From Flavobacterium sp. CF108 (GTDB taxonomy: Bacteria > Bacteroidota > Bacteroidia > Flavobacteriales > Flavobacteriaceae), in the NCBI RefSeq assembly GCF_900129795.1, contig NZ_FQWW01000001.1, forward strand, positions 124,001-188,000: a stretch of DNA of 64,000 bases. The letters are read 5' to 3'. The position numbers and the translations under genes are program-made. The notes beneath the pieces were generated by a model, which saw only the letters and a list, made by a program, of their open reading frames with translations, was not told the origin of the DNA and did no database searches. Below are positions 1-64,000 of the stretch, one piece after another. Every line of letters begins with the position of its first letter. The stretch's first letter is position 1.

Positions 1-246
1 ACAGGAAGTTCTCCAAACATTCAAATTGATTTAAAACTGCAAAACGATCATTTTGAGTTTAAGATTGTAAACTCGATAAATAAAATTGACAGCGAATCTG
101 GAAATGAAAAAATTGGATTAAATAATATTATACAGCAGCTTGATAAAATTTATCCAGAACATTATACTTTTGATGTTATTAAAACAGAAAAGGACTTTAC
201 GGCTTATCTGCAAATTAATTTAGCAACCGAATATAATTTAGCTTAA
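1..246 (+). CDS. Sensor histidine kinase, C-terminal end (LytS/YpdA-like), partial
   Basis: An open frame enters from the left edge and stops at TAA 244-246, giving the last 81 residues. The stretch GLNNIIQQLDKIYP matches the closing part of the ATPase domain of LytS-type kinases (GLxNxxxRLxxLYP), which phosphorylate LytTR regulators. It lies one base before the start of the LytTR response regulator, so the two form a pair. The sensor and the phospho-accepting His box are outside the window. Family assignment rests on this short end and on the neighbour. Confidence 0.75.
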   Translation, partial: TGSSPNIQIDLKLQNDHFEFKIVNSINKIDSESGNEKIGLNNIIQQLDKIYPEHYTFDVIKTEKDFTAYLQINLATEYNLA

Positions 247-247
247 A

Positions 248-952
248 ATGAAAATAAAGTGTTTATTAGTCGACGACGAGCCTTTAGCAATCAGCTTATT
301 GCAGAATCATATCAGTAAATTAGATTATTTTGAAGTGGTAGGTACTTGCCCAAACGCTTTAAAAGCCGCCGATGTATTACGTACAACTGCTGTAGATTTG
401 ATGTTTCTAGATATTAAAATGCCGCAGATTACGGGAATTGATTTTTTAAAAACATTAAAAAACCCGCCAGCCGTTATTTTTACTACCGCTTATCGCGAAT
501 ATGCTTTAGAAAGTTACGAACTTGATATTGTAGATTATCTTTTAAAACCGGTTACTTTCGATCGTTTTTTTAAAGCTGCAGATCGTTATTTAAGAATAAG
601 CGGACCTGTAAACAGCAAGATAATTACGCCTTCGCAGGAAGATTATATTTACATTAAAAACGGACCAAAATTCAATAAAATAAACGTCGACACGATTCTG
701 TATATCGAAAGTGTCAAGGATTATATTATTGTACATCAAAAAGATGGTGTAAAATTAAATGCTAAATATAAAATCAGTGATATTGAATTAGAATTACAGG
801 ATAAAAACTTTTTAAGAATTCATCGCTCTTTTATTATTAACCTCAAAAATATCACGGCATTTACGCCTTACGATGTCGAAATTAGAACTATTGAAATTCC
901 TATTGGAGCCAGTTATAAAGAGTATGTTTTTAAAATTTTAAAGAATTCATAG
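248..952 (+). CDS. LytTR-family response regulator
   Basis: A 234-residue two-component regulator. An N-terminal receiver domain (about 3-115) carries the acidic pair DDE at 9-11, the phospho-accepting Asp55 in MFLDIKMP, and the conserved Thr-Thr and Lys positions (FTTAY, LLKPV). A C-terminal LytTR DNA-binding domain (about 135-232) shows IYIKNG, YIESVKDYIIVH and the FLRIHRSFIINL signature. It is expected to be phosphorylated by the kinase ending one base upstream and to bind DNA through the LytTR beta fold. The start directly follows the kinase stop. A terminator follows at 959-991. Targets cannot be read from the sequence. Confidence 0.93.
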   Translation: MKIKCLLVDDEPLAISLLQNHISKLDYFEVVGTCPNALKAADVLRTTAVDLMFLDIKMPQITGIDFLKTLKNPPAVIFTTAYREYALESYELDIVDYLLKPVTFDRFFKAADRYLRISGPVNSKIITPSQEDYIYIKNGPKFNKINVDTILYIESVKDYIIVHQKDGVKLNAKYKISDIELELQDKNFLRIHRSFIINLKNITAFTPYDVEIRTIEIPIGASYKEYVFKILKNS

Positions 953-958
953 CAATAA

Positions 959-991
959 AAAACTCCTTAAATGATTCACTTAAGGAGTTTT
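959..991. terminator. Intrinsic terminator between convergent genes
   Basis: AAAACTCCTTAA (959-970) pairs with TTAAGGAGTTTT (980-991) around a 9-base loop, and T and A runs lie on the two sides. It sits just after the LytTR regulator and can also serve the convergent lipoprotein gene. Confidence 0.85.
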
Positions 992-1027
992 TTTTATGCT
1001 TTAATGGTTATATCAGGATAGCAAAGC

Positions 1028-1393
1028 TTATATTTTTTTGAGTGTAATTTTCATTTCTTTACTGTCCAGGATTAATTCATCACTAGTAATAGTACTTACA
1101 CAAGGATATGGGGTTCCAACTTCATCTTTAATTACTAAACTTTTCCCCCCTTTTGTCAATGCATAGGTACCGTTTGTTATTTCTCTTGTCAGAAATCCGG
1201 TTACATGCCCATCTTTTGTAAATGTTAAAGTTCCATCCGTTAAAATTACAGTTTTTAAAGAATCCGAAATAGGGGTTTTCGGTTCTACCGCTGTTATTTT
1301 CCAAGAGTTTACCAATGTATTTCTCTTAGAACATGAAATCATTAATACTGCAGCCAATGCAAGTGCGAAGATAAATAATTTAGATTTTTTCAT
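1028..1393 (-). CDS. Small lipoprotein, lipocalin-like
   Basis: 121 residues with a type II signal: a Lys-rich start, a hydrophobic stretch and a lipobox LMISC, with Cys21 as the predicted acylated residue. The mature part (VNSWKITAVEP, then GTLTFTKDGHVTGF and NGTYALTKGGKSLVI) is rich in predicted beta strands and resembles the lipocalin-like lipoproteins common in Flavobacteria. It is a monocistronic gene facing the LytTR regulator. A TACCTTTT sequence near 1420 on the minus strand resembles the -7 promoter element. Ligand and role are unknown. Confidence 0.7.
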   Translation of the reverse strand: MKKSKLFIFALALAAVLMISCSKRNTLVNSWKITAVEPKTPISDSLKTVILTDGTLTFTKDGHVTGFLTREITNGTYALTKGGKSLVIKDEVGTPYPCVSTITSDELILDSKEMKITLKKI

Positions 1394-1532
1394 GATTTTG
1401 TGATTAAAGATTAGAAATGAAAAGGTACGAAAAAAAATAATATTTCTAACATTATAGTCACAGAAAGTGAATTTAAGTTAACTGATTTCTAATATTTTAC
1501 ATAAAACATGAGGTTTTGAGAACTTTTAAGAA

Positions 1533-2474
1533 TCAATTCAAAGTCAATGCTCCCAGAATTTCCTCATACATAAACGGGCCTCCGGGATAAGTTGCTGTAT
1601 AATCCAGATTCATCCAGACCTGACCGCGTTCATCAATATGGTAATGCAGATTTTTACCATAACTTTCTCTTTGAAAAAGTACATTTTTAATTAAATAATT
1701 GACCTTTTCCAGATCAATCATAGAGCCTATTAATATTTCGGGATAAATATGGCCTTTTGTATGGATAAGCCTTGGAGTTCCGCCAATAGAACGAATTGCT
1801 GCCGCCATTAAAATAGAATGATCGTCGCAGTCTCCAGAAAAATATTCTAATGATTCGCTGGCAGTAGCAATATAATCACCTTCTTTTGGGTCATTGACAT
1901 AATTCCAGCGGCCGTTTATTTCTTTAAAAACAGCAAAACACTGAATAATGGTTCTGTAATCAGAGTAACCTTTAATTCCTTTAAAATGCTTTGTAGTGGC
2001 CATAATAGCAAAATTTCGAACTTTCGGATTTTGATATTCAATGGCGCTTATAATTTTTGATTTATTAGGAAACGGAAGCAGTTTTGCCACAATTATATCC
2101 TGCGGATATGGATTGTCTGACATGGTATAAATCATCGAATTATAATCCTCAGAAATCTCGCTGAAACCATAATTCCCAATTACTGATCCGTAAAATAAAA
2201 TCAATAAATAAACCGCAACACATAAAATAATTATGGTCCGCAGGTACATTAACAAAAAGAAAACGACAGCAAAAACAAAAATGAATATAATAACTCGATC
2301 CAGATTGAAAGCCCATTCCAGATCGATTAGGTTTTGATGCAGAATGATAAATATCGGGATTGTAATAAAAAGACTCAACACAGAAATAATAATCCTATCC
2401 CAAGGCGATTTCACCTGTAATTTGGATTTTAACTGTGGAAGGTCAATTTTAGGAAAATTTATCATAAGAATCAA
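1533..2474 (-). CDS. Membrane-anchored transglutaminase-like protein
   Basis: 313 residues. Three hydrophobic segments (about 27-47, 58-79, 80-100) precede a soluble domain with the papain-like transglutaminase signature. Cys216 lies in SGDCDDHSILMAAA, the His in KGHIYPEI and the Asp in HIDERGQVWMNLDYT, so the triad appears intact. Such domains are usually peptidases or amidases rather than cross-linkers. The gene lies 8 bases after the NMT1-like gene and is probably cotranscribed with it. A second ATG three codons in (2465) is an equally possible start. Substrate unknown. Confidence 0.75.
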   Translation of the reverse strand: MILMINFPKIDLPQLKSKLQVKSPWDRIIISVLSLFITIPIFIILHQNLIDLEWAFNLDRVIIFIFVFAVVFFLLMYLRTIIILCVAVYLLILFYGSVIGNYGFSEISEDYNSMIYTMSDNPYPQDIIVAKLLPFPNKSKIISAIEYQNPKVRNFAIMATTKHFKGIKGYSDYRTIIQCFAVFKEINGRWNYVNDPKEGDYIATASESLEYFSGDCDDHSILMAAAIRSIGGTPRLIHTKGHIYPEILIGSMIDLEKVNYLIKNVLFQRESYGKNLHYHIDERGQVWMNLDYTATYPGGPFMYEEILGALTLN

Positions 2475-2482
2475 AAGCAGTT

Positions 2483-3334
2483 TTACAGCGCTTTCACCGT
2501 TTCAACAAAAGTACTTTTTTTATCAATAATTCCCAGATCAAATAATTGATTTTGAATTTTGATAAATGCTTTTTCACTTAAATGTTTTTGTGACCATTGT
2601 GTTAGTTTCAGCCATTCCTGAATGTCTTCGACTTTTTGATTAAATAACTCGGCTAAAGTCTTGTCAATATCAGGAATCTGCGCAAAATCATGCGTCGTTT
2701 TATTGATAACTTCCAATACTTTTTCAACCACTTTTGGATTCTTTTTCAAGAACTCATCGCGAACCGTTATCACAAACGAAGGCCATGGGGTAGGACAGTC
2801 GCCAACACGCCTGAAAATTCCCTGATCAACCAGCGGTTTTGTCATAAAACGTTCCCACATAAAATAATCTGCAGTTCCATTTGTCAGCGCTTCTACAGCA
2901 CCATCAATAGTATTTATAATTTCAAATTGCAGTTTATCGCTGTTCCAGCCTTGTTCGTTTGCATTTACATAAACCATTAATTGTGAACCAGAACCAATTC
3001 TTGAAATCGCAGCTTTTGTATTTTCTAAATCTTTTACAGTTTCGAAACCTGATTTTGCTGCAACGTGAATTCCCCAAATTAAAGGTGACTGCACATAGAT
3101 CTGAACAATTTTACTTGGGTTTCCTGCCGTAATATCTTTTACAATACCTTCTGTCAAAATAACGGCCATATCAGCCTCGCCTTCGCGCAGCATCTGACAC
3201 ATTTTTCCGGTACCTTCAGGAACGTTTTTCCATTGTAAATCGATATTTTCTGCTTCAAATTCGCCATTTTCAATGCATAAATGCCATGGCAGATTGAAGT
3301 GTTCAGGAACACCTACAATTTTTACAGTTTTCAT
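2483..3334 (-). CDS. NMT1/THI5-like substrate-binding protein
   Basis: 283 residues with a periplasmic-binding-protein fold of the NMT1/SsuA type: an opening strand (KIVGVPEHFNLPWHLCIENG), EGEADMAVILTEG, and a second lobe with NGTADYFMWERFM. There is no signal peptide, so the protein seems cytoplasmic. No ABC permease or ATPase genes lie nearby. Relatives are annotated as ABC-transporter substrate-binding or thiamine-precursor proteins, but without partners the ligand cannot be named. It is first of a probable two-gene unit with the transglutaminase-like gene. Confidence 0.7.
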   Translation of the reverse strand: MKTVKIVGVPEHFNLPWHLCIENGEFEAENIDLQWKNVPEGTGKMCQMLREGEADMAVILTEGIVKDITAGNPSKIVQIYVQSPLIWGIHVAAKSGFETVKDLENTKAAISRIGSGSQLMVYVNANEQGWNSDKLQFEIINTIDGAVEALTNGTADYFMWERFMTKPLVDQGIFRRVGDCPTPWPSFVITVRDEFLKKNPKVVEKVLEVINKTTHDFAQIPDIDKTLAELFNQKVEDIQEWLKLTQWSQKHLSEKAFIKIQNQLFDLGIIDKKSTFVETVKAL

Positions 3335-3381
3335 TATAGTTTAAGTTTAAGTTTGGTATGCGTATTCTTAAGTTTGTAAGT

Positions 3382-3855
3382 TTAGTTTTTTATTAAATCA
3401 GCCCTGTGTTTGTCAGATAGGCAAGGTTCTCCATATTGAATGATTTCCTGAGATTCATATTCGTTTAAAACGCTTCTCACAATCGAATAATCAACATCCC
3501 GAACCACTTCTACAGAAAGAAAACTATCATTTAATCCTTCTGATAAACAATTTATTGCCTTTAGTTTTTCTCTAATAATTTCCTTGTCAAACCCTTTCTC
3601 TAAAATGATCACCTGAACAATTGAATTTCCTGAATTTTCAATAGTTTCTTTATAAACCAGGCGGTCTTCATCTTCATCAAATTCGGCATAAAATAAATCA
3701 TCAGTTGCAATCAACGGCCCGAAAAATGGAATATTATCTAATTTAAAAAGTCCTTTTTCTAAATCTACAATTTCGGCCCACATCGTTTCTGAAACTGTTT
3801 CTTCTAAATAATCGCTGTAATATTTAAATAATATTTTTTTATGTGTTTCCTGCAT
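3382..3855 (-). CDS. DUF4265 domain protein
   Basis: 157 residues starting at MQETHKK. The opening KILFKYYSDYLEETVSETMWAEIVD and the segment YKLDNIPFFGPLIATDD-like (LFKLDNIPFFGPLIA) are typical of DUF4265, whose function is unknown. I chose the ATG at 3853-3855 because it overlaps the stop of the VOC gene by one base (TAATG), as seen again between DinB and the phosphorylase. A longer frame upstream would run deep into the VOC gene. It is last in the four-gene cluster. Confidence 0.75.
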   Translation of the reverse strand: MQETHKKILFKYYSDYLEETVSETMWAEIVDLEKGLFKLDNIPFFGPLIATDDLFYAEFDEDEDRLVYKETIENSGNSIVQVIILEKGFDKEIIREKLKAINCLSEGLNDSFLSVEVVRDVDYSIVRSVLNEYESQEIIQYGEPCLSDKHRADLIKN

Positions 3856-4247
3856 TATTCTATTTCGTTTATTATGGCTTTTAAGGATGATATTACAATA
3901 CGATAACCATCTGGGTCCTGGATCATTTTTCCGTTTTCGTTCCAAAACGGATTAGCTGCAGTTATCGTTGCAATATTATGGTGTATAAGCTTATTTATTA
4001 ATTCGTTATAATCTGAAATTGTTTTGGGATAAAGCACAATTACATCATCTTCATCAAAAGAATGATTGGCTTTTACCTTAGATTGTGTAAATTCAAAATG
4101 CCAGTCTAAACCTGATTTTCCAATAAAAATTCCGTCGTAATTATTATGTCTTTCAAAACCTCCCAATTGTTCAAAACCGAGAACGTTGACATAAAAATCT
4201 TCAATTTTTTGTAAATTATCCGTATGTCTGGCTACTCTTAAAAACAT
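3855..4247 (-). CDS. VOC family (glyoxalase/bleomycin-resistance-like) protein
   Basis: 130 residues with the paired beta-alpha-beta-beta-beta modules of the vicinal oxygen chelate fold: FLRVARHTDNLQKIEDFYVNVLGFEQLGGF at the start and the second-module end IQDPDGYRIVI. The closing motif DPDGYRIVI is typical of glyoxalase-like proteins. Substrate cannot be told: it may be a small enzyme or a binding protein. It lies 3 bases after the DinB gene and overlaps the next gene by one base. Confidence 0.85.
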   Translation of the reverse strand: MFLRVARHTDNLQKIEDFYVNVLGFEQLGGFERHNNYDGIFIGKSGLDWHFEFTQSKVKANHSFDEDDVIVLYPKTISDYNELINKLIHHNIATITAANPFWNENGKMIQDPDGYRIVISSLKAIINEIE

Positions 4248-4250
4248 AAT

Positions 4251-4691
4251 CTAAAATTTTATCTGATTGATATGATGTTCTAAATGTTCTACATAATCAG
4301 TCATAAGAAACCTCAGATCAATCACAGATTCATCACTCAAAACAATTTTATAATCTAAAGCCTTCTCATCAACAGATTTCATGATCCTTACAATTTGTTT
4401 GTTTAATACCAGCCATAATTGCAAAAGCTCATCAGAATCCATGGTTTGATACTGATTTAAATTTACTAAATCTATTTGATTATATGGTCGGTGCTGATAA
4501 GGTTTTGCGGCATAATTAATTTCTGTAAAACGTACCAAATTGTGAATTGCCGAATCTGTCAAATGTCCTAAAATTTCTTTTTTAGACCATTTTCCCGATA
4601 CTTTAGCTTCTAACGCTTCCTTATTTAATGCTGAAAAATGATTCACATTTTCGTTCAGTAATCTTTCAAATTTAAGAATAGCTGTCTGCAT
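4251..4691 (-). CDS. DinB family (DinB/YfiT-like) putative metalloenzyme
   Basis: 146 residues predicted as a four-helix bundle. The DinB_2 features are present: WSKKEILGHLTDSAIHNL near 35-52 and EHLEHHINQIKF at the C terminus, which provide the three His expected to hold a divalent metal. Family members are often thiol-dependent transferases or of unknown activity. Its ATG overlaps the phosphorylase stop (TAATG), suggesting translational coupling. Confidence 0.85.
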   Translation of the reverse strand: MQTAILKFERLLNENVNHFSALNKEALEAKVSGKWSKKEILGHLTDSAIHNLVRFTEINYAAKPYQHRPYNQIDLVNLNQYQTMDSDELLQLWLVLNKQIVRIMKSVDEKALDYKIVLSDESVIDLRFLMTDYVEHLEHHINQIKF

Positions 4692-5563
4692 TATTTACTG
4701 CTTGAAAGTTTATTCAATGTATAGGTAATCAATTCATCAACAGCTTTATAAGGATCTTCACTAAAAGTTCCCGAAGCACGATTGGCAATAATTGCATTTA
4801 AAGATAATGCATTATGTCCTAAAAGGGAAGAAAGCCCATAAATTGCTGCTGTTTCCATCTCTAAATTAGTAATGCGATTGTCATTAAAATCAAAATTATC
4901 CATTTTATTGTTTAATTCTTCATCCTGAATATTCAGCCTCAAAACACGACCCTGCGGACCGTAAAATCCTCCGGCTGTAGCTGTTATTCCTTTAAAAATT
5001 TTATCCGATTCGATAATTTTTTCCAGTTTCTCTGAACACGGAATTGCATAAGGTCTTCCTTTTCTAATATCCCAGTTGGTGTGATGAATAAAAGCATCTT
5101 CAATAGCTGTATTCGAAACTTCGTCAATTAAATAGGAGCGAAGCATGTTATCCAGACCCAATCCGAATTTTGACATTACAAAACTGTCTACAGGAATATC
5201 TGCCTGCAGCGATCCCGAAGTTCCAATTCTAACAATATTTAAAGAAGTTAGTTTTTCTTTTGGCTGACGTGTTTTTAAATCGATGTTTACTAAAGCATCT
5301 AATTCGTTTAAAACAATATCAATATTATCAGGCCCAATACCGGTTGACATTACAGAGATTCTTTTTCCTTTGTAAATTCCGGTTTGGGTTTTAAATTCTC
5401 TTTTTTGTGCCGAATATTCAATCGAATCAAAAAACTGAGTGATTTTTTCAACTCTATTCTGGTCTCCAACAAAAATAATATCGTTGGCAATATGTTCAGG
5501 ACGAAGGTTTAAGTGGTACACACTACCGTCCGGGTTAAGTATTAATTCTGATTCTTTTATCAT
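4691..5563 (-). CDS. Nucleoside phosphorylase (PNP/UDP family)
   Basis: 290 residues starting at MIKESELILNPDG. It belongs to the phosphorylase superfamily that cleaves nucleosides with phosphate, giving a base and (deoxy)ribose-1-phosphate. VGDQNRVEKI near the start, STGIGPDNIDIVLNEL (phosphate-binding loop region) and TNLEMETAAIYGLSSLLG (the MEx ribose-binding Glu) are clear. The order resembles uridine phosphorylase more than PNP. A longer frame to 5635 exists but would start inside repeat DNA, so I prefer 5563. First gene of the overlapping cluster that runs down to 3382. Confidence 0.88.
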   Translation of the reverse strand: MIKESELILNPDGSVYHLNLRPEHIANDIIFVGDQNRVEKITQFFDSIEYSAQKREFKTQTGIYKGKRISVMSTGIGPDNIDIVLNELDALVNIDLKTRQPKEKLTSLNIVRIGTSGSLQADIPVDSFVMSKFGLGLDNMLRSYLIDEVSNTAIEDAFIHHTNWDIRKGRPYAIPCSEKLEKIIESDKIFKGITATAGGFYGPQGRVLRLNIQDEELNNKMDNFDFNDNRITNLEMETAAIYGLSSLLGHNALSLNAIIANRASGTFSEDPYKAVDELITYTLNKLSSSK

Positions 5564-5572
5564 TTTTTTTAA

Positions 5573-5612
5573 GGTACTAAGGTTCTGAGGTACAAAGGGA
5601 CAAAGGTTTTTC
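5573..5612. repeat. Degenerate 8-bp phased repeat
   Basis: About five octamers of the AAGGTNCN type (AAGGTACT, AAGGTTCT, GAGGTACA, AAGGGACA, AAGGTTTT) lie just before the phosphorylase start. The same octamer style, partly inverted, recurs at 9537-9640. Confidence 0.6.
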
Positions 5613-5613
5613 T

Positions 5614-5638
5614 GTAGAGGCGCACAGCTGTGCATCTA
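5614..5638. repeat. Solo palindrome of the GTAGAGACGCAC family
   Basis: GTAGAGGCGCACAGCTGTGC followed by ATCTA is a slightly decayed copy of the palindromes that bound the elements at 56235-56466 and 56601-56716. Confidence 0.7.
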
Positions 5639-5639
5639 T

Positions 5640-5794
5640 AAAATTCCAAAATTTAAATTCCAAATTCCAATTACTCAAATTTACACAAAGCTTTGCGAGC
5701 TTTGCATTTTTATAAAAACCTCAAAGTAAATATTCTTAGCGAGCTTTGCGTTAAAATAAAAAATTGGAATTTGGAATTTAAATTTTGGAATTTT
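5640..5794. repeat. Perfect 33-bp inverted repeat, AAATTCC type
   Basis: Positions 5640-5672 and 5762-5794 are exact reverse complements. Each arm is built of heptamers of the AAATTCC kind. The 89-bp centre holds two GCGAGCTTTGCG-type copies. The right arm reaches the stop codon of the SUI1 gene, so it could end that transcript. Confidence 0.85.
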
Positions 5795-6126
5795 TATCCC
5801 CCGACACGCTTCGTTTTAAATCCTTTTTCTTTTAAAATTGCCATAATTTTGTCGCGGTAATCGCCCTGAATGATGATCGAATCATCTTTAAAAGTACCGC
5901 CAACACTCAATTTTGTTTTGATTTCTTTGGCTAATACTTTAAAATCTTCATCGCTTCCTTCGTAACCTTCAATTATAGTCGTTGGTTTTCCTTTGCGTTT
6001 TTCAAATTTACAGATCATAGGTTCTTTTTGTACATACAAAACATGATCCTGTTCCTGAATTTGTTCAGGTTCATTTGATTCTTCGTGATCTGGAAATAAG
6101 TTTTTTAACTGATCTTTTAAATCCAT
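5794..6126 (-). CDS. SUI1/eIF1-like translation factor (YciH type)
   Basis: 110 residues starting at MDLKDQLKNLFPDHE. The C-terminal half (about 45-108) has the SUI1 fold signatures: KRKGKPTTIIEGYEGSDEDF, LSVGGTFKDDSIIIQGDYRDKI and a closing GFKTKRVGG. Bacterial YciH proteins resemble eIF1 and bind the small ribosomal subunit, but their role is not settled. I place the start at 6126 rather than the in-frame ATG ten codons upstream, since the family begins with this short acidic leader. It stands alone between two AAATTCC repeats. Confidence 0.88.
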   Translation of the reverse strand: MDLKDQLKNLFPDHEESNEPEQIQEQDHVLYVQKEPMICKFEKRKGKPTTIIEGYEGSDEDFKVLAKEIKTKLSVGGTFKDDSIIIQGDYRDKIMAILKEKGFKTKRVGG

Positions 6127-6142
6127 AAATTTTTTATTATAA

Positions 6143-6240
6143 AAAATAAATTCCAAATATTAAGTCTTTTAAAAATTAAATTCCAAATTCCAATGTAAGT
6201 TTGGAATTTGGAATTTTAATATTGGAATTTATTTAAGTTT
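6143..6240. repeat. Nested AATTCCA-type inverted repeats
   Basis: AATTCCAAATTCCA (around 6178) faces TTGGAATTTGGAATT across a short loop. An outer TAAATTCCAAATATTAA pairs with TTAATATTGGAATTTA. It fills the gap between the oxygenase gene and the SUI1 gene and may terminate the oxygenase transcript. Confidence 0.75.
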
Positions 6241-7191
6241 TTATTTTTTTATTAAACCTAATTCTACCAAACGTTCGTGTAAAAACTCGCCCGCTGAAAT
6301 ATCTTCATATTTCTTAGGATTCTCTGCATCAATACATTTATCTAAACAATCCAAACGCATATCGCTTACCGGATGCATAAAAAACGGAACTGAATAACGA
6401 GAAGTTCCCCATAATTCTCTAGGCGGATTTACAACCTGGTGAATTGTAGATTTAAGTTTATTATTAGTATGTCTGGACAACATATCGCCCACATTAATAA
6501 CTAATTCGTCATCTGCTGCAATAGCATCAATCCATTCGCCATCATGGTTTTGAACCTGAAGCCCTTTACCTTGCGCTCCCATTAATAAAGTGATTAAATT
6601 AATATCACCGTGAGCAGCTGCACGAATTGCATTTTCTGGCTCAGAAGTAATTGGTGGATAATGAATTGGTCTTAAAATAGAGTTTCCTTCTTTTGCATAA
6701 TTATCAAAATAAAACTCATCAAGTCCAAGGTGTAAAGCCAAAGCTCTTAAAACATAAATACCCGTTTTTTCAAGCATTTGGTAAGCATCTTTTCCAACCT
6801 CATTAAAGCGAGGTAACTCTTTAACTTCTACATTTTCAGGATATTCTGAAGCCCATTTAGAATCTTGGTTAACATACTGTCCAAAATGCCAGAATTCCTT
6901 CAAATCTCCCTCTTTACGGCCTTTAGCATGTTCTTTTCCAAAAGATACATAACCTCTTTGTCCGCCAATTCCGGGAATTTCATAATTATGCTTAGTTTCT
7001 ACTGGCAAGGCGAAAAATTTTCTAATTTCACCATAAAGTTCGTCTACCAATTTGTCATCTAAGAAATGACCTTTTAAGGCAACGAAGCCAATGTTTTCAA
7101 ATGCACTGCCGATTTCATTTACAAATTTTTGTTTACGTTTCGGGTCGTCCGAAAGGAAATCACGTAAGTCTACACTAGGAATGTTTTGCAT
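6241..7191 (-). CDS. 2-oxoglutarate/Fe(II)-dependent oxygenase (isopenicillin N synthase-like)
   Basis: 316 residues with an N-terminal DIOX_N region (PSVDLRDFLSDDP, GFVALKGH) and a C-terminal 2OG-FeII_Oxy domain. The iron ligands HGD (in AAHGDINLITLL) and the distal His (KSTIHQVVNPP) are present, as is the 2-oxoglutarate-binding RYS (SRYSVPFF). The IPNS-like family includes oxidases and hydroxylases of small molecules. The substrate cannot be inferred. Monocistronic, with a TACCTTTG -7 element at 7241-7248. Confidence 0.85.
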   Translation of the reverse strand: MQNIPSVDLRDFLSDDPKRKQKFVNEIGSAFENIGFVALKGHFLDDKLVDELYGEIRKFFALPVETKHNYEIPGIGGQRGYVSFGKEHAKGRKEGDLKEFWHFGQYVNQDSKWASEYPENVEVKELPRFNEVGKDAYQMLEKTGIYVLRALALHLGLDEFYFDNYAKEGNSILRPIHYPPITSEPENAIRAAAHGDINLITLLMGAQGKGLQVQNHDGEWIDAIAADDELVINVGDMLSRHTNNKLKSTIHQVVNPPRELWGTSRYSVPFFMHPVSDMRLDCLDKCIDAENPKKYEDISAGEFLHERLVELGLIKK

Positions 7192-7240
7192 ACTTTACAT
7201 TTTTATTTAAGAAAAAAAGGCGCATTAAGCCTTTCAATAA

Positions 7241-7248
7241 CAAAGGTA
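7241..7248 (-). promoter_or_regulatory. Putative -7 element of the oxygenase gene
   Basis: TACCTTTG on the minus strand fits the Bacteroidota TAnnTTTG consensus, about 50 bases before the ATG. No clear -33 TTG at the right distance. Confidence 0.5.
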
Positions 7249-7392
7249 GAGAATATTTTATATTTGAATTTTATAAATTACCATAAAATTTAATTTTATA
7301 TCCAATTTTTAATACAAATTCTGAATAATAATTTCAAAAGCGTTGAAATTAATACACTTATTATTTTGTAGCTAAAATAAGATAAAAAATAC

Positions 7393-7422
7393 TTGTCTGA
7401 CAAAAAAATCCGATTATATTTG
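7393..7422 (+). promoter_or_regulatory. Putative promoter upstream of the fused E1 gene
   Basis: TTG (7393-7395) and TATATTTG (7415-7422) are 19 bases apart, close to the ideal Bacteroidota -33/-7 arrangement. It would give a 5' UTR of about 135 bases. A second TATATTTG (7534-7541) lies nearer the gene. Apart from these and the oxygenase promoter, I see nothing in the 372-base gap 7192-7563. Confidence 0.55.
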
Positions 7423-7533
7423 TGTTCGATTTTTTTAAATAGAAAACTGCAAATTATTTTCTATTTTTATAGAATTAACGAATACACGTTTTTAAATTAT
7501 TTAACAATTACCGATAAAATTGTTATATTTTTT

Positions 7534-7541
7534 TATATTTG
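7534..7541 (+). promoter_or_regulatory. Second putative -7 element of the fused E1 gene
   Basis: TATATTTG, 22 bases before the ATG at 7564. It lacks a clear -33 partner, so this and the 7415-7422 site are alternatives. Confidence 0.45.
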
Positions 7542-7563
7542 AAAAACTAAACTTACTACAAAA

Positions 7564-9540
7564 ATGATCTTTTACAGAGAAAACCTGACTGACGAAAAAT
7601 TACTAGATTTATATAAAAAAATCCTGAAACCGCGCTTGATCGAAGAAAAAATGCTCATTTTGATCCGACAGGGAAAAGTTTCAAAATGGTTTTCAGGAAT
7701 TGGCCAGGAAGCTATTGCAGTAGGGGTTACGTCTGTTTTAGACGAATCTGAATACGTATTGCCAATGCACCGAAATCTTGGTGTGTTTACTACAAGAAAC
7801 ATTCCTTTGCACCGACTTTTTTCGCAATGGCAGGGAAAAGCAAACGGTTTTACAAAAGGCCGTGACAGAAGTTTTCACTTTGGAACTCAGGAATACAATA
7901 TTATAGGAATGATTTCGCATTTGGGTCCGCAATTAGGTATTGCTGACGGAATTGCGCTAGCTAATAAACTTCAGGATAATAAAAAAATTACCGCTGTTTT
8001 TACCGGAGAAGGTGCAACCAGCGAAGGTGATTTTCATGAAGCATTGAACATTGCGGCAGTTTGGAAGCTTCCGGTTATGTTTGTTATTGAAAACAACGGC
8101 TACGGACTTTCTACACCAACAAACGAACAATATTTATGTGAAAACCTTGCCGATAAAGGAATTGGTTACGGTATTGAAAGCTGGATTATTGACGGAAATA
8201 ATATTGTTGAAGTCTACAACAAATTATCGCAGTTAAAAAAGGAAATGATCGAAAATCCGCACCCGGTTTTATTAGAATTTAAAACATTCAGGATGCGCGG
8301 GCATGAAGAGGCGAGTGGTACAAAATACGTTCCGCAGGAATTAATGGACGAATGGGAAGCTAAAGATCCTGTTACCAATTATAAAAAATATCTGATAGAA
8401 ACTGGAGTTCTTACTGAAGGACTTGATGAACAATTACGCTCTGAAATAAAACAGGAAATTGATGAAAACTGGGCAATTGCAAACGCCGAACCTGAAATAG
8501 AGCCAACTTACAGCGGAGAATTAGATGATGTTTATAAAGACTTTGAATATGAAGAATATACTCATGGCGAAGAAGTAAAAAATATTCGTTTTATAGATGC
8601 TATCCGAAATAGTTTAGAACAATCTATGTGGCGTAATAAAAACTTAGTTATTATGGGTCAGGACATTGCTGAATATGGTGGTGCTTTTAAAATTACAGAT
8701 GGATTTGTTGATGCTTTTGGGAAAGATCGAGTACGCAATACACCAATTTGTGAAAGTGCCGTAGTTTCGGCCGCAATGGGATTATCTATCAATAATTATA
8801 AAGCCATTGTCGAAATGCAGTTTGCTGATTTTGTTTCGACAGGTTTTAACCCAATTGTCAATTTATTAGCAAAATCACATTATCGCTGGGGCGAAAAAGC
8901 CGATGTTGTGGTTAGAATGCCTTGCGGCGGAGGAACACAAGCCGGGCCGTTTCATTCACAGACAAATGAAGCTTGGTTTACTAAAACTCCAGGTTTAAAA
9001 GTCGTTTATCCTGCGTTTCCTTATGATGCAAAAGGTTTATTGAATACTGCCATTAACGATCCAAATCCGGTTTTGTTTTTTGAGCACAAACAATTATACA
9101 GAAGTGTTTATCAAGACGTTCCAACTGATTATTATACTATTCCGTTTGGTAAAGCCGCTTTATTAAAAGAAGGAAATGCCGTAACTATTATTGCTTTTGG
9201 AGCTCCGGTTCACTGGGCTTTAGAAACGTTAGCCAATAATCCTAAAATCCAAGCTGATTTAATTGATTTAAGAACTTTACAGCCGCTTGATACCGAAACT
9301 ATTTTTGCTTCTGTTAAAAAGACCGGAAAAGTAATTATATATCAGGAAGATACTATGTTTGGTGGAATCGCAAGTGATCTTTCGGCTTTAATTATGGAAG
9401 AATGTTTCGAATATTTAGACGGTCCGGTAAAAAGAGTGGCAAGTTTAGATTCGCCAATTCCGTTTACAAAAGCGCTTGAAGATCAGTTTTTAGCTAAAAA
9501 TCGTTTTGAGGAGGTTTTATTCGAGTTACTGAAATACTAA
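7564..9540 (+). CDS. Fused E1 alpha/beta 2-oxoacid dehydrogenase (thiamine diphosphate)
   Basis: 658 residues joining two subunits that are separate in many bacteria. Residues about 10-320 are E1 alpha, with the thiamine-diphosphate motif GEGATSEGDFHEAL ending in ENNGYGLS, and RMRGHEEASG. Residues about 340-658 are E1 beta, with VIMGQDIAEYGGAFK, CESAVVSAAMG, VEMQFADF and the C-terminal transketolase domain (LIDLRTLQPLD). The protein decarboxylates a 2-oxoacid and acylates the lipoyl group of an E2. Branched-chain 2-oxoacid dehydrogenase is most likely from the IGQEAIAVG and HRNLGVF pattern. No E2 or E3 gene is in the window. Confidence 0.88.
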   Translation: MIFYRENLTDEKLLDLYKKILKPRLIEEKMLILIRQGKVSKWFSGIGQEAIAVGVTSVLDESEYVLPMHRNLGVFTTRNIPLHRLFSQWQGKANGFTKGRDRSFHFGTQEYNIIGMISHLGPQLGIADGIALANKLQDNKKITAVFTGEGATSEGDFHEALNIAAVWKLPVMFVIENNGYGLSTPTNEQYLCENLADKGIGYGIESWIIDGNNIVEVYNKLSQLKKEMIENPHPVLLEFKTFRMRGHEEASGTKYVPQELMDEWEAKDPVTNYKKYLIETGVLTEGLDEQLRSEIKQEIDENWAIANAEPEIEPTYSGELDDVYKDFEYEEYTHGEEVKNIRFIDAIRNSLEQSMWRNKNLVIMGQDIAEYGGAFKITDGFVDAFGKDRVRNTPICESAVVSAAMGLSINNYKAIVEMQFADFVSTGFNPIVNLLAKSHYRWGEKADVVVRMPCGGGTQAGPFHSQTNEAWFTKTPGLKVVYPAFPYDAKGLLNTAINDPNPVLFFEHKQLYRSVYQDVPTDYYTIPFGKAALLKEGNAVTIIAFGAPVHWALETLANNPKIQADLIDLRTLQPLDTETIFASVKKTGKVIIYQEDTMFGGIASDLSALIMEECFEYLDGPVKRVASLDSPIPFTKALEDQFLAKNRFEEVLFELLKY

Positions 9541-9640
9541 GATTCTAAGTTGCTAAGATATTAAGGTTCTAAGATGCTGAGATTGTTTCTGAGTTTTAAA
9601 AAAACTTAGAATCTTAGTATCTTAGAACCTTAGCAACTTT
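9537..9640. repeat. Inverted 8-bp phased repeats after the E1 gene
   Basis: Octamers of the NNCTAAGN type (9537-9584) face CTTAGNNN octamers (9606-9637: CTTAGAAT, CTTAGTAT, CTTAGAAC, CTTAGCAA). The arms can fold back on each other between convergent genes and may act as a terminator. Confidence 0.7.
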
Positions 9641-10610
9641 AAATAAGAACAACCAATCTTTTGCCATCAGAAACTTCTGCGTCCCACATTTTCTCGATAT
9701 CGACTAAATTCACTTTCTCGATATTTACTTTTAGTTTGTTTTGAGAAGCCAAAAGAAACATTTCAGGAAGAATTTCTGAGAATAATAATTTCACTTCATC
9801 TCTAGTCCAGCTTCCTAAACCTGAACCAGACAATTGTAAATCAACGCTTCGTAAAATTTGTGCAGATAATTGAATCGTATCACCAGACATTGAACCAACA
9901 GAAACATATCTCGTTTTAGGAGTAAAATTTCCGTTTCCTTTTAAAACCGAAAGAATCAATTCTGCCGAATGTCCCCACAAATAATCCAAAACAATATCAA
10001 TTGGTGTATTTTGATGAATTTCTTTAAGCTGCGAAACAAAGTTTTCATCATTCTGTTTTAAAGAAACAATTTCGTCAGCACCTAATTCTAAAAGACTTTG
10101 GAGCGTTTTCTCATTTCTTCCGGTAACAATTATTTTCTTCGCTCCGTAATGTTTCGCAATCTGAATGGCCATTTGACCTGTAAAACCCGTTGCGCCATTA
10201 ATTAAAACCGTTTCTCCCGGTTTTATTCCGGCTCTAAAACGAAGCGCCATTGCCGAACCTGCAACTGCATTTGGCATTGCTGCGGCTGTTGCATCTTCAA
10301 TTCCATGTGGTAATGCAACCATTCTGTTTTTTTCGACTAAAGCTTTTTCGGCTATTGTTCCGGAAATTCCGCGAGCATAAACTCTGGTTCCGTTTTCGAG
10401 CAAACCAATGGCGTCACTGCCAATTACAAATCCGTTTTGATTTTCATTTTCCGAAGAATAATGTTCTCCGCTTGCAATTCCTTTGTCCAGATTGGTAATC
10501 GCCACGGCTTTAACCGAAATTAAAACCTCATTTTCATTTGATGCGATTGGCTCTTGGAATTCTGCATATTTTGGCAATTCGCCTTTTTTATAAACTACTG
10601 CTGCTTTCAT
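9639..10610 (-). CDS. Quinone oxidoreductase-like MDR-family dehydrogenase
   Basis: 323 residues of the medium-chain dehydrogenase/reductase superfamily: a GroES-like N-terminal domain (MKAAVVYKKGELPKYAEF), then a Rossmann domain with VLINGATGFTGQMAIQIAKHYGAKK for NAD(P)H. The catalytic-zinc Cys-His pattern and the structural-zinc Cys cluster are absent, as in the zinc-free quinone-oxidoreductase branch. It probably reduces quinones or enals with NADPH. A TAATTTTG promoter-like element lies 30 bases upstream. The divergent-looking Crp regulator lies on the same strand upstream and might control it. Confidence 0.85.
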   Translation of the reverse strand: MKAAVVYKKGELPKYAEFQEPIASNENEVLISVKAVAITNLDKGIASGEHYSSENENQNGFVIGSDAIGLLENGTRVYARGISGTIAEKALVEKNRMVALPHGIEDATAAAMPNAVAGSAMALRFRAGIKPGETVLINGATGFTGQMAIQIAKHYGAKKIIVTGRNEKTLQSLLELGADEIVSLKQNDENFVSQLKEIHQNTPIDIVLDYLWGHSAELILSVLKGNGNFTPKTRYVSVGSMSGDTIQLSAQILRSVDLQLSGSGLGSWTRDEVKLLFSEILPEMFLLASQNKLKVNIEKVNLVDIEKMWDAEVSDGKRLVVLI

Positions 10611-10639
10611 AATTTTTATAAATATTAAATTTTATGAAG

Positions 10640-10647
10640 CAAAATTA
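10640..10647 (-). promoter_or_regulatory. Putative -7 element of the MDR dehydrogenase gene
   Basis: TAATTTTG on the minus strand, 30 bases before the ATG, fits TAnnTTTG. Confidence 0.5.
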
Positions 10648-10720
10648 TAATGCCGTTTATGGGCAGACAATAACATTTGTTATCAAATGAAATAAGAAAC
10701 AATTATCAAGTTTTTTTTTT

Positions 10721-10775
10721 AACCATATAAGTTATATAAGAAATTATAAGCTAGTCTTAAATTAACTTATATGGT
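10721..10775. repeat. ACCATATAAG motif pair, inverted
   Basis: AACCATATAAGTTATATAAG (10721-10740) and TAACTTATATGGT (10763-10775) are inverted copies of a motif that recurs at 12315, 12457 and 57936. The pair sits just after the Crp-like regulator stop. Confidence 0.75.
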
Positions 10776-10785
10776 GAAATTTTAA

Positions 10786-11361
10786 TTATTTTTTGTGAAC
10801 CAGTTTACTTTTTATTCGGCTTAAATGAACCGTGCTTACACCAAGATAAGAAGCAATGTAATGCTGTGGAACTCGCTGTACAATTTGAGGTTTTTCTTCA
10901 ATTAAACTGAGATAACGCTGAGTAGGGGAGTCTTTTATGAAAGAAAAAAAGTGTTTCATATAATCAAATGTTCTTTGAAAAAGCATATTGATTAACCGAT
11001 CCCGAAGTTCTGGAATTTCCTTTATTTCTTCCAAAATTGTATCGACATCATTTTTAGAAATCCACCATAAAACAGAAGGTTCGATTGTTTCCACCACAAC
11101 CGGACTTGGGAATTTTTTAATGAAACTTTCTATAGAAGCAACACTTTGATTTTCGAAAAAAAACTGCGAAGTCAAATCTTTTCCGTTATTATTAAACCAA
11201 ACTCTTATACAGCCTTTTTCGATTATAAAAAGCTTTTTAGAAACTTCGCCTTCTTCAATCAAAACTGTTTTGGCAGGAACTTCAATACGATTGAAATAAC
11301 TTATGTATTCAATCCATTTCTCATCGGTTAAAGGAAATTTATCTCGGAATTGGTCGAACAT
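10786..11361 (-). CDS. Crp/Fnr-family transcriptional regulator
   Basis: 191 residues with a cyclic-nucleotide-binding-like beta barrel (about 15-115: KTVLIEEGEVSKKLFIIEKGCIRVWF) and a short C-terminal helix-turn-helix (HYIASYLGVSTVHLSRIKSKL). There are no Cys clusters for an iron-sulfur centre. The canonical cAMP-binding residues are not evident, so the effector is unknown. Related Bacteroidota proteins often sit next to oxidoreductases. Here the MDR gene lies downstream on the same strand. Confidence 0.85.
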   Translation of the reverse strand: MFDQFRDKFPLTDEKWIEYISYFNRIEVPAKTVLIEEGEVSKKLFIIEKGCIRVWFNNNGKDLTSQFFFENQSVASIESFIKKFPSPVVVETIEPSVLWWISKNDVDTILEEIKEIPELRDRLINMLFQRTFDYMKHFFSFIKDSPTQRYLSLIEEKPQIVQRVPQHYIASYLGVSTVHLSRIKSKLVHKK

Positions 11362-11376
11362 TTTTTTAATAAATTA

Positions 11377-11853
11377 TTAAGCTACATTAGAATTATATCC
11401 TGTACGAATAGACAAAATATGAATTATTATTTGATCAAGTAACTCAATATTTTCGTTATCAATCAACACAGAGATTTTTTGTGAGGAACTCCAAAATTTA
11501 TGTTTTATATCAGCCACTTTAATTCCATCTAAAAAATAAGAAAAATCAGTATTGAAAGAAAAAATATTCTCTGGAGTTATCCTTAAAATTGCATTTTGGT
11601 TAGATATATAGATTTTATTAATTTCACTTATATCTTTGGTTTTTTCTTTATTTTGAAATAAAATTTCATACTTCGCAGAACTGAAAGCAGGTTCATAACT
11701 TTGAAGTTCTAAAATAAGATCATCATTAGAATCAAAAATTTTGATTAAATTCTTTCGAAGCCAGTTAAATTTTATTGTAGAATAAAACAACAATTTGTCA
11801 TCTTTATAAACAAATAAATTTTGATTCTTATCTTCTACAATTTCTATTTCCAT
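11377..11853 (-). CDS. Conserved hypothetical protein
   Basis: 158 residues, mostly predicted beta strands (IVEDKNQNLFVYKDDKLLFYSTIKFN, YKLYDDLILELQSYEP-like) with no signal peptide or membrane segment. I do not recognise a domain. The pattern resembles small proteins of unknown function that read like a folded tub or beta sandwich. It lies 7 bases after the next hypothetical gene, so the two are probably cotranscribed. The regulator gene follows after 15 bases. Confidence 0.6.
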   Translation of the reverse strand: MEIEIVEDKNQNLFVYKDDKLLFYSTIKFNWLRKNLIKIFDSNDDLILELQSYEPAFSSAKYEILFQNKEKTKDISEINKIYISNQNAILRITPENIFSFNTDFSYFLDGIKVADIKHKFWSSSQKISVLIDNENIELLDQIIIHILSIRTGYNSNVA

Positions 11854-11860
11854 TTAAGAA

Positions 11861-12268
11861 TCATTTCGAATCCGATTCCACTTCAAACAACTGCACCTGA
11901 CTTTTCAATCTATCAATCAACAAATTCATCATTCGTTTGTTTAAACTCGATGAATTTTTAATATAGGTTTCGTATTCTTCAATAGTAAAAAGCGCCATTA
12001 CAATTCCTTTTAGAGAATTACGGAACTTAATATCTTTTTGAATGGAATTTTCTATAGTCTGCAGTTTCTTCTCAACTGTGTATGAATAAAAATCAGCTTT
12101 GTTTTTATTGACGTAATTAATAAAAACTGCAATAAACAAATCGTTCTGAAGTTTTAGAATAGGTCTAATCGTCTGATTTTGAAAGATCTCATCTGGAGAA
12201 GATTGAGCACTTACAGTTCCTAAAGTTTCGCCTCTTAATTCTCTTAAAAAAGTGTCTCTATCTGCCAT
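11861..12268 (-). CDS. Conserved hypothetical helical protein
   Basis: 135 residues, predicted all-helical and soluble. The opening MADRDTFLRELRGETLGT and the central RPILKLQNDLFIAVFINYVNKNK look conserved in Flavobacteria from memory, but no function is known to me. A TATTTTTG -7 element (12302-12309) lies about 35 bases upstream. First of a small unit that continues with 11377-11853 and probably the Crp-like gene. Confidence 0.65.
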   Translation of the reverse strand: MADRDTFLRELRGETLGTVSAQSSPDEIFQNQTIRPILKLQNDLFIAVFINYVNKNKADFYSYTVEKKLQTIENSIQKDIKFRNSLKGIVMALFTIEEYETYIKNSSSLNKRMMNLLIDRLKSQVQLFEVESDSK

Positions 12269-12301
12269 GTTTTTTCTTTAAATTTAGAAAAAAAAATAAC
12301 G

Positions 12302-12309
12302 CAAAAATA
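12302..12309 (-). promoter_or_regulatory. Putative -7 element of the 11861-12268 unit
   Basis: TATTTTTG on the minus strand fits TAnnTTTG and lies just outside an ACCATATAAC motif at 12315. Confidence 0.5.
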
Positions 12310-12314
12310 ATTTC

Positions 12315-12476
12315 ACCATATAACTGATATAAGAAAATTTAAGTTTTATTCTTAACTAACTGAAATTGCTTGTATTTAGAAAATAAATTAATTTTAACTG
12401 TACATTTATCATAGAAATTAAGTTTTATATTAATTTAACCAAATAATTTAAATGAACTTATATAACTTATATGGTT
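12315..12476. repeat. 162-bp segment bounded by inverted ACCATATAAG motifs
   Basis: ACCATATAACTGATATAAG (12315-12333) and CTTATATAACTTATATGGTT (12457-12476) face each other across an AT-rich centre, exactly between two divergent genes. It could be a small inverted-repeat element or a pair of regulatory sites serving both promoters. Confidence 0.65.
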
Positions 12477-12490
12477 CAAAAAACACACTC

Positions 12491-12919
12491 ATGAATATAA
12501 AATCTTTTCTTTTTCTTCTGCTGATATCGGTTACCATGGTTTCCTGCAATTCTAAAGAAGATAAAAATGGTTATCAGGAAGTTTTGTATCGCGCTGTAAA
12601 CAATAAAGACACTGCAATTTTAGCGCTAAATATAAGTGATAAACGCTTTTTTGGTCGTTATGAAATATCTTATTATAAAGTAGGGAAGGATTCCGGTGAT
12701 GTAAGAGGGGATATAAACGGAAATACTTTAAGAGGTGATTTTCATTTTATATCAAACGGCGGAAGCTGGAAAAGAGTGCCTTTAGCTTTGCTTAAAAAAG
12801 AAAATAAACTGATTCTGGGAAATGGAGTAGTGGGAACTTATATGAATCTTCCGTGTTTTATTAACGGAACTTTGAATTATAAAGATCCTAAGTTTGTTTT
12901 TGAAGAGATTGGGAAATAG
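12491..12919 (+). CDS. Small lipoprotein of unknown function
   Basis: 142 residues starting at MNIKSFLFLLLISVTMVSC. The lipobox TMVSC gives an acylated Cys19. An earlier in-frame ATG at 12452 lies in the ACCATATAAG motif and would spoil the signal peptide, so I chose 12491. The mature part (YEISYYKVGKDSGDVRGDINGNTLRGDFHF) suggests an outer-membrane-facing beta protein seen in Bacteroidota lipoproteins. No enzyme motif is visible. Confidence 0.7.
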   Translation: MNIKSFLFLLLISVTMVSCNSKEDKNGYQEVLYRAVNNKDTAILALNISDKRFFGRYEISYYKVGKDSGDVRGDINGNTLRGDFHFISNGGSWKRVPLALLKKENKLILGNGVVGTYMNLPCFINGTLNYKDPKFVFEEIGK

Positions 12920-12984
12920 TTTCAAGTTTTCTTTGTTTCAGTTTCAGGTTTTTAAACTTTGTCTTTAGTTTTAGCGTAAAGTAT

Positions 12985-13073
12985 TGTCATTTCAACGAAG
13001 GAGAAATTTCCGCAAGTAACTCCACAATCTTTGTAGATTTTGCAACGAAGATTTCTCCTTCGTTGAAATGACA
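12985..13073. repeat. Perfect 23-bp inverted repeat, TGTCATTTCAACGAAGG type
   Basis: TGTCATTTCAACGAAGGAGA and following bases (12985-13007) are the exact reverse complement of 13051-13073. It lies between convergent genes and has the look of a REP-like stem. Confidence 0.85.
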
Positions 13074-13122
13074 AACGCTGGGAACTTGAAACCTGAAACA
13101 AACAAAACCTGAAACAAAAACT

Positions 13123-14382
13123 CTACCGATCCAAAACCCCAATCTGCGACGGAAGTTCAAATATTTCAAGATCGAAATAAATAACCGACGCCATAATATG
13201 ATCGAAAATATCAGACATTATATATTCGTAATTTGCCCAGCGCTTATCGCTTGAGAAAACATAAATTTCTAAAGGAACTCCGTGTGCAGTCGACTGCAGC
13301 TGGCGGCACATAATATGCATGTTTTTATTTAATCCGGGATGATCTAATAAATACTGCATAATATATTTTCTAAACAAACCTAAATTGGTCATATTACGTC
13401 CGTTGAGAGCAAGTGATTTATCAATTCCTCGAAGATCATTGTACTTTTCAATTTCAGCTTGTCTGGTTTCAATATAGGAAGTAATAAGCTGAATTCCTTT
13501 CATATGATTGAGATCATCATTATTCAGAAAACGAATACTGCTGCTTTTAATCAAAATATGTCTTTTAATACGTCTTCCTTCAGAGTTCTGCATACCGCGC
13601 CAGTTTTGAAAAGAATCAGAACTTAAAGCATACGTTGGAATCGTGGTAATGGTATTATCAAAATTTCGAACTTTTACGGTCGTTAAATTGATTTCGATTA
13701 CATCGCCATCGGCACCAAATTTATCCATTGTAATCCAGTCGCCAATACGAACCATATCGTTTATAGCAACCTGAACACTCGAAACAAATCCTAAAATAGT
13801 ATCCCTGAAAATCAAGATAATAATAGCAGAAAGAGTTCCTAAAATGGTTAACAATTCGCCTTTTTTGATTCCGAATAAAGTCGAAATAATCATCGCAACT
13901 CCAAAAATCCAAAGCACAATCATAATAACCTGAACGAAACTGTCGATAGGCTTGTCACTGTATTCCGGTTTTTGCTTTAGATAATCACGAAGTGCATTAA
14001 AAATCGTTCTGATGATCCATAAACTGATCAAAACGATATAAATACCAACGATTTTTCCGAAAAGTGATTCCCAATATTCGTATTTGTCCAAAATAATTGG
14101 AACGGCTTTATAAATAAAGAAAAACGGAATTAAATACGCGGTGTATTTTGTGGTTTTATTGTGAATTAAATAATCGTCAAACTTTGTTTTGGTACGCTGG
14201 GCAAAAATGGCCGTAAGCGTTACCAAAACAAATTTTGCGACATAATAAATGGCATAAGCCAAAGCCACCATAATGGCAATATTAAAGATCAGACTGATAT
14301 AAGACGCAAAATTGCGGCTCATTCCCCAATGCCTGAAAAGAGGGTATAAAAAATTGAATATTTTATCCAAAAGGTTAAGCAT
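13123..14382 (-). CDS. MscS-family mechanosensitive channel
   Basis: 419 residues. Several N-terminal hydrophobic helices (about 27-55, 75-95, 105-125, 145-170) precede the pore helix and the cytoplasmic beta domain (FVSSVQVAINDMVRIGDWITM, ADGDVIEINLTTVKVRNFDNTITTIPTYAL). This is the YbdG/YnaI-like architecture, with an extended C-terminal domain (to EIYVFSSDKRWANYEYI). It should relieve osmotic downshock in the inner membrane. It overlaps the DUF3817 gene by 8 bases. Confidence 0.92.
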   Translation of the reverse strand: MLNLLDKIFNFLYPLFRHWGMSRNFASYISLIFNIAIMVALAYAIYYVAKFVLVTLTAIFAQRTKTKFDDYLIHNKTTKYTAYLIPFFFIYKAVPIILDKYEYWESLFGKIVGIYIVLISLWIIRTIFNALRDYLKQKPEYSDKPIDSFVQVIMIVLWIFGVAMIISTLFGIKKGELLTILGTLSAIIILIFRDTILGFVSSVQVAINDMVRIGDWITMDKFGADGDVIEINLTTVKVRNFDNTITTIPTYALSSDSFQNWRGMQNSEGRRIKRHILIKSSSIRFLNNDDLNHMKGIQLITSYIETRQAEIEKYNDLRGIDKSLALNGRNMTNLGLFRKYIMQYLLDHPGLNKNMHIMCRQLQSTAHGVPLEIYVFSSDKRWANYEYIMSDIFDHIMASVIYFDLEIFELPSQIGVLDR

Positions 14383-14668
14383 TTGCTTTAGTTTCTAAAT
14401 ATTTTTTCTCGATGTAGAAAGTTCCAAACGGAATAAGAGAAGCAATTAGTATAATAGCAAATGTTTTTAAATCCCAGTTTTGAGATTTTTTCAATAAAAA
14501 AGCCAAAATGATATAACCTATAAATAACACACCGTGTGTCATTCCTAAAGGTCTTAATAAAGTATGGTAAAGTTCTGGATTATTAGTTTTAATAATAAGC
14601 ATATTGGCAAATAAAACTAAATATGAAATTCCTTCTAAAATAGCGGTAACTTTAAAAATCTTAAGCAT
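14375..14668 (-). CDS. DUF3817 integral membrane protein
   Basis: 97 residues with three predicted membrane segments (about 5-25, 45-63, 70-87). FKVTAILEGISYLVLFANMLIIK and LGMTHGVLFIGYIILAFLL are typical of DUF3817. Function unknown. Its end overlaps the MscS start by 8 bases, so the two are cotranscribed and possibly coupled. A TAATTTTG element lies upstream at 14695-14702. Confidence 0.85.
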   Translation of the reverse strand: MLKIFKVTAILEGISYLVLFANMLIIKTNNPELYHTLLRPLGMTHGVLFIGYIILAFLLKKSQNWDLKTFAIILIASLIPFGTFYIEKKYLETKANA

Positions 14669-14694
14669 GTAGATATATTTTGAGATTATAGCAG

Positions 14695-14702
14695 CAAAAT
14701 TA
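14695..14702 (-). promoter_or_regulatory. Putative -7 element of DUF3817-mscS
   Basis: TAATTTTG on the minus strand, 27 bases before the ATG, fits TAnnTTTG. Confidence 0.5.
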
Positions 14703-14745
14703 AGTATTAGGATTGGTTTTTAAGTTATGTGTCAGGAAAGTAATT

Positions 14746-14753
14746 TACTTTTG
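14746..14753 (+). promoter_or_regulatory. Putative -7 element of the DUF6155 gene
   Basis: TACTTTTG, 18 bases before the ATG at 14772, fits TAnnTTTG. Confidence 0.5.
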
Positions 14754-14771
14754 TAATCTTAAACTTTGATA

Positions 14772-15305
14772 ATGAGCAAACGCGATTTAAAAAAATATTT
14801 AACAGAACTAAGCAAAGAACAACTCGAAGAACAGCTTATTGAGCTGTATGAAAAATTTGCCCCTGTAAAAGTGTATTACGATTTTGTTTTTAACCCAAAA
14901 GAAGACAAACTTTTGCAGGAATCTAAGGTTAAAATTTCTCACGAATATTTTCCCATAAAAAAGCCCAATGCAAAATGGCGTCCGAAGGCAAAAATGCGCC
15001 GTTCGGTTGCTCAAAAAATCATCAAACATTTCATAATGTTAGGTGTTGATCCATTTATTATTGCCGATTTGATGTTTTATAATATTGAAATTGCACAAAC
15101 TTATTCTGCAAATAACTACATTAAGCAGGAATTATTTTACAAAAGCATTTTTAATTCGTTTGAACAAGCAGTAAATTTTGTCATTTCTAACGGAATCCTG
15201 ATTGAATTTAAAGCAAGAATTGAAATGATTCATCAAGAGATTTTGCAGCAAAAATGGAAAAATAAGTATGATTTTGAAGCAATTCTGGATAAAATCGACT
15301 TATAA
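14772..15305 (+). CDS. DUF6155 family protein
   Basis: 177 residues starting at MSKRDLKKYLTELSKEQLEEQL. An upstream TTG at 14766 is in frame, but the ATG at 14772 gives the family's usual start. The protein is soluble, basic and mostly helical. KTYYDFVF-like (KVYYDFVFNPKEDKLL) and KMRRSVAQKIIKHFIMLGVDPFIIADLM are family hallmarks. Function unknown. Divergent from DUF3817-mscS. Confidence 0.75.
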   Translation: MSKRDLKKYLTELSKEQLEEQLIELYEKFAPVKVYYDFVFNPKEDKLLQESKVKISHEYFPIKKPNAKWRPKAKMRRSVAQKIIKHFIMLGVDPFIIADLMFYNIEIAQTYSANNYIKQELFYKSIFNSFEQAVNFVISNGILIEFKARIEMIHQEILQQKWKNKYDFEAILDKIDL

Positions 15306-15385
15306 AAACACTTCCTATAAAAAATCTTATTTAAAAAAATCATTTATTTTAGGTTAAAATAAGATGAATAACTGTTTTTTAGATG

Positions 15386-15393
15386 TATTTTTG
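15386..15393 (+). promoter_or_regulatory. Putative -7 element of the SF2 helicase gene
   Basis: TATTTTTG, 21 bases before the ATG at 15414, fits TAnnTTTG. Confidence 0.45.
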
Positions 15394-15413
15394 CAAAAAT
15401 CCAAAAATAAACA

Positions 15414-16952
15414 ATGTCTCAAAACACTTTAGAAATAGAAAGAGAAGAGAAAAAAGAACTTTATGCATACCAAAAAGGCGATATCGATGCCATTTTTGAC
15501 CGCTTAGACAATGCTCCTCAAAAACATCATTTATTGTATCAATTGCCAACTGGAGGCGGGAAAACAGTAATTTTCTCTGAAATTGTGCGTCGTTATTTAT
15601 CTCATAATGACAAAAAAGTGGTGGTTTTAACACACCGTATTGAGCTTTGTAAACAAACTTCAAAAATGTTGAAAGGCTTTGGCGTAAGCAATAAAATAAT
15701 CAACAGTAAGGTAAAAGAATTGCCGGACCAAAATGATTATTCTTGTTTCGTGGCCATGGTTGAAACTTTAAAAAACCGTATCAACGACGAAAAACTGCAC
15801 CTTGACAATATTGGTTTGGTGATTATTGACGAGGCACATTACAACTCATTTAGAAAACTATTAAACTCATTTAAAAATGCTTTTATTCTTGGAGTAACAG
15901 CAACACCTTTGAGTTCAAACATAAAATTACCAATGCACCAAAGCTACGACGAACTTATCGTTGGGGACACTATTGGTTCATTGATCGACAAAGGATTTTT
16001 GGCCAGAGCAACAACCTATAGTTATGATGTTGGTTTGACTTCATTAAAAGTAGGTATCAACGGAGATTATACCGTAAAATCATCTGATGATCTGTATACC
16101 AATTCCTTAATGCAGGAAAAATTGCTTCATGCGTATACAGAACGTTCTTTAGGCAAGAAAACTTTAATTTTCAATAACGGTATTCATACATCATTATATG
16201 TATATGATACTTTTAGAGAAGCTGGTTACGATATCAGACACCTTGATAATACAAGCAGTTCTGAAGAGCGTAAAGATATTTTGGCCTGGTTCAAGAAAAC
16301 TCCTGATGCAATTTTGACTTCTGTCGGAATTTTAACAACTGGTTTTGATGAGCCAACAGTTGAGACCATTATCTTAAACAGAGCAACAAAATCATTGACA
16401 TTATATTTCCAGATGATTGGTCGTGGATCTCGTAAATTACCTGGTAAAGACGAGTTTACAGTAATCGATTTAGGAAACAACGCCGCTCGTTTTGGTTTAT
16501 GGAGCGAACCGGTAAACTGGCAGCACATTTTTAAATCTCCAGAATTTTATTTGGAGAATCTTAGAGACGATACTGAGATCGAAATGTTCTTTAAATACAG
16601 CATGCCGCCAGAATTAAGAGCAAAATTCAGCAAAACCACTGATGTTACTTTTGATGTTGAAGAAGAACACAAACTGGCAATCAAACAAAATTTACGTTCG
16701 AAAATTGTTTTAGATAAATCGCTTGAGCAGCACGCCGCAATGTGTGTTGATAATACTGAAACGCTTCAGGAAGCAAAAGCTTTATCAAGAGAATTAGAAG
16801 ACGATATTGAATGCCGAATTAAACGTTACGCAAAATGTTTAAGTCAGTGTAGTAAAAACTACCGCGAATGGCTTCTGGATGATTACAAGCAAAGATTGAC
16901 CTTATTAGTAGGTAAAAAATACCGCGAAAAAATCATGAACGAACCGGATTAA
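15414..16952 (+). CDS. DEAD/DEAH-box superfamily 2 helicase
   Basis: 512 residues with the SF2 core in order: Walker A in LPTGGGKTVIFSE (about 45-55), VVLTHRIELCKQ (Ia), DEAH in VIIDEAHYNSF (about 137-147), GVTATPL (III), and a second RecA domain ending in QMIGRGSRKLPG (VI). A basic, Cys-containing tail follows. It resembles the ComFA/RadD-like branch that acts on nucleic acid. No nuclease or methylase lies nearby, so it does not look like a restriction subunit. Exact role uncertain. Confidence 0.88.
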   Translation: MSQNTLEIEREEKKELYAYQKGDIDAIFDRLDNAPQKHHLLYQLPTGGGKTVIFSEIVRRYLSHNDKKVVVLTHRIELCKQTSKMLKGFGVSNKIINSKVKELPDQNDYSCFVAMVETLKNRINDEKLHLDNIGLVIIDEAHYNSFRKLLNSFKNAFILGVTATPLSSNIKLPMHQSYDELIVGDTIGSLIDKGFLARATTYSYDVGLTSLKVGINGDYTVKSSDDLYTNSLMQEKLLHAYTERSLGKKTLIFNNGIHTSLYVYDTFREAGYDIRHLDNTSSSEERKDILAWFKKTPDAILTSVGILTTGFDEPTVETIILNRATKSLTLYFQMIGRGSRKLPGKDEFTVIDLGNNAARFGLWSEPVNWQHIFKSPEFYLENLRDDTEIEMFFKYSMPPELRAKFSKTTDVTFDVEEEHKLAIKQNLRSKIVLDKSLEQHAAMCVDNTETLQEAKALSRELEDDIECRIKRYAKCLSQCSKNYREWLLDDYKQRLTLLVGKKYREKIMNEPD

Positions 16953-16969
16953 GAATAAAGGTTAAAAAA

Positions 16970-17053
16970 GTTTCAGGTTTCATGTTTCAAGTTGTTACTC
17001 TGAACTAAATAAAATGTATGATCTTTGTCAAAGTTTGAAACTTTGACAAAGAT
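16970..17053. repeat. GTTTCAN heptamers and a TTTGTCAAAG hairpin
   Basis: GTTTCAG, GTTTCAT, GTTTCAA, GTTGTTA (16970-16997) form a 7-bp phased run. Then ATCTTTGTCAAAGTTT (17021-17036) pairs perfectly with 17038-17053. An almost identical hairpin lies at 38721-38753. Confidence 0.75.
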
Positions 17054-17128
17054 TTTTAGTTTCAGCTTGTATAATAATCAATCTGCAGCAAATCTAAAAT
17101 CAGAACTCTAAAATCTAAAATAAAAAAC

Positions 17129-18463
17129 ATGTCTAAACAATTCTCAACATTAGGACTTTCAGCGCCAATTTTAAAAGCTTTAGGCGAATTAAACATTGTT
17201 GAACCTACGGAAATTCAACAAAAAACAATTCCGCTTTTATTGTCTGAAAACCACGATGTTGTTGGTTTAGCCAAAACCGGAACGGGAAAAACAGCTGCTT
17301 TTGGGCTTCCGTTATTGCAATTAATTGACACGGAATCTCCTGTAGTTCAAGCTGTAATTTTAGTTCCAACAAGAGAATTAGGACATCAGATTTTTAGAAA
17401 TTTAGAAGATTTTTCAAAATATATTCCTAATATTTCAATTGCAGCAACCTGCGGTGGAATTCCGATAAAGCCTCAAATTGAGCGCCTTACATCGCCAACA
17501 CATATTATAGTGGCGACTCCGGGACGTTTAATCGATTTGATCCAAAGAAAAGCGGTTGATTTAAAACAAACCCAATTTTTAGTTTTAGATGAAGCCGATG
17601 AAATGGTTTCAATTCTAAAAGAAAGCCTTGATGAAATTCTGGTTGAAATCCCTAAAAAACACCGCACTTTATTATTCTCAGCTACTTTACCGGGAACAAT
17701 CAAACAATTGGTTCAGAATTACTTAAATAAAAATATAGTTCAGGTAAGTGCCAATATGGAAACTGTTGGTAACCAAGGAATAGATCACGAATATATTGTA
17801 GTTGATCCAATTGAAAAATTAGATGTTTTAATGCATTTTCTAAATTCAAAAGATGGAGAACGCGGTATAATTTTCTGTAAAACAAAAGCTGCCGTTAATA
17901 AATTAGCCAAAAATCTGGCGATAAACCGTTTTTCTTCGGGTGCAATTCATGGAAGTTTATCACAGGGAATTCGTGACAGAATCATGGAGCAATTCCGCGA
18001 AGGACATATCAATATATTAGTTGCAACCGATTTAGCAGCGAGAGGAATTGACGTAAAAGAAATCTCTTATGTTGTAAATTACCATTTACCGGATGCCTAC
18101 GAAACGTATGTTCACCGAAGCGGAAGAACTGCCAGAGCAGGAGCAAAGGGACTTTCATTAACTGTTTTGCAAGAAGAGGAAGTAGCGGAAATTGCTGATT
18201 TTGAAAGAGAACTGGGTCTTAAATTTACCAAATTTCAAAAACCTTCGGCCTTGAGTATTGAAGAAAACAATACACTTTTATGGGCGAAACAAATCTTTAA
18301 AACGAAACCAAATCACGATATTTCGACTGATTTGAAAACGAAGGTAAAAACCGTTTTTCATCATCTTACAAAAGAGGAACTGATTGAGAAATTATTAGCC
18401 AATTATGTGTTGCAAAACAAAATTGAAGTTACAGAAAAGCCTGTTAAAAAATTCAAAAAGTAA
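17129..18463 (+). CDS. DEAD-box RNA helicase
   Basis: 444 residues with all DEAD-box motifs: a Q motif (FSTLGLSAPILKALGEL then EPTEIQQKTIP), I (AKTGTGKTAA), Ia (PTRELGHQ), II (VLDEADEM), III (SAT), IV to VI (IIFCKTKAAV, ATDLAARGID, HRSGRTARAG). The C-terminal tail (about 365-444) ends in a Lys-rich stretch, as in RhlE and DbpA relatives. It is expected to unwind short RNA duplexes in ribosome assembly or mRNA decay. Specific orthology cannot be fixed by eye. Confidence 0.93.
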   Translation: MSKQFSTLGLSAPILKALGELNIVEPTEIQQKTIPLLLSENHDVVGLAKTGTGKTAAFGLPLLQLIDTESPVVQAVILVPTRELGHQIFRNLEDFSKYIPNISIAATCGGIPIKPQIERLTSPTHIIVATPGRLIDLIQRKAVDLKQTQFLVLDEADEMVSILKESLDEILVEIPKKHRTLLFSATLPGTIKQLVQNYLNKNIVQVSANMETVGNQGIDHEYIVVDPIEKLDVLMHFLNSKDGERGIIFCKTKAAVNKLAKNLAINRFSSGAIHGSLSQGIRDRIMEQFREGHINILVATDLAARGIDVKEISYVVNYHLPDAYETYVHRSGRTARAGAKGLSLTVLQEEEVAEIADFERELGLKFTKFQKPSALSIEENNTLLWAKQIFKTKPNHDISTDLKTKVKTVFHHLTKEELIEKLLANYVLQNKIEVTEKPVKKFKK

Positions 18464-18543
18464 GACTTTAAGCTTCTAAATCTGCTGATTTATGTTGTAA
18501 TTTTATACGGAATTTTAATCCTAAAAATACAGCATAAATTAGA

Positions 18544-19068
18544 ATGGAAGATATTCATATAAACGAGATTACACTTGACGATATTGACCAATTACAAAAA
18601 ATTGGCCGACAAACTTTTCAGGAGACTTTTTCAGAACATAATTCTGAAGAAAACATGCTCACTTATCTAGATGAAAAGTTTTCTAAAGAAAAATTGACGG
18701 AAGAACTAACGAATAAAAACTCTCAATTTTATTTCGCCGTTCTTGGTAATAACACAATTGGTTATTTAAAAATAAACTTCGGAGAATCGCAGACTGAACT
18801 GCAGGACGAAAAATCCCTTGAAATTGAACGAATTTATGTTTCAAAAGAATTTCACGGAAAAAAAGTCGGGCAATTACTTTATGAAAAAGCGATTCAAATA
18901 GCCAAAGAAAAGAATGCTGACTATGTTTGGTTAGGAGTCTGGGAAGAAAATCATCGTGCATTAAGTTTTTATAAAAAGAATGGTTTTATCGAGTTTAACA
19001 AACACATTTTTAAACTTGGAAATGATGAACAAACTGATATTATGATGAAACTTAAATTGACTGAATAA
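18544..19068 (+). CDS. GNAT family N-acetyltransferase
   Basis: 174 residues with the GNAT fold. The acetyl-CoA-binding pyrophosphate loop appears as IERIYVSKEFHGKKVGQLLYEKAIQIA (about 97-122), followed by LGVWEENHRALSFYKKNGFIEF, the typical C-terminal motif B. Such proteins acetylate amines of polyamines, amino acids or proteins. The overall sequence resembles the PaiA/spermidine branch, but the substrate is a guess. It stands alone, 80 bases after the helicase. Confidence 0.9.
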   Translation: MEDIHINEITLDDIDQLQKIGRQTFQETFSEHNSEENMLTYLDEKFSKEKLTEELTNKNSQFYFAVLGNNTIGYLKINFGESQTELQDEKSLEIERIYVSKEFHGKKVGQLLYEKAIQIAKEKNADYVWLGVWEENHRALSFYKKNGFIEFNKHIFKLGNDEQTDIMMKLKLTE

Positions 19069-19192
19069 TTCTCAAAAAAGGAAAACAAAACTCTAATTTG
19101 AGTTTCGTATTTGGAATTAAAATGTTAAATTTATGGAACTGCTAAGGCAAAAACAATTTTACTCATAAATCCTACTTAATAAAACAATACGT

Positions 19193-20461
19193 ATGAATAT
19201 AGTCATTATAGGAGGTGGTTTTGCAGGAATAAATCTCGCAAAAGAACTTGTAAACCATCCTCAAATACAAGTAACCCTTGTAGATAAAAACAATTATAAT
19301 TTTTTTCCTCCGCTTATATATCAGGTTGCAACCGCTTTTTTAGAACCATCAAGTATTAGTTATCCTTTTAGAAAATTTTTTGCAGGTAAAAAGAACCTTC
19401 AGTTTCGTTTAGGTGAATTACTATCTGTAGTTCCTGCCGAAAATAAAATCATTCTGAGCAACGGCGAATTAACATACGATTATTTAGTTTTTGCAACGGG
19501 TGCCGAAACGAGTTATTTTGGTATGGAAAACGTAATGAAAAACGCTATCCCGATGAAAACTTTAAATGATGCCATCGAAATGCGAAATGCATTGCTTAAA
19601 AACCTTGAAAAAGCGGCTATTACTAAAGATATTCGTAAACGACGTAAATTATTAACGATTGTTGTTGCCGGAGGCGGACCAACTGGTGTTGAAGTTTCTG
19701 GAATGTTTGCCGAAATGAGAAAAAATATTCTATTGAAAGAATATCCGGAATTAGAAACATCTGCCAGTAATGTTTATTTAGTCGACGGAGGAGATGCATT
19801 ATTGTCGCCAATGAGTGAAGCGTCTCAAAAAGATACTCTGGAAGCCCTTACAAAACTTGGCGTTGTTGTAAAACTGCACACTCGTGTTGTTGATTATGTC
19901 GATGATACGGTACATTTTGAAAATGGAGAAACAATCAAAACCAAAAACCTAATTTGGGCGGCTGGAGTTTCTGCCAAACTTTTTGACGGAATTCCGAAAG
20001 AAAGTTACGGCCGCGGCCGACGTATGGCTACAGATCAATATAGTAAGGTTAATCGTTTAGACAACATTTATGCTATTGGTGATACTGCAATTTCTGCTGG
20101 TGATAAAAATTTCCCTGACGGACATCCACAGGTTGCACAAGTTGCGATTCAGCAAGGATTAAATTTGGCTAAAAACTTCAAGGCAATGACTCAAAATAAA
20201 CCTTTGAAAGCATTTGCTTATAACGATAAAGGTTCAATGGCGATTATTGGAAAAAACAAAGCCGTGGTTGATTTACCAAGTCCGAAATGGCATTTTAAAG
20301 GATTCTTTGCCTGGATTATTTGGCTGTTTATTCACTTAATTTCTTTAATTACATACAGAAACAGACTGAATACTTTCTGGAACTGGATGGTTGCGTATTT
20401 CGCAAGAGATCAATCTCTTAGAATGATTATTAGACCAGATAAGAAACAACAATTGGAATAA
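19193..20461 (+). CDS. Type II NADH dehydrogenase-like FAD/NAD(P) oxidoreductase
   Basis: 422 residues. Two dinucleotide-binding motifs are visible: FAD-binding IVIIGGGFAGINLAKEL at the N terminus and NAD(P)-binding IVVAGGGPTGVEVSGMF near 160. The FAD-interacting YAIGDTA region follows near 290. The C terminus (about 365-410) is a hydrophobic, aromatic stretch (WIIWLFIHLISLI), as in membrane-bound NDH-2, which passes electrons from NADH to quinone without pumping protons. Orthology to Ndh is likely but other members of the family exist. Confidence 0.88.
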   Translation: MNIVIIGGGFAGINLAKELVNHPQIQVTLVDKNNYNFFPPLIYQVATAFLEPSSISYPFRKFFAGKKNLQFRLGELLSVVPAENKIILSNGELTYDYLVFATGAETSYFGMENVMKNAIPMKTLNDAIEMRNALLKNLEKAAITKDIRKRRKLLTIVVAGGGPTGVEVSGMFAEMRKNILLKEYPELETSASNVYLVDGGDALLSPMSEASQKDTLEALTKLGVVVKLHTRVVDYVDDTVHFENGETIKTKNLIWAAGVSAKLFDGIPKESYGRGRRMATDQYSKVNRLDNIYAIGDTAISAGDKNFPDGHPQVAQVAIQQGLNLAKNFKAMTQNKPLKAFAYNDKGSMAIIGKNKAVVDLPSPKWHFKGFFAWIIWLFIHLISLITYRNRLNTFWNWMVAYFARDQSLRMIIRPDKKQQLE

Positions 20462-20463
20462 AG

Positions 20464-20712
20464 TTTTAAATTCCAAAATTTTTAAATTCCAAATTCCAAT
20501 TATCGGAGTTTGGATTTTTTTGTGTTTAAAAACCTATCGGGTTTAGTCACACTGAGAGGGCTTCGACTTCGCTCAGCCTGACATCGCGTGAGATTAAGTT
20601 ATTTATGTTGTCAGCCTGAGCGAAGTCGAAGGCTCACAAAGTATTGTCATTTTTCTGGCTTTTTTATTTACAATACAATTGGAATTTGGAATTTAAAAAA
20701 AATGGAATTTAA
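20464..20712. repeat. Nested repeats: AAATTCC arms around a CTTCGACTTCGCTCAG stem
   Basis: Outer arms of AAATTCC heptamers (20464-20501 and 20677-20712) enclose an inner near-perfect inverted repeat: CTTCGACTTCGCTCAGCCTG at 20561 with its complement at 20609-20631. It fills the gap between NDH-2 and the convergent MFS gene. Perfect relatives of the inner stem lie at 25854 and 43244. Confidence 0.8.
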
Positions 20713-20716
20713 CTAT

Positions 20717-21946
20717 TTAGTGCCCAACAACCACATCATCACTTTCAGCAATCTCAATCTTATTTTTAATAAAACGTTTTCCGATATTTAAAACTACAAA
20801 AGCAATAATTGTAGTAACGGTCATAATAAGAACCATTGGTGCAACAGAATCCTTAACAAAAATTCCCACAGCAAATGAAGCTAAAGCCCCTAATCCTAAT
20901 TGAATAGCGCCCATTAAAGCCGAAGCACTTCCGGCATTTTTAGCAAATGGAGCCATTGTAAGTCCGGCAGTATTTGGGTTTGAAATTCCTAAACAGCCCA
21001 GGAATAAAAACAACATTACAATTGTCGAATACAATCCTAAAAGGTTATTTACAGAAAGTATCAGGAATACAATAGTAATCAGCGATTGCAAAATTAAAGC
21101 GGCAAAAATCATCTGTTCACTGGAAAATCTCTTTAATAAAACCGAATTTAACTGGCTTGAACCAATAAAACTAACAGACATAAAAGCAAAAATCCATCCA
21201 TATGTTTTAGCATCAACATGGTAAATATCCATAAAAATGATAGGTGAGGCCGCTACATAAGTAAATAATCCCGAAAAAGCGATTGCTCCGGTAAATGCGT
21301 AAGTATAAAACTGAGGCTCTTTAAGGACTTTTAAAAAGTTTGAAATAATTGGTTTTGGTTTTAAAGAAATAGAATGATCTGGTTTATAACTATTTGGCAA
21401 ACCAACTTGAGAAGCAATTAAAATGGCAATTCCCATACAAAATAGTATAAGAAATACAATATGCCATCCAAAATCTTGCGTTACATAACCACCAATTGTT
21501 GGTGCCAGCATCGGCGAAAGCCCTAAAACAAGCATTAATAAAGAGAATACTTTAGGAATATCTTTTACAGGAAACAAATCACGAACCATAGCAACAGAAG
21601 CCACTGTTGCAGCACAACTTCCGATAGCCTGAATAAAACGTAAGAAGATAAAGGAATCAATATCAGCAACGTATACACAGCCTAAAGAAGCTAAAATATA
21701 CACCATCAACCCAATAAATAAAGGCTTTTTACGTCCGAAACGGTCTAATAATGGACCATAAAGTAATTGTCCGGCAGAAATTCCGATAAAATAACTGGAT
21801 AAACTCATTGAAACTTTTGCTACAGAAGTATTTAAATCCTTAGCAATATCAGAGAAACCAGGCAGATACATATCAATAGAAAAAGGGCCAAGTGCTGTTA
21901 AAGAACCTAAAATGAGGATGAGCTGAATATATTTTTTTGTTGTCAT
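20717..21946 (-). CDS. Bcr/CflA-type MFS multidrug exporter
   Basis: 409 residues with twelve predicted membrane helices. The start GSLTALGPFSIDMYLPGFSDIAKDL and the loop GPLLDRFGRKKPLFIG (the major-facilitator motif A) are characteristic of Bcr/CflA drug:proton antiporters, as is the SPMLAPTIGGYV motif C in helix 5. It should export drugs or metabolites across the inner membrane using the proton gradient. TACCTTTG at 21976-21983 is the likely -7 element. Confidence 0.92.
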   Translation of the reverse strand: MTTKKYIQLILILGSLTALGPFSIDMYLPGFSDIAKDLNTSVAKVSMSLSSYFIGISAGQLLYGPLLDRFGRKKPLFIGLMVYILASLGCVYVADIDSFIFLRFIQAIGSCAATVASVAMVRDLFPVKDIPKVFSLLMLVLGLSPMLAPTIGGYVTQDFGWHIVFLILFCMGIAILIASQVGLPNSYKPDHSISLKPKPIISNFLKVLKEPQFYTYAFTGAIAFSGLFTYVAASPIIFMDIYHVDAKTYGWIFAFMSVSFIGSSQLNSVLLKRFSSEQMIFAALILQSLITIVFLILSVNNLLGLYSTIVMLFLFLGCLGISNPNTAGLTMAPFAKNAGSASALMGAIQLGLGALASFAVGIFVKDSVAPMVLIMTVTTIIAFVVLNIGKRFIKNKIEIAESDDVVVGH

Positions 21947-21975
21947 TTTCTTAAAAAAAGGCTTATAATTTTTTG

Positions 21976-21983
21976 CAAAGGTA
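21976..21983 (-). promoter_or_regulatory. Putative -7 element of the MFS gene
   Basis: TACCTTTG on the minus strand, 30 bases before the ATG, fits TAnnTTTG. Confidence 0.5.
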
Positions 21984-22062
21984 AAGATTTCATACCTTGT
22001 AGTAAATGTTAAACGTATTTAATATCTAAAACGTAACATAGTAATCTTAAAAAATTAAAAAT

Positions 22063-22482
22063 ATGAAAAAGTATATTCTATTATTGGCCATTCTTTTTAC
22101 AACAATTTCTTTCGCTCAAACCATTTCATCCAAACAAGAAGATGCAAATGTTGAGCAATATGCATTACTAACAAAAGTAAATCAATATTATCCGGATATT
22201 ACTTTAAGCAAAACGATTACGAATTTTTATGCTGATGGAAAGATTATCGATTCACAGCAGCAATTTGATTTAAAAGGAACGAAATTTTCAAGCTATAAAC
22301 TTGGAATTGAACCAGACAATAAAAAATTATTATTTGAATATGTTTCTGATGAAACTGGAAAAGTTTACGGCGACGTGTCAATTTTTAAAGGAAATGTTTT
22401 GAGAACAACATTTACCGAAAAGACAAATCAGATTGAAGTTTCACTTAACGGAAAATCCGTTTATTTGAAAAATTTAAATTAA
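22063..22482 (+). CDS. Secreted hypothetical protein
   Basis: 139 residues. The start MKKYILLLAILFTTISFAQT is a typical Flavobacterium signal peptide with cleavage near SFA-QT. The mature part (YPDITLSKTITNFYADGKIID) shows no known domain and no Cys. It is periplasmic or exported. A terminator follows at 22506-22530. Confidence 0.65.
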   Translation: MKKYILLLAILFTTISFAQTISSKQEDANVEQYALLTKVNQYYPDITLSKTITNFYADGKIIDSQQQFDLKGTKFSSYKLGIEPDNKKLLFEYVSDETGKVYGDVSIFKGNVLRTTFTEKTNQIEVSLNGKSVYLKNLN

Positions 22483-22505
22483 ATTCTCAAATACGGGAAA
22501 TATAG

Positions 22506-22536
22506 AGCATCACAAATTTATGTGATGCTTTTTTTC
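22506..22536 (+). terminator. Intrinsic terminator after the secreted protein gene
   Basis: AGCATCACA (22506-22514) pairs with TGTGATGCT (22521-22529) across a 6-base loop, followed by a T run. Confidence 0.88.
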
Positions 22537-22539
22537 ATT

Positions 22540-22547
22540 TATATTTG
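22540..22547 (+). promoter_or_regulatory. Putative -7 element of the 22576 gene
   Basis: TATATTTG, 28 bases before the ATG, fits TAnnTTTG, directly after the terminator. Confidence 0.5.
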
Positions 22548-22575
22548 AATCATAATTCTGCATATTTTAAAATTT

Positions 22576-22959
22576 ATGAAAAAAATTATTTTATTCCTGA
22601 TTCTTATAAACTTTCAATCTTATTCGCAAACCAATAAATTTACCGGCACATGGGGATCAGAAAAATGTAAAGACTGTAAAAAACAATATGTATTTACCAT
22701 TACAATGGCACAGTCAAATTATATGATTTCTGGAACTGCAGAAGTTGCAAGCGATTCTAAAGAGTTAAATTCAGGAGTTTTAGACGTTACCGGATATGTT
22801 TATCCATTAGGTGACACAGCTCAAATAAAACTAATAAATAAAGACGGATCAAGTTCAAGCGCAGTTTTAGTTGTAGAAGATAATGTAATACAATTTAGAA
22901 AACGAGGCGGAAATGATTTAGTACCAAAAGAGCTAATTATGAGGAAATTACACGAATAA
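22576..22959 (+). CDS. Secreted hypothetical protein
   Basis: 127 residues. MKKIILFLILINFQSYSQT is a short signal peptide. The mature part begins NKFTGTWGSEKCKDCKKQYVF with a Cys-x-x-Cys pair at about 31 and 34, and continues as predicted beta strands, like a small lipocalin-type or barrel domain. It has its own terminator-promoter boundary upstream, so it is separate from the 22063 gene. Function unknown. Confidence 0.65.
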   Translation: MKKIILFLILINFQSYSQTNKFTGTWGSEKCKDCKKQYVFTITMAQSNYMISGTAEVASDSKELNSGVLDVTGYVYPLGDTAQIKLINKDGSSSSAVLVVEDNVIQFRKRGGNDLVPKELIMRKLHE

Positions 22960-23319
22960 AGCTCTATTAAAGGCTTATCTATTTTTGAACTATAATTTAT
23001 ATTATGTAAAATAGGAAATTATGACAATAATACATCTATTGCTCATTATTATTAAGCTGGATAATCTAAACATCTGCCTCTAGCCTTAAACAACATAAAT
23101 TGAATAATTTAATTTAATAAGCTATTAACCTCTATACTTACAACAATGAAAATCAATCAATTGTTTAAAATTTATTCATAAATAAACATTTTGAAAGCCT
23201 TGAATTCAGTAAATCTTAACATTTCTTTAAAATAATTAGATTCTAATCAAGATGCTTTCATTGTAAGAGTTTATTTTATTATTTTTACATTCAATATTTT
23301 AAAAGATATTATACCATAT
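22960..23319. other. 360-base AT-rich gap without a convincing gene
   Basis: No repeat family, clear hairpin terminator or strong promoter is visible. One 20-codon frame (23021-23083) has a preceding AGGAAATT but no other support. Confidence 0.5.
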
Positions 23320-25233
23320 ATGAATACAATTGCTGAGCATATTGCAGATTTTTTAAAAGAATACCCGCCGTTTGATAACTTAACTTTTCAGGAATTATCA
23401 GATATCGCTACAAATATTCGTGTCATTAATTTAGAAAAACATGCAGTATTGTTCCAAAATAATGATCCGCTTCACGACAGTTTTTATGTTGTAGCTTCTG
23501 GTATCATTAATCTAACAACAATTGCTGATGCTGAGGAAACTATTATAAACAAATGCCACGAAGGAGATATTTTTGGTTTACGCCCGTTTTTTGCCAAAAA
23601 CAACTATATGATGACGGCAAAAGCACGTGAAGAAAGTATTGTTTATGCTATTCCAATTGCTGTTTTCCGTCCGTTTGTAGCTAATAATTCAGATGTTTTA
23701 AACTTTTTACTGGAAAGTTTCGCAGTAAATTCAAGACATACACGAGATAATTCCCGTTCTAACGGAAAATTAGATCCTGATAGTAATTTCATGGATCAGC
23801 AGAATGAGATGCAGTATATTCAGTCTCTTTCTTATAATAATTCTCCATTAACAACAGAATCTCACCATATTGTAAAAGATGTTGCCATTTTAATGACAGA
23901 ATCTATGGTGGATAATATTGTAATTTGCGAAAAGAATAACCCAATTGGTATTGTTACCCACGCCGATTTATCTTCAAAAATTGCAACTGGACGTTACCCA
24001 ATTACGGAGACAATTGACAAAATAATGTCTTCTCCGGTTGTTACGGTAATTGAAAATGTTTCTCTGGCCGAAGCTCAGCTTTTAATGCTGAAACATAATG
24101 TTTCTCACCTTTGTGTGACTAAAGACGGAACAAGTAAATCTGCTGTAAAAGGAATTATTTCTGAACACGATTTAATTGTGGCTCAAGCTAGTAACCCTGG
24201 TGTTTTAATTAAAGAAATTAAGCGCTCGCAGCTTCCAAAAGATTTAAAACAAATTCGTGATCGCTTATCAGATTTGATTCAGAATTCGATTCAGAAAAAT
24301 ATACCAATTTCTCATGTTAGTAATATTGCAAGCGAAATTAACCTTGCCATTATTAAACGTGCGGTAGAATTGTCAATTTTAGATTTAGGCTCCCCTCCTG
24401 CCAGATTTGCATGGTTAAGCATTGGTAGTCAAGGGCGTAAGGAACAGCTTTTATTGACAGATCAGGATAGTATTTTAATTTTTGAAGATGTTGCCCCTGA
24501 GAAATATCGTGAGGTAAAAGATTACTTTTTAAGACTGGCAAAAAGAACAACTGCCATACTTGAAAAAGTGGGTTACGAATATTGTCCAAACGGCCACATG
24601 GGAAGTAATATGTTATGGTGTAAATCATTGAGTGACTGGACAAAACAATACAACAGCTGGATGAATACTCCAGGTGAAAACAGCAACGATTTGAGCAGTA
24701 TTTTCTTTGATTATGAGATCGTAATTGGCGAAGCTAAAATTGAAGAAGTTATAGAAAATGTAGTTTTCAAAAATGCCGTAAACAATACTTTATTCTTTGA
24801 CTTTTTAGGAAACGATGCCTTGAAGAGAAATTCTCCTTTGAGCTTCTTTAAAAAATTCATTGTTGAAGAAGAAGGCCCGCAGAAAGGGAAATTCGACATT
24901 AAAACCCGTGCCTTAATGCCGCTTATTGACAGTGCGCGTTTATTAATTTTGAACGCGAATATAAAAGGAATCAAAAATACTTATTTAAGATTCAAACAAT
25001 TAGCGATTACAGATTCTAAAAATGCTGAAATATATTTAAGTTGTGCCGAAGCATTTTTAACGCTTTCAAAATTTAGAACTGTTGAAGGTTTGAAAAATGA
25101 TGATTCCGGACAATATATTAATTTAAGAGAAATGTCTAAAACAGACAAAGAGAAGTTAAAAAATGCTTTAACCCCGATGAAAGACCTTGAGGAACTAATT
25201 AAGAGTAAATTTCAACTTACACAATTCTCATAA
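23320..25233 (+). CDS. cNMP-binding/CBS/DUF294 nucleotidyltransferase-like regulator
   Basis: 637 residues in four blocks: a cyclic-nucleotide-binding-like domain (about 15-135), two CBS domains (about 175-300), a DUF294 nucleotidyltransferase-like domain with G369-S370 through R373 and the Asp381/Asp383 pair (GSQGRKEQLLLTDQDS), and a helical C-terminal DUF294 domain (about 490-635). The GS..R...DxD pattern is that of GlnD-type nucleotidyltransferases, so transfer of a nucleotide to a partner protein is plausible. In other bacteria such proteins lie near acetate uptake and acs genes, and here acs is next but one. The DnaQ-like gene follows after 2 bases. Confidence 0.85.
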   Translation: MNTIAEHIADFLKEYPPFDNLTFQELSDIATNIRVINLEKHAVLFQNNDPLHDSFYVVASGIINLTTIADAEETIINKCHEGDIFGLRPFFAKNNYMMTAKAREESIVYAIPIAVFRPFVANNSDVLNFLLESFAVNSRHTRDNSRSNGKLDPDSNFMDQQNEMQYIQSLSYNNSPLTTESHHIVKDVAILMTESMVDNIVICEKNNPIGIVTHADLSSKIATGRYPITETIDKIMSSPVVTVIENVSLAEAQLLMLKHNVSHLCVTKDGTSKSAVKGIISEHDLIVAQASNPGVLIKEIKRSQLPKDLKQIRDRLSDLIQNSIQKNIPISHVSNIASEINLAIIKRAVELSILDLGSPPARFAWLSIGSQGRKEQLLLTDQDSILIFEDVAPEKYREVKDYFLRLAKRTTAILEKVGYEYCPNGHMGSNMLWCKSLSDWTKQYNSWMNTPGENSNDLSSIFFDYEIVIGEAKIEEVIENVVFKNAVNNTLFFDFLGNDALKRNSPLSFFKKFIVEEEGPQKGKFDIKTRALMPLIDSARLLILNANIKGIKNTYLRFKQLAITDSKNAEIYLSCAEAFLTLSKFRTVEGLKNDDSGQYINLREMSKTDKEKLKNALTPMKDLEELIKSKFQLTQFS

Positions 25234-25235
25234 AT

Positions 25236-25832
25236 ATGCTAGACTGGATCAAAAATATTAATAAAGAATATCCGGAATTCTGGAAAGATTACTTAACGAA
25301 ATTAGAAGCAAAACCAACCAAATATGTGGTTTTGTCTACTGAAACTTCTGGCTTAAACCCTAATAAGGATGTTATTTTATCTTTAGGGGCTTTTTCGGTT
25401 ATTGACGAAAGTATTGTAATTAAGGAAAATTTTGAAGCGGTTTTACTTCAGTATAAATTTTTAGAAGAACACGGAATTTCTAATGAATTTATCATCGAAA
25501 GTAAAATGAACAAAATGCCTGAAGCTGAGGCTTTAGAAGCGTTTATAAATTTTATTGGAAATGCAGTTCTGGTTGGTCATCATATTAATTTTGATATTGA
25601 AATGCTAAACGCTGCTCTCGAAAGATTAGATTGCGGAAGATTAAAAAATGAAGCTCTCGATATTGATGTTATGTATCGAAAATTAACCGATATTAATGAC
25701 AAGCAGTTTTCTTTAAACGATTTATGCGAGATTTATAAAATCCCAAAAAGCGACAGAAATTCTTCTGCAGAGGATGCTTATAAAATTGGGCTTTTGTTTT
25801 TGAAGCTGAAGTCGAGATTGGGGATTAAATAA
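25236..25832 (+). CDS. DnaQ-like exonuclease fold, probably catalytically impaired
   Basis: 198 residues of the DEDDh exonuclease fold. At motif I the usual D-x-E reads S34-T35-E36 (VVLSTETSGLNP). Motif II keeps an Asp in VGHHINFDIEML. At motif III the usual His five residues before the Asp is Asn (RNSSAEDAYKIG). Two of the metal or catalytic residues therefore appear missing. This suggests a binding or scaffold role beside the DUF294 protein rather than proofreading. The gene begins 2 bases after the DUF294 stop, so the two are certainly cotranscribed. Confidence 0.8.
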   Translation: MLDWIKNINKEYPEFWKDYLTKLEAKPTKYVVLSTETSGLNPNKDVILSLGAFSVIDESIVIKENFEAVLLQYKFLEEHGISNEFIIESKMNKMPEAEALEAFINFIGNAVLVGHHINFDIEMLNAALERLDCGRLKNEALDIDVMYRKLTDINDKQFSLNDLCEIYKIPKSDRNSSAEDAYKIGLLFLKLKSRLGIK

Positions 25833-25853
25833 AAATCCTAAACATTAACAGCC

Positions 25854-25925
25854 GTCAGGCTGAGCGAAGTCGAAGCCCACTCATACAGAATCACTTTGCG
25901 GGGCTTCGACTTCGCTCAGCCTGAC
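25854..25925. repeat. Perfect 25-bp inverted repeat, GTCAGGCTGAGCGAAG type
   Basis: GTCAGGCTGAGCGAAGTCGA and following bases (25854-25878) are an exact reverse complement of 25901-25925, with a 22-base loop. Related stems lie at 20561 and 43244. Confidence 0.88.
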
Positions 25926-25969
25926 ATATCTTTTCGAATATATTCTTTGTAAAATAAAAACACATAAAA

Positions 25970-26000
25970 AAATGCCTCTTAAAAAACTTAAGAGGCATTT
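25970..26000. terminator. Intrinsic terminator between the DnaQ-like gene and acs
   Basis: AAATGCCTCTTAA (25970-25982) pairs with TTAAGAGGCATTT (25988-26000), with T and A runs on both sides, so it can act in both directions. Confidence 0.88.
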
Positions 26001-26024
26001 TTTTTATAACTATAAATTCTAGAA

Positions 26025-27935
26025 TTAAGAAATTCTATTATTAAAAATTTCTTCTACAATCTCCGGATTCAATAAAGTTGACGTATCTCCAAAATTAGAA
26101 TTATCACCTTCGGCTATTTTACGTAAAATTCTACGCATGATTTTTCCAGAACGTGTTTTTGGCAAACCAGAAACGAATTGGATTTTATCTAATTTTGCGA
26201 TTGGCCCAATATGGTCAGAAATATATTGGTTGATCTCTTTTGATAAATTTGTTCTGTCTCTAACTTCTCCTGTTTCTTTCAGGATTACATAACCGTATAA
26301 AGCGTTTCCTTTAATATCATGCGGGAAACCAACAATAGCAGATTCTGCAACTGCTGGGTGTTCGTTGATTGCATCTTCGATTGGAGCTGTTCCTAAATTA
26401 TGACCAGAAACAATTACAACGTCATCTACTCTACCCGTAATTCTGTAGTAACCAACTTCGTCTCTTAAAGCTCCGTCGCCTGTAAAGTATTTTCCAGGGA
26501 AAGCAGAGAAATAAGTGTCTTTATAGCGTTGGTGATCTCCCCAGATTGTTCTGGCGATTCCTGGCCAAGGGAATTTAATACATAAACTTCCAACAACTTG
26601 GTTTCCTTCAATTTCATTACGTTTTTCATCCATTAAAACCGGCTGAATTCCAGGTAATGGCAACGTTGCATAAGTTGGTTTTGTTGGCGTTACAAAAGCA
26701 ATTGGCGAAATCATGATTCCTCCGGTTTCTGTCTGCCACCAAGTATCTACAACCGGACATCTTTTATCTCCTACGTGGTCGTTGAACCAGTGCCAAGCTT
26801 CCTCGTTGATTGGTTCTCCAACAGATCCAATAACTTTAAGCGATTTTAGAGGATATTTTTGAATATAATCTAAGCTTTCTTTTGCTAATGAACGAATTGC
26901 TGTTGGTGCTGTATAAAATTGTGTGATTTTATGTTTTTCGATAATATCCCAAAAACGGCTAAAATCAGGATAAGAAGGAACTCCTTCAAAAATTACGGTT
27001 GTTCCGCCATTTAGTAATGGTCCGTATAAAATGTATGAGTGTCCTGTAATCCATCCAATATCTGCCGTACACCAGAAGATATCATTTTCTTCGTGACTGA
27101 ATACGTTTTTGAATGTATAAGCCGTATAAACCATGTATCCAGCTGTTGTATGCACCATTCCTTTTGGTTTTCCTGTAGATCCTGAAGTATAAAGAATAAA
27201 CAAAGGATCTTCGGCATCCATAATTTCAGCAACACTATTGTCAAGAGCTGCATCTAATAAAGGCTGTAACCAAATGTCACGACCTTCTTTCATTGCCACT
27301 TCTGTTTTTGTTCTTTTTACCACTAAAACTTTTGAAACTGACGGACAAGTATCTAAGGCTTCGTCAACAATAGATTTTAAATCAATTGTTTTGTTTCCTC
27401 TGTAACCTCCATCAGATGTAATTACCATTTTACATTCGCTGTCGGTAATTCTTGCAGAAACCGCAGAAGCAGAAAATCCGGCAAAAACTACTGAGTGAAT
27501 TGCCCCAATTCTGGCACAAGCCAAAACAGAAACTGCTAATTCAGGAATCATTGGTAAGTAAATACAAACTCTATCTCCTTTACGAATTCCCTGCTCACGC
27601 AAAACATTCGCCATTTTTGAAACTCGTTCGTATAATTCGTTATAAGTTATATGTAAAGCACTTTCAGACGGATCATTCGGTTCAAATATAATAGCCGTTT
27701 TTTCTCCTCTTTTGCTTAAATGTCTGTCGATACAGTTTTTGGTAATGTTAACTTTAGCGTCAGTAAACCATTTTACTTCGGCATCAGCCATATTAAAATC
27801 AACAACTTTTTCCCACTGTTGATACCAAGTAAAGTTTTCTTCGGCAATTTTCCCCCAAAATTTTCTTGGCTCTCTTATTGACTTATTGTAATGTTTAAAA
27901 TATTGTTCTAAATTTTCAATTTTATAATAACTCAT
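26025..27935 (-). CDS. acs: Acetyl-CoA synthetase
   Basis: 636 residues, the usual length. The AMP-forming enzyme converts acetate, ATP and CoA to acetyl-CoA in the cytoplasm. The ANL motifs are visible: YTSGSTGKPKGMVH (P-loop), DTWWQTETGG, YFTGDGA, and the C-terminal PKTRSGKIMRRILR holding the Lys that is acetylated in regulated Acs enzymes. It faces the DUF294/DnaQ-like pair. That arrangement suggests these genes serve acetate assimilation. Confidence 0.96.
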   Translation of the reverse strand: MSYYKIENLEQYFKHYNKSIREPRKFWGKIAEENFTWYQQWEKVVDFNMADAEVKWFTDAKVNITKNCIDRHLSKRGEKTAIIFEPNDPSESALHITYNELYERVSKMANVLREQGIRKGDRVCIYLPMIPELAVSVLACARIGAIHSVVFAGFSASAVSARITDSECKMVITSDGGYRGNKTIDLKSIVDEALDTCPSVSKVLVVKRTKTEVAMKEGRDIWLQPLLDAALDNSVAEIMDAEDPLFILYTSGSTGKPKGMVHTTAGYMVYTAYTFKNVFSHEENDIFWCTADIGWITGHSYILYGPLLNGGTTVIFEGVPSYPDFSRFWDIIEKHKITQFYTAPTAIRSLAKESLDYIQKYPLKSLKVIGSVGEPINEEAWHWFNDHVGDKRCPVVDTWWQTETGGIMISPIAFVTPTKPTYATLPLPGIQPVLMDEKRNEIEGNQVVGSLCIKFPWPGIARTIWGDHQRYKDTYFSAFPGKYFTGDGALRDEVGYYRITGRVDDVVIVSGHNLGTAPIEDAINEHPAVAESAIVGFPHDIKGNALYGYVILKETGEVRDRTNLSKEINQYISDHIGPIAKLDKIQFVSGLPKTRSGKIMRRILRKIAEGDNSNFGDTSTLLNPEIVEEIFNNRIS

Positions 27936-28440
27936 AGGTTTGTGGAATTTTTTTTATAAATGTATTAAATATGCGTCTATTCTTAAAATTATTTAATTCA
28001 TAAATTTTGTATAAAAAAAACATATAATAAATAAAATATACGTTTTTTTTAAAGTTATTCTAAAAAAAGACAATTTAAGAAAAAATCTAAATCGCAAAAA
28101 AGGTATGACAAAGAAATTATCATACCTTTTTATTTAACAAATTTCAATAACAATTAATTTTGTAATTCTGCATTACAAATGCTTTCCCTACTTTGAAAAT
28201 AGCAGCAGCTTTATTAATTATAATAGAAATTTCAACAAGTATATTTTTTAATTAAAAAATATACCCCAATTTTAGGGATCCGCTTCACTTAACTTGTTTG
28301 TCTCACAGAAGTTAAGTGAATGCAAAATGCATCTATATCTATTTTCTTAATAAGTGCTTACTAATTCAAAATATTAATTTAAAACATTGATACAGAGCAA
28401 ATTCCACTACATTCGGAATGCGTGGAAATTCCCAAATTTA
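27936..28440. other. 505-base gap between acs and ilvC
   Basis: AT-rich. It holds a terminator-like hairpin (28098-28130), the acs promoter region and two stem-loops: CACTTAACTT with AAGTTAAGTG (28286-28318) and a smaller one near 28403-28425 just after ilvC. No gene is apparent. Confidence 0.55.
28098..28130. terminator. Intrinsic terminator-like hairpin downstream of ilvC
   Basis: AAAAGGTATGA (28098-28108) pairs with TCATACCTTTT (28120-28130). A and T runs follow on both sides. It lies about 310 bases past the ilvC stop. Confidence 0.75.
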
Positions 28441-29910
28441 TTATACAATTTTTTTCATTGCCGTCATTGATTCTCTCAACCATGCTCCTACTTCTTCAAT
28501 AGGATGCTGACGAATTTCTTTATTAACTGCAATTAAAATATTATTATCTACTCCATTTGAAGTTGAAAATGGTTTTCCAATAATATTTGTTTCTACTTTT
28601 TTCATGAATTCAGTCAACAATGGCTTACAAGCGTGATCAAATAAATAACAGCCATATTCTGCAGTATCAGAAATTACACGGTTCATTTCAAACAATTTCT
28701 TTCTTGCGATTGTGTTTGCAATTAATGGTAATTCGTGTAATGACTCATAATAAGCAGATTCTTCAATGATTCCAGCCTCTGTCATAGTTTCAAAAGCTAA
28801 TTCAACACCAGCTTTTACCATAGCAATCATTAAAACTCCATTATCAAAATATTCCTGCTCAGAAATTGGAGCATCTTGCGGAGCTGTTTTTTCGAAGTTA
28901 GTTTCTCCTGTTGCAGCTCTCCATTTTAATAAATTAACATCGTCATTAGCCCAATCAATCATCATAGTTCTTGAGAATTCTCCAGAAATAATATCGTCTT
29001 GGTGTTTTTGGAATAACGGACGCATGATGTCTTTTAATTCTTCTGCTAATTCGTAAGCTTCAATTTTAGAAGGATTATTTAAACGATCCATCATGTTTGT
29101 GATACCACCATGTTTCAAAGCTTCAGTGATAGTTTCCCATCCGTATTGAATTAATTTTGAAGCATATGCTTTATCGATTCCTTTTTCAACCATTTTATCA
29201 AAACATAAAATAGATCCTGTTTGAAGCAATCCGCAAAGAATTGTCTGCTCACCCATTAAATCTGATTTTACTTCAGCTACGAAAGATGATCTTAAAACCC
29301 CTGCTTTATGTCCTCCAGTTGCTACAGCGTAAGCTTTTGCCTGATCTAAACCAAATCCGTTTGGATCATTTTCAGGGTGAACTGCAATAAGTGTTGGTAC
29401 ACCAAAACCTCTTTTATATTCTTCACGAACCTCAGAACCCGGACATTTAGGCGCACACATGATAACTGTGATATCTTCACGAATCTGCATTCCTTCTTCA
29501 ACAATATTAAAACCGTGAGAATAAGCTAAAGTCGATCCTTGTTTCATTAATGGCATAATCGCAGTAACAACAGATGTATGTTGTTTATCTGGAGTAAGAT
29601 TACAAACTAAATCAGCAGTTGGAATCAACTCTTCATAAGTACCTACTTTAAACCCATTTTCAGTTGCATTTTTATATGAAGCTCTCTTTTCAGCAATTGC
29701 ATCTGCACGCAATGCATAAGAAATATCTAAACCTGAATCTCTCATGTTTAAACCTTGATTCAAACCTTGTGCACCACATCCAACAATAACAACTTTTTTC
29801 CCTGCTAATGCTGAAATTCCGTCTGCAAATTCTGACTGCTCCATAAATTCGCAAACTCCAAGTTGCTCTAATTGTAATCTAAGTGGTAATGTGTTGAAAT
29901 AATTTGCCAT
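28441..29910 (-). CDS. ilvC: Ketol-acid reductoisomerase, class II
   Basis: 489 residues, the long (class II) form. Catalyses isomerisation and NADPH reduction of acetohydroxyacids, the second step of valine, isoleucine and leucine synthesis. [22 protein letters not shown] is the NADP-binding motif. [21 protein letters not shown] and the duplicated knotted C-terminal domains follow. Last gene of ilvDBNC, 87 bases after ilvN. Confidence 0.96.
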
Positions 29911-29997
29911 TTTGTTTTAAAATATTTAATGAAATGAAATTTAGTAATTAATTTATTTATAATTGCTTGTGATCGTGTAATATCACATATTAATTCT

Positions 29998-30519
29998 TTA
30001 TTTAAAGGTTTCTAACAATGATGAAATCTCCATTTTTTCTTTAGAAACCGAAATTCTTCCCGAACGTACAAATTGCATAATTCCGTATGGTTTGAATTTT
30101 TGATATAAATCTTCAATTTCTGAACGTCTTCCTGATTTTGAAATCACAAAGAAATCTCTTGAAACTGTTACAATCGTCGATTGGCTGTCTTTGATGATAT
30201 TTTGAATTTGTTTTTCATCAAACAACAAACTTGAAGCTATTTTAAAAAGAGCATTTTCTAAAAAGATAGTCTCTTCATCTGTATGATAAAATGCTTTTAT
30301 AACTTCGATTTGTTTTTCAATCTGTCCCACAATATTCTGAACCCATTTCTCCGTTGTATTTACTACAATGATAAATCTTGAAACATTTTCTATTTCTGAT
30401 TCTGAAACATTTAGACTTAATATATTAATGTGTCGCTTTAAGAATATTCCAGATATTCTATTTAATAAACCCACATTATTTTCTGAGTATACCGATATGG
30501 TAAATGTTTTATCTTCCAT
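29998..30519 (-). CDS. ilvN: Acetolactate synthase small subunit
   Basis: 173 residues starting at MEDKTFTISVYSENNVG. The N-terminal ACT domain (about 1-75; NNVGLLNRISGIFLKRHINILSLNVS) binds branched-chain amino acids and passes feedback inhibition to IlvB. A second C-terminal domain follows (DFFVISKSGRRSEIEDLYQKF). An in-frame ATG nine codons upstream exists, but the ACT domain begins right at 30519. It lies between ilvB and ilvC, as usual. Confidence 0.93.
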   Translation of the reverse strand: MEDKTFTISVYSENNVGLLNRISGIFLKRHINILSLNVSESEIENVSRFIIVVNTTEKWVQNIVGQIEKQIEVIKAFYHTDEETIFLENALFKIASSLLFDEKQIQNIIKDSQSTIVTVSRDFFVISKSGRRSEIEDLYQKFKPYGIMQFVRSGRISVSKEKMEISSLLETFK

Positions 30520-30539
30520 TTTGTTTTTTAGTTTTTTTT

Positions 30540-30611
30540 GTTTCAAGTTTCAGGTTTCACTCCCGATAGCGATCGGGATTGAAACAAATAAAACTTGAAA
30601 CATGAAACCTT
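30540..30611. repeat. GTTTCAN heptamers, inverted, around a CCCGATAGCGATCGGG stem
   Basis: GTTTCAA, GTTTCAG, GTTTCAC (30540-30560) face AAACTTG, AAACATG, AAACCTT (30591-30611). A CCCGAT...ATCGGG hairpin lies between. It occupies the ilvB-ilvN gap. Confidence 0.75.
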
Positions 30612-30615
30612 TTTT

Positions 30616-32310
30616 TTAGCTTAATCTAATTTCTGAAACACATGCTCCTGTTGGAATCATTGGGAAAACGTTGTTTTCCTTTTCGACCATGACTTCTAAG
30701 AAATAAGAATCTTTTGAAGCAAGCATTTCGGCAACTGCAGCATCTAAATCTTCACGATTTGTAACTTTTTTAGATTTAATATGATACCCTTCGGCAATTG
30801 CAGTAAAATTTGGATTAATCATTTTTGTTGATGCATATCTGTTATCAAAGAATAATTCCTGCCATTGACGCACCATTCCTAAAAATTCATTGTTTAGAAT
30901 TACAATTTTTACCGGAACTTGTGTCTGGAAAATTGTTCCTAATTCCTGAATGGTCATTTGGAAACCTCCGTCACCAATAATAGCTACAACTTCACGATCT
31001 GGTCTTCCCATTTTGGCTCCAATTGCAGCTGGAAGTGCAAATCCCATTGTACCTAACCCACCAGAAGTAATATTACTTTTTGTTGAATTGAATTTAGCAT
31101 AACGACATGCAAACATTTGGTGCTGACCAACATCTGAAACAATAATCGCATCACCTTTTGAGTGTTTGTTGATCATTTCGATAGTTTCTCCCATCGAAAG
31201 TCCCGGAGTTGCTGGGTTTAATTCGTCTTTGATAACTGTATCGTATTCAATTTTAGCCAATTCTTTAAACTCATTGTGCCACAAATCGTGTGATTTTGCA
31301 TCCAATAATGGTAATAAAGCAGCTAAAGATTCTTTTACATCACCTAAAACAGCAACTTCTGTTTTAACGTTTTTATCGACCTCTGCTGGATCAATTTCGA
31401 AGTGAATTACTTTTGCCTGTTTAGCATAAGTACTTAATTTACCTGTAACACGGTCATCAAAACGCATTCCGAAGGCAATTAAAACATCACATTCGTTCGT
31501 TAGTAAGTTTGGCGCATAATTTCCGTGCATTCCTAACATACCTACATTTAAAGGGTGATCTGTTGGCAGAGCCGAAAGTCCTAAAATAGTCCAAGCTGCC
31601 GGAATTCCTGATTTTTCAAGAACTGCTTTAAACTCGGCTTCAGCCTGACCTAAAATAATTCCCTGACCGAAAACTATAAAAGGCTTTTTAGCACTGTTGA
31701 TTAACGCAGCAGCCTCGGCAACTTTGTCTAATTTTAATTTCGGAACCGGAACATAACTTCTAATTCCTGTACATTTTTCATAACTAAAATCCAGCTCATC
31801 AAACTGAGCATTTTTAGTAATATCAATTAATACTGGTCCCGGACGTCCAGAACGAGCAATATAAAATGCTTTTGCAATGATTTCAGGAATTTGAGAAGCC
31901 TCGGTTACCTGAAAATTCCATTTTGTAACCGGAGTCGAAATTCCGATAATATCTGTTTCCTGAAAAGCATCAGATCCTAATAAATGTCTTCCAACTTGTC
32001 CGGTAATACAAACCATTGGAGTTGAATCGATTTGAGCATCAGCAATTCCGGTAACTAAATTTGTTGCTCCCGGTCCAGAAGTAGCAATTGCCACTCCTAC
32101 TTTTCCTGTTGCTCTAGCATAACCCTGAGCAGCATGTGTTGCACCTTGTTCGTGACGTACTAAAACATGGTGTAACTGATCCTGAAATTTATATAATTCG
32201 TCGTAAACCGGCATGATTGCTCCTCCCGGATAACCATAAATTAAGTCTACTCCTTCTGCTAATAAACATCTAATAACGGCTTCGGCGCCTGATATCCTAA
32301 TTGTTCCCAT
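30616..32310 (-). CDS. ilvB: Acetolactate synthase large subunit
   Basis: 564 residues starting at MGTIRISGAEAVIRCLLAEGV. This thiamine-diphosphate enzyme joins pyruvate to pyruvate or 2-oxobutyrate. Seen are the catalytic Glu in VRHEQGATHAAQGYARATG, the central FAD-binding region, and the ThDP motif GDGGFQMTIQELGTI with NNEFLGMVRQWQ. The start at 32310 matches the family; a frame eight codons longer is less likely. It follows ilvD after 178 bases of AT-rich low-complexity DNA. Confidence 0.95.
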   Translation of the reverse strand: MGTIRISGAEAVIRCLLAEGVDLIYGYPGGAIMPVYDELYKFQDQLHHVLVRHEQGATHAAQGYARATGKVGVAIATSGPGATNLVTGIADAQIDSTPMVCITGQVGRHLLGSDAFQETDIIGISTPVTKWNFQVTEASQIPEIIAKAFYIARSGRPGPVLIDITKNAQFDELDFSYEKCTGIRSYVPVPKLKLDKVAEAAALINSAKKPFIVFGQGIILGQAEAEFKAVLEKSGIPAAWTILGLSALPTDHPLNVGMLGMHGNYAPNLLTNECDVLIAFGMRFDDRVTGKLSTYAKQAKVIHFEIDPAEVDKNVKTEVAVLGDVKESLAALLPLLDAKSHDLWHNEFKELAKIEYDTVIKDELNPATPGLSMGETIEMINKHSKGDAIIVSDVGQHQMFACRYAKFNSTKSNITSGGLGTMGFALPAAIGAKMGRPDREVVAIIGDGGFQMTIQELGTIFQTQVPVKIVILNNEFLGMVRQWQELFFDNRYASTKMINPNFTAIAEGYHIKSKKVTNREDLDAAVAEMLASKDSYFLEVMVEKENNVFPMIPTGACVSEIRLS

Positions 32311-32488
32311 TTGGTATATTTTTTTCAATCTCAAAAATCAATTTCAATATCAAAATTCAATGGCAATGCAAAAATCAATTTCAACTATAAATTTTAAATT
32401 GATCTTTTGTTTTTTTTACCTTTTCTTGCGATTTAATTTTGATATTGACATTGTTATTGAAATTGTTTTTTAAAATTGTAATTGAATG

Positions 32489-34162
32489 CTAGTTATCGGT
32501 AACACATCCTGTTGATGCGCTTGAAACCGACCTTGCGTATTTAAGTAAAACTCCCCTGTCAACTTTTAGCGCTGGTTGAACCCAAGCCGCTTTACGAGCT
32601 GCATATTCTTCGTCAGATATCTTTAGGTCGATTGTATTTTTCACAGCGTCGATAGCAATTATATCTCCATCTTTTACTAGTGCAATACCACCACCATCAT
32701 ATGCTTCTGGTGTAACGTGTCCTACCACGAATCCGTGTGAACCTCCGGAGAATCTACCATCTGTAATTAGTGCACAGCTGCTTCCTAATCCAGCTCCAAT
32801 AATGGCTGATGTCGGTTTTAGCATTTCAGGCATTCCCGGACCACCTTTTGGTCCACAACCCCTGATGACGACTACATTACCTGGTTTAATTTTTCCGGCC
32901 TGAAGACCTGGAATTACTTCAAATTCACCTTCAAAAACTACAGCCGGTCCTTCAAAATATTCTCCTTCTTTTCCGCTGATTTTTGCTACAGCACCTTCAG
33001 AAGCTAGATTTCCGTATAAAACCTGAATATTTCCAGTTGGTTTTAATGCTTTTTGAATTTCATGAATTACTTCTTGTCCGTCTTGTAAATCCGGAGTTGA
33101 AGCTAAATTCTCCGCAACTGTTTTTCCTGTTACAGTTAAACAATCTCCGTGAATCAATCCTACTTTTAATAGATATTTCATTACTCCCGGAATTCCTCCA
33201 ACTTCATGAATATCTTCCATCATATATTTACCACTTGGTTTCATGTCAGCAAGAACCGGAGTTCTGTCGTTAATAGCCTGAAAATCATCCAAAGTAATTG
33301 TGATACCAACAGAATGTGCCATAGCAATTAAGTGCATAACAGCATTTGTAGAACCTCCTAAAACTGCTACAATTGTAATAGCATTTTCGAAAGCTTTACG
33401 AGTCATAATATCTCTTGGTTTAATATCTTTTTCTAATAAAATTTTAATTGCAGCTCCGGCAGCAAGACATTCGTCTCTTTTTTCCTGACTTAAAGCAGGA
33501 TTAGAAGAGCTGTATGGCATACTCATTCCTAATGCTTCAATTGCAGAAGACATTGTGTTTGCAGTATACATTCCACCGCAGGCACCAGCTCCCGGACAAG
33601 CATTTTGAATAACTCCTTTAAAATCTTCCGGAGTAATTTCTCCTTTTACTTTTTTTCCTAAAGCTTCAAAAGCAGAAACGATATTTAAAGATTCTCCTTT
33701 CCATTTTCCAGAGTGGATTGATCCTCCGTAAACCATCATTGACGGGCGGTTTAATCTTCCCATTGCGATTAACGCTCCGGGCATATTTTTATCACAGCCG
33801 GGAATTGCGATGATACTATCGTACCATTGTGCTCCCGCAACTGTTTCTATAGAATCTGCAATAACGTCACGAGATACTAATGAATAACGCATTCCTTCAG
33901 TACCGTTTGAAATTCCGTCACTAACACCAATGGTATTAAAAATAAGTCCGACCAGATCTGCATCCCAAACACCTTTTTTAACATCTTTTGCTAAATCATT
34001 CAGGTGCATGTTACACGTGTTACCATCGTAACCCATGCTCACAATCCCTACTTGTGCTTTTTTTAAATCTTCTTCAGTTAAACCAATACCGTACAACATC
34101 GCTTGCGCCGCTGGCTGAGTTTGATCTTGAGTGATGGTTTTGCTGTACTTATTTAATTCCAT
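32489..34162 (-). CDS. ilvD: Dihydroxy-acid dehydratase
   Basis: 557 residues. Dehydrates 2,3-dihydroxy acids to 2-oxo acids, the third step of valine and isoleucine synthesis, using an iron-sulfur cluster. Cys ligands are seen in [10 protein letters not shown] and [16 protein letters not shown], with the typical [18 protein letters not shown] near the C terminus. First structural gene behind the leader-peptide attenuator at 34198-34320. Confidence 0.96.
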
Positions 34163-34197
34163 TATTGTATTATTTATTTTAATTTTTATTCAAAAAA

Positions 34198-34222
34198 AAA
34201 CCTTCCAGTATTTGGAAGGTTT
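34198..34222 (-). terminator. Attenuator terminator of the ilv leader
   Basis: AAACCTTCC and GGAAGGTTT pair around a 7-base loop, followed on the minus strand by nine U (34192-34200). It stands between the leader peptide and ilvD. The end of the leader frame (GGAATGGT, 34249-34256) can pair with its 5' arm ACCTTCC with one bulged base, giving a candidate antiterminator. Confidence 0.85.
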
Positions 34223-34245
34223 GTAATATAGTTTTTCAATTATAT

Positions 34246-34320
34246 TTATACCATTCCCGATGCAGATGTGCGAAACACATTGACAACAACGACAGAAGTA
34301 ATAATAATTGAGATTTGCAT
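34246..34320 (-). CDS. ilv operon leader peptide (Ile/Val-rich)
   Basis: 24 codons, ATG at 34318-34320 and TAA at 34246-34248. The peptide begins MQISIIITSVVVVNVF and continues RTSASGMV. It holds four Ile, three of them consecutive, and six Val, four of them consecutive, but no Leu. It lies just behind a TACTTTTG promoter element and before a terminator. These features match leader peptides that sense charged tRNA-Ile and tRNA-Val by ribosome stalling. No strong Shine-Dalgarno precedes the ATG (AATAAAG). Confidence 0.88.
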   Translation of the reverse strand: MQISIIITSVVVVNVFRTSASGMV

Positions 34321-34339
34321 CTTTATTTTTTTAGTGTTA

Positions 34340-34347
34340 CAAAAGTA
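34340..34347 (-). promoter_or_regulatory. Putative -7 element of the ilv operon
   Basis: TACTTTTG on the minus strand, 20 bases before the leader ATG, fits TAnnTTTG. Confidence 0.65.
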
Positions 34348-34429
34348 CGGAAACTTTAAGAACTAAAAAAATAAAATCTCAACATTTTCAATACTTCTTG
34401 TTATTTAATTCATAATTTTAATAAAAACT

Positions 34430-35548
34430 TTAAACTATTGTCGACTGTCCGATATGAACATTGTCATTTCTGAAATATAACAGGTCATCTTTGCTGAAAA
34501 TAACATTTGAAACAAACTCCCCTACTTCATTTGTACCGAATTTTGAATCTGGTTTTAAGTCAACTGTAACTACTTTATATTCAATAGCTTTTTCAATAGC
34601 TTTATAAATCACATTTGCTTCTGTAAACAATCCGAAATGCTCTAACAACATTGCTGCTGATAAAATTGAAGCAATTGGATTGGCAATATTTTTTCCTTTT
34701 GCCTGAGGATAAGATCCATGGATTGGTTCGAAAAGCGCATTTTTTTCTCCTAAAGATGCCGAAGCCAATAAACCAATTGAACCTGTAATTACACTTGCTT
34801 CATCTGATAAAATATCTCCAAATAAATTTTCTGTCAAAATCACATCAAATTGTTTCGGATTTAAGATGATTTGCATGGCTGCGTTATCAACAAATAAAAA
34901 GTCTAAAAGAACATCTGGGTAGCTTTCGCCCACTTTTTGAACAACTTTTCTCCATAATCTTGAAGTTTCCAAAACATTAGCTTTGTCAACCATAGTCAGC
35001 TTTTTGCGTCGGTTTTGTGCCGATTTAAAAGCTAAATGTGCAATTCTTGTAATTTCTTCTTCTGAATATTCACATAAATCTGAAGCATGTGTTCCTTCTT
35101 CATTTAATGTTTTAGCTCCAAAATAAGCACCGCCTGTTAATTCTCTGAAAATAGTAAAATCTGCACCTTCGATAATTTCTCTTTTTAAAGGAGATGCGTC
35201 AACTAATGCCTTATAAGGTTTTATTGGGCGAATGTTAGCAAACAATCCTAATTCTTTACGAAGTTTCAATAATCCCTGCTCCGGACGAACTTTTGCATTT
35301 GGATTATTATCGTATTTAGGATCACCAATGGCGCCAAATAAAACAGCATCAGTATTTAAACAAAGATTTAAAGTTTGTTCCGGCAGCGGGTTTCCAGTTT
35401 TGTCAATGGCGATAGCACCCATGAGTGCTTCTTCAAAAACAAATTCATGATTGTACACTTCACCAATAGCGTATAATGCTTTTTTGGCCTGCGCAATAAC
35501 CTCTGGTCCAATTCCGTCTCCTGGTAAAACTGCTATTTTCAAATTCAT
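34430..35548 (-). CDS. leuB: 3-isopropylmalate dehydrogenase
   Basis: 372 residues. Oxidatively decarboxylates 3-isopropylmalate with NAD, the third dedicated leucine step. The start IAVLPGDGIGPEVIAQAKKAL is the family signature. TLVDKANVLETSRLWRK-like (TMVDKANVLETSRLW) and ENLFGDILSDEASVITGSIGLL hold the Lys and Asp of catalysis and metal binding. It follows leuA after 248 bases of repeats. No leuC or leuD is nearby, though LeuB needs their product. Confidence 0.95.
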   Translation of the reverse strand: MNLKIAVLPGDGIGPEVIAQAKKALYAIGEVYNHEFVFEEALMGAIAIDKTGNPLPEQTLNLCLNTDAVLFGAIGDPKYDNNPNAKVRPEQGLLKLRKELGLFANIRPIKPYKALVDASPLKREIIEGADFTIFRELTGGAYFGAKTLNEEGTHASDLCEYSEEEITRIAHLAFKSAQNRRKKLTMVDKANVLETSRLWRKVVQKVGESYPDVLLDFLFVDNAAMQIILNPKQFDVILTENLFGDILSDEASVITGSIGLLASASLGEKNALFEPIHGSYPQAKGKNIANPIASILSAAMLLEHFGLFTEANVIYKAIEKAIEYKVVTVDLKPDSKFGTNEVGEFVSNVIFSKDDLLYFRNDNVHIGQSTIV

Positions 35549-35611
35549 AACGTCTCGTTCTTTATGATTTAAATCTTTGTTATTTTTTTCTTTTTGTTGT
35601 AATTATTTTTA

Positions 35612-35741
35612 AACACATAGAATCATAGATTTTGCAAGCTTAAAAAGGCGTTTCACTTGCATTAACAAACATAGCTATGTGTTAGAAACTAGTTTCTTTT
35701 TTTATTCTCTAACACATTTAAAACCTATGTTTCTATGTGTT
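35612..35741. repeat. AACACATAG inverted repeat in the leuA-leuB gap
   Basis: AACACATAGAATCATAGATT (35612-35631) and its near-perfect complement (35721-35741) enclose further TATGTGTTA copies. Two mismatches in 21 bases. Confidence 0.75.
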
Positions 35742-35796
35742 AAAGTTTTTTATCTTGCTTCTTTGCTCTATTTTCTATTCTCTATTTTCTTTTCAA

Positions 35797-36978
35797 CTAG
35801 CTTCTAATTAAATCACCTTCAATTTTAGAAGCTTCGATAATTTGGTGAATATCTGCATCTACAACTTCTTTTTTGATATCTGCAAATTTCAGGAACTCAA
35901 TATATACAATGTCTAATTGTACTTTAGTCAACTCGTAACCTACTTTTTTAGCACGGTAAGCTAATGCTGCTCTTCCGCTTCTTGCAGTCAAGATGATTGA
36001 AGATTCGTTTACACCAACATCAAGCGGATCCATGATTTCATAAGTTGCTCTGTTTTTGATAACACCATCCTGATGAATTCCAGAACTGTGTGCAAAAGCA
36101 TTTGCTCCTACGATCGCTTTATTTGGCTGTACAATCATTCCCATACTTTCAGAAACCAAACGACTCATTTCGTTTAATTCTCTAGTATTAATGTTTGTAT
36201 CTAAATTTAAGTATGGATGTTGTTTGAAAATCATTACCACTTCTTCAAGTGCTGTATTTCCTGCTCTTTCTCCAATACCATTAATAGTACATTCTATTTG
36301 TCTTGCACCATTTATAGCTCCTGCAATTGAGTTTGCAGTTGCCATTCCTAAATCATTATGACAGTGACATGAAAGGATTACGTTTTCGATTCCTTTTACG
36401 TTTTCTTTTAAATATTTAATTTTTGCTCCGTATTCTTCTGGAAGACAATATCCTGTTGTATCAGGAATATTTAATACAGTTGCACCAGATTTAATTACTT
36501 CTTCGCAAACTTTTGCAAGGAAAGCATTGTCTGTTCTACCAGCATCTTCTGCATAGAATTCAACATCTTCTACATATGTTTTTGCGTGAGCTACTGCAAA
36601 TTTTGCTCTTGCAATAATATCTTCCGGGGTAGTTTGTAATTTATGGAGTATATGAGATTCTGAAGTTCCGATTCCGGTATGGATTCTAGGTCTTTTAGCG
36701 TGCTTTAAAGCAGCTGCAGCAACATCAATGTCATTTTTTACGGCTCTTGTCAATCCGCAGACGGTTGCATTTTCTACAATTTTACAAATCTCAGAGACCG
36801 ATAAAAAATCGCCCGGACTTGACACAGGGAAACCGGCTTCGATAATATCAACTCCCATTTTGTCTAGTCGTTCTGCGATAACTAATTTTTGCTTAGTATC
36901 TAACTTACATCCTGGAACTTGTTCACCGTCGCGTAATGTGGTGTCAAAAATTTGAACTTTCTCTCTATTCATATTCAT
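35797..36978 (-). CDS. leuA: 2-isopropylmalate synthase, short form
   Basis: 393 residues. Condenses acetyl-CoA with 2-oxoisovalerate, the first leucine step. [17 protein letters not shown] is the catalytic-domain start, [15 protein letters not shown] carries the metal-binding His pair, and [14 protein letters not shown] follows. E. coli-type enzymes of about 520 residues have a C-terminal regulatory domain that this protein lacks, so leucine feedback may be absent or work differently. Related homocitrate or citramalate activities cannot be excluded. The start could be either of two adjacent Met. Confidence 0.88.
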
Positions 36979-37007
36979 TTATTTAATGTAATTTCACATC
37001 TTGATAA

Positions 37008-37015
37008 CAAATATA
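37008..37015 (-). promoter_or_regulatory. Putative -7 element of leuA
   Basis: TATATTTG on the minus strand, 30 bases before the ATG, fits TAnnTTTG. No leucine-rich leader lies between it and leuA. Confidence 0.5.
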
Positions 37016-37127
37016 TATTGTACAATCGCAGTACGAAATTCATTTTAATGAAATTATACTGTTCATAACACAATTTATAACAAGATAAACAACTAGCAAT
37101 CAATAAGTTATATTATTATTTTTTACA

Positions 37128-38672
37128 ATGGCTAACCATCAAAAAGATTCCTTATTTGTTCTGATAAAATCACTTTCCAAATCTGAAAAAAGGCAGTTTA
37201 AAATTTTTGCAAGCCGATTAGAGACAAGTTCGAATACTAAATTCATTGAATTATTCAATATTTTAGATAAATCTGAAACCTATGATGAAAAGCTGATTTT
37301 GAAGAGCGGAAGTATCAAAAAAGTACAGTTATCTAACTTAAAATCATACTTATACAAACAAATTTTGGTAAGTATTCGTTTGAATATTCCCAGCCAGAAC
37401 ATTCGTTATCAGTTACGTGAACAAATTGATTTTGCTGTGATTCTATATAATAAAGGTTTGTATAAACAGAGTTTAAAAATTCTGGACAAAACAAAACAGC
37501 AGGCTTTAGAAAACGACGAAAAATTAATGGCTTATGAAATTGTAGAATTTGAAAAACTAATCGAATCACAATATATTACCCGAAGTATTCAGGGCCGCGC
37601 CGACGAGCTGGTTATTCAGGCCAAAGAATTAAATTACAGAAATACTATTTCAAGTAAATTATCAAATCTTTCGCTTCAATTATACGGAATCATGCTGAAA
37701 ACGGGTTACGTAAAAAGCGATGAAGAGTATAAATATATTGATGACTATTTCAACAAACATATTGCAAAACTAGACGAAAGTAAATTTGGTTTCCGCGAAA
37801 AATACTGGTTTTACAATGCTAATTTATGGCGAAGCTTCCTGGTTCAGGACTTTTTAGCAAGTTATAAGTTTGCTTATAAATGGGTTCAGCTTTTTTATGA
37901 TAATCCGAATATGATTTATCTGAATCCGGTATTTTTCTTAAAAGGAAACCACTATTTTCTGGAGTCGCTTTATATGCTGAAATATACGTCGAATTTCAAA
38001 AGATATCTTTCACTTTTAGAAGAAACCATTCAGGATCCAAAATTTCCGGTAAACGATAACATTGCATCACTATCATTTCTTTACATCTATAACAATAAAC
38101 TGAATTTACATATTTTGGAAGGTACTTTTGCCGAAAGTGAATATTTAATTCCAGAGATTTTAGAAAAATTAAAATTACACAGCGAACATCTTGATGAACA
38201 TCACGAAATGTTGTTTTTCTATAAAATCGCTTCTATTTATTTTGGAAATGAAAAATACAATGAATGTATTCTTTACTTAGATAAAATCATCAACAACAAG
38301 AACTTAACCATGCGTGAAGATTTAATGTGCTTTGCCAGACTTTTGTCTTTAATTGCACATTATGAATTAGGAAAAGATTATTATTTAGAAAATCATCTTA
38401 AAAGCACATACAAGTTCTTATTGAAAATGAATGACTTGCATGAAGTTCAAAAGGAAATCATTAAGTTTTTAAGAAACCTGAACAACTTTTACCCTGCTGA
38501 TATCAAAAAGGAATTCAAGAAAATGCACGCTCGTTTTGTAGAGCTTGAAAAGAATACTTATGAAAAAAGAGCTTTCTTATATCTTGATATTATTTCATGG
38601 CTTGAAAGTAAAATTGAGAATCGTAAAATTGCGGATATAATTAAGGAAAAGGCGAAGTTGAATAGTCGATAA
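37128..38672 (+). CDS. Conserved hypothetical helical-repeat protein
   Basis: 514 residues, soluble, almost wholly predicted helical with many Leu, Tyr and Lys. It starts MANHQKDSLFVLIKSLSKSEKRQF. Repeating helical pairs such as DEKLMAYEIVEFEKLIE and EKYNECILYLDKIINNKN suggest TPR-like repeats without a catalytic motif. It is divergent from leuA across 149 bases. The opening segment seems conserved in Bacteroidota from memory, but I cannot name a function. Confidence 0.7.
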   Translation: MANHQKDSLFVLIKSLSKSEKRQFKIFASRLETSSNTKFIELFNILDKSETYDEKLILKSGSIKKVQLSNLKSYLYKQILVSIRLNIPSQNIRYQLREQIDFAVILYNKGLYKQSLKILDKTKQQALENDEKLMAYEIVEFEKLIESQYITRSIQGRADELVIQAKELNYRNTISSKLSNLSLQLYGIMLKTGYVKSDEEYKYIDDYFNKHIAKLDESKFGFREKYWFYNANLWRSFLVQDFLASYKFAYKWVQLFYDNPNMIYLNPVFFLKGNHYFLESLYMLKYTSNFKRYLSLLEETIQDPKFPVNDNIASLSFLYIYNNKLNLHILEGTFAESEYLIPEILEKLKLHSEHLDEHHEMLFFYKIASIYFGNEKYNECILYLDKIINNKNLTMREDLMCFARLLSLIAHYELGKDYYLENHLKSTYKFLLKMNDLHEVQKEIIKFLRNLNNFYPADIKKEFKKMHARFVELEKNTYEKRAFLYLDIISWLESKIENRKIADIIKEKAKLNSR

Positions 38673-38679
38673 TTTAAAT

Positions 38680-38860
38680 TCCAATTTTTAAATTCCAAAT
38701 TCCAAATAGTTTACGTTACGACCTTTGTCAAAGTTTAAAACTTTGACAAAGGTTTCCGCGCAAAATTACTTCGCATCAAACCCGACAGGTTTTTAAAACC
38801 TGTCGGGTTTACTAAACGCAAAAAATCCCAAACTCCATAATTGGAATTTGGGATTTTATA
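38680..38860. repeat. Cluster of three hairpins after the helical-repeat gene
   Basis: AAATTCC-type bases, then ACCTTTGTCAAAGTTT with its complement (38721-38753), then AAACCCGACAGGTTTT with its complement (38778-38810). The last hairpin, AAAATCCCAAACTCC with GGAATTTGGGATTTT (38822-38857), probably ends the minus-strand peptidase gene. Confidence 0.8.
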
Positions 38861-38880
38861 TTTTAGAATTTTAAAAAACT

Positions 38881-40536
38881 TTATTCGATTATATTAGAAG
38901 TCGTTACATAAAAATCCTTATCAACTTCTACTTTTCTATCTTCATTAGTTGTTTTTTCAGACTGCCATTCTGTTGTTGGTTTTAACCAAGTTTCAACACC
39001 GTTTAATTTTACTCTAACCGGCATATCAAATTTAGCCACACAATTTGTCCAGTGATATCCGAACGTTCCGTTTTTAAACATGTATTCAAAAACCGGAATT
39101 TGCGTTGTAGTCAAATATTGTGCATAAACTCTGTTGAAATTAATTCCGGATTGCTCGTTGATATAATCCTGAATTTGTTTACCAGTAACCGTTTGATGAT
39201 AGAACGTTTTATTCATTCCTCTCAAAATCGATCTCCATTTTGCATCATCATTAATAACCTGACGAATCATGTGCAGCATTGAAGCACCTTTTGGGTACAT
39301 ATCTCCAGAGCCTTCATTATTTACATCATAATGTCCGATAATTGGAGTGTCGTTTTTAATATTTTTTCTGCATCCGATAATGTATTCAGCCGCAGCATCT
39401 TTTCCGTAATAATATTCAATGAAAAGGCTTTCAGAGTAATTTGTAAAACTCTCGTGAACCCACATATCAGCAATATCTTTATACGTAATATTATTGGCAA
39501 ACCATTCGTGGCCAGATTCGTGAATAATAATAAAATCAAATTTTAATCCCCAGCCCGTTCCGCTTAAATCACGGCCTAAATAACCGTTTTTATATTGGTT
39601 TCCGTACGTTACAGAACTTTGGTGTTCCATTCCTAAATACGGAACTTCTACCAATTTATAACTGTCTTCATACCAAGGATAAGGTCCAAACCAGTTTTCA
39701 AAAGCTTTCAACATTCTTCCAGCATCTTTAAACTGTTCTTTTGCCAAAGCCAGATTATCTCTTAAAACATAATAATTACAGTCTAAATCGCCTTTTTCTC
39801 CTTTATAAACCTCAGAGAAATTAACGTAATCACCAATATTAATATTTACACCGTAATTATTAATTGGGTTTGAAACGTACCAATTGAAGGTTTTTGTTCC
39901 GTCTTTTTCTTTTTTAACACTTTGTAATCTTCCGTTAGAAACATCCGTTAAATCTCCCGGAACATTCACGCTGATTAACATATTTTCTACTTCATCATAC
40001 ATATGGTCTTTATTTGGCCACCAAACGCTGGCACCTAAACCCTGACAAGATGTAGCAATAAAATCTTTTCCGTTTTTATCTTTTTTCCAAGAAAATCCGC
40101 CATCCCACGGCGCTCTCACGGCTTCTTTAGGTTTTCCTTCAAAAGAGATCACTATTTCTTTAGTATCACCAACTTTCTGCTTTTCAGTTAAAGTGATGAA
40201 GAATGCATTTCCGTCTCTTTCAAATTTTAATTCTTTCTTATCCTGCGTTACTTTCGTAATTTTCATAGGCTCCTGCAAATCAATCTGCATTCTGTTATTC
40301 TCTGTTAAAACAGTATAACGAACTGTGTTAGAACCTGAAATCGCTTTTTCTTTAGGATTAACTTTTACATCAAGATGATAGTATTTTAAATCCCACCAGG
40401 CTCTTTCTTTTGTTATGCTTCCGCGTAAAGTATCCTGATGTGTAAAAACGGTTTCTCCTTTATTAAGAAGCCCCTGGGCATTGGCACTAAAACCAATTAA
40501 AAAAGCAGTAAAAATGCTTCCGAAGTAATTTTTCAT
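38881..40536 (-). CDS. M1 family metallopeptidase, copy 2
   Basis: 551 residues with a signal peptide (FLIGFSANAQG, cut near residue 20) and no lipobox, so probably periplasmic or exported. The zinc site is intact: HESGH at 339-343 and Glu362 in MWVHESFTNYSE, an HExxH-18-E spacing. The exopeptidase motif reads GMEHQ instead of GAMEN. It is close to identical in layout to the neighbouring copy at 40684, with HExxH at the same residue, so tandem duplication is clear. It removes N-terminal amino acids from peptides. A TACATTTG -7 element (40572-40579) suggests its own promoter. Confidence 0.92.
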   Translation of the reverse strand: MKNYFGSIFTAFLIGFSANAQGLLNKGETVFTHQDTLRGSITKERAWWDLKYYHLDVKVNPKEKAISGSNTVRYTVLTENNRMQIDLQEPMKITKVTQDKKELKFERDGNAFFITLTEKQKVGDTKEIVISFEGKPKEAVRAPWDGGFSWKKDKNGKDFIATSCQGLGASVWWPNKDHMYDEVENMLISVNVPGDLTDVSNGRLQSVKKEKDGTKTFNWYVSNPINNYGVNINIGDYVNFSEVYKGEKGDLDCNYYVLRDNLALAKEQFKDAGRMLKAFENWFGPYPWYEDSYKLVEVPYLGMEHQSSVTYGNQYKNGYLGRDLSGTGWGLKFDFIIIHESGHEWFANNITYKDIADMWVHESFTNYSESLFIEYYYGKDAAAEYIIGCRKNIKNDTPIIGHYDVNNEGSGDMYPKGASMLHMIRQVINDDAKWRSILRGMNKTFYHQTVTGKQIQDYINEQSGINFNRVYAQYLTTTQIPVFEYMFKNGTFGYHWTNCVAKFDMPVRVKLNGVETWLKPTTEWQSEKTTNEDRKVEVDKDFYVTTSNIIE

Positions 40537-40571
40537 TAGTAAAATGGTATTATTTTGAAATCAATCTGTAA

Positions 40572-40579
40572 CAAATGTA
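40572..40579 (-). promoter_or_regulatory. Putative -7 element of M1 copy 2
   Basis: TACATTTG on the minus strand, 36 bases before the ATG, fits TAnnTTTG, and lies after the terminator of copy 1. Confidence 0.5.
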
Positions 40580-40622
40580 AACATTCGAATTAAGATTTCT
40601 AAAATTTTATGATTTCTTCCTA

Positions 40623-40668
40623 AAAAAAGAAACCCGATAAACGATCAAATTTATTGGGTTTCTTTTTT
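40623..40668 (-). terminator. Intrinsic terminator between the two M1 genes
   Basis: AAAAAAGAAACCCGATAAA (40623-40641) pairs with TTTATTGGGTTTCTTTTTT (40650-40668), ending in a U run on the minus strand. It separates the duplicated genes into two transcripts. Confidence 0.88.
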
Positions 40669-40683
40669 AATTATTTCCGAAGT

Positions 40684-42339
40684 TTAATTTGTGATATTAA
40701 ATTCTGTCACGTAAAAGTTTTTGTCAACAGCCAAAGTTGATTTATCATCCTTTACATTTTCTGCTTTCCAGTCTGTTGTTGGTCTTAACCATGTTTCAAC
40801 ACCGTTTAAAGTAACTTTTAAAGGAAGATCAAAATTTTCTACACAATTGATCCAGTGATAAACCAATTTTTGATTTTGAAAATAATATTCAAAAGTTGGA
40901 ACCTGAGGTGTTCTTAAATACTGATCAAAAACCGGACTCAAATTAATTCCCGATTCTTTACTTATATAATCTTCAATTTGTTTTGTTGTAACCGTTTGAT
41001 GGTAAAAAGTTTTATTTAAACCTCTCAAAATCGATTTGAATTTGGCATCATCATTTATAACCTGACGAATCGTATGAATTATATTCGCTCCTTTTGGATA
41101 CATATCGCCAGATCCTTCAACGTTTACATCATAATAGCCAATAATTGGTTTTTTATTGGTAATCACTTTTCTAATTCCTCTTATATATTCATTTGCGGCG
41201 TCTTTTCCGTAATAATACTCAATAAAAAGCGATTCAGAATAAGTTGTAAAACTCTCATGAATCCACATATCTGCAATGTCTTTATACGTAATATTATTTG
41301 CAAACCATTCATGTCCAGATTCATGAATAATAATATAATCAAATTTTAATCCCCAGCCTGTTCCGCTTAGATCGTTTCCCTTATAACCATTTTGATAGTC
41401 ATTTCCGTAAGTCACAGAACTTTGATGTTCCATCCCTAAATACGGAACTTCAACTAATTTATAACTGTCTTCGTAAAACGGATAAGGTCCAAACCAGTTT
41501 TCAAAAGCTTTCAGCATTTTTGGAGCATCCTGAAAATGTTTTTTAGCAATTTCAAGATTATCTCTCAAAACATAATAATTGCAGTCTAAATCGCCTTTTT
41601 CTCCTTTAAATTTCTCAGAAAAGTTAACGTAATCTCCAATATTTATATTTATCCCATAATTATTAATTGGGTTTGAAACATACCAATTAAAGGTTTTTGT
41701 TCCGTCTTTTTGTTTTTTAACGCTTTGTAATCTTCCGTTAGAAACATCCGTTAAATGTCCCGGAACATTTACGCTAATCAACATATTTTCGACTTCATCA
41801 TACATATGATCTTTACAAGGCCACCAAACGCTCGCGCCCAAACCCTGACAAGATGAAGCGATGAAATCTTTTCCGTTTTTATCTTTCTGCCATGTAATTC
41901 CTCCATCCCATGGCGGTCTTACGGCTTCTTTAGGTATTCCGCCAAAAGAAACTATGATTTCTTTCGTTTCGCCAACTTTTTGATTTTCAGTTAAAGTAAT
42001 GAAAAATGCATTTCCGTCTCTTTCAAATTTTAATTCTTTTCCGTTCTGTGTTACTTTCGTGATATTCATTGGTTCCTGCAAATCGATCTGCATTTTATTG
42101 TTCTCTGTTAAAACAGTATAACGAACCGTATTTGAACCAGATATAGTTTTGTCTGCAGGATTTACTTTTATATCCAGATGATAATATTTTAAATCCCACC
42201 AGGCTCTTTCTTTTGTAATGCTCCCGCGTAAAGTATCCTGATGTGTAAAAACGGTTTCGGACTTATTCATAAGTCCTTGAGCATTGGCAGCAAAACCAAT
42301 TAGAAAAGCTATTATAACACTTCCAACGTATTTTTTCAT
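40684..42339 (-). CDS. M1 family metallopeptidase, copy 1
   Basis: 551 residues, the same length as the copy at 38881. Signal peptide FLIGFAANAQG; HESGH at 339-343, Glu362 in MWIHESFTTYSE, and GMEHQ in place of GAMEN. The first 340 residues are almost alike in the two proteins. Differences gather in the C-terminal third (for example NEYIRGIRKVITNKKP against AEYIIGCRKNIKNDTP), which may change specificity. Divergent from the CBM9-like gene. Confidence 0.92.
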   Translation of the reverse strand: MKKYVGSVIIAFLIGFAANAQGLMNKSETVFTHQDTLRGSITKERAWWDLKYYHLDIKVNPADKTISGSNTVRYTVLTENNKMQIDLQEPMNITKVTQNGKELKFERDGNAFFITLTENQKVGETKEIIVSFGGIPKEAVRPPWDGGITWQKDKNGKDFIASSCQGLGASVWWPCKDHMYDEVENMLISVNVPGHLTDVSNGRLQSVKKQKDGTKTFNWYVSNPINNYGININIGDYVNFSEKFKGEKGDLDCNYYVLRDNLEIAKKHFQDAPKMLKAFENWFGPYPFYEDSYKLVEVPYLGMEHQSSVTYGNDYQNGYKGNDLSGTGWGLKFDYIIIHESGHEWFANNITYKDIADMWIHESFTTYSESLFIEYYYGKDAANEYIRGIRKVITNKKPIIGYYDVNVEGSGDMYPKGANIIHTIRQVINDDAKFKSILRGLNKTFYHQTVTTKQIEDYISKESGINLSPVFDQYLRTPQVPTFEYYFQNQKLVYHWINCVENFDLPLKVTLNGVETWLRPTTDWKAENVKDDKSTLAVDKNFYVTEFNITN

Positions 42340-42453
42340 TATAAATTAAGTTTTGAATTAGTTATAATATTAGTATAAATTTTTAATTTATGTTACAGAT
42401 TTGTATTCATATACAGTATTGTTTTTTTATTTTAGCTAAAATTTACCAGTTTT

Positions 42454-43152
42454 ATGAAATTTAGCTCGTTTTTATTCCTTTTGATATTCCTGTATTCAAT
42501 ACATACTTATTCACAGACATTTCCCGTTCATAAAACAAGCGATAAAATAACAATTGACGGAGATTTAACCGATTGGAAAACACCATTTTTAGGCCCGTTT
42601 GTAATTCATAATTCCGGTGAAAAAGCAACACAAAACACAATGGTTTCACTTTCGTGGAATGACGAAAACCTTTATATCGCCTATCGTTCCATAGATTCGA
42701 AAATAGTTGGAAAGGCTCAGAAAAAAGATTCAAAAATTTATGAAGCTGATGATTTAGTAGAAGTTTTTATTGATCCGGATGGCGATGGAAAAAATTATCT
42801 TGAAATTGGTGTGAATGCATATTCAACTTATTACGATATGCTTATAAAGTGTATTTCTCCTGAATGCGGAGGCTGGAAAACGGCAATGAATTTTGATATT
42901 GAAGGATTAGAAGCTGTGAGCAAAATAACTCCTGAAGGTTTTGATACCGAAATTAAAATCCCTTTTTCAAGCTTAGAAAAAATTGAAAACGGAAATTTTA
43001 TGAAACCAACAATTGGTACAAAATGGAAAGCCAATACTTTTAGGATTGATTACGGTAATACAACTGAATATCTTGCTTTACAGAATTATAAAAGTTTAAA
43101 ATTTGGATTTCATCATCCAGAAGAATTTGCTGTTTTTGAGTTTGTGGAGTAA
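42454..43152 (+). CDS. Secreted CBM9-like carbohydrate-binding protein
   Basis: 232 residues. A signal peptide (FLLIFLYSIHTYSQT) is followed by a family-9 carbohydrate-binding-like domain across the rest: KITIDGDLTDWKTP, WNDENLYIAYRSID, ADDLVEVFIDPDGDGKNYLEIGVNAY, and FDTEIKIPFSSLE. Such domains occur in xylanases and in stand-alone periplasmic proteins. No catalytic domain is attached and no sugar-use genes lie nearby, so the ligand is open. Divergent from the M1 pair. Confidence 0.82.
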   Translation: MKFSSFLFLLIFLYSIHTYSQTFPVHKTSDKITIDGDLTDWKTPFLGPFVIHNSGEKATQNTMVSLSWNDENLYIAYRSIDSKIVGKAQKKDSKIYEADDLVEVFIDPDGDGKNYLEIGVNAYSTYYDMLIKCISPECGGWKTAMNFDIEGLEAVSKITPEGFDTEIKIPFSSLEKIENGNFMKPTIGTKWKANTFRIDYGNTTEYLALQNYKSLKFGFHHPEEFAVFEFVE

Positions 43153-43243
43153 GCTTTGCGAGATGGCACGCAGATGACACGGATTCGCTATGCGAAAGCG
43201 TGGATTTATACGGATTTTTTCCTTTTTGTTAACCGCAATTTTT

Positions 43244-43315
43244 GTCAGACTGAGCGAAGTCGAAGTCCCGTTTGCTGAATCACTTTTGCGGGACTTCGAC
43301 TTCGCTCAGTCTGAC
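43244..43315. repeat. Perfect 27-bp inverted repeat, GTCAGACTGAGCGAAG type
   Basis: GTCAGACTGAGCGAAGTCGA and following bases (43244-43270) are the exact complement of 43289-43315. The base change from GGC to GAC is mirrored in both arms compared with 25854, so the arms change together. Confidence 0.88.
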
Positions 43316-43341
43316 ATTCTTCCATTAAAATAATATTAATA

Positions 43342-43938
43342 TTACTTCTGGCGCTTTTTCAAAACATCAACAACATCATTCAACTGAAAACCTTTTGCCT
43401 GTAATAAAATCAAATAATGAAAAAGTAAATCAGCACTTTCGCTAAGGAATAAATCATCATTATCATCTTTTGCTTCGATGACAACTTCTACAGCTTCTTC
43501 GCCTACTTTTTGGGCAATTTTATTGATTCCTTTTTCGAATAATGAAGCAACATAACTTTTCTCAGAATCAGCATTTTCTCTACGGGTTTTGATTGTATTT
43601 TCTAACTGAGAAATAAAACCGTAATTTTCCTTGTTTTCTTCCTGCCAGCAAGTATCTGCGCCTGTATGACACGTCGGCCCGACAGGTTTTGCCTGAATTA
43701 AAAGCGTATCGCCGTCGCAGTCGTTTTTAATACTTACCAAGTTTAAAAAGTTACCGCTCTCCTCGCCTTTTGTCCAAAGTCTTTGTTTGGATCGGCTAAA
43801 GAATGTTACTTTTTGTGTTTCTATTGTTTTTTGAAGCGATTCTTCGTTCATATAACCCAGCATCAAAACATTTTTTGTTTCTGAATCCTGAATTATTGCC
43901 GGAATCAATCCGTGTGCGCTTTTTATATCGATTTCCAT
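43342..43938 (-). CDS. hisIE: Bifunctional phosphoribosyl-AMP cyclohydrolase / phosphoribosyl-ATP pyrophosphatase
   Basis: 198 residues. The N-terminal HisI part (about 1-105) has LMLGYMNEESLQKT, FFSRSKQRLWTKGEESGN, the metal site in DCDGDTLLIQ, and the zinc Cys and His in GPTCHTGADTCW. The C-terminal HisE part (about 110-198) has KVGEEAVEVVIEAKDD. It carries out the second and third steps of histidine synthesis. Last gene of the his operon. Confidence 0.96.
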   Translation of the reverse strand: MEIDIKSAHGLIPAIIQDSETKNVLMLGYMNEESLQKTIETQKVTFFSRSKQRLWTKGEESGNFLNLVSIKNDCDGDTLLIQAKPVGPTCHTGADTCWQEENKENYGFISQLENTIKTRRENADSEKSYVASLFEKGINKIAQKVGEEAVEVVIEAKDDNDDLFLSESADLLFHYLILLQAKGFQLNDVVDVLKKRQK

Positions 43939-43940
43939 TT

Positions 43941-44040
43941 TAGATTTTAGATTTTAGATTTTAGATTTGATTCTCTGAAATCTTATTATTTTTTTATTTT
44001 GAATCTTCTCTTTCTTCTTGCTTCTTGCTTCTTGCTTCTT
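43941..44040. repeat. Two 7-bp tandem repeats in the hisF-hisIE gap
   Basis: AGATTTT in about four copies (43942-43968) and CTTCTTG in nearly four copies (44014-44040). Unrelated sequences, same period. Confidence 0.85.
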
Positions 44041-44042
44041 TT

Positions 44043-44798
44043 TTAAAGTCTAACTTCAATACCATTATACCTAAGCTCTTGTTTCAAAGCTTTTATCTCA
44101 ATTTCTTTAAAGTGAAAAACACTCGCTGCCAAAGCCGCATCTGCTTTTCCTTCTTTAAAAGAATCTACGAAATGCTGAATATTTCCAGCTCCGCCCGAAG
44201 CAATTATCGGAATATTAATTAAGGTTGATAATTTAGCCAAAGCTTCGTTTGCAAAACCATTTTTAGTTCCGTCGTTATCCATTGATGTGAATAATATTTC
44301 GCCGGCACCGCGTTCTGCAACTTCTACAGCCCAATCGAATAAATTTAATTCCGTTGGCACTTTTCCACCCACTAAATGTACAATCCATTGTCCGTCAATT
44401 TGTTTGGCATCGATTGCCACTACAACACATTGGCTTCCAAATTTCTGTGCCAAGTCATTGATTAATTGCGGATTTTTTACTGCCGATGAATTAATCGAAA
44501 CTTTATCTGCTCCGTTATTCAGCAGAATTTCAACATCTTCAACAGACGAAATCCCGCCGCCAACTGTAAACGGAATATTGATTTTTTCCGCTACACTTCG
44601 CACCATATTAACCAGCGTTTTACGTCGCTCTTCTGTTGCCGAAATATCAAGAAAAACCAATTCATCCGCTCCTTCTGCTGAGTAAATTTCTGCTAGTTCT
44701 ACAGGGTCTCCTGCATCACGCAAGTCAACAAAGTTAACGCCTTTTACGGTTCTTCCGTTTTTTATATCTAAGCAGGGTATGATTCTTTTTGCTAACAT
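44043..44798 (-). CDS. hisF: Imidazole glycerol phosphate synthase, cyclase subunit
   Basis: 251 residues, a beta/alpha barrel. The catalytic Asp11 ([11 protein letters not shown]) and the second Asp ([12 protein letters not shown], about 130) are present, as is the phosphate-binding ASGGAGN. It uses ammonia from HisH to make imidazole glycerol phosphate and AICAR. Confidence 0.97.
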
Positions 44799-44804
44799 CT
44801 TTTT

Positions 44805-44895
44805 GTTGTTTCACAGAGATTCACAAAGATAACGCAGAGATTCGCAAAGATTTTTTTTAGTGAATCTTTGTGTTTTACTTCGTGCATCTTTGCGA
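44805..44895. repeat. Inverted AGATTCNCAAAGAT repeats in the hisA-hisF gap
   Basis: Near-decamer units (CACAGAGATT, CACAAAGATA, CGCAGAGATT, CGCAAAGATT) face GTGAATCTTTGTG and ATCTTTGCG. A relative starts near 56515. Confidence 0.65.
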
Positions 44896-44902
44896 AATAA
44901 TC

Positions 44903-45628
44903 TTATTTATTTAAAATATAATTTTCAAGCTGCTTTAATGTAATTCTTCCTTCATAAATCGCTTTCCCAATAATGGTTCCTTCACAGCCTAATTCAGCTA
45001 ATTTAGGTAATTCATCAAAAGTTGAAATTCCGCCCGAAGCAATTAGTTTTACCCCGTTTGCTTCTTCTAAAATTTTGCCATAAAGATCAAAACTCGGCCC
45101 TTCAAGCATTCCGTCTTTGGCAATATCGGTGCAAATAACATACTGAATTCCTTTAGTTTGATAATCCTGAATAAACGGAATCAAATCTTCATTTGAGTCT
45201 TCTAACCAGCCTGAAACTGCTATTTTCTCCTCTTTTGCGTCAGCGCCTAAAATAATTTTATCAGAACCGTATTCTGAAATCCATTTTTCGAAAATGGCTC
45301 TGTTTTTTACCGCAATACTTCCACCTGTAATTTGATTTGCACCGCTTTCAAAAGCAATTCTCAAATCATCATCTGATTTTAATCCGCCGCCGAAATCAAT
45401 TTTTAAAGTTGTTTGTGAAGCAATTTGTTCCAAAATCTTATAATTGACAATTTTGCTAGATTTCGCACCATCTAAATCTACTAAATGCAGATACTCAATT
45501 CCATGTGCTTCAAATGATTTCGCTACTTCAAGCGGATTTTCATTGTAAATTATTTTTGTATCATAATCCCCTTTTGATAAACGAACACATTTTCCGTCAA
45601 TGATATCTATGGCTGGTATTATTCTCAT
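44903..45628 (-). CDS. hisA: Phosphoribosyl-formimino-AICAR-phosphate isomerase
   Basis: 241 residues, a barrel paralogous to HisF. Asp8 in [15 protein letters not shown] and the second catalytic Asp in [11 protein letters not shown] are seen. Fourth step of histidine synthesis. It precedes hisF, and both gaps around it hold repeats. Confidence 0.96.
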
Positions 45629-45639
45629 TTTTGATATTT

Positions 45640-45757
45640 TAGATTTCTGATTTTAGATTTCTGATTTTAGATTTTAGATTATTTTCTAAACTGACATTTT
45701 GATTGAAATTGATTTTTGATATTGGAATTTGGGATTTAAGAAATTGGAATTTTAAAA
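45640..45757. repeat. AGATTTY and AAATTCC low-complexity repeats in the hisH-hisA gap
   Basis: AGATTTCTGATTTT recurs twice (45650-45680). A short AATTGGAATTT inverted piece follows (45722-45757). Confidence 0.65.
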
Positions 45758-45758
45758 T

Positions 45759-46340
45759 TTACATTTTTAAAAAATTCTCTAAGATCTTCTCCCCAACAGC
45801 ACCGCTTTTTTCTGGGTGAAACTGAGTACCGTAAAAATTATCTTTTTGTAAAGCCGATGCATATTCTAAATCGTAATTTGTTGTTGCAATGGTTTCTGCG
45901 CAATTTGGAGCATAAAAACTATGAACCAAATACATAAACTCATTTTCAGGAATAGATGTAAATAAATCCGATTTTAAGTTATAAATCTGATTCCATCCCA
46001 TTTGAGGTACTTTTACCTGATTTGTAAACTTTATCACATCAACATCAAAAATGCCTAAGCCTTTTGTGTTTCCTTCTTCAGATGAATTACACATCAACTG
46101 CATTCCAAGGCAAATTCCTAAAACAGGCTGTTTCAAAGTCGGAATCAAACTATCTAAACCGCTTTCACGAAGTTTTGTCATTGCCGAACTTGCTTCACCA
46201 ACTCCAGGGAAAATCACTTTATCTGCCGCCTGAATTTCTTCTGGATTATTACTTAAAACAGCTTTAAAACCCAATCTTTCAATAGCAAACATAATGCTCT
46301 GAATATTTCCTGCTCCGTAATTTATAATTACTATTTTCAT
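45759..46340 (-). CDS. hisH: Imidazole glycerol phosphate synthase, glutaminase subunit
   Basis: 193 residues of the class I amidotransferase family. The nucleophile Cys lies in VLGICLGMQLM and the His-Glu pair in GTQFHPEKSG. It hydrolyses glutamine and channels ammonia to HisF. Confidence 0.97.
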   Translation of the reverse strand: MKIVIINYGAGNIQSIMFAIERLGFKAVLSNNPEEIQAADKVIFPGVGEASSAMTKLRESGLDSLIPTLKQPVLGICLGMQLMCNSSEEGNTKGLGIFDVDVIKFTNQVKVPQMGWNQIYNLKSDLFTSIPENEFMYLVHSFYAPNCAETIATTNYDLEYASALQKDNFYGTQFHPEKSGAVGEKILENFLKM

Positions 46341-46346
46341 AAAAAA

Positions 46347-46409
46347 GCTTTAAGCTTTAAGCCGTAAGCTTTAGGCTTATTGCCTATTGCTTATAGCATA
46401 TAGCGTTTT
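46347..46409. repeat. Nine degenerate GCTTTAA heptamers between hisB and hisH
   Basis: GCTTTAA, GCTTTAA, GCCGTAA, GCTTTAG, GCTTATT, GCCTATT, GCTTATA, GCATATA and GCGTTTT run in strict 7-bp phase and touch the hisB stop. Confidence 0.8.
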
Positions 46410-47544
46410 ACAACATTCCTTTCGTTGAAGGCAAAATCATTTTTTCGGTATCTCTTTTTACAGCTACTTTTATGGCTTTTGCGAAAGCTTTAAAAATAGC
46501 TTCAATTTTATGATGTTCGTTGATTCCTTCAGCTTTGATATTTAAATTGGCTTTTGCTCCGTCAGAAAATGATTTAAAAAAATGATAGAACATTTCTGTT
46601 GGCATTTTTCCAACCATTTCACGCTTAAATTCAGTTTCCCAAACTAACCAGTTTCTTCCGCCAAAATCAATTGCAACCTGTGCTAAACAATCGTCCATTG
46701 GCAAGCAGAATCCATAACGCTCGATTCCTAGTTTATTTCCTAATGCTTTTGCGAAAACTTCACCTAAAGCAATTGCAGTATCTTCGATTGTATGGTGCTC
46801 ATCAACTTCTAAATCGCCTTTTACCAGAATCTCTAGATCCATTTGACCGTGACGCGAAATTTGATCTAACATATGATCAAAAAAAGCAATTCCGGTTTCG
46901 ATTTTACTTTTTCCCGTTCCGTCAAGATTTAAATTGATATAAATATCCGTTTCATTTGTTTTACGGGTTATGGACGCAGAACGTGCTTCAAGTTTCAAAA
47001 ACTCATAGATTTTTTTCCAATCCATCGTTTGTAAAATAATCGTTTCGTTTAATTCCTCTCGTTTAGACGAAATTTCATTGCTTCCTATTCCATCCGTGTC
47101 ATTCATAAAAACAGCTTTTGCACCAAGGTTTTTCGCCAGTTCAACATCTGTTAAACGATCTCCTAAAACAAAAGAATTTGCTAAATCATATTCAGGATTA
47201 TTTAAATATTTGGTCAACAATCCCGTTCTAGGTTTGCGTGTTGGCGCATTTTCTTCAGGAAAAGTTCTGTCAACAAAAATTTCATCAAATACAACACCTT
47301 CGTTTTCAAAAGCTTTTAAGATAAAATTCTGTGTTGGCCAAAACGTGTTTTCAGGAAAACTATCTGTTCCTAACCCGTCCTGATTGGTTACCATTGCTAG
47401 TTCGTAATCTAATTCATTGGCAATTTTAGCCAGATATTGAAAGGCTTTTGGATAAAATTCCAGTTTATCTAAACTGTCTAATTGGTAATTTTCAGGTTCT
47501 AAAACAATCGTTCCGTCACGATCGATAAAAAGTACTTTTTTCAT
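46408..47544 (-). CDS. hisB: Bifunctional histidinol-phosphatase / imidazoleglycerol-phosphate dehydratase
   Basis: 378 residues. The N-terminal HAD phosphatase (about 1-165) begins FIDRDGTIV with Asp8 and Asp10. The C-terminal dehydratase (about 185-378) has [28 protein letters not shown] and a second HHxxE ([16 protein letters not shown]) for manganese binding. Sixth and eighth steps of histidine synthesis. It is separated from hisC by a 438-base nested repeat. Confidence 0.97.
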
Positions 47545-47562
47545 ATATTTTTATTTTTTTCT

Positions 47563-47974
47563 GCCACAGATTATACAGATTAAAAATGATTTTTTTATTT
47601 GCCACGAATTGCACTAATTTTCACAAATTTTTAAATTTAATTTCATCCGTATTGGTGTAGTCCCTATGGGACAATTGTTGATGATATTAATTCTTTTTTC
47701 TACCGACATTTAATCTCTACGAGATAATTCTTTTTAAAAAACCAGAAATATTTAATCTCTTCAAAGAACTCCGTTAGGAGTTAGATATCGGTAAAAAAAA
47801 TACTCCAAATGAATATTTGTCCTGTAGGGACTATACTTTCTTTATATTCTATATTTTTTTGCCACTAATTTCACAAATTAACACGAATTGAATTAGTGAA
47901 AATTTGTGCAATTCGTGGCGAAAACCTAAACACAAACGGAATAAATAATCCGTTTAATCTGTGTCATCTGTGGC
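47563..47974. repeat. Nested (Russian-doll) inverted repeats between hisC and hisB
   Basis: Outer arms 47563-47584 and 47953-47974 (two mismatches in 22), middle arms 47601-47629 and 47891-47919 (two mismatches in 29), inner TAGTCCCTATGGGAC (47658-47672) with GTCCTGTAGGGACTA (47819-47833). A CTACCGACAT to ATATCGGTA pair and a palindrome AACTCCGTTAGGAGTT (47767-47782) lie at the centre. The inner modules recur at 61056-61428. No gene is visible in the 438 bases. Confidence 0.85.
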
Positions 47975-47982
47975 CTATATCT

Positions 47983-49032
47983 TTACTTCAACAACTTCAA
48001 TTCTTTAATCAAAACAGCATTTTCCTCTGGAATACCAATTGTAAAACGAAGGCAGTTTTCACATAAAGGCTGTGTTGTTCTGTTTCGAATTACGATTCCT
48101 TTTTCGATTAATTGATTGTATCTTTTATTGGCGTCATCTACTTTTACTAAAACAAAATTGGCTTCGGTTGGACAAACTTTTTCTACAAAATTAACTTCAA
48201 GTAAAACTTTAAGCAACTCTTCTCTTTGTTCAATAATAGAAGCTATTTCTTGTTTTATTTTTTCCGAATCTTTTAAACGTTCTTTTGCTCTTTGCTGTGT
48301 CAGTTCGTTTACGTTATATGGCGGCTTTATTTTATTTAAAACCGAAATAACAGCTTCTGACGCATAGCAGATTCCTAAACGAATTCCAGCCAAACCATAC
48401 GCTTTTGAAAGTGTTTGTGTAATGATCAAATTTGGATATTCGTCGATTTCAATAAGCCAGCTTTCTTTCTCCGAAAAGTCAATATAGGCTTCATCAATAA
48501 CAACTAATCCTTTAAAATTTTGAAGCAGTTTTACCACGCTTTCATCAGAAAAAGAATTTCCCGTTGGGTTATTTGGAGAACATAAAAAGATGATTTTTGT
48601 GTTTTCATCAACGGCTTCTAGGATCTTTTCAACTTGTGGCTGAAAATCATTTGTGAGCAGAATTTCTCTGTTTTCAATCGCATTTATATTCGCTAAAACG
48701 CTGTACATTCCGTATGTTGGCGGAAGTGTTATAATATTATCTGTTTTGGGTTCGCAGAAAGCTCTGAAGATCAAATCTAAAACTTCGTCACTTCCGTTTC
48801 CTAATAAAATCTGACTTTGTTTTGTATTGTTATTTTTAGCTAAAATTGCTTTAACCGAATTCTGCTGCGGATCTGGATAACGATTTACACCATTTTGAAA
48901 CGGATTTTCATTGGCATCCAAAAAAATCATTTCGGCGGTATCAAAATCTTCAAACTCATCTCTTGCAGACGAATAAGGCTTTAAAGATTTTACGTTTTCA
49001 CGTGTAATTGTGTTTATATCGAAAGTATTCAT
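47983..49032 (-). CDS. hisC: Histidinol-phosphate aminotransferase
   Basis: 349 residues of class I/II aminotransferases. The pyridoxal-phosphate Lys lies in TLSKAYGLAGIRLG. NENPFQNGVNRYPDPQ and LCSPNNPTGNSF are typical of HisC. Seventh step of histidine synthesis. It lies 82 bases after hisD. Confidence 0.96.
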   Translation of the reverse strand: MNTFDINTITRENVKSLKPYSSARDEFEDFDTAEMIFLDANENPFQNGVNRYPDPQQNSVKAILAKNNNTKQSQILLGNGSDEVLDLIFRAFCEPKTDNIITLPPTYGMYSVLANINAIENREILLTNDFQPQVEKILEAVDENTKIIFLCSPNNPTGNSFSDESVVKLLQNFKGLVVIDEAYIDFSEKESWLIEIDEYPNLIITQTLSKAYGLAGIRLGICYASEAVISVLNKIKPPYNVNELTQQRAKERLKDSEKIKQEIASIIEQREELLKVLLEVNFVEKVCPTEANFVLVKVDDANKRYNQLIEKGIVIRNRTTQPLCENCLRFTIGIPEENAVLIKELKLLK

Positions 49033-49039
49033 TTTCTAA

Positions 49040-49142
49040 GTTTTGCTCCTGCAAGGTTTTCAAAACCTTGTAGGTATTATTCATTAAGGTTATAAATCTA
49101 AAATTTATTTAAACCTACGAGGTTTTGGAAACCTCGCAGGAC
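49040..49142. repeat. GCAAGGTTTT and ACGAGGTTTT hairpins in the hisD-hisC gap
   Basis: CAAGGTTTTCAAAACCTTG (49047-49065) and CGAGGTTTTGGAAACCTCG (49118-49136) are separate palindromes bounded by CCTGC/GTAGGT and ACCTAC/GCAGG. The second overlaps the hisD stop. Confidence 0.75.
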
Positions 49143-50413
49143 TTCAGACGAAGTGTTACTGCGTTTTTATGCGCTTGTAAACCTTCTGCTTCAGCCATAA
49201 TTTCAATTGCTTTGCCAATATTCTGAATTCCTTTTTCAGATATTTTTTGAAAAGTCATTGATTTCATAAAACTATCAAGGTTTACGCCGCTGTAATTTTT
49301 AGCATAACCATTTGTAGGCAAAGTGTGATTTGTTCCAGATGCGTAATCTCCGGCACTTTCAGGAGTATAATTTCCAATGAAAACCGAACCTGCATTTACG
49401 ATTCCGTTGCAGTAGAAATCATCATATTCTGAGCAGATAATAAAGTGTTCCGGGCCATATTCATTAATTAAATCTAATGCGATTTGATCATTTTCGACAT
49501 AAATTAATTTCGAATTTTCGATTGCTTTTATCGCGATTGCTTTTCTTGGAAGCACTTCTACCTGCGATTGAATTTCTTTTTCTACTTCGTCGATTAATCT
49601 TTTAGAAGTCGAAACTAAAATGACCTGACTGTCTGTTCCGTGTTCTGCCTGAGACAATAAATCTGACGCTACAAAGGCTGGAACTGCAGTATCATCGGCA
49701 ACAATTAACAATTCTGATGGGCCGGCAGGCATGTCAATCGCAACACCAAACTGCGTTGCTAATTGTTTTGCCACAGTTACAAACTGATTTCCGGGACCGA
49801 AAATTTTATAAACTTTTGGAATTGATTTTGTTCCGAAAGTCATTCCGGCAATTGCCTGGATTCCGCCGACTTTTAATATTTTAGTTACACCGCATAAATT
49901 GGCGGCGTACAAAATTGCTGGATTTATTTTTCCAGTTTTATCCGGAGGCGAACACAATACAATTTCTTTACAGCCTGCAATTTCAGCCGGAACTGCCAGC
50001 ATTAAAACGGTTGAAAACAACGGTGCTGTTCCGCCCGGAATATACAATCCTATTTTTTGAATTGGTCTTTTTTCCTGCCAGCAATTTACGCCTTCAATAG
50101 TTTCAACTTCAATTCTTTCGGTTTTTTGAGCGCTGTGAAACTTGTAGATATTATCTTTTGCTAATTGAATTGCTTCTTTTAATTCATTCGGAATCAATGC
50201 AATTGCTTCTTTTACTTCTGCTGCAGTAACTTCATAATTTTCTAAAGTGATTCCGTCAAAAATTGAAGTGTATTTTGCTACGGCTTCATCTCCTTTTTTC
50301 TGTACTTCTCTGAAGATTTCTTTTACCGTAACTTCAATATCATCAATCGTTTGGGTTGGTCTTTTTAATATTTCAGACCAGGTATCTGGTTTTGGATTAT
50401 CTATTTTATTCAT
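49115..50413 (-). CDS. hisD: Histidinol dehydrogenase
   Basis: 432 residues. Oxidises histidinol to histidine with two NAD in a zinc-dependent reaction, the last step. Typical stretches are GLYIPGGTAPLFSTVLMLAVPA, the zinc-related SQAEHGTDSQVILVS and NEYGPEHFIICSEY, and GDYASGTNHTLPTNG. Its final bases carry one palindrome of the repeat at 49118. Confidence 0.97.
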   Translation of the reverse strand: MNKIDNPKPDTWSEILKRPTQTIDDIEVTVKEIFREVQKKGDEAVAKYTSIFDGITLENYEVTAAEVKEAIALIPNELKEAIQLAKDNIYKFHSAQKTERIEVETIEGVNCWQEKRPIQKIGLYIPGGTAPLFSTVLMLAVPAEIAGCKEIVLCSPPDKTGKINPAILYAANLCGVTKILKVGGIQAIAGMTFGTKSIPKVYKIFGPGNQFVTVAKQLATQFGVAIDMPAGPSELLIVADDTAVPAFVASDLLSQAEHGTDSQVILVSTSKRLIDEVEKEIQSQVEVLPRKAIAIKAIENSKLIYVENDQIALDLINEYGPEHFIICSEYDDFYCNGIVNAGSVFIGNYTPESAGDYASGTNHTLPTNGYAKNYSGVNLDSFMKSMTFQKISEKGIQNIGKAIEIMAEAEGLQAHKNAVTLRLKSCEVSKTS

Positions 50414-50423
50414 TTTTTTTTAT

Positions 50424-50580
50424 GCTTTAAGCTTTAAGCTGCAGGCTTTAAGCTTTATTAACGTTGTGTTTGTTTTTACCGCAAAGTTCGCAAGGTTTTT
50501 TCTGTTCTTTGGCTTAGAAAACGATAAGTTCGCAAAGCTGTTGTCGAGAATTGGAATTTGGAATTTAAAAATTGGCATTT
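50424..50580. repeat. GCTTTAA heptamers and AATTTGG repeats in the hisG-hisD gap
   Basis: Five heptamers (GCTTTAA, GCTTTAA, GCTGCAG, GCTTTAA, GCTTTAT) at 50424-50458, then AATTGGAATTTGGAATTT near 50549. The gap is 172 bases. Confidence 0.75.
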
Positions 50581-50585
50581 TGCTT

Positions 50586-51443
50586 TTACAATACCATTTT
50601 CTCAATTGGGCAAACTAAAATTCCTTCTGCTCCAACTTCTTTTAATTGATCGATTACGTCCCAAAAAGTATCTTTATCAATTACAGAGTGAACACTGCTC
50701 CAGCCTTCCTGCGCTAATGGCAGAACGGTTAAACTTCTTAAAACCGGAAGGATTTTTCCAACTGCATCGATTTTCTCATTTGGAATATTCATCAAAATGT
50801 ATTTTGAATTTCTCGCTCTTAAAACCGATTGTATTCTGAATTTTAAGGTGTCGATGTGTTTTTGAATTTCTGGAGAAACTTTTGGTGAAACGGCTAAAAC
50901 TGCTTCGCTTTTCAGTATCACTTCAACTTCTTTTAGATTGTTTTTGAATAAAGTGCTTCCGCTTGAAACGATATCGACAATTGCATCGGCAAGTCCAATG
51001 TTTGGTGCGATTTCTACAGAACCTGAAATTTGGTGAATATCTACAGTTAACCCGAAAGAATTGAAATATTCGTTAACTGTATTTGGATAAGAAGTTGCGA
51101 CTCTTAAACCTGCTAAATCCTGAATTGAATTGTATTCGAAGGTTTTAGGAACGGCAACAGAAACTTTGCATTTTGAAAATCCTAATCGCTGTACCACTTC
51201 AATTTCTTTTCCTTTTTCCACTAAAAGATTGTCGCCAACGATGGCTAAATCTACTACTCCGTCAATTAAATACTGCGGAATATCTGAATTTCTTAGATAC
51301 AAAACTTCAAGAGGAAAGTTTGAAGCTTCGGCTTTTAACTGATCGATTCCGTTGTTGATTGAAATACCGCAGTCTTTAAGGATTTGAATGCTGTCTTCGT
51401 TTAAACGACCCGATTTTTGAATTGCAATTTTTAAAGTACTCAT
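50586..51443 (-). CDS. hisG: ATP phosphoribosyltransferase, long form
   Basis: 285 residues. Joins ATP and PRPP, the first step and main feedback point of histidine synthesis. The catalytic part has LKIAIQKSGRLNEDS, the PRPP-binding ADAIVDIVSSGSTL, and the C-terminal ACT-like domain (about 210-285) that binds histidine. The length marks the HisZ-independent form. It lies directly behind the His-rich leader and its terminator. Confidence 0.96.
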   Translation of the reverse strand: MSTLKIAIQKSGRLNEDSIQILKDCGISINNGIDQLKAEASNFPLEVLYLRNSDIPQYLIDGVVDLAIVGDNLLVEKGKEIEVVQRLGFSKCKVSVAVPKTFEYNSIQDLAGLRVATSYPNTVNEYFNSFGLTVDIHQISGSVEIAPNIGLADAIVDIVSSGSTLFKNNLKEVEVILKSEAVLAVSPKVSPEIQKHIDTLKFRIQSVLRARNSKYILMNIPNEKIDAVGKILPVLRSLTVLPLAQEGWSSVHSVIDKDTFWDVIDQLKEVGAEGILVCPIEKMVL

Positions 51444-51494
51444 TTTTCTTTTTTTTGTTAGACTAATAGTTTGAGTACAAAGAATTGGTATAAA

Positions 51495-51525
51495 AAAACC
51501 CGTTTGATGTACTCAAACGGGTTTT
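51495..51525 (-). terminator. Attenuator terminator of the his leader
   Basis: AAAACCCGTTTGA (51495-51507) pairs with TCAAACGGGTTTT (51513-51525), followed on the minus strand by a U run. A downstream GTTTGAGTAC (51470-51479) can also pair with GTACTCAAAC (51509-51518), an alternative fold. Confidence 0.88.
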
Positions 51526-51552
51526 AAAATATGATGATTTACATGCATACCA

Positions 51553-51612
51553 TTAACACATCGCTTGAGAGCAATAATGAAAATGATGATGATGTAATTG
51601 ATTTGAAATCAT
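51553..51612 (-). CDS. hisL: his operon leader peptide (His-rich)
   Basis: 19 codons, ATG at 51610-51612 and TAA at 51553-51555: MISNQLHHHHFHYCSQAMC. Four consecutive His codons and a fifth two codons later are what a histidine-sensing ribosome-stalling leader needs. It lies between a TATATTTG promoter and a strong terminator in front of hisG. The symbol follows the enterobacterial analogue; common descent is not implied. Confidence 0.9.
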   Translation of the reverse strand: MISNQLHHHHFHYCSQAMC

Positions 51613-51648
51613 TGTTTGGTTTGTTTTTATAATTCTTTGATTCGGTTG

Positions 51649-51680
51649 CAAATATACTAGTTAATTTCATAAAAAAGCAA
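51649..51680 (-). promoter_or_regulatory. Putative his operon promoter
   Basis: TTG (51678-51680) and TATATTTG (51649-51656) on the minus strand, 21 bases apart, fit the Bacteroidota -33/-7 pattern. The -7 element lies 36 bases before the leader ATG. Confidence 0.7.
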
Positions 51681-51748
51681 TTTTTAATATAACTTAACGA
51701 TAGTTTATTGTTAAAAAAAATCTGAAGCGCTGTTTTTATTGAAAATTT

Positions 51749-53155
51749 TCAATTTACGAAAACGTTTTCCAAATCCTTATTAAATACTAAAATTACTGTT
51801 GTCCCTACTCCTATCTCGCTTTCAATTTTAAATTTAATATGAAGCAGTTCTGTAATTCTTTTTACAATAGAAAGTCCTAAACCAACTCCTTTAATTTCTG
51901 GATGTTCGGTATAATTAGATCTGAAAAATGGGTTTAAAATCATTTCTAAATCTTCTTTTGCAATACCAATTCCGTTATCAGAAATTTTGCAAACTATTTT
52001 ATTGTTTTCTTTAAATAGCAAAATCGAAACTTCTCCATCAGGATTTGTATACTTCAAAGCATTTGAAATAATATTTCTAAGAATTGTAATGATTAAGAAA
52101 TTATCTGACTGAATATAAAAATCTGTTCCGGCATCAAATTTTACATCAAGTTTTTTATTTTTTATTTTTTCAGAATTCAGGGTTAAAACATCTAAAATTA
52201 TCGCATTTAAATAAACTTTTTCTGCATTAATCTGTTGTTTCTGATTGTCAAATCGAGCCATTGTTAAAAGCTGATCTACGAGCATATTTAAATGGTCGAC
52301 TTCGTTGATGCAATAATTTATTTTATCCTCGTATTCCTTATTATCTCTTGGTTTACGAATAAGCACTTCAAGTGTTCCTTTAATAACGGTTAATGGTGTT
52401 CTTAATTCGTGCGAAGCATCAGATGTGAATTGTTTTTCACGTTCTATCGCATCTTCAATTCGGTTTAATAAATTGTTTATGGTTTTCGAAAGTATGTACA
52501 ATTCATCGCGTGTTTTAGGCAGCTGAATGCGTGCTTTCAGATTGTCTTTTGTAATAATTTTTGAAGTATTAATTATGGCATTTATGGGCTTAATACTTCT
52601 GCCTGCAAAAAATCTGGCCAGAAAAAACAACAATATTAAAATCGCTAAAAAAGACAAAAACATGATATCAAATAAATTGTTTAATACCAATTTAGAATCC
52701 GACAGGGACATTGCTACAATGATATAGCCTATTTCTTTATTCTGAACACTTAATTTAACCTGAATTTGTCGAATGGCATGATCTCCCATTTTCGTATCAA
52801 ACAATTCATAATCCCCAACAGAATCATGAAATTCAAGTGTTTGTGTTTTTAGGTTTGGCGCTTTTTCAATAATTTTTTTATTCAAATCTAAAAACTCCAC
52901 AAAAACAGGATTTACATCAACGGTATTGTGTTCACGTTCCTCCCACTCTTCTTCATCAATAAGGATTACTTTGCCGTTTTGTACTTTAATTTCTTCTAAA
53001 TGATTTTTAATTTCAACTTTGATATTTTCGTCGATGTGACTGTAAACGGTATGTTTTACGATAGAATATATAACCGAAAAAACCACAAGAATCAATAGAC
53101 CTGTGGTTATGATATAGTTTAAGGCAATTCTGTTTTTAAAGGAAAGCTGGTTCAT
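51749..53155 (-). CDS. Sensor histidine kinase
   Basis: 468 residues: membrane helix about 11-34, periplasmic domain about 35-158 rich in acidic residues, second helix about 161-180, HAMP linker, then the H box with His249 (FTSDASHELRTPLTVIKG), N box (LRNIISNALKYTNP), G1 (ISDNGIGIAKED) and G2 (GVGLGLSIVKRI). It phosphorylates the OmpR-type regulator that starts directly upstream. The acidic sensor region may detect metal ions, but the signal is not known. Confidence 0.93.
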   Translation of the reverse strand: MNQLSFKNRIALNYIITTGLLILVVFSVIYSIVKHTVYSHIDENIKVEIKNHLEEIKVQNGKVILIDEEEWEEREHNTVDVNPVFVEFLDLNKKIIEKAPNLKTQTLEFHDSVGDYELFDTKMGDHAIRQIQVKLSVQNKEIGYIIVAMSLSDSKLVLNNLFDIMFLSFLAILILLFFLARFFAGRSIKPINAIINTSKIITKDNLKARIQLPKTRDELYILSKTINNLLNRIEDAIEREKQFTSDASHELRTPLTVIKGTLEVLIRKPRDNKEYEDKINYCINEVDHLNMLVDQLLTMARFDNQKQQINAEKVYLNAIILDVLTLNSEKIKNKKLDVKFDAGTDFYIQSDNFLIITILRNIISNALKYTNPDGEVSILLFKENNKIVCKISDNGIGIAKEDLEMILNPFFRSNYTEHPEIKGVGLGLSIVKRITELLHIKFKIESEIGVGTTVILVFNKDLENVFVN

Positions 53156-53821
53156 TTATAAGTCATTTGCAATGTAACCTACACTGCGGATGGTTTTGAT
53201 ATAATCTTCTTCTATTTTTAATTTGAGTTTTTTACGAATGGCATTCATAAAAACATCAATTACGCCGGTATCGTATTCAAAATTAATATCCCAAACGTCT
53301 TTTAAAATCTGGTTTCGCGTGCAGACTTTTCCTTTGTTTCGTATTAAATAAGTCAAAAGTTCAAATTCTCTTTGTGTTAAAGCAATTTCTTCATCATTTT
53401 TTAAAACAATATGCTTAGTAAGATCTATTTTAATAGTTCCCAATGACAGCGTTTCACCGCCGCCCCTGTTTCTAAAATGGATTTTAACTCTTTCTACCAA
53501 TTCTTCAAAACTAAAAGGCTTTTTGATATAGTCATTTGCACCTGCTTTTAGGCCTTCTATAGTTTCCTGAACCGTATCTTTTGCGGTTAAAAAAATTATG
53601 GGTGTTTTTTGGTCTTTGATCCTGATTGCTTTGCATAAATCCAAACCATTGATTTTAGGAATCATCCAATCGAGCAAAATCAAATCAAATTTATGATTCT
53701 GAGTTAATTCAAAAGCTTTTGAACCATCATTTGCGGTTGTAATTTTATACCCTTCTTCCCGCAGTCCCTGTTCTAAAAACTGAACAATTCCTAACTCATC
53801 TTCAACAATTAAAATATGCAT
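53156..53821 (-). CDS. OmpR/PhoB-type response regulator
   Basis: 221 residues. Receiver domain with EDE at 7-9, Asp51 in LLDWMIPKING, and LTAKD and KPFSFEEL. A winged-helix domain follows, with LTQREFELLTYLIRNKGKVCTRNQIL and VYDVFMNAIRKKL-like recognition (VIDVFMNAIRKKL). No spacer separates it from the kinase gene. TATCTTTG at 53864-53871 is a likely -7 element. Confidence 0.94.
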   Translation of the reverse strand: MHILIVEDELGIVQFLEQGLREEGYKITTANDGSKAFELTQNHKFDLILLDWMIPKINGLDLCKAIRIKDQKTPIIFLTAKDTVQETIEGLKAGANDYIKKPFSFEELVERVKIHFRNRGGGETLSLGTIKIDLTKHIVLKNDEEIALTQREFELLTYLIRNKGKVCTRNQILKDVWDINFEYDTGVIDVFMNAIRKKLKLKIEEDYIKTIRSVGYIANDL

Positions 53822-53863
53822 ATCGTATTATTTTGATCCAGGATTAATATCTCTTTTACTCTT

Positions 53864-53871
53864 CAAAGATA
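53864..53871 (-). promoter_or_regulatory. Putative -7 element of the two-component operon
   Basis: TATCTTTG on the minus strand, 43 bases before the ATG, fits TAnnTTTG. Confidence 0.5.
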
Positions 53872-53998
53872 GAGATTTTAAGGCTTTTAACCTCTTAAAA
53901 TCATAACAATAGGTTAAAATTCGTGATCTTAAGCAAACATTAAGTGTTAACTAAGTAAGGTAAAAGGGTAACTTCATCTGCCGTTCATTATTCGAAAT

Positions 53999-54006
53999 TA
54001 ATTTTG
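53999..54006 (+). promoter_or_regulatory. Putative -7 element of the LTA-synthase-like gene
   Basis: TAATTTTG, 17 bases before the ATG at 54023, fits TAnnTTTG. Confidence 0.5.
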
Positions 54007-54022
54007 CAGAAAATAAAATACC

Positions 54023-56113
54023 ATGAATTCCTGCAAAAAATTTTCCCCGTTTTATAATCTGGCCATTTTCTATTTTTCTGTAAGCTTTATATTGAGAATT
54101 GTACTGATTTTTCATCCTATAACACAAAGTTCTTTTAATTTTTTAGAAAGCTTAAAAATTTTTGGTTTAGGATTACTTTCAGATTTTTTTGTTTTCGTGA
54201 TTGCCGCGGTTTTTCTTTGGCTGTATCTCATTTTCCTTTCAGAATCTAAATATACTAAACCTTATGGTTATGTTATTTTAGGATTTTTAGCTGTGTTATT
54301 TTTATATACGGCTTCGGGAAAAAGTATTTTTGACGAATATGGTGGTGCTTTGCCCAGAATTGTTTTGATTTTTATTGGATTAAAAACAACTTTATTTACA
54401 CTTTTTCTTTTACTGCCAAAATACAGAACCAAACTTAGATTTTGGCTCTATTCATTTGTCGTTTTTCTATATGTTTTACTAATTCTGCAAAACGGATTGA
54501 GTGAATATTTCTTTTGGAATGAATTTGGTGTAAAATACAATTTCATTGCGGTTAATTATCTCATTTACACCAATGAAGTTATCGGAAATATTATGCAGTC
54601 TTATCCTGTAATTCCTTTATTTTCGGCTTTATTTCTAGTTAGCGGGATTGTCACTTATTTTATAGTAAAACGATCTAAGGACTATCTTAACGAGATTCCT
54701 TCTTTTACCGAAAAAGTAAAAATTTCCGGAGTTTACTGGCTTTTGTTTGTTATTTCTCTTATTGCAATTCCTACTTTGGCGAAGACCGAAAACTCTAAAA
54801 ATGTATTTGTAAACGAATTACAGTCTAATGGATTATATAAGTTCTATTTGGCTTTTGAAAACAACAAATTAGATTATTTCAAATTTTACAAAACTCTGCC
54901 TAATCAGGAAGCTTTTGCTATTTTGAAGAAACAGTTCCCTACTATTTCCGGAGAGAATACGATTCAAAAAATATCCAGCGATTCTCTTGAATCTCATAAA
55001 AATGTGGTCTTAATTACGATTGAAAGTTTAAGTGCCAATTTTATGAAAACATACGGAAATCAAGAAAATATAACGCCATTTATAGATAGTTTATCGCAAA
55101 AAAGCCTGCAGTTTACTAATTTGTATGCTGCCGGAAACCGAACTGTTCGCGGACTTGAAGCTGTTACTTTATGTCTGCCGCCAACTGCTGGAGAAAGTGT
55201 TGTAAAACGTGAAGACAATAAAAATAAATTTTCGACCGGTTCCATATTTAAACAAAAAGGGTACAACGTAAAATTTATGTATGGCGGAGATGCTTTTTTT
55301 GATAATATGCAAGATTTCTATTCTGGCAATGGTTATCAAATTGTTGATAAATCTAGTTTTACTCCCGAAGAAATCACATTTTCAAATGTTTGGGGAGTTT
55401 GTGATGAGGATATGTACAACAAAGCTATTAAAGTCATGAATGCTGAAGCAAGGCAGAACAAACCTTTCTTTAATCATATTATGACGGTGAGTAACCACAG
55501 GCCTTTTACGTATCCAAACAATAAAATTGATATTCCAGGCGATATTAAATCTCGCGACGGCGGTGTAAAATATACTGATTATGCTCTGAAAAAATTCTTT
55601 GATATGGCTCGAAAACAGCCTTGGTTCAACAACACTGTTTTTGTAATTGTTGCTGATCATTGTGCTTCGAGTGCCGGAAAAACAGAACTTCCGCTTGACA
55701 AATACAGAATTCCGGCTTTTATTTATACACCGAATGAAAAACCTGAAAAATGCAATAAATTAATGTCGCAAATTGATCTTATGCCTACGCTTTTTGGGTT
55801 ATTGCATTTTGATTATGACAGTAAGTTTTTCGGACAAGATGTTTTAAAACCTTCTTATAAACCAAGGGCTTTTATTGCTACTTACCAGGATTTGGGTTTA
55901 ATAAAGGATAATGTTTTGACTATTTTATCGCCTAAACAAGAGGTGAAACAATTTGCTTTAAAATTAGATTCAAAAGATAGTGTTTCATCTGATTTTCAGG
56001 TTGAATATGACGAAATGCCATTGAAAAAGCACAATATAGATTTGGTTAATGAAACCATTTCTTATTATCAATCTGCTTCGTTTTTATTGAAAGAGAAAAA
56101 ATATCAGAAGTAA
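54023..56113 (+). CDS. LTA synthase-like membrane sulfatase-fold transferase
   Basis: 696 residues. Five predicted membrane helices (about 10-30, 45-70, 77-95, 105-125, 135-155), a further one near 200 and 235, then an alkaline-phosphatase-like domain from about 320. NVVLITIESLSANFM starts it. The probable nucleophile Thr lies in AAGNRTVRGLEA, and VIVADHCASS holds the metal Asp and His. In Gram-negatives such enzymes transfer phosphoglycerol or phosphoethanolamine groups to envelope sugars or lipids. It is divergent from the two-component system, which may regulate it. Confidence 0.88.
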   Translation: MNSCKKFSPFYNLAIFYFSVSFILRIVLIFHPITQSSFNFLESLKIFGLGLLSDFFVFVIAAVFLWLYLIFLSESKYTKPYGYVILGFLAVLFLYTASGKSIFDEYGGALPRIVLIFIGLKTTLFTLFLLLPKYRTKLRFWLYSFVVFLYVLLILQNGLSEYFFWNEFGVKYNFIAVNYLIYTNEVIGNIMQSYPVIPLFSALFLVSGIVTYFIVKRSKDYLNEIPSFTEKVKISGVYWLLFVISLIAIPTLAKTENSKNVFVNELQSNGLYKFYLAFENNKLDYFKFYKTLPNQEAFAILKKQFPTISGENTIQKISSDSLESHKNVVLITIESLSANFMKTYGNQENITPFIDSLSQKSLQFTNLYAAGNRTVRGLEAVTLCLPPTAGESVVKREDNKNKFSTGSIFKQKGYNVKFMYGGDAFFDNMQDFYSGNGYQIVDKSSFTPEEITFSNVWGVCDEDMYNKAIKVMNAEARQNKPFFNHIMTVSNHRPFTYPNNKIDIPGDIKSRDGGVKYTDYALKKFFDMARKQPWFNNTVFVIVADHCASSAGKTELPLDKYRIPAFIYTPNEKPEKCNKLMSQIDLMPTLFGLLHFDYDSKFFGQDVLKPSYKPRAFIATYQDLGLIKDNVLTILSPKQEVKQFALKLDSKDSVSSDFQVEYDEMPLKKHNIDLVNETISYYQSASFLLKEKKYQK

Positions 56114-56234
56114 AGTTTTAAATTTTCAATTCTGAAATTCCAAATTCCAAATTCCAATTTAAAAATTGCGGTTAATGGCACGCAGATTTGGCAGATTTAA
56201 ACCGATTTTTTATATCTGGGCGTGAAATACTGGG

Positions 56235-56466
56235 CGTAGACGCACTGCTGTGCGTCTCTACATAATCGTTGTGTATAAAATATATTGACATGAATTGATC
56301 GACATAAATTGATCGACATGAATTGATTGACATGAATTGATTGACATGAATTGATTGACATGAATTGATTGACATGAATTGATTGACATGAATTGATTGA
56401 CATGAATTGATCGACATGAATTGATCGACATGAATTGATCGTAGAGACGCACTGCAGTGCGTCTAC
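56235..56466. mobile_element. Palindrome-bounded element with expanded 14-bp array
   Basis: Bounded by GTAGACGCACTGCTGTGCGT-type palindromes: 56235-56261 on the left and GTAGAGACGCACTGCAGTGC on the right (56441-56466). The interior shares TACATAATCGTTGTGTATAA with the copy at 56601. No coding capacity. It resembles a MITE-like or REP-like unit. The whole gap 56114-56838 holds only this, its sister copy and short repeats. Confidence 0.75.
56287..56440. repeat. Eleven 14-bp tandem units
   Basis: GACATGAATTGATT repeated without gaps over 154 bases. Units 1-2 and 9-11 end in TC and units 3-8 in TT; unit 2 has one further change. Because 14 is not a multiple of three, overlapping frames exist in three phases, but none is a gene. 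Confidence 0.93.
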
Positions 56467-56600
56467 GCAATCTAAATCTACAATCTAAATCAAAATTCCA
56501 AAACTTAGTTAACCGCAAAGAGCGCAAAGATTTACGCAAGATCCGCAAAGAAAAAGCAGATTTAAACAGATTTTTTTATATCCGTTCTTGATATACTGGA

Positions 56601-56716
56601 CGTAGACGCACTGCTGTGCGTCTCTACATAATCGTTGTGTATAAAAATATTGACATGAATTGATTCACATTGATCGACATGAACTAATCGTAGAGACGCA
56701 CAGCAGTGCGTCTACG
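56601..56716. mobile_element. Second copy of the palindrome-bounded element
   Basis: Same left palindrome (56601-56627) and right palindrome (56690-56716). The centre holds only two full 14-bp units and one broken one, GACATGAATTGATT then GACATGAACTAATC. This probably shows the unexpanded state. Confidence 0.75.
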
Positions 56717-56775
56717 TAATCTAAATCTATAATCTGAGTCAAAATTTTAAATTCCAAATTCCAACTAAAAGCAGA

Positions 56776-56808
56776 AAAGCCTCAAATTCTAAATGAATTT
56801 GAGGCTTT
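56776..56808 (-). terminator. Intrinsic terminator after the S1/P1 nuclease gene
   Basis: AAAGCCTCAAATTC (56776-56789) pairs with GAATTTGAGGCTTT (56795-56808) across a 5-base loop, about 30 bases past the stop. Confidence 0.82.
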
Positions 56809-56838
56809 AACATGAAACTTTAAACCTGAAACAAAAAT

Positions 56839-57837
56839 TTAATCATTCTGATTTTTCAATCCGAATAAATCTCCTTTTTTAAACAATAATAAATCGTCTT
56901 TTAAAGCTTGGTTGTTTCTTTGTGTTACCGCTGGTGAATCTAAATCGCTTAGATCTGGTTTTCCGGCATTTACCCATGCTGTATACCAAAAACTTGCTGT
57001 TGCAGTAATGGCTTTTTTCATTTGGCTCTCCACCATTCCGTTTAACTGATCGTTTAGTTTCTTTGCATATTCGTCAGAGAAAATTGGAGTATTGTATTTA
57101 CTTTTCAGCACTTTTCCGTCAGCATCCATTTTAAAAACCTGATTCTCCGGAGTTGAAGTTCTTAGTTTTTTATCGATGTCTAATAATGGCTGCGCTAAAC
57201 TATGCGTATCGTTTATCATATCCCAGATTGCTTTGTGAACATCTCCATAATATTGCGCCTGAGGAACATTTAGTTTGTAATTTTTAGCAAATAATTCAGG
57301 AAGTCTGCTTTCCCAAAGAGAATGAATCCCTTTTTGGTCGCTCAATTGTCCGTCATGATTTGCAGAAGTATGTAATGGCATATGTGCGTCACCAATATAA
57401 TGACCTAAATCTGCAGCAAGAAATAAAATTTCTGCCCTGTTTTTATCTTTAAAAGCTTTGGTTAATTTCGCCATCATATCTTCAATATACCAAGGTAAAA
57501 TTCCGTTATCGTTCAGGAATTTAGCATCGTATTTTTTCTTTGCGGCTTCCATTGACTGCGGAATACTGTCAGCAGAACCAAAGTTTTCCATGTCGAAATA
57601 ATGTCTTGGATTTTCGTCTTTGTAATTTAAAGCATACTTACGGATATCCGGAACAGAAGCTTCCTGCGTAATAAAATCAATGTGGTTGTAAAAGAAAACC
57701 TGAAGTTGCTGTGGTAAAGCCATTACAGCTGCTTTATTAATTCTTTCATGGCCTACAATTCCCCATGATAAAGTAAAAAAACCAATAATTAATGCGAAGA
57801 ATGCGATTAACTCTGGCCTCATTTTGAAGTTTTTCAT
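56839..57837 (-). CDS. S1/P1-type zinc nuclease
   Basis: 332 residues starting at MKNFKMRPELIAFFAL. The signal peptide is expected to end just before Trp in SWGIVGHERINKAAV; in this family that mature N-terminal Trp holds a zinc ion. Further ligands lie in ADLGHYIGDAHMPLHTSANHDG and HSLWESRLPEL, with Asp in ASVPDIRKY. It degrades single-stranded nucleic acids or nucleotides outside the cytoplasm. A longer start at 57861 would weaken the signal peptide. TAACTTTG (57859-57866) is a likely -7 element. Confidence 0.92.
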   Translation of the reverse strand: MKNFKMRPELIAFFALIIGFFTLSWGIVGHERINKAAVMALPQQLQVFFYNHIDFITQEASVPDIRKYALNYKDENPRHYFDMENFGSADSIPQSMEAAKKKYDAKFLNDNGILPWYIEDMMAKLTKAFKDKNRAEILFLAADLGHYIGDAHMPLHTSANHDGQLSDQKGIHSLWESRLPELFAKNYKLNVPQAQYYGDVHKAIWDMINDTHSLAQPLLDIDKKLRTSTPENQVFKMDADGKVLKSKYNTPIFSDEYAKKLNDQLNGMVESQMKKAITATASFWYTAWVNAGKPDLSDLDSPAVTQRNNQALKDDLLLFKKGDLFGLKNQND

Positions 57838-57858
57838 TTTGTTTTTGTATTTGGAAGG

Positions 57859-57866
57859 CAAAGTTA
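57859..57866 (-). promoter_or_regulatory. Putative -7 element of the S1/P1 nuclease gene
   Basis: TAACTTTG on the minus strand, 22 bases before the ATG, fits TAnnTTTG. Confidence 0.5.
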
Positions 57867-57935
57867 CCGTATTTAAAGATAATTTAAAAGATTACCCTTA
57901 AAGAATATGTTAATTTAACTTTTTGAAATTTTCAA

Positions 57936-57954
57936 ACCATATAAGTGATATAAG
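57936..57954. repeat. Solo ACCATATAAG motif
   Basis: ACCATATAAGTGATATAAG, in the gap between divergent genes. Same motif as at 10722, 12315 and 12457. Confidence 0.75.
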
Positions 57955-58008
57955 CTCATGTTAGCAATTTTTCTTTGTATGTTTGTTGTAGTACTAAACC
58001 TTATAAAT

Positions 58009-58959
58009 ATGCGCCGCTTTAATTTATTTATCCTCCTATTTTTTACTACAATTTGTTTTTCTCAAGAAACTGACATAGAGCTAAAAAATGTTAACGATAC
58101 TATTTTAAACTCAAAAAGAGTACTTAAAATCTCTGATCCTGTTGATGGTGTAAAAACAATGCAAAAGCTGTTTCCAGGAAAATTATACAATCTTTCTGAT
58201 CACAATACTTTTATAAGCTGGAAATGTAAAACTTGTAAACCTTTGCCTTTTACTGATGTGAATGGTGTTGAAGGTGATCAATTGTTTCCTTATTCTGAAG
58301 GTGTGGCAACAAGACTTCTTGCCAACATTGATTATGCTGATTCTAAAGGAAATCAATTCAAAATATTGGCTTTTAATCATTCTTATTACGATGCAGATGG
58401 TTTACAAACCGGACGTTTTTCTGGCGGTTTATTAGGCTTAGCAAAATTTGCAAAAAACGGCAATGTTTGGGAAATGAGATCTTTTCAGCCTGCAGTTGCT
58501 GCTTTTGGCGCTTTTTCACAATCTCCAAAGCCTAAACTTTTGCAAATTGGTGAAGATCAATATGCTTTTACTTTATTACATGTAAATGGCGGTGCTGGCG
58601 GTCCTTTTGAAGGCTGGTTATACTTAGTCGCTGGTTTTGATGGTAAATATCAGCCTATTATGGAAGTACAAAAATATCAATTAACAAATGTTGCAAGTGT
58701 TGAATGGTCTGGTTCTTATACTGTTGTCAACGATAATACTAAAAAACATTTTAGGGATATTATTATAAAAACGAACGGCTCTTTTAATAAAACCGCTAAA
58801 GCCGAAGATGAATTTGAGGTTGATCTTCCTGAAGAAATCGCTGCAATGGCAAAAACTAAAAAATCATTTAATTTTGAGATCGAAAGACGTTTTTCTTTTA
58901 AAGGAAAATCATATAAATTGATTGGTAAACCTGTTGTAAAGTTTTCTAATGTAAAATGA
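58009..58959 (+). CDS. Secreted hypothetical protein
   Basis: 316 residues starting at MRRFNLFILLFFTTICFSQET, a signal peptide cut near FSQ. An ATG at 57958 is in frame but would begin next to the ACCATATAAG motif and give a doubled hydrophobic leader, so I prefer 58009. The mature part has a CKTCKPLPF Cys pair, FNHSYYDADGLQTGRFSGG and HVNGGAGGPFEGWLYL, which suggests a beta-rich exported protein. I do not recognise a family. Confidence 0.65.
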   Translation: MRRFNLFILLFFTTICFSQETDIELKNVNDTILNSKRVLKISDPVDGVKTMQKLFPGKLYNLSDHNTFISWKCKTCKPLPFTDVNGVEGDQLFPYSEGVATRLLANIDYADSKGNQFKILAFNHSYYDADGLQTGRFSGGLLGLAKFAKNGNVWEMRSFQPAVAAFGAFSQSPKPKLLQIGEDQYAFTLLHVNGGAGGPFEGWLYLVAGFDGKYQPIMEVQKYQLTNVASVEWSGSYTVVNDNTKKHFRDIIIKTNGSFNKTAKAEDEFEVDLPEEIAAMAKTKKSFNFEIERRFSFKGKSYKLIGKPVVKFSNVK

Positions 58960-59062
58960 TAATCTAATATTTTACCATTAAGACATTAAGTTTATTAAGC
59001 TGTTGTCTTTAAATTTTTGTCAAGTTTCATTAAGCAATTCTTTATTGTTTTTGATCTTAATT

Positions 59063-60028
59063 TTAATTTAAAAAAACAATTGATGCTAAACTTAAGCCTG
59101 CAATAAATATCCAAAGGAAAACTCCTTGGAGCAAAGGCTTTACTCCTACTGATTTTAAAGTGTTTACATTTAAAGTTGTTCCAATTAAAAACAACGTTAT
59201 GGTTAAACCAATTTTTGCCAGGTTTACAATATGCGGTGCAAAAATCGATACTTGCGGAACGTAAGAATTGATAAGCATTGCCAAAACGAATAAACCAATA
59301 AAATAAGGAATTTTGATTTTACTGTTTTTATTTTTAAAAATAACGGCTGTTAAAAGTGAAATTGGAATAATCCATAAGGCTCTGGCCAGTTTTACAGTTG
59401 TTGCGATTTGCAAGGCTTCGGCACCATATTTATTGGCTGCTCCAACTACAGAACTTGTATCGTGAATGGCAATGGCACACCATAATCCGAAATCTTTTTG
59501 AGACAAATCAAGTTGATGTCCGATAAATGGGAAGGCAAACAACGCAACTGAATTTAGTATAAATATTACGCCTAAAGCAATTGATGTTTGATTTTCATTT
59601 GATTTTATTACGGGAGAAATTGCTGCAATAGCACTTCCACCGCAAATCGCGGTTCCGCATGAAATTAAATGGGATGTTTTTTTCTCGGTTTTAAGCCATT
59701 TTCCTAACAGAAAACCAAATATTAAAGTGCTGAAAATTGAAAATATAGTCAATACAAATCCTTCTTTTCCTGCTGAAAATGCGCTTGCTGCGTTCATTCC
59801 GAAGCCTAAACCTACTACCGAAAACTGCAATAAAAAAGTTATGGCTTTGCTGTTGAATTCTACAAATGGATTTCCGAATACATTCACTATGATAACGCCA
59901 AGTAATAAAGCAACTGGCGGGGAAATTATCGAAAATAAACATAACAAGATTACCACAGCAAAAATTAACTGCTGTAAAAAATGATTTATTTCAAATAAAT
60001 GTGATGCGGAATGTTGTTTCGTTTTCAA
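59063..60028 (-). CDS. YeiH/UPF0324 family membrane transporter
   Basis: 321 residues with about ten membrane helices. LQFSVVGLGFGMNAASAFSAGKEG and LISCGTAICGGSAIAAISPVIKS are the family hallmarks. YeiH-like proteins are annotated as putative sulfate or sulfonate exporters, but direct evidence is slight. The LysR gene ends 74 bases upstream on the same strand, as next to yeiH in enterobacteria. Confidence 0.9.
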   Translation of the reverse strand: MKTKQHSASHLFEINHFLQQLIFAVVILLCLFSIISPPVALLLGVIIVNVFGNPFVEFNSKAITFLLQFSVVGLGFGMNAASAFSAGKEGFVLTIFSIFSTLIFGFLLGKWLKTEKKTSHLISCGTAICGGSAIAAISPVIKSNENQTSIALGVIFILNSVALFAFPFIGHQLDLSQKDFGLWCAIAIHDTSSVVGAANKYGAEALQIATTVKLARALWIIPISLLTAVIFKNKNSKIKIPYFIGLFVLAMLINSYVPQVSIFAPHIVNLAKIGLTITLFLIGTTLNVNTLKSVGVKPLLQGVFLWIFIAGLSLASIVFLN

Positions 60029-60102
60029 AGTAGAGTAATTGATATTTACTCTGCAAAGTTCCGTCGATTAAATGGAATTCGCCAATCGTAAAATACAATC
60101 GA

Positions 60103-60999
60103 CTATAACTTCAAGTTATAATGGTTTGCGATATTCTGAATAAACAACTCTGATAAAGGATCTGATTTTCCTAATAAAGTAATGATATAAAAATGTCTTT
60201 CGATTGCTAATTTCTCAACATCTAAAACAATTAATTCTTTGTTTTTCAATTCTTTGCTTACTGCATGAATGGACATAAATGCAAAACAATCTGAATTTAA
60301 TAAATATGATTTTATGCTTTCTGTACTTCCTAACTGCATTTCGATTTGTAAGTCAGAGAATTTTAAACCGACATTTTTAAGTGCAAATTCTATAACTTCA
60401 AGTGTTCCTGATCCGCGCTCACGGGTTATGAATTTCATTGATTTTAAATCGTTTACCGAGATTTCATTTTGCTGCACAAATGGATTATTGCTATTGCAGA
60501 CTAAAACCAGTTCGTCTTTTAAAAACGGAATGTATTTTATGGATTGATTTTTTGACTGCCCTTCTACAATTCCAATTTCAATTTCTTTATTAATTAAAGC
60601 ATTTTCAATTTGTTCTGTATTACCATTTAACAAATTGACTTTTATGTCTTTTTGTTTTTGGTGGAAACGTGCCAAAACGGGAGAAATTATATATTGTGAA
60701 ATCGTGGTACTTGCGCCTAATCGCAGCAATCCTTGACGTTCGCTGATAAAGGAACTCATTTCAAAATCGATTTCACGGTAAATTTCGAAGATTTCTTTAG
60801 TATGTTTTAGCAGAATTTCTCCGGCTGGAGTTAAAGCAATTTTAGAACCGTTTCGTTCAAAAAGTTTTGTTTTGTAGGTTTCTTCGAGTTCCTGAATATG
60901 TTTCGAAACTGCCGGCTGTGTAATATACAATTCGGTTGCCGCTTTAGTAAAATTAAGGCGGAGTGCAACAGTGTAGAAAACTTTTAGCCTGAAATCCAT
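60103..60999 (-). CDS. LysR-family transcriptional regulator (CysL/YeiE-like)
   Basis: 298 residues starting at MDFRLKVFYTVALRLNF. The winged helix-turn-helix (about 1-60; NFTKAATELYITQPAVSKHIQELEETYKTKLFERNG) is followed by the LysR effector-binding domain. It probably controls the YeiH transporter gene behind it. A start eight codons earlier is possible but extends beyond the family's usual start. Confidence 0.92.
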   Translation of the reverse strand: MDFRLKVFYTVALRLNFTKAATELYITQPAVSKHIQELEETYKTKLFERNGSKIALTPAGEILLKHTKEIFEIYREIDFEMSSFISERQGLLRLGASTTISQYIISPVLARFHQKQKDIKVNLLNGNTEQIENALINKEIEIGIVEGQSKNQSIKYIPFLKDELVLVCNSNNPFVQQNEISVNDLKSMKFITRERGSGTLEVIEFALKNVGLKFSDLQIEMQLGSTESIKSYLLNSDCFAFMSIHAVSKELKNKELIVLDVEKLAIERHFYIITLLGKSDPLSELFIQNIANHYNLKL

Positions 61000-61055
61000 A
61001 TTGTTATTTAATGTGAAACACAAATTTCACGAATTTACACGAATTAAATTGGGTA

Positions 61056-61428
61056 TAGTCCCTACGGGACAAATTTACTTGGTGATTTTTATTTTTCTAC
61101 CGATATGAAACTCCTAACGGAGTTTTATTCTTTATGGGACAAATTTATTTTTGGTAATCTTTTTTTCTACCGACCTGAAACTCCTAACGGAGTTTATTTC
61201 TATGCGACAAATTTATTTCGATGATCTTATTTTTTACCTATCTACCAACGAAAAACCCCTAACGGAATTTATTTCTATACGGGATAAATTGATTTTTGTG
61301 TTTTTTTTCTACCGATATGAAACTCCTAACGGAGTTTTTCTATAAAAATTTTAATGAAATAATCTCGTAGAGATTAAATATCGGTAGCAAAACCAACATT
61401 TCATGAACAATTTTGTCCCGTAGGGACT
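61056..61428. repeat. Palindromic tandem array sharing modules with 47563-47974
   Basis: TAGTCCCTACGGGAC (61056-61070) and GTCCCGTAGGGACT (61415-61428) bound four units of CTACCGATATGAAACTCCTA followed by ACGGAGTTT, starting at 61098, 61168, 61242 (decayed) and 61309, at 67-74-bp spacing. GGGACAAATTTATTT-type bases lie between them. AATCTCGTAGAGATT with ATATCGGTAG (61361-61387) is the inverted closing module. No gene fits in 61000-61450. Confidence 0.85.
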
Positions 61429-61450
61429 TCACATAATAATGTATATAAAA

Positions 61451-63478
61451 CTACAACAACCCATTATATTTCCTAACAAACCATTCTGTCGTTAATAAAG
61501 CAGCAATTAAAATCAATAACCAAACCCAGTCAATTATTGGAGTTTTGGTTGATATATTTTTCTCGATTGATTTGTATTCTTTATTTTCTAAAAGTGTATT
61601 GATCAAATCTTGTGCTTGATTTTCGAAGAAAGCTTTTCCGTTGGTTTGTAATGCCAATTGTTTCAATTTTAAAACATCTGGATTTACAAATTGTTTTTCG
61701 ATATCAAAATCTAAAATTTCAAAATAACTTGAATACGATGTGTTTGAGTTTAATTCTTTTACGGTAAAATTATATTTTCCGGCTGTTAATCCTTCTAAAT
61801 TTACGGAGAACGAATTATTTCCTTTTAATAAATCGTAGTTTTTAGCTTGTTTGGTTTCAGCATTTGTAACCGTGATTGTTAATCTTGCTTTTTCGTCAAA
61901 CTCATAGTTTTTATTGAAGTATTGCGCGTTGATTACAATTTCTTCTCCTGAATTATAAAAGCTTTCGTGTGTTACAACCAATGATTTTTTTGAAGTCGAC
62001 GTCGCTAAAAACTGAATTATCTTATCTACAAAAACATCGTATTTTTCAAATGACTGATTGTCGATATGACTTTGTAAACGCCACTTCCAGCTGTTTTCTC
62101 CTAAAAGAAAAGCAGTTCGTTTTCCTTGATTTTCGGCGAAAGCCAATAAAGGGGCATTTGTAGAAACGTTTCTAATTTTTGAAGAAAGTAAAACGGATAC
62201 ATTTCCATTTGTTGAAATTGTTCCGAATGCATTTTGCAATGGTGGAAAGTTTTCAAAACCAATATTATCAATTGCAAACAGATTAAATTGTGATTGAAAC
62301 TCTGATAAATAATCTTCAACCTGTCCGCTCATTCTAAAGTTTAAATTGTTTTGCTGCTGGTTTAGAAAATTAAAATCGGTGCTGTTACCTGTTATGATAA
62401 AGGTGTTTCTTCCGGCTGCTTTATTGTTGTCAAAAATTGGTTTGAAAGCATAAGTCGGCTGATATAAAACCAAAACGGAAGCTTCTTGTAACTGATTAAT
62501 ATCATTTGGTTTAACCAAGATTACTTTACGCTGTGCGTTAACTTCTATAGAACGTTTTAAAGCCGCAATATCAGGATGATTTATTGCTGAAACTATTGCT
62601 ATTGTTGATTTTTGATCGATTATTTCGACTGCGAAATTCTTGATATTATTGTAGCTGTTTTTCTCTTTTGCGTTTGATGAAATGTTCGCTCTAAAAATTT
62701 GTAATCCGACTTTATCTGCTGGTAATAGCAAATTTAAAGTGGCTGTTTTTTTTGATGGAGAAAAAGAAACTTTTTCTTTTGCTACAACTGAATTTCCCTG
62801 CGAAATTGTAAAATCGGCAGTTGTGGTTTTGTCTCCGGCATATTGCAGGAATACTTCAACGGGAAATTTATTTTTGTGGAATGCGTATTTGTTTACGTTA
62901 AGCTGATTTATTTTTAAATCAAAAAACGTGGTTGTATCTCCTACAACCAAAGGATAAACTTTATTGGCAGGATCGAATCTATAAACATAGTCGTTTCCTG
63001 TAGTTTGATTTCCGTCGGTAATGATAACCGTTGGGAAAGTCAGGTTTTTGTTGATACTTTTTAAATTCTTGGCAACTTCATCTAAATTGGTTTGTTTTCC
63101 TTTGAAATCAAATTTATCTGAGGTTTTAAATTCGTCGTCAAACTGATACGACTGAATTTCGAATTTTTCTTTTAACGCTGGGTTTGAAATTAGCTTTTGA
63201 TATAATTCGACTGCTTTTTTATCTGATTTTAAAGCTGTTATTGAACTCGAATTATCGACTGCAATGGCTAATGGTGTTTTAGTTATTTCGAGCGAACTTT
63301 TAGAAATTATCGGGTTTATCAATAAAACCAATAATCCGAAAATGGCCAAAAAACGTAAAAAAGCCAAAAACCAAATCAGATTTGATTTGTTTTTGGCTTT
63401 ATAAAAGTATTGAAAGTACGACAAACCACCCGCTATTACTAAAGAAAGTAATAATAATAAAATCGTGTTTGTAGTCAT
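61451..63478 (-). CDS. VWA-domain membrane protein
   Basis: 675 residues. Two N-terminal membrane helices (about 5-25, 35-58), then a von Willebrand A-like domain with the metal-binding DNSSS (LAIAVDNSSSI, about 75) and FPTVIITDGNQTTGNDYVY. A long central part follows, then a C-terminal helix (about 650-668; WVWLLILIAALLTTEWFV). The layout is like large VWA proteins found in Bacteroidota membranes, without a known partner here. It lies 128 bases after fabG, so it could be cotranscribed or separate. Confidence 0.75.
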   Translation of the reverse strand: MTTNTILLLLLSLVIAGGLSYFQYFYKAKNKSNLIWFLAFLRFLAIFGLLVLLINPIISKSSLEITKTPLAIAVDNSSSITALKSDKKAVELYQKLISNPALKEKFEIQSYQFDDEFKTSDKFDFKGKQTNLDEVAKNLKSINKNLTFPTVIITDGNQTTGNDYVYRFDPANKVYPLVVGDTTTFFDLKINQLNVNKYAFHKNKFPVEVFLQYAGDKTTTADFTISQGNSVVAKEKVSFSPSKKTATLNLLLPADKVGLQIFRANISSNAKEKNSYNNIKNFAVEIIDQKSTIAIVSAINHPDIAALKRSIEVNAQRKVILVKPNDINQLQEASVLVLYQPTYAFKPIFDNNKAAGRNTFIITGNSTDFNFLNQQQNNLNFRMSGQVEDYLSEFQSQFNLFAIDNIGFENFPPLQNAFGTISTNGNVSVLLSSKIRNVSTNAPLLAFAENQGKRTAFLLGENSWKWRLQSHIDNQSFEKYDVFVDKIIQFLATSTSKKSLVVTHESFYNSGEEIVINAQYFNKNYEFDEKARLTITVTNAETKQAKNYDLLKGNNSFSVNLEGLTAGKYNFTVKELNSNTSYSSYFEILDFDIEKQFVNPDVLKLKQLALQTNGKAFFENQAQDLINTLLENKEYKSIEKNISTKTPIIDWVWLLILIAALLTTEWFVRKYNGLL

Positions 63479-63484
63479 ATTTTT

Positions 63485-63600
63485 TTAGTATTCAGTAATC
63501 AGTTTTTAGTGATCAGCATTAAAAATCGAATTATAACAAATGTGTTCTCTTTATTATTATCAGATTTATATTTACTGAATACTTAAAACTGAACACTGCA
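63485..63600. repeat. Inverted 7-bp phased AGT/ACT repeats
   Basis: ATTCAGT, AATCAGT, TTTTAGT, GATCAGC (63489-63516) face GAATACT, TAAAACT, GAACACT, GCAAACT (63576-63603). Both arms keep a 7-bp phase, in opposite orientation. Confidence 0.75.
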
Positions 63601-63605
63601 AACTA

Positions 63606-64000
63606 TTAAGTAAGCATTCCTCCACAAACATTAAGAACTTGTCCTGTAACGTATGCACTCATATCTGAAGCTAAGAAAAGACATGCATTTGCAACATCCT
63701 CAGTAGTTCCGCCACGTTTCAACGGAATTCCGTCTCTCCATCCTTTTACTACATCTTCTGGTAATTTTGCAGTCATTTCAGTTTCGATAAAACCTGGAGC
63801 GATTGCGTTGCAGCGAATATTACGAGAACCTAATTCTAAAGCTACTGATTTTGTAAAACCAATTGCTCCGGCTTTTGAAGCTGCGTAGTTTGTCTGCCCA
63901 GCGTTTCCAGAAACTCCAACTACAGAACTAATATTGATAATAGAACCTGCACGTTGTTTTAAGAAAGTTTTTTGGATTGCTTTTGTCATATTGAAAACTG
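63606..64000 (-). CDS. fabG: 3-oxoacyl-ACP reductase, C-terminal part, cut by the window edge
   Basis: The last 131 residues of a short-chain dehydrogenase, open to the right edge. The catalytic Ser (IINISSVVG), Tyr and Lys (TNYAASKAG) are present, as are the family's [16 protein letters not shown] and the ending [15 protein letters not shown]. It reduces 3-oxoacyl-ACP with NADPH in fatty-acid synthesis. FabG is the best fit by the YxxxK context and C terminus, though other SDR enzymes are similar. Confidence 0.88.

Follow-up and report, generated by a model that had tools for sequence, protein, structure and literature searches.

The DNA analysed here, referred to as the window, is a stretch of 64,000 nucleotides from the 5.6-Mb genome of Flavobacterium sp. 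CF108 and carries a histidine operon on its minus strand. The first gene of the operon is hisG (50586-51443; TIGR00070, E 2.7e-56), followed by hisD, hisC, hisB, hisH, hisA and hisF (44043-50413), and the NCBIfam matches of all seven genes are above their curated cut-offs. The nearest named relatives of this hisG are those of a Flavobacterium MAG (UBA7680) and F. panici, each 100% at the protein level. At the far end, a long near-perfect inverted repeat (gtcagactgagcgaagtcgaagtccc..., 43244-43315) lies after what by eye resembles hisIE. A histidine kinase and response regulator pair (51749-53821, minus strand), with NCBIfam matches that fall below cut-off, stops shortly before the his promoter and has the same orientation.

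The region in front of hisG, described in the following on the minus strand, contains a Bacteroidota-type promoter, a short leader ORF and a terminator. Direct reading bore out the TTG-21-nt promoter of an earlier, sequence-only reading of this DNA: TTG at 51680-51678 is separated by a 21-nt spacer from TATATTTG at 51656-51649 (TTG-N21-TATATTTG, 51649-51680), which agrees with the F. johnsoniae -7 consensus TAHHTTTG given in the accessible text of PMC6847099. The leader ORF of 19 codons plus stop extends from ATG 51612 to TAA 51553 and encodes MISNQLHHHHFHYCSQAMC, as that reading had stated; conservation also supports it. Its regulatory codons (CAT x4, TTT, CAT; 51577-51594) comprise four CAT codons at 51594-51583 and a fifth at 51579-51577, which makes the five His in six codons previously noticed, and the His run also occurs in relatives. 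The leader is thus a short ORF with tandem codons for the operon's own amino acid, as expected of an attenuator, and an intrinsic terminator sits where an attenuator needs one, between the leader and the first gene. The terminator, AAAACCCGTTTGA-GTACA-TCAAACGGGTTTT (51525-51495), consists of a 5' arm (C, AAAACCCGTTTGA, 51513-51525), a 5-nt loop (GTACA, 51508-51512) and a 3' arm (D, 51507-51495; 51492-51507 with the end of the T run), and comparison with other loci supports both arms. A generic terminator scan reported 0 sites, but the hairpin is nonetheless plain on direct reading. The 13-bp stem and the T run to 51492 had been described correctly, whereas the distance from the stem to the hisG ATG (51443) is 51 nt rather than 52.

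The His density of the leader ORF is not due to chance, in line with the improbability asserted in the earlier reading. A scan of both strands showed that the leader is the window's sole ATG-started ORF of 5-41 codons with at least five His in six codons, and no such density (at least five His in six) was produced by any of 2000 mononucleotide shuffles of 51444-51760. With GTG and TTG starts allowed, 19 of 2000 shuffles of the same segment gave at least three His in six codons.

Comparisons with related genomes showed that the leader is widely retained. Within the genus, hisG was found in 43 of 61 genomes, the present one included, and a His-rich leader lies upstream in all 43. Among 80 named loci, some of which overlap the genus set, leader, promoter motif and terminator are all present in the 79 scored, with the TAHHTTTG-type motif always at a distance of 15-75 nt before the leader (the upstream sequence of L167 was too short to be used). 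One of these loci, L171 of F. johnsoniae strain CI04, has a leader peptide identical to that of the window. The loss of His codons from close relatives that keep the terminator, named by the earlier reading as evidence against attenuation, was not seen in either set. In a relaxed form, the promoter motif is present in 40 of 43 same-genus genomes vs only 24 of 121 other family genomes. The search of the family found hisG in 123 of 149 genomes, 121 of them from other genera with one genome per genus, and an ORF with at least three His in six codons lies upstream of hisG in 115 of these 121. The six genomes without a scan match are one at a contig end (L120), one with a normal leader (L146), three with weaker His content (L058, L064 and L086) and one with a degenerate leader (L137). 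Because the contig-end genome was removed and the normal leader of L146 was added, the leader counts as present in 116 of the 120 evaluable other genera. The reduced His runs of L137, L064, L086 and L058 (e.g. MKKTHYIHNYNIISNEM in L137 and MQNIKLHTHQFSIAQVR in L064) are possible steps of leader decay.

Beyond the family, the order set has a His-rich leader at 16 of its 18 scored loci, several of which share a genus and one of which (L252) is from the same family as the window; the two loci without a leader are both from genomes of ~0.6 Mb. The corresponding counts are 20 of 22 scored loci in the class sample, which includes other orders of the class, and 21 of 30 in the phylum sample, which holds the best 30 of 51 matches with repeats and members of the window's family among them. 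The His-ORF scans accept GTG and TTG starts, and therefore chance may account for some of the leaders outside the family. Order and class loci left unscored are L262, L267, L291 and L293-L296, in which the hisG start motif was unmatched, and L247, L248, L268 and L297, which are repeats or fragments. Longer GTG-started leaders with spaced His residues (e.g. VNRKNLHTTHLHHGVHHLHQGHHHA) were observed at L306, L309, L310 and L325 of the phylum sample.

The peptide itself is strongly conserved within the genus, as it would be if a His-rich product, for example a metal-binding one, were functional and the terminator incidental. However, across genera the peptide is constant only in its run of His and in a tail of the QA[RSMKN] type, the codons of the tail overlap the antiterminator described below, and most such loci have a terminator after the leader, making a functional peptide highly unlikely. 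The leader RNA is also highly structured, with a folding energy of -44.7 kcal/mol vs -21.6 (sd 3.1) in 200 shuffles (z -7.4), a property that a non-translational his riboswitch or a T-box with a chance ORF would share. Against such an element stand the His-rich leaders of all same-genus loci and the Rfam comparison, in which no family reaches its gathering score in the window. The best of 4227 families, below threshold, is the enterobacterial His_leader (RF00514), which matches 51490-51595 (minus strand) over the whole model with 35 bits (E 3.4e-4) vs a gathering score of 49. A riboswitch or T-box is accordingly extremely improbable. At the loci of 17 relatives no His_leader match was found at E 0.1, and sub-threshold matches to other leader families comprise Phe_leader at L284 and Thr_leader at L270 and L280.

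Comparison supplied two strands that were absent from the earlier reading, an antiterminator strand (B) and an element after the terminator (E). The comparative set consists of 113 genera, namely the window and 112 of the 121 other-genus family genomes. The nine omitted are L058, L077, L082, L086 and L165, for which automatic terminator detection yielded no good hairpin, L120 (contig end), L146 (hisG start misassigned automatically), and L046 and L060, which have a terminator far from hisG and were removed by hand. Strand B (CTCAAGCG, 51562-51569) is located in the last leader codons (Ser-Gln-Ala) and forms an 8-bp helix with CGTTTGAG, which is part of the 5' arm C plus the first loop base. 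The B:C pairing score averages 18.9 for own partners vs 17.6 (sd 0.14) for swapped ones, with a permutation maximum of 18.13 (n=113, relatedness uncorrected). A changed C is generally mirrored in B, as in CATCTGAA/TTCAGGTG at L037 and CGTCTGAG/CTCAGGCG at L136 and L153; the follow-through is weaker at L152 and L161. The swap test is also weaker within the 20 genera with a changed C (16.9 vs 15.0, sd 0.5), in which at least 1 of 5000 permutations exceeds the observed score (17.25).

Folding of the leader without a ribosome paired the His-codon region with sequence 3' of the leader stop, placing B at the apex of a protector hairpin (51539-51597). A swap test between the segments before the His run and after the stop gave 17.3 for own and 14.4 (sd 0.28) for swapped partners in the 113 genera, relatedness uncorrected. 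Ribosome states were represented by constrained folds in which the ribosome-covered bases were removed, with the footprint edge assumed 14 nt from the start of the A-site codon and the A site of the stalled ribosome at the second His. In the eight loci shown, B:C is formed in the stalled state as long as D is not yet made, and C pairs weakly or not at all (0 to -1.4 kcal/mol) when the ribosome sits at the stop codon. The mean pairing probability of C is 0.97 stalled and 0.49 at the stop, vs 0.58 in shuffled stalled controls, and the at-stop value is below 0.2 in only 12 of 113 genera. Because these probabilities distinguish the three states poorly, the energy needed to free C served as the readout instead. 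The median cost of freeing C before D exists is 7.9 kcal/mol stalled, 0.9 kcal/mol at the stop and 2.1 kcal/mol with no ribosome (113 genera). The stalled cost exceeds the stop cost by more than 2 kcal/mol in 109 of 113 genera (all but L109, L134, L137 and L151), and it exceeds the no-ribosome cost by the same amount in 106 of 113. A protector that favours termination without translation is thus predicted in silico, with the exceptions of L050, L053 and L094 (three of the eight loci), whose no-ribosome fold before D is B:C and lacks the protector. Once D is transcribed, the minimum-energy fold of the stalled state is the terminator in all eight loci. Because the terminator has the lower energy even when the ribosome is stalled, antitermination must be kinetic; given kinetic action, the folds predict an antiterminator that cannot coexist with the terminator and that becomes available when the ribosome stalls at the His codons.

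Taken with the conservation and the swap tests, the constrained folds and their three-state energies support the ribosome-mediated attenuation proposed in the sequence-only reading, exceptions included, and we consider it very probable that the his operon is controlled by ribosome-mediated transcription attenuation at this locus. The leader is presumably translated and the locus presumably responds to histidine. A ribosome waiting at the tandem His codons would leave B free to pair with C, by which the terminator would be blocked and hisG transcribed. When histidine is ample, the ribosome would reach the stop codon and cover B, C:D would form and transcription would end. With no ribosome, the protector hairpin would tend to hide B and the terminator would form again. 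Attenuation requires a ribosome that follows RNA polymerase closely. This requirement and the retention of the leader in nearly all evaluable genera argue for coupled transcription and translation in bacteria whose translation initiation does not involve Shine-Dalgarno pairing.

The mechanism, as predicted from sequence comparison and folding, is textbook ribosome-mediated attenuation akin to that of the enterobacterial his attenuator. In both, hisG is preceded by a leader peptide rich in His and by protector, antiterminator and terminator structures that exclude one another. They differ in that the antiterminator strand of the window lies inside the last leader codons and element E follows the terminator. 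Attenuation across bacteria was reportedly treated by Lopatovskaya et al. in 2010, possibly with Bacteroidota included. According to the accessible text of PMC2965389 (2010), Proteobacteria and Actinobacteria were at that time the only groups with demonstrated leader-peptide systems, apart from the leader of ermC, which is atypical, and the Firmicutes cases of that paper itself. The Firmicutes His leader attenuators described in the available part of PMC9413887 similarly have 3-5 consecutive His codons, a terminator and an antiterminator, but they belong to a different lineage and no post-terminator element is given there. For Bacteroidota his genes, the main text of PMC8305728, as far as available, has no word beginning with 'leader'. 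A 5' element of the same gene, hisG, in F. psychrophilum is described in the available passages of PMC9723704 as structured, conserved in other Flavobacteriaceae genera and without an Rfam hit; these passages do not describe it as attenuation by a leader peptide, and neither a leader sequence nor an antiterminator nor a post-terminator element appears in them. In the main-text passages that the literature search covered, as distinct from supplements, no description of the antiterminator anatomy or of E in Bacteroidota was found.

The new feature here is element E (TGTACTCAAAC, 51479-51469, minus strand), which is located between the terminator and hisG and has a putative regulatory function. 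It is the exact complement of GTTTGAGTACA, composed of the upper 5' arm and the loop of the terminator. The loop and the downstream strand change together, as in GTTTGAGCAATTC/GAATTGCTCAGGC (L036), GTTTGAGACAATC/GATTGTTTCAAAC (several genera) and GTCTGAGTAAAT/ATTTACTCAGAC (L136). The E pairing score over the 113 genera averages 21.2 for own vs 15.8 (sd 0.31) for swapped partners, with a maximum of 17.02 in 10,000 permutations. Because the genera are related, 24 path-disjoint pairs were taken from a FastTree hisG tree of 72 sequences; the own partner scores higher in 20, the swapped one in 2, and 2 are ties (sign test p 6e-5). The co-variation shows that, at the level of sequence, E can pair with C and the terminator loop just upstream of hisG. 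Two other readings of E were rejected: it is not a second copy of B, since E also matches the loop whereas B:C stops at the first loop base, and it is not a protein operator, since E varies along with varied loop sequences. The 11-base E pattern occurs at 8 places in the genome of the window, two of them within the leader, vs 2 for a reversed control.

E scores at least 22 in 67 of the 113 genera, compared with 0.28% of mononucleotide shuffles, and such counts are slightly low, as some automatic hisG starts are misset (e.g. E of L036 scored 6, corrected 29). Within the genus, 39 of 41 scored loci reach at least 21. E is absent or weak in 46 of 113 family genera by one count and in 46 of 115 by another (about 40%). 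In the order set, 9 of the 17 loci scored have E; they represent five other families, and two of them, L259 and L260, have terminators unrelated in sequence. In other orders, E was found in 0 of the 19 loci scored. Given its lack in this share of the family and in all of those 19 loci, E is dispensable for attenuation. E is also absent from all 17 family loci whose terminator ends less than 30 nt from hisG, partly for lack of room. A helix containing C near the hisG start may be the common feature, formed by C:D where the gap is short and by C:E where it is long. The mean energies are -15.9 kcal/mol for the E duplex and -16.8 kcal/mol for the C:D hairpin (-16.0 and -17.4 in the window), which makes C:D marginally the more stable. 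These energies are close, and thus competition between the two is plausible and its outcome uncertain.

RNA polymerase has passed the terminator by the time E appears, and therefore E should not affect that termination event. Its possible modes are action in cis on the read-through RNA, action in trans through the terminated leader, and an effect on RNA stability. E would be made only on read-through, would compete for C once B is released and would form a helix or pseudoknot before the hisG start. The reading that we favour, tentatively and as something short of probable, is that E is a second, translational gate by which the leader ribosome may also tune hisG translation. It is favoured because E is positioned near the hisG start and because structure tunes translation in F. 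johnsoniae, whose mRNAs have a low-structure region at about -20 to +20 according to the available text of PMC6847099. The distance from the end of E to the hisG ATG has a median of 16 nt (IQR 15-17.5, sd 9.0; 67 genera), is at least 33 nt in 9 of the 67, and is 25 nt in the window and 25-26 nt across the genus. From the terminator to E the median is 20 nt (IQR 17-24, sd 8.1), so that the distance to hisG is the tighter one in IQR and not in sd.

The limited distance from the terminator and the pairing kept while the sequence changes would both fit an E that shapes the stability or processing of the read-through mRNA rather than its translation, through an RNase-resistant 5' pseudoknot or a cut site. 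The narrower IQR of the distance to the hisG start speaks against it, though the sd does not, and we regard this role as unlikely. Action in trans has a precedent in rnTrpL of Sinorhizobium, a trans-acting attenuator RNA that base-pairs with the mRNA of its own operon. In contrast to that system, the complementary site of the window is in cis, just before the first gene, and trans action would be by analogy: the exposed loop of the terminated leader RNA would pair with E on the read-through hisG mRNA and repress it. Two features of E suit such a role: it is complementary to the terminated RNA in the loop and the upper part of the 5' arm, and it is placed just before the hisG start. However, the arm is already held in a stable hairpin (mean -16.8 kcal/mol) that must be outcompeted, and repression in trans is decidedly improbable. 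Returning to the translational gate, it is conceivable, with doubt prevailing slightly, that the window's order has a two-gate attenuator, in which one leader ribosome would set both passage of the terminator and the helix or pseudoknot at the hisG start through competition of B, D and E for C. E raises the question of one leader controlling two steps. If the two-gate reading is true, a single four-strand RNA would place transcription and translation under amino-acid control in bacteria lacking Shine-Dalgarno sequences.

The sequence-only reading had further suggested attenuation as a general device of this organism. Two observations bear on part of this claim: the window holds an ilvD leader, MQISIIITSVVVVNVFRTSASGMV, with a terminator (34320-34198, minus strand), and for F. 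psychrophilum the available passages of PMC9723704 report 'strong clues' of attenuation by leader peptides upstream of amino-acid operons. The ilvD terminator has a 10-bp stem and lies 35 nt before ilvD (34162); inspection by eye showed no E-like strand behind it. Also by eye, the last codons of the ilvD leader (GGAATGGT) could form a helix, interrupted by one bulge, with its arm ACCTTCC.
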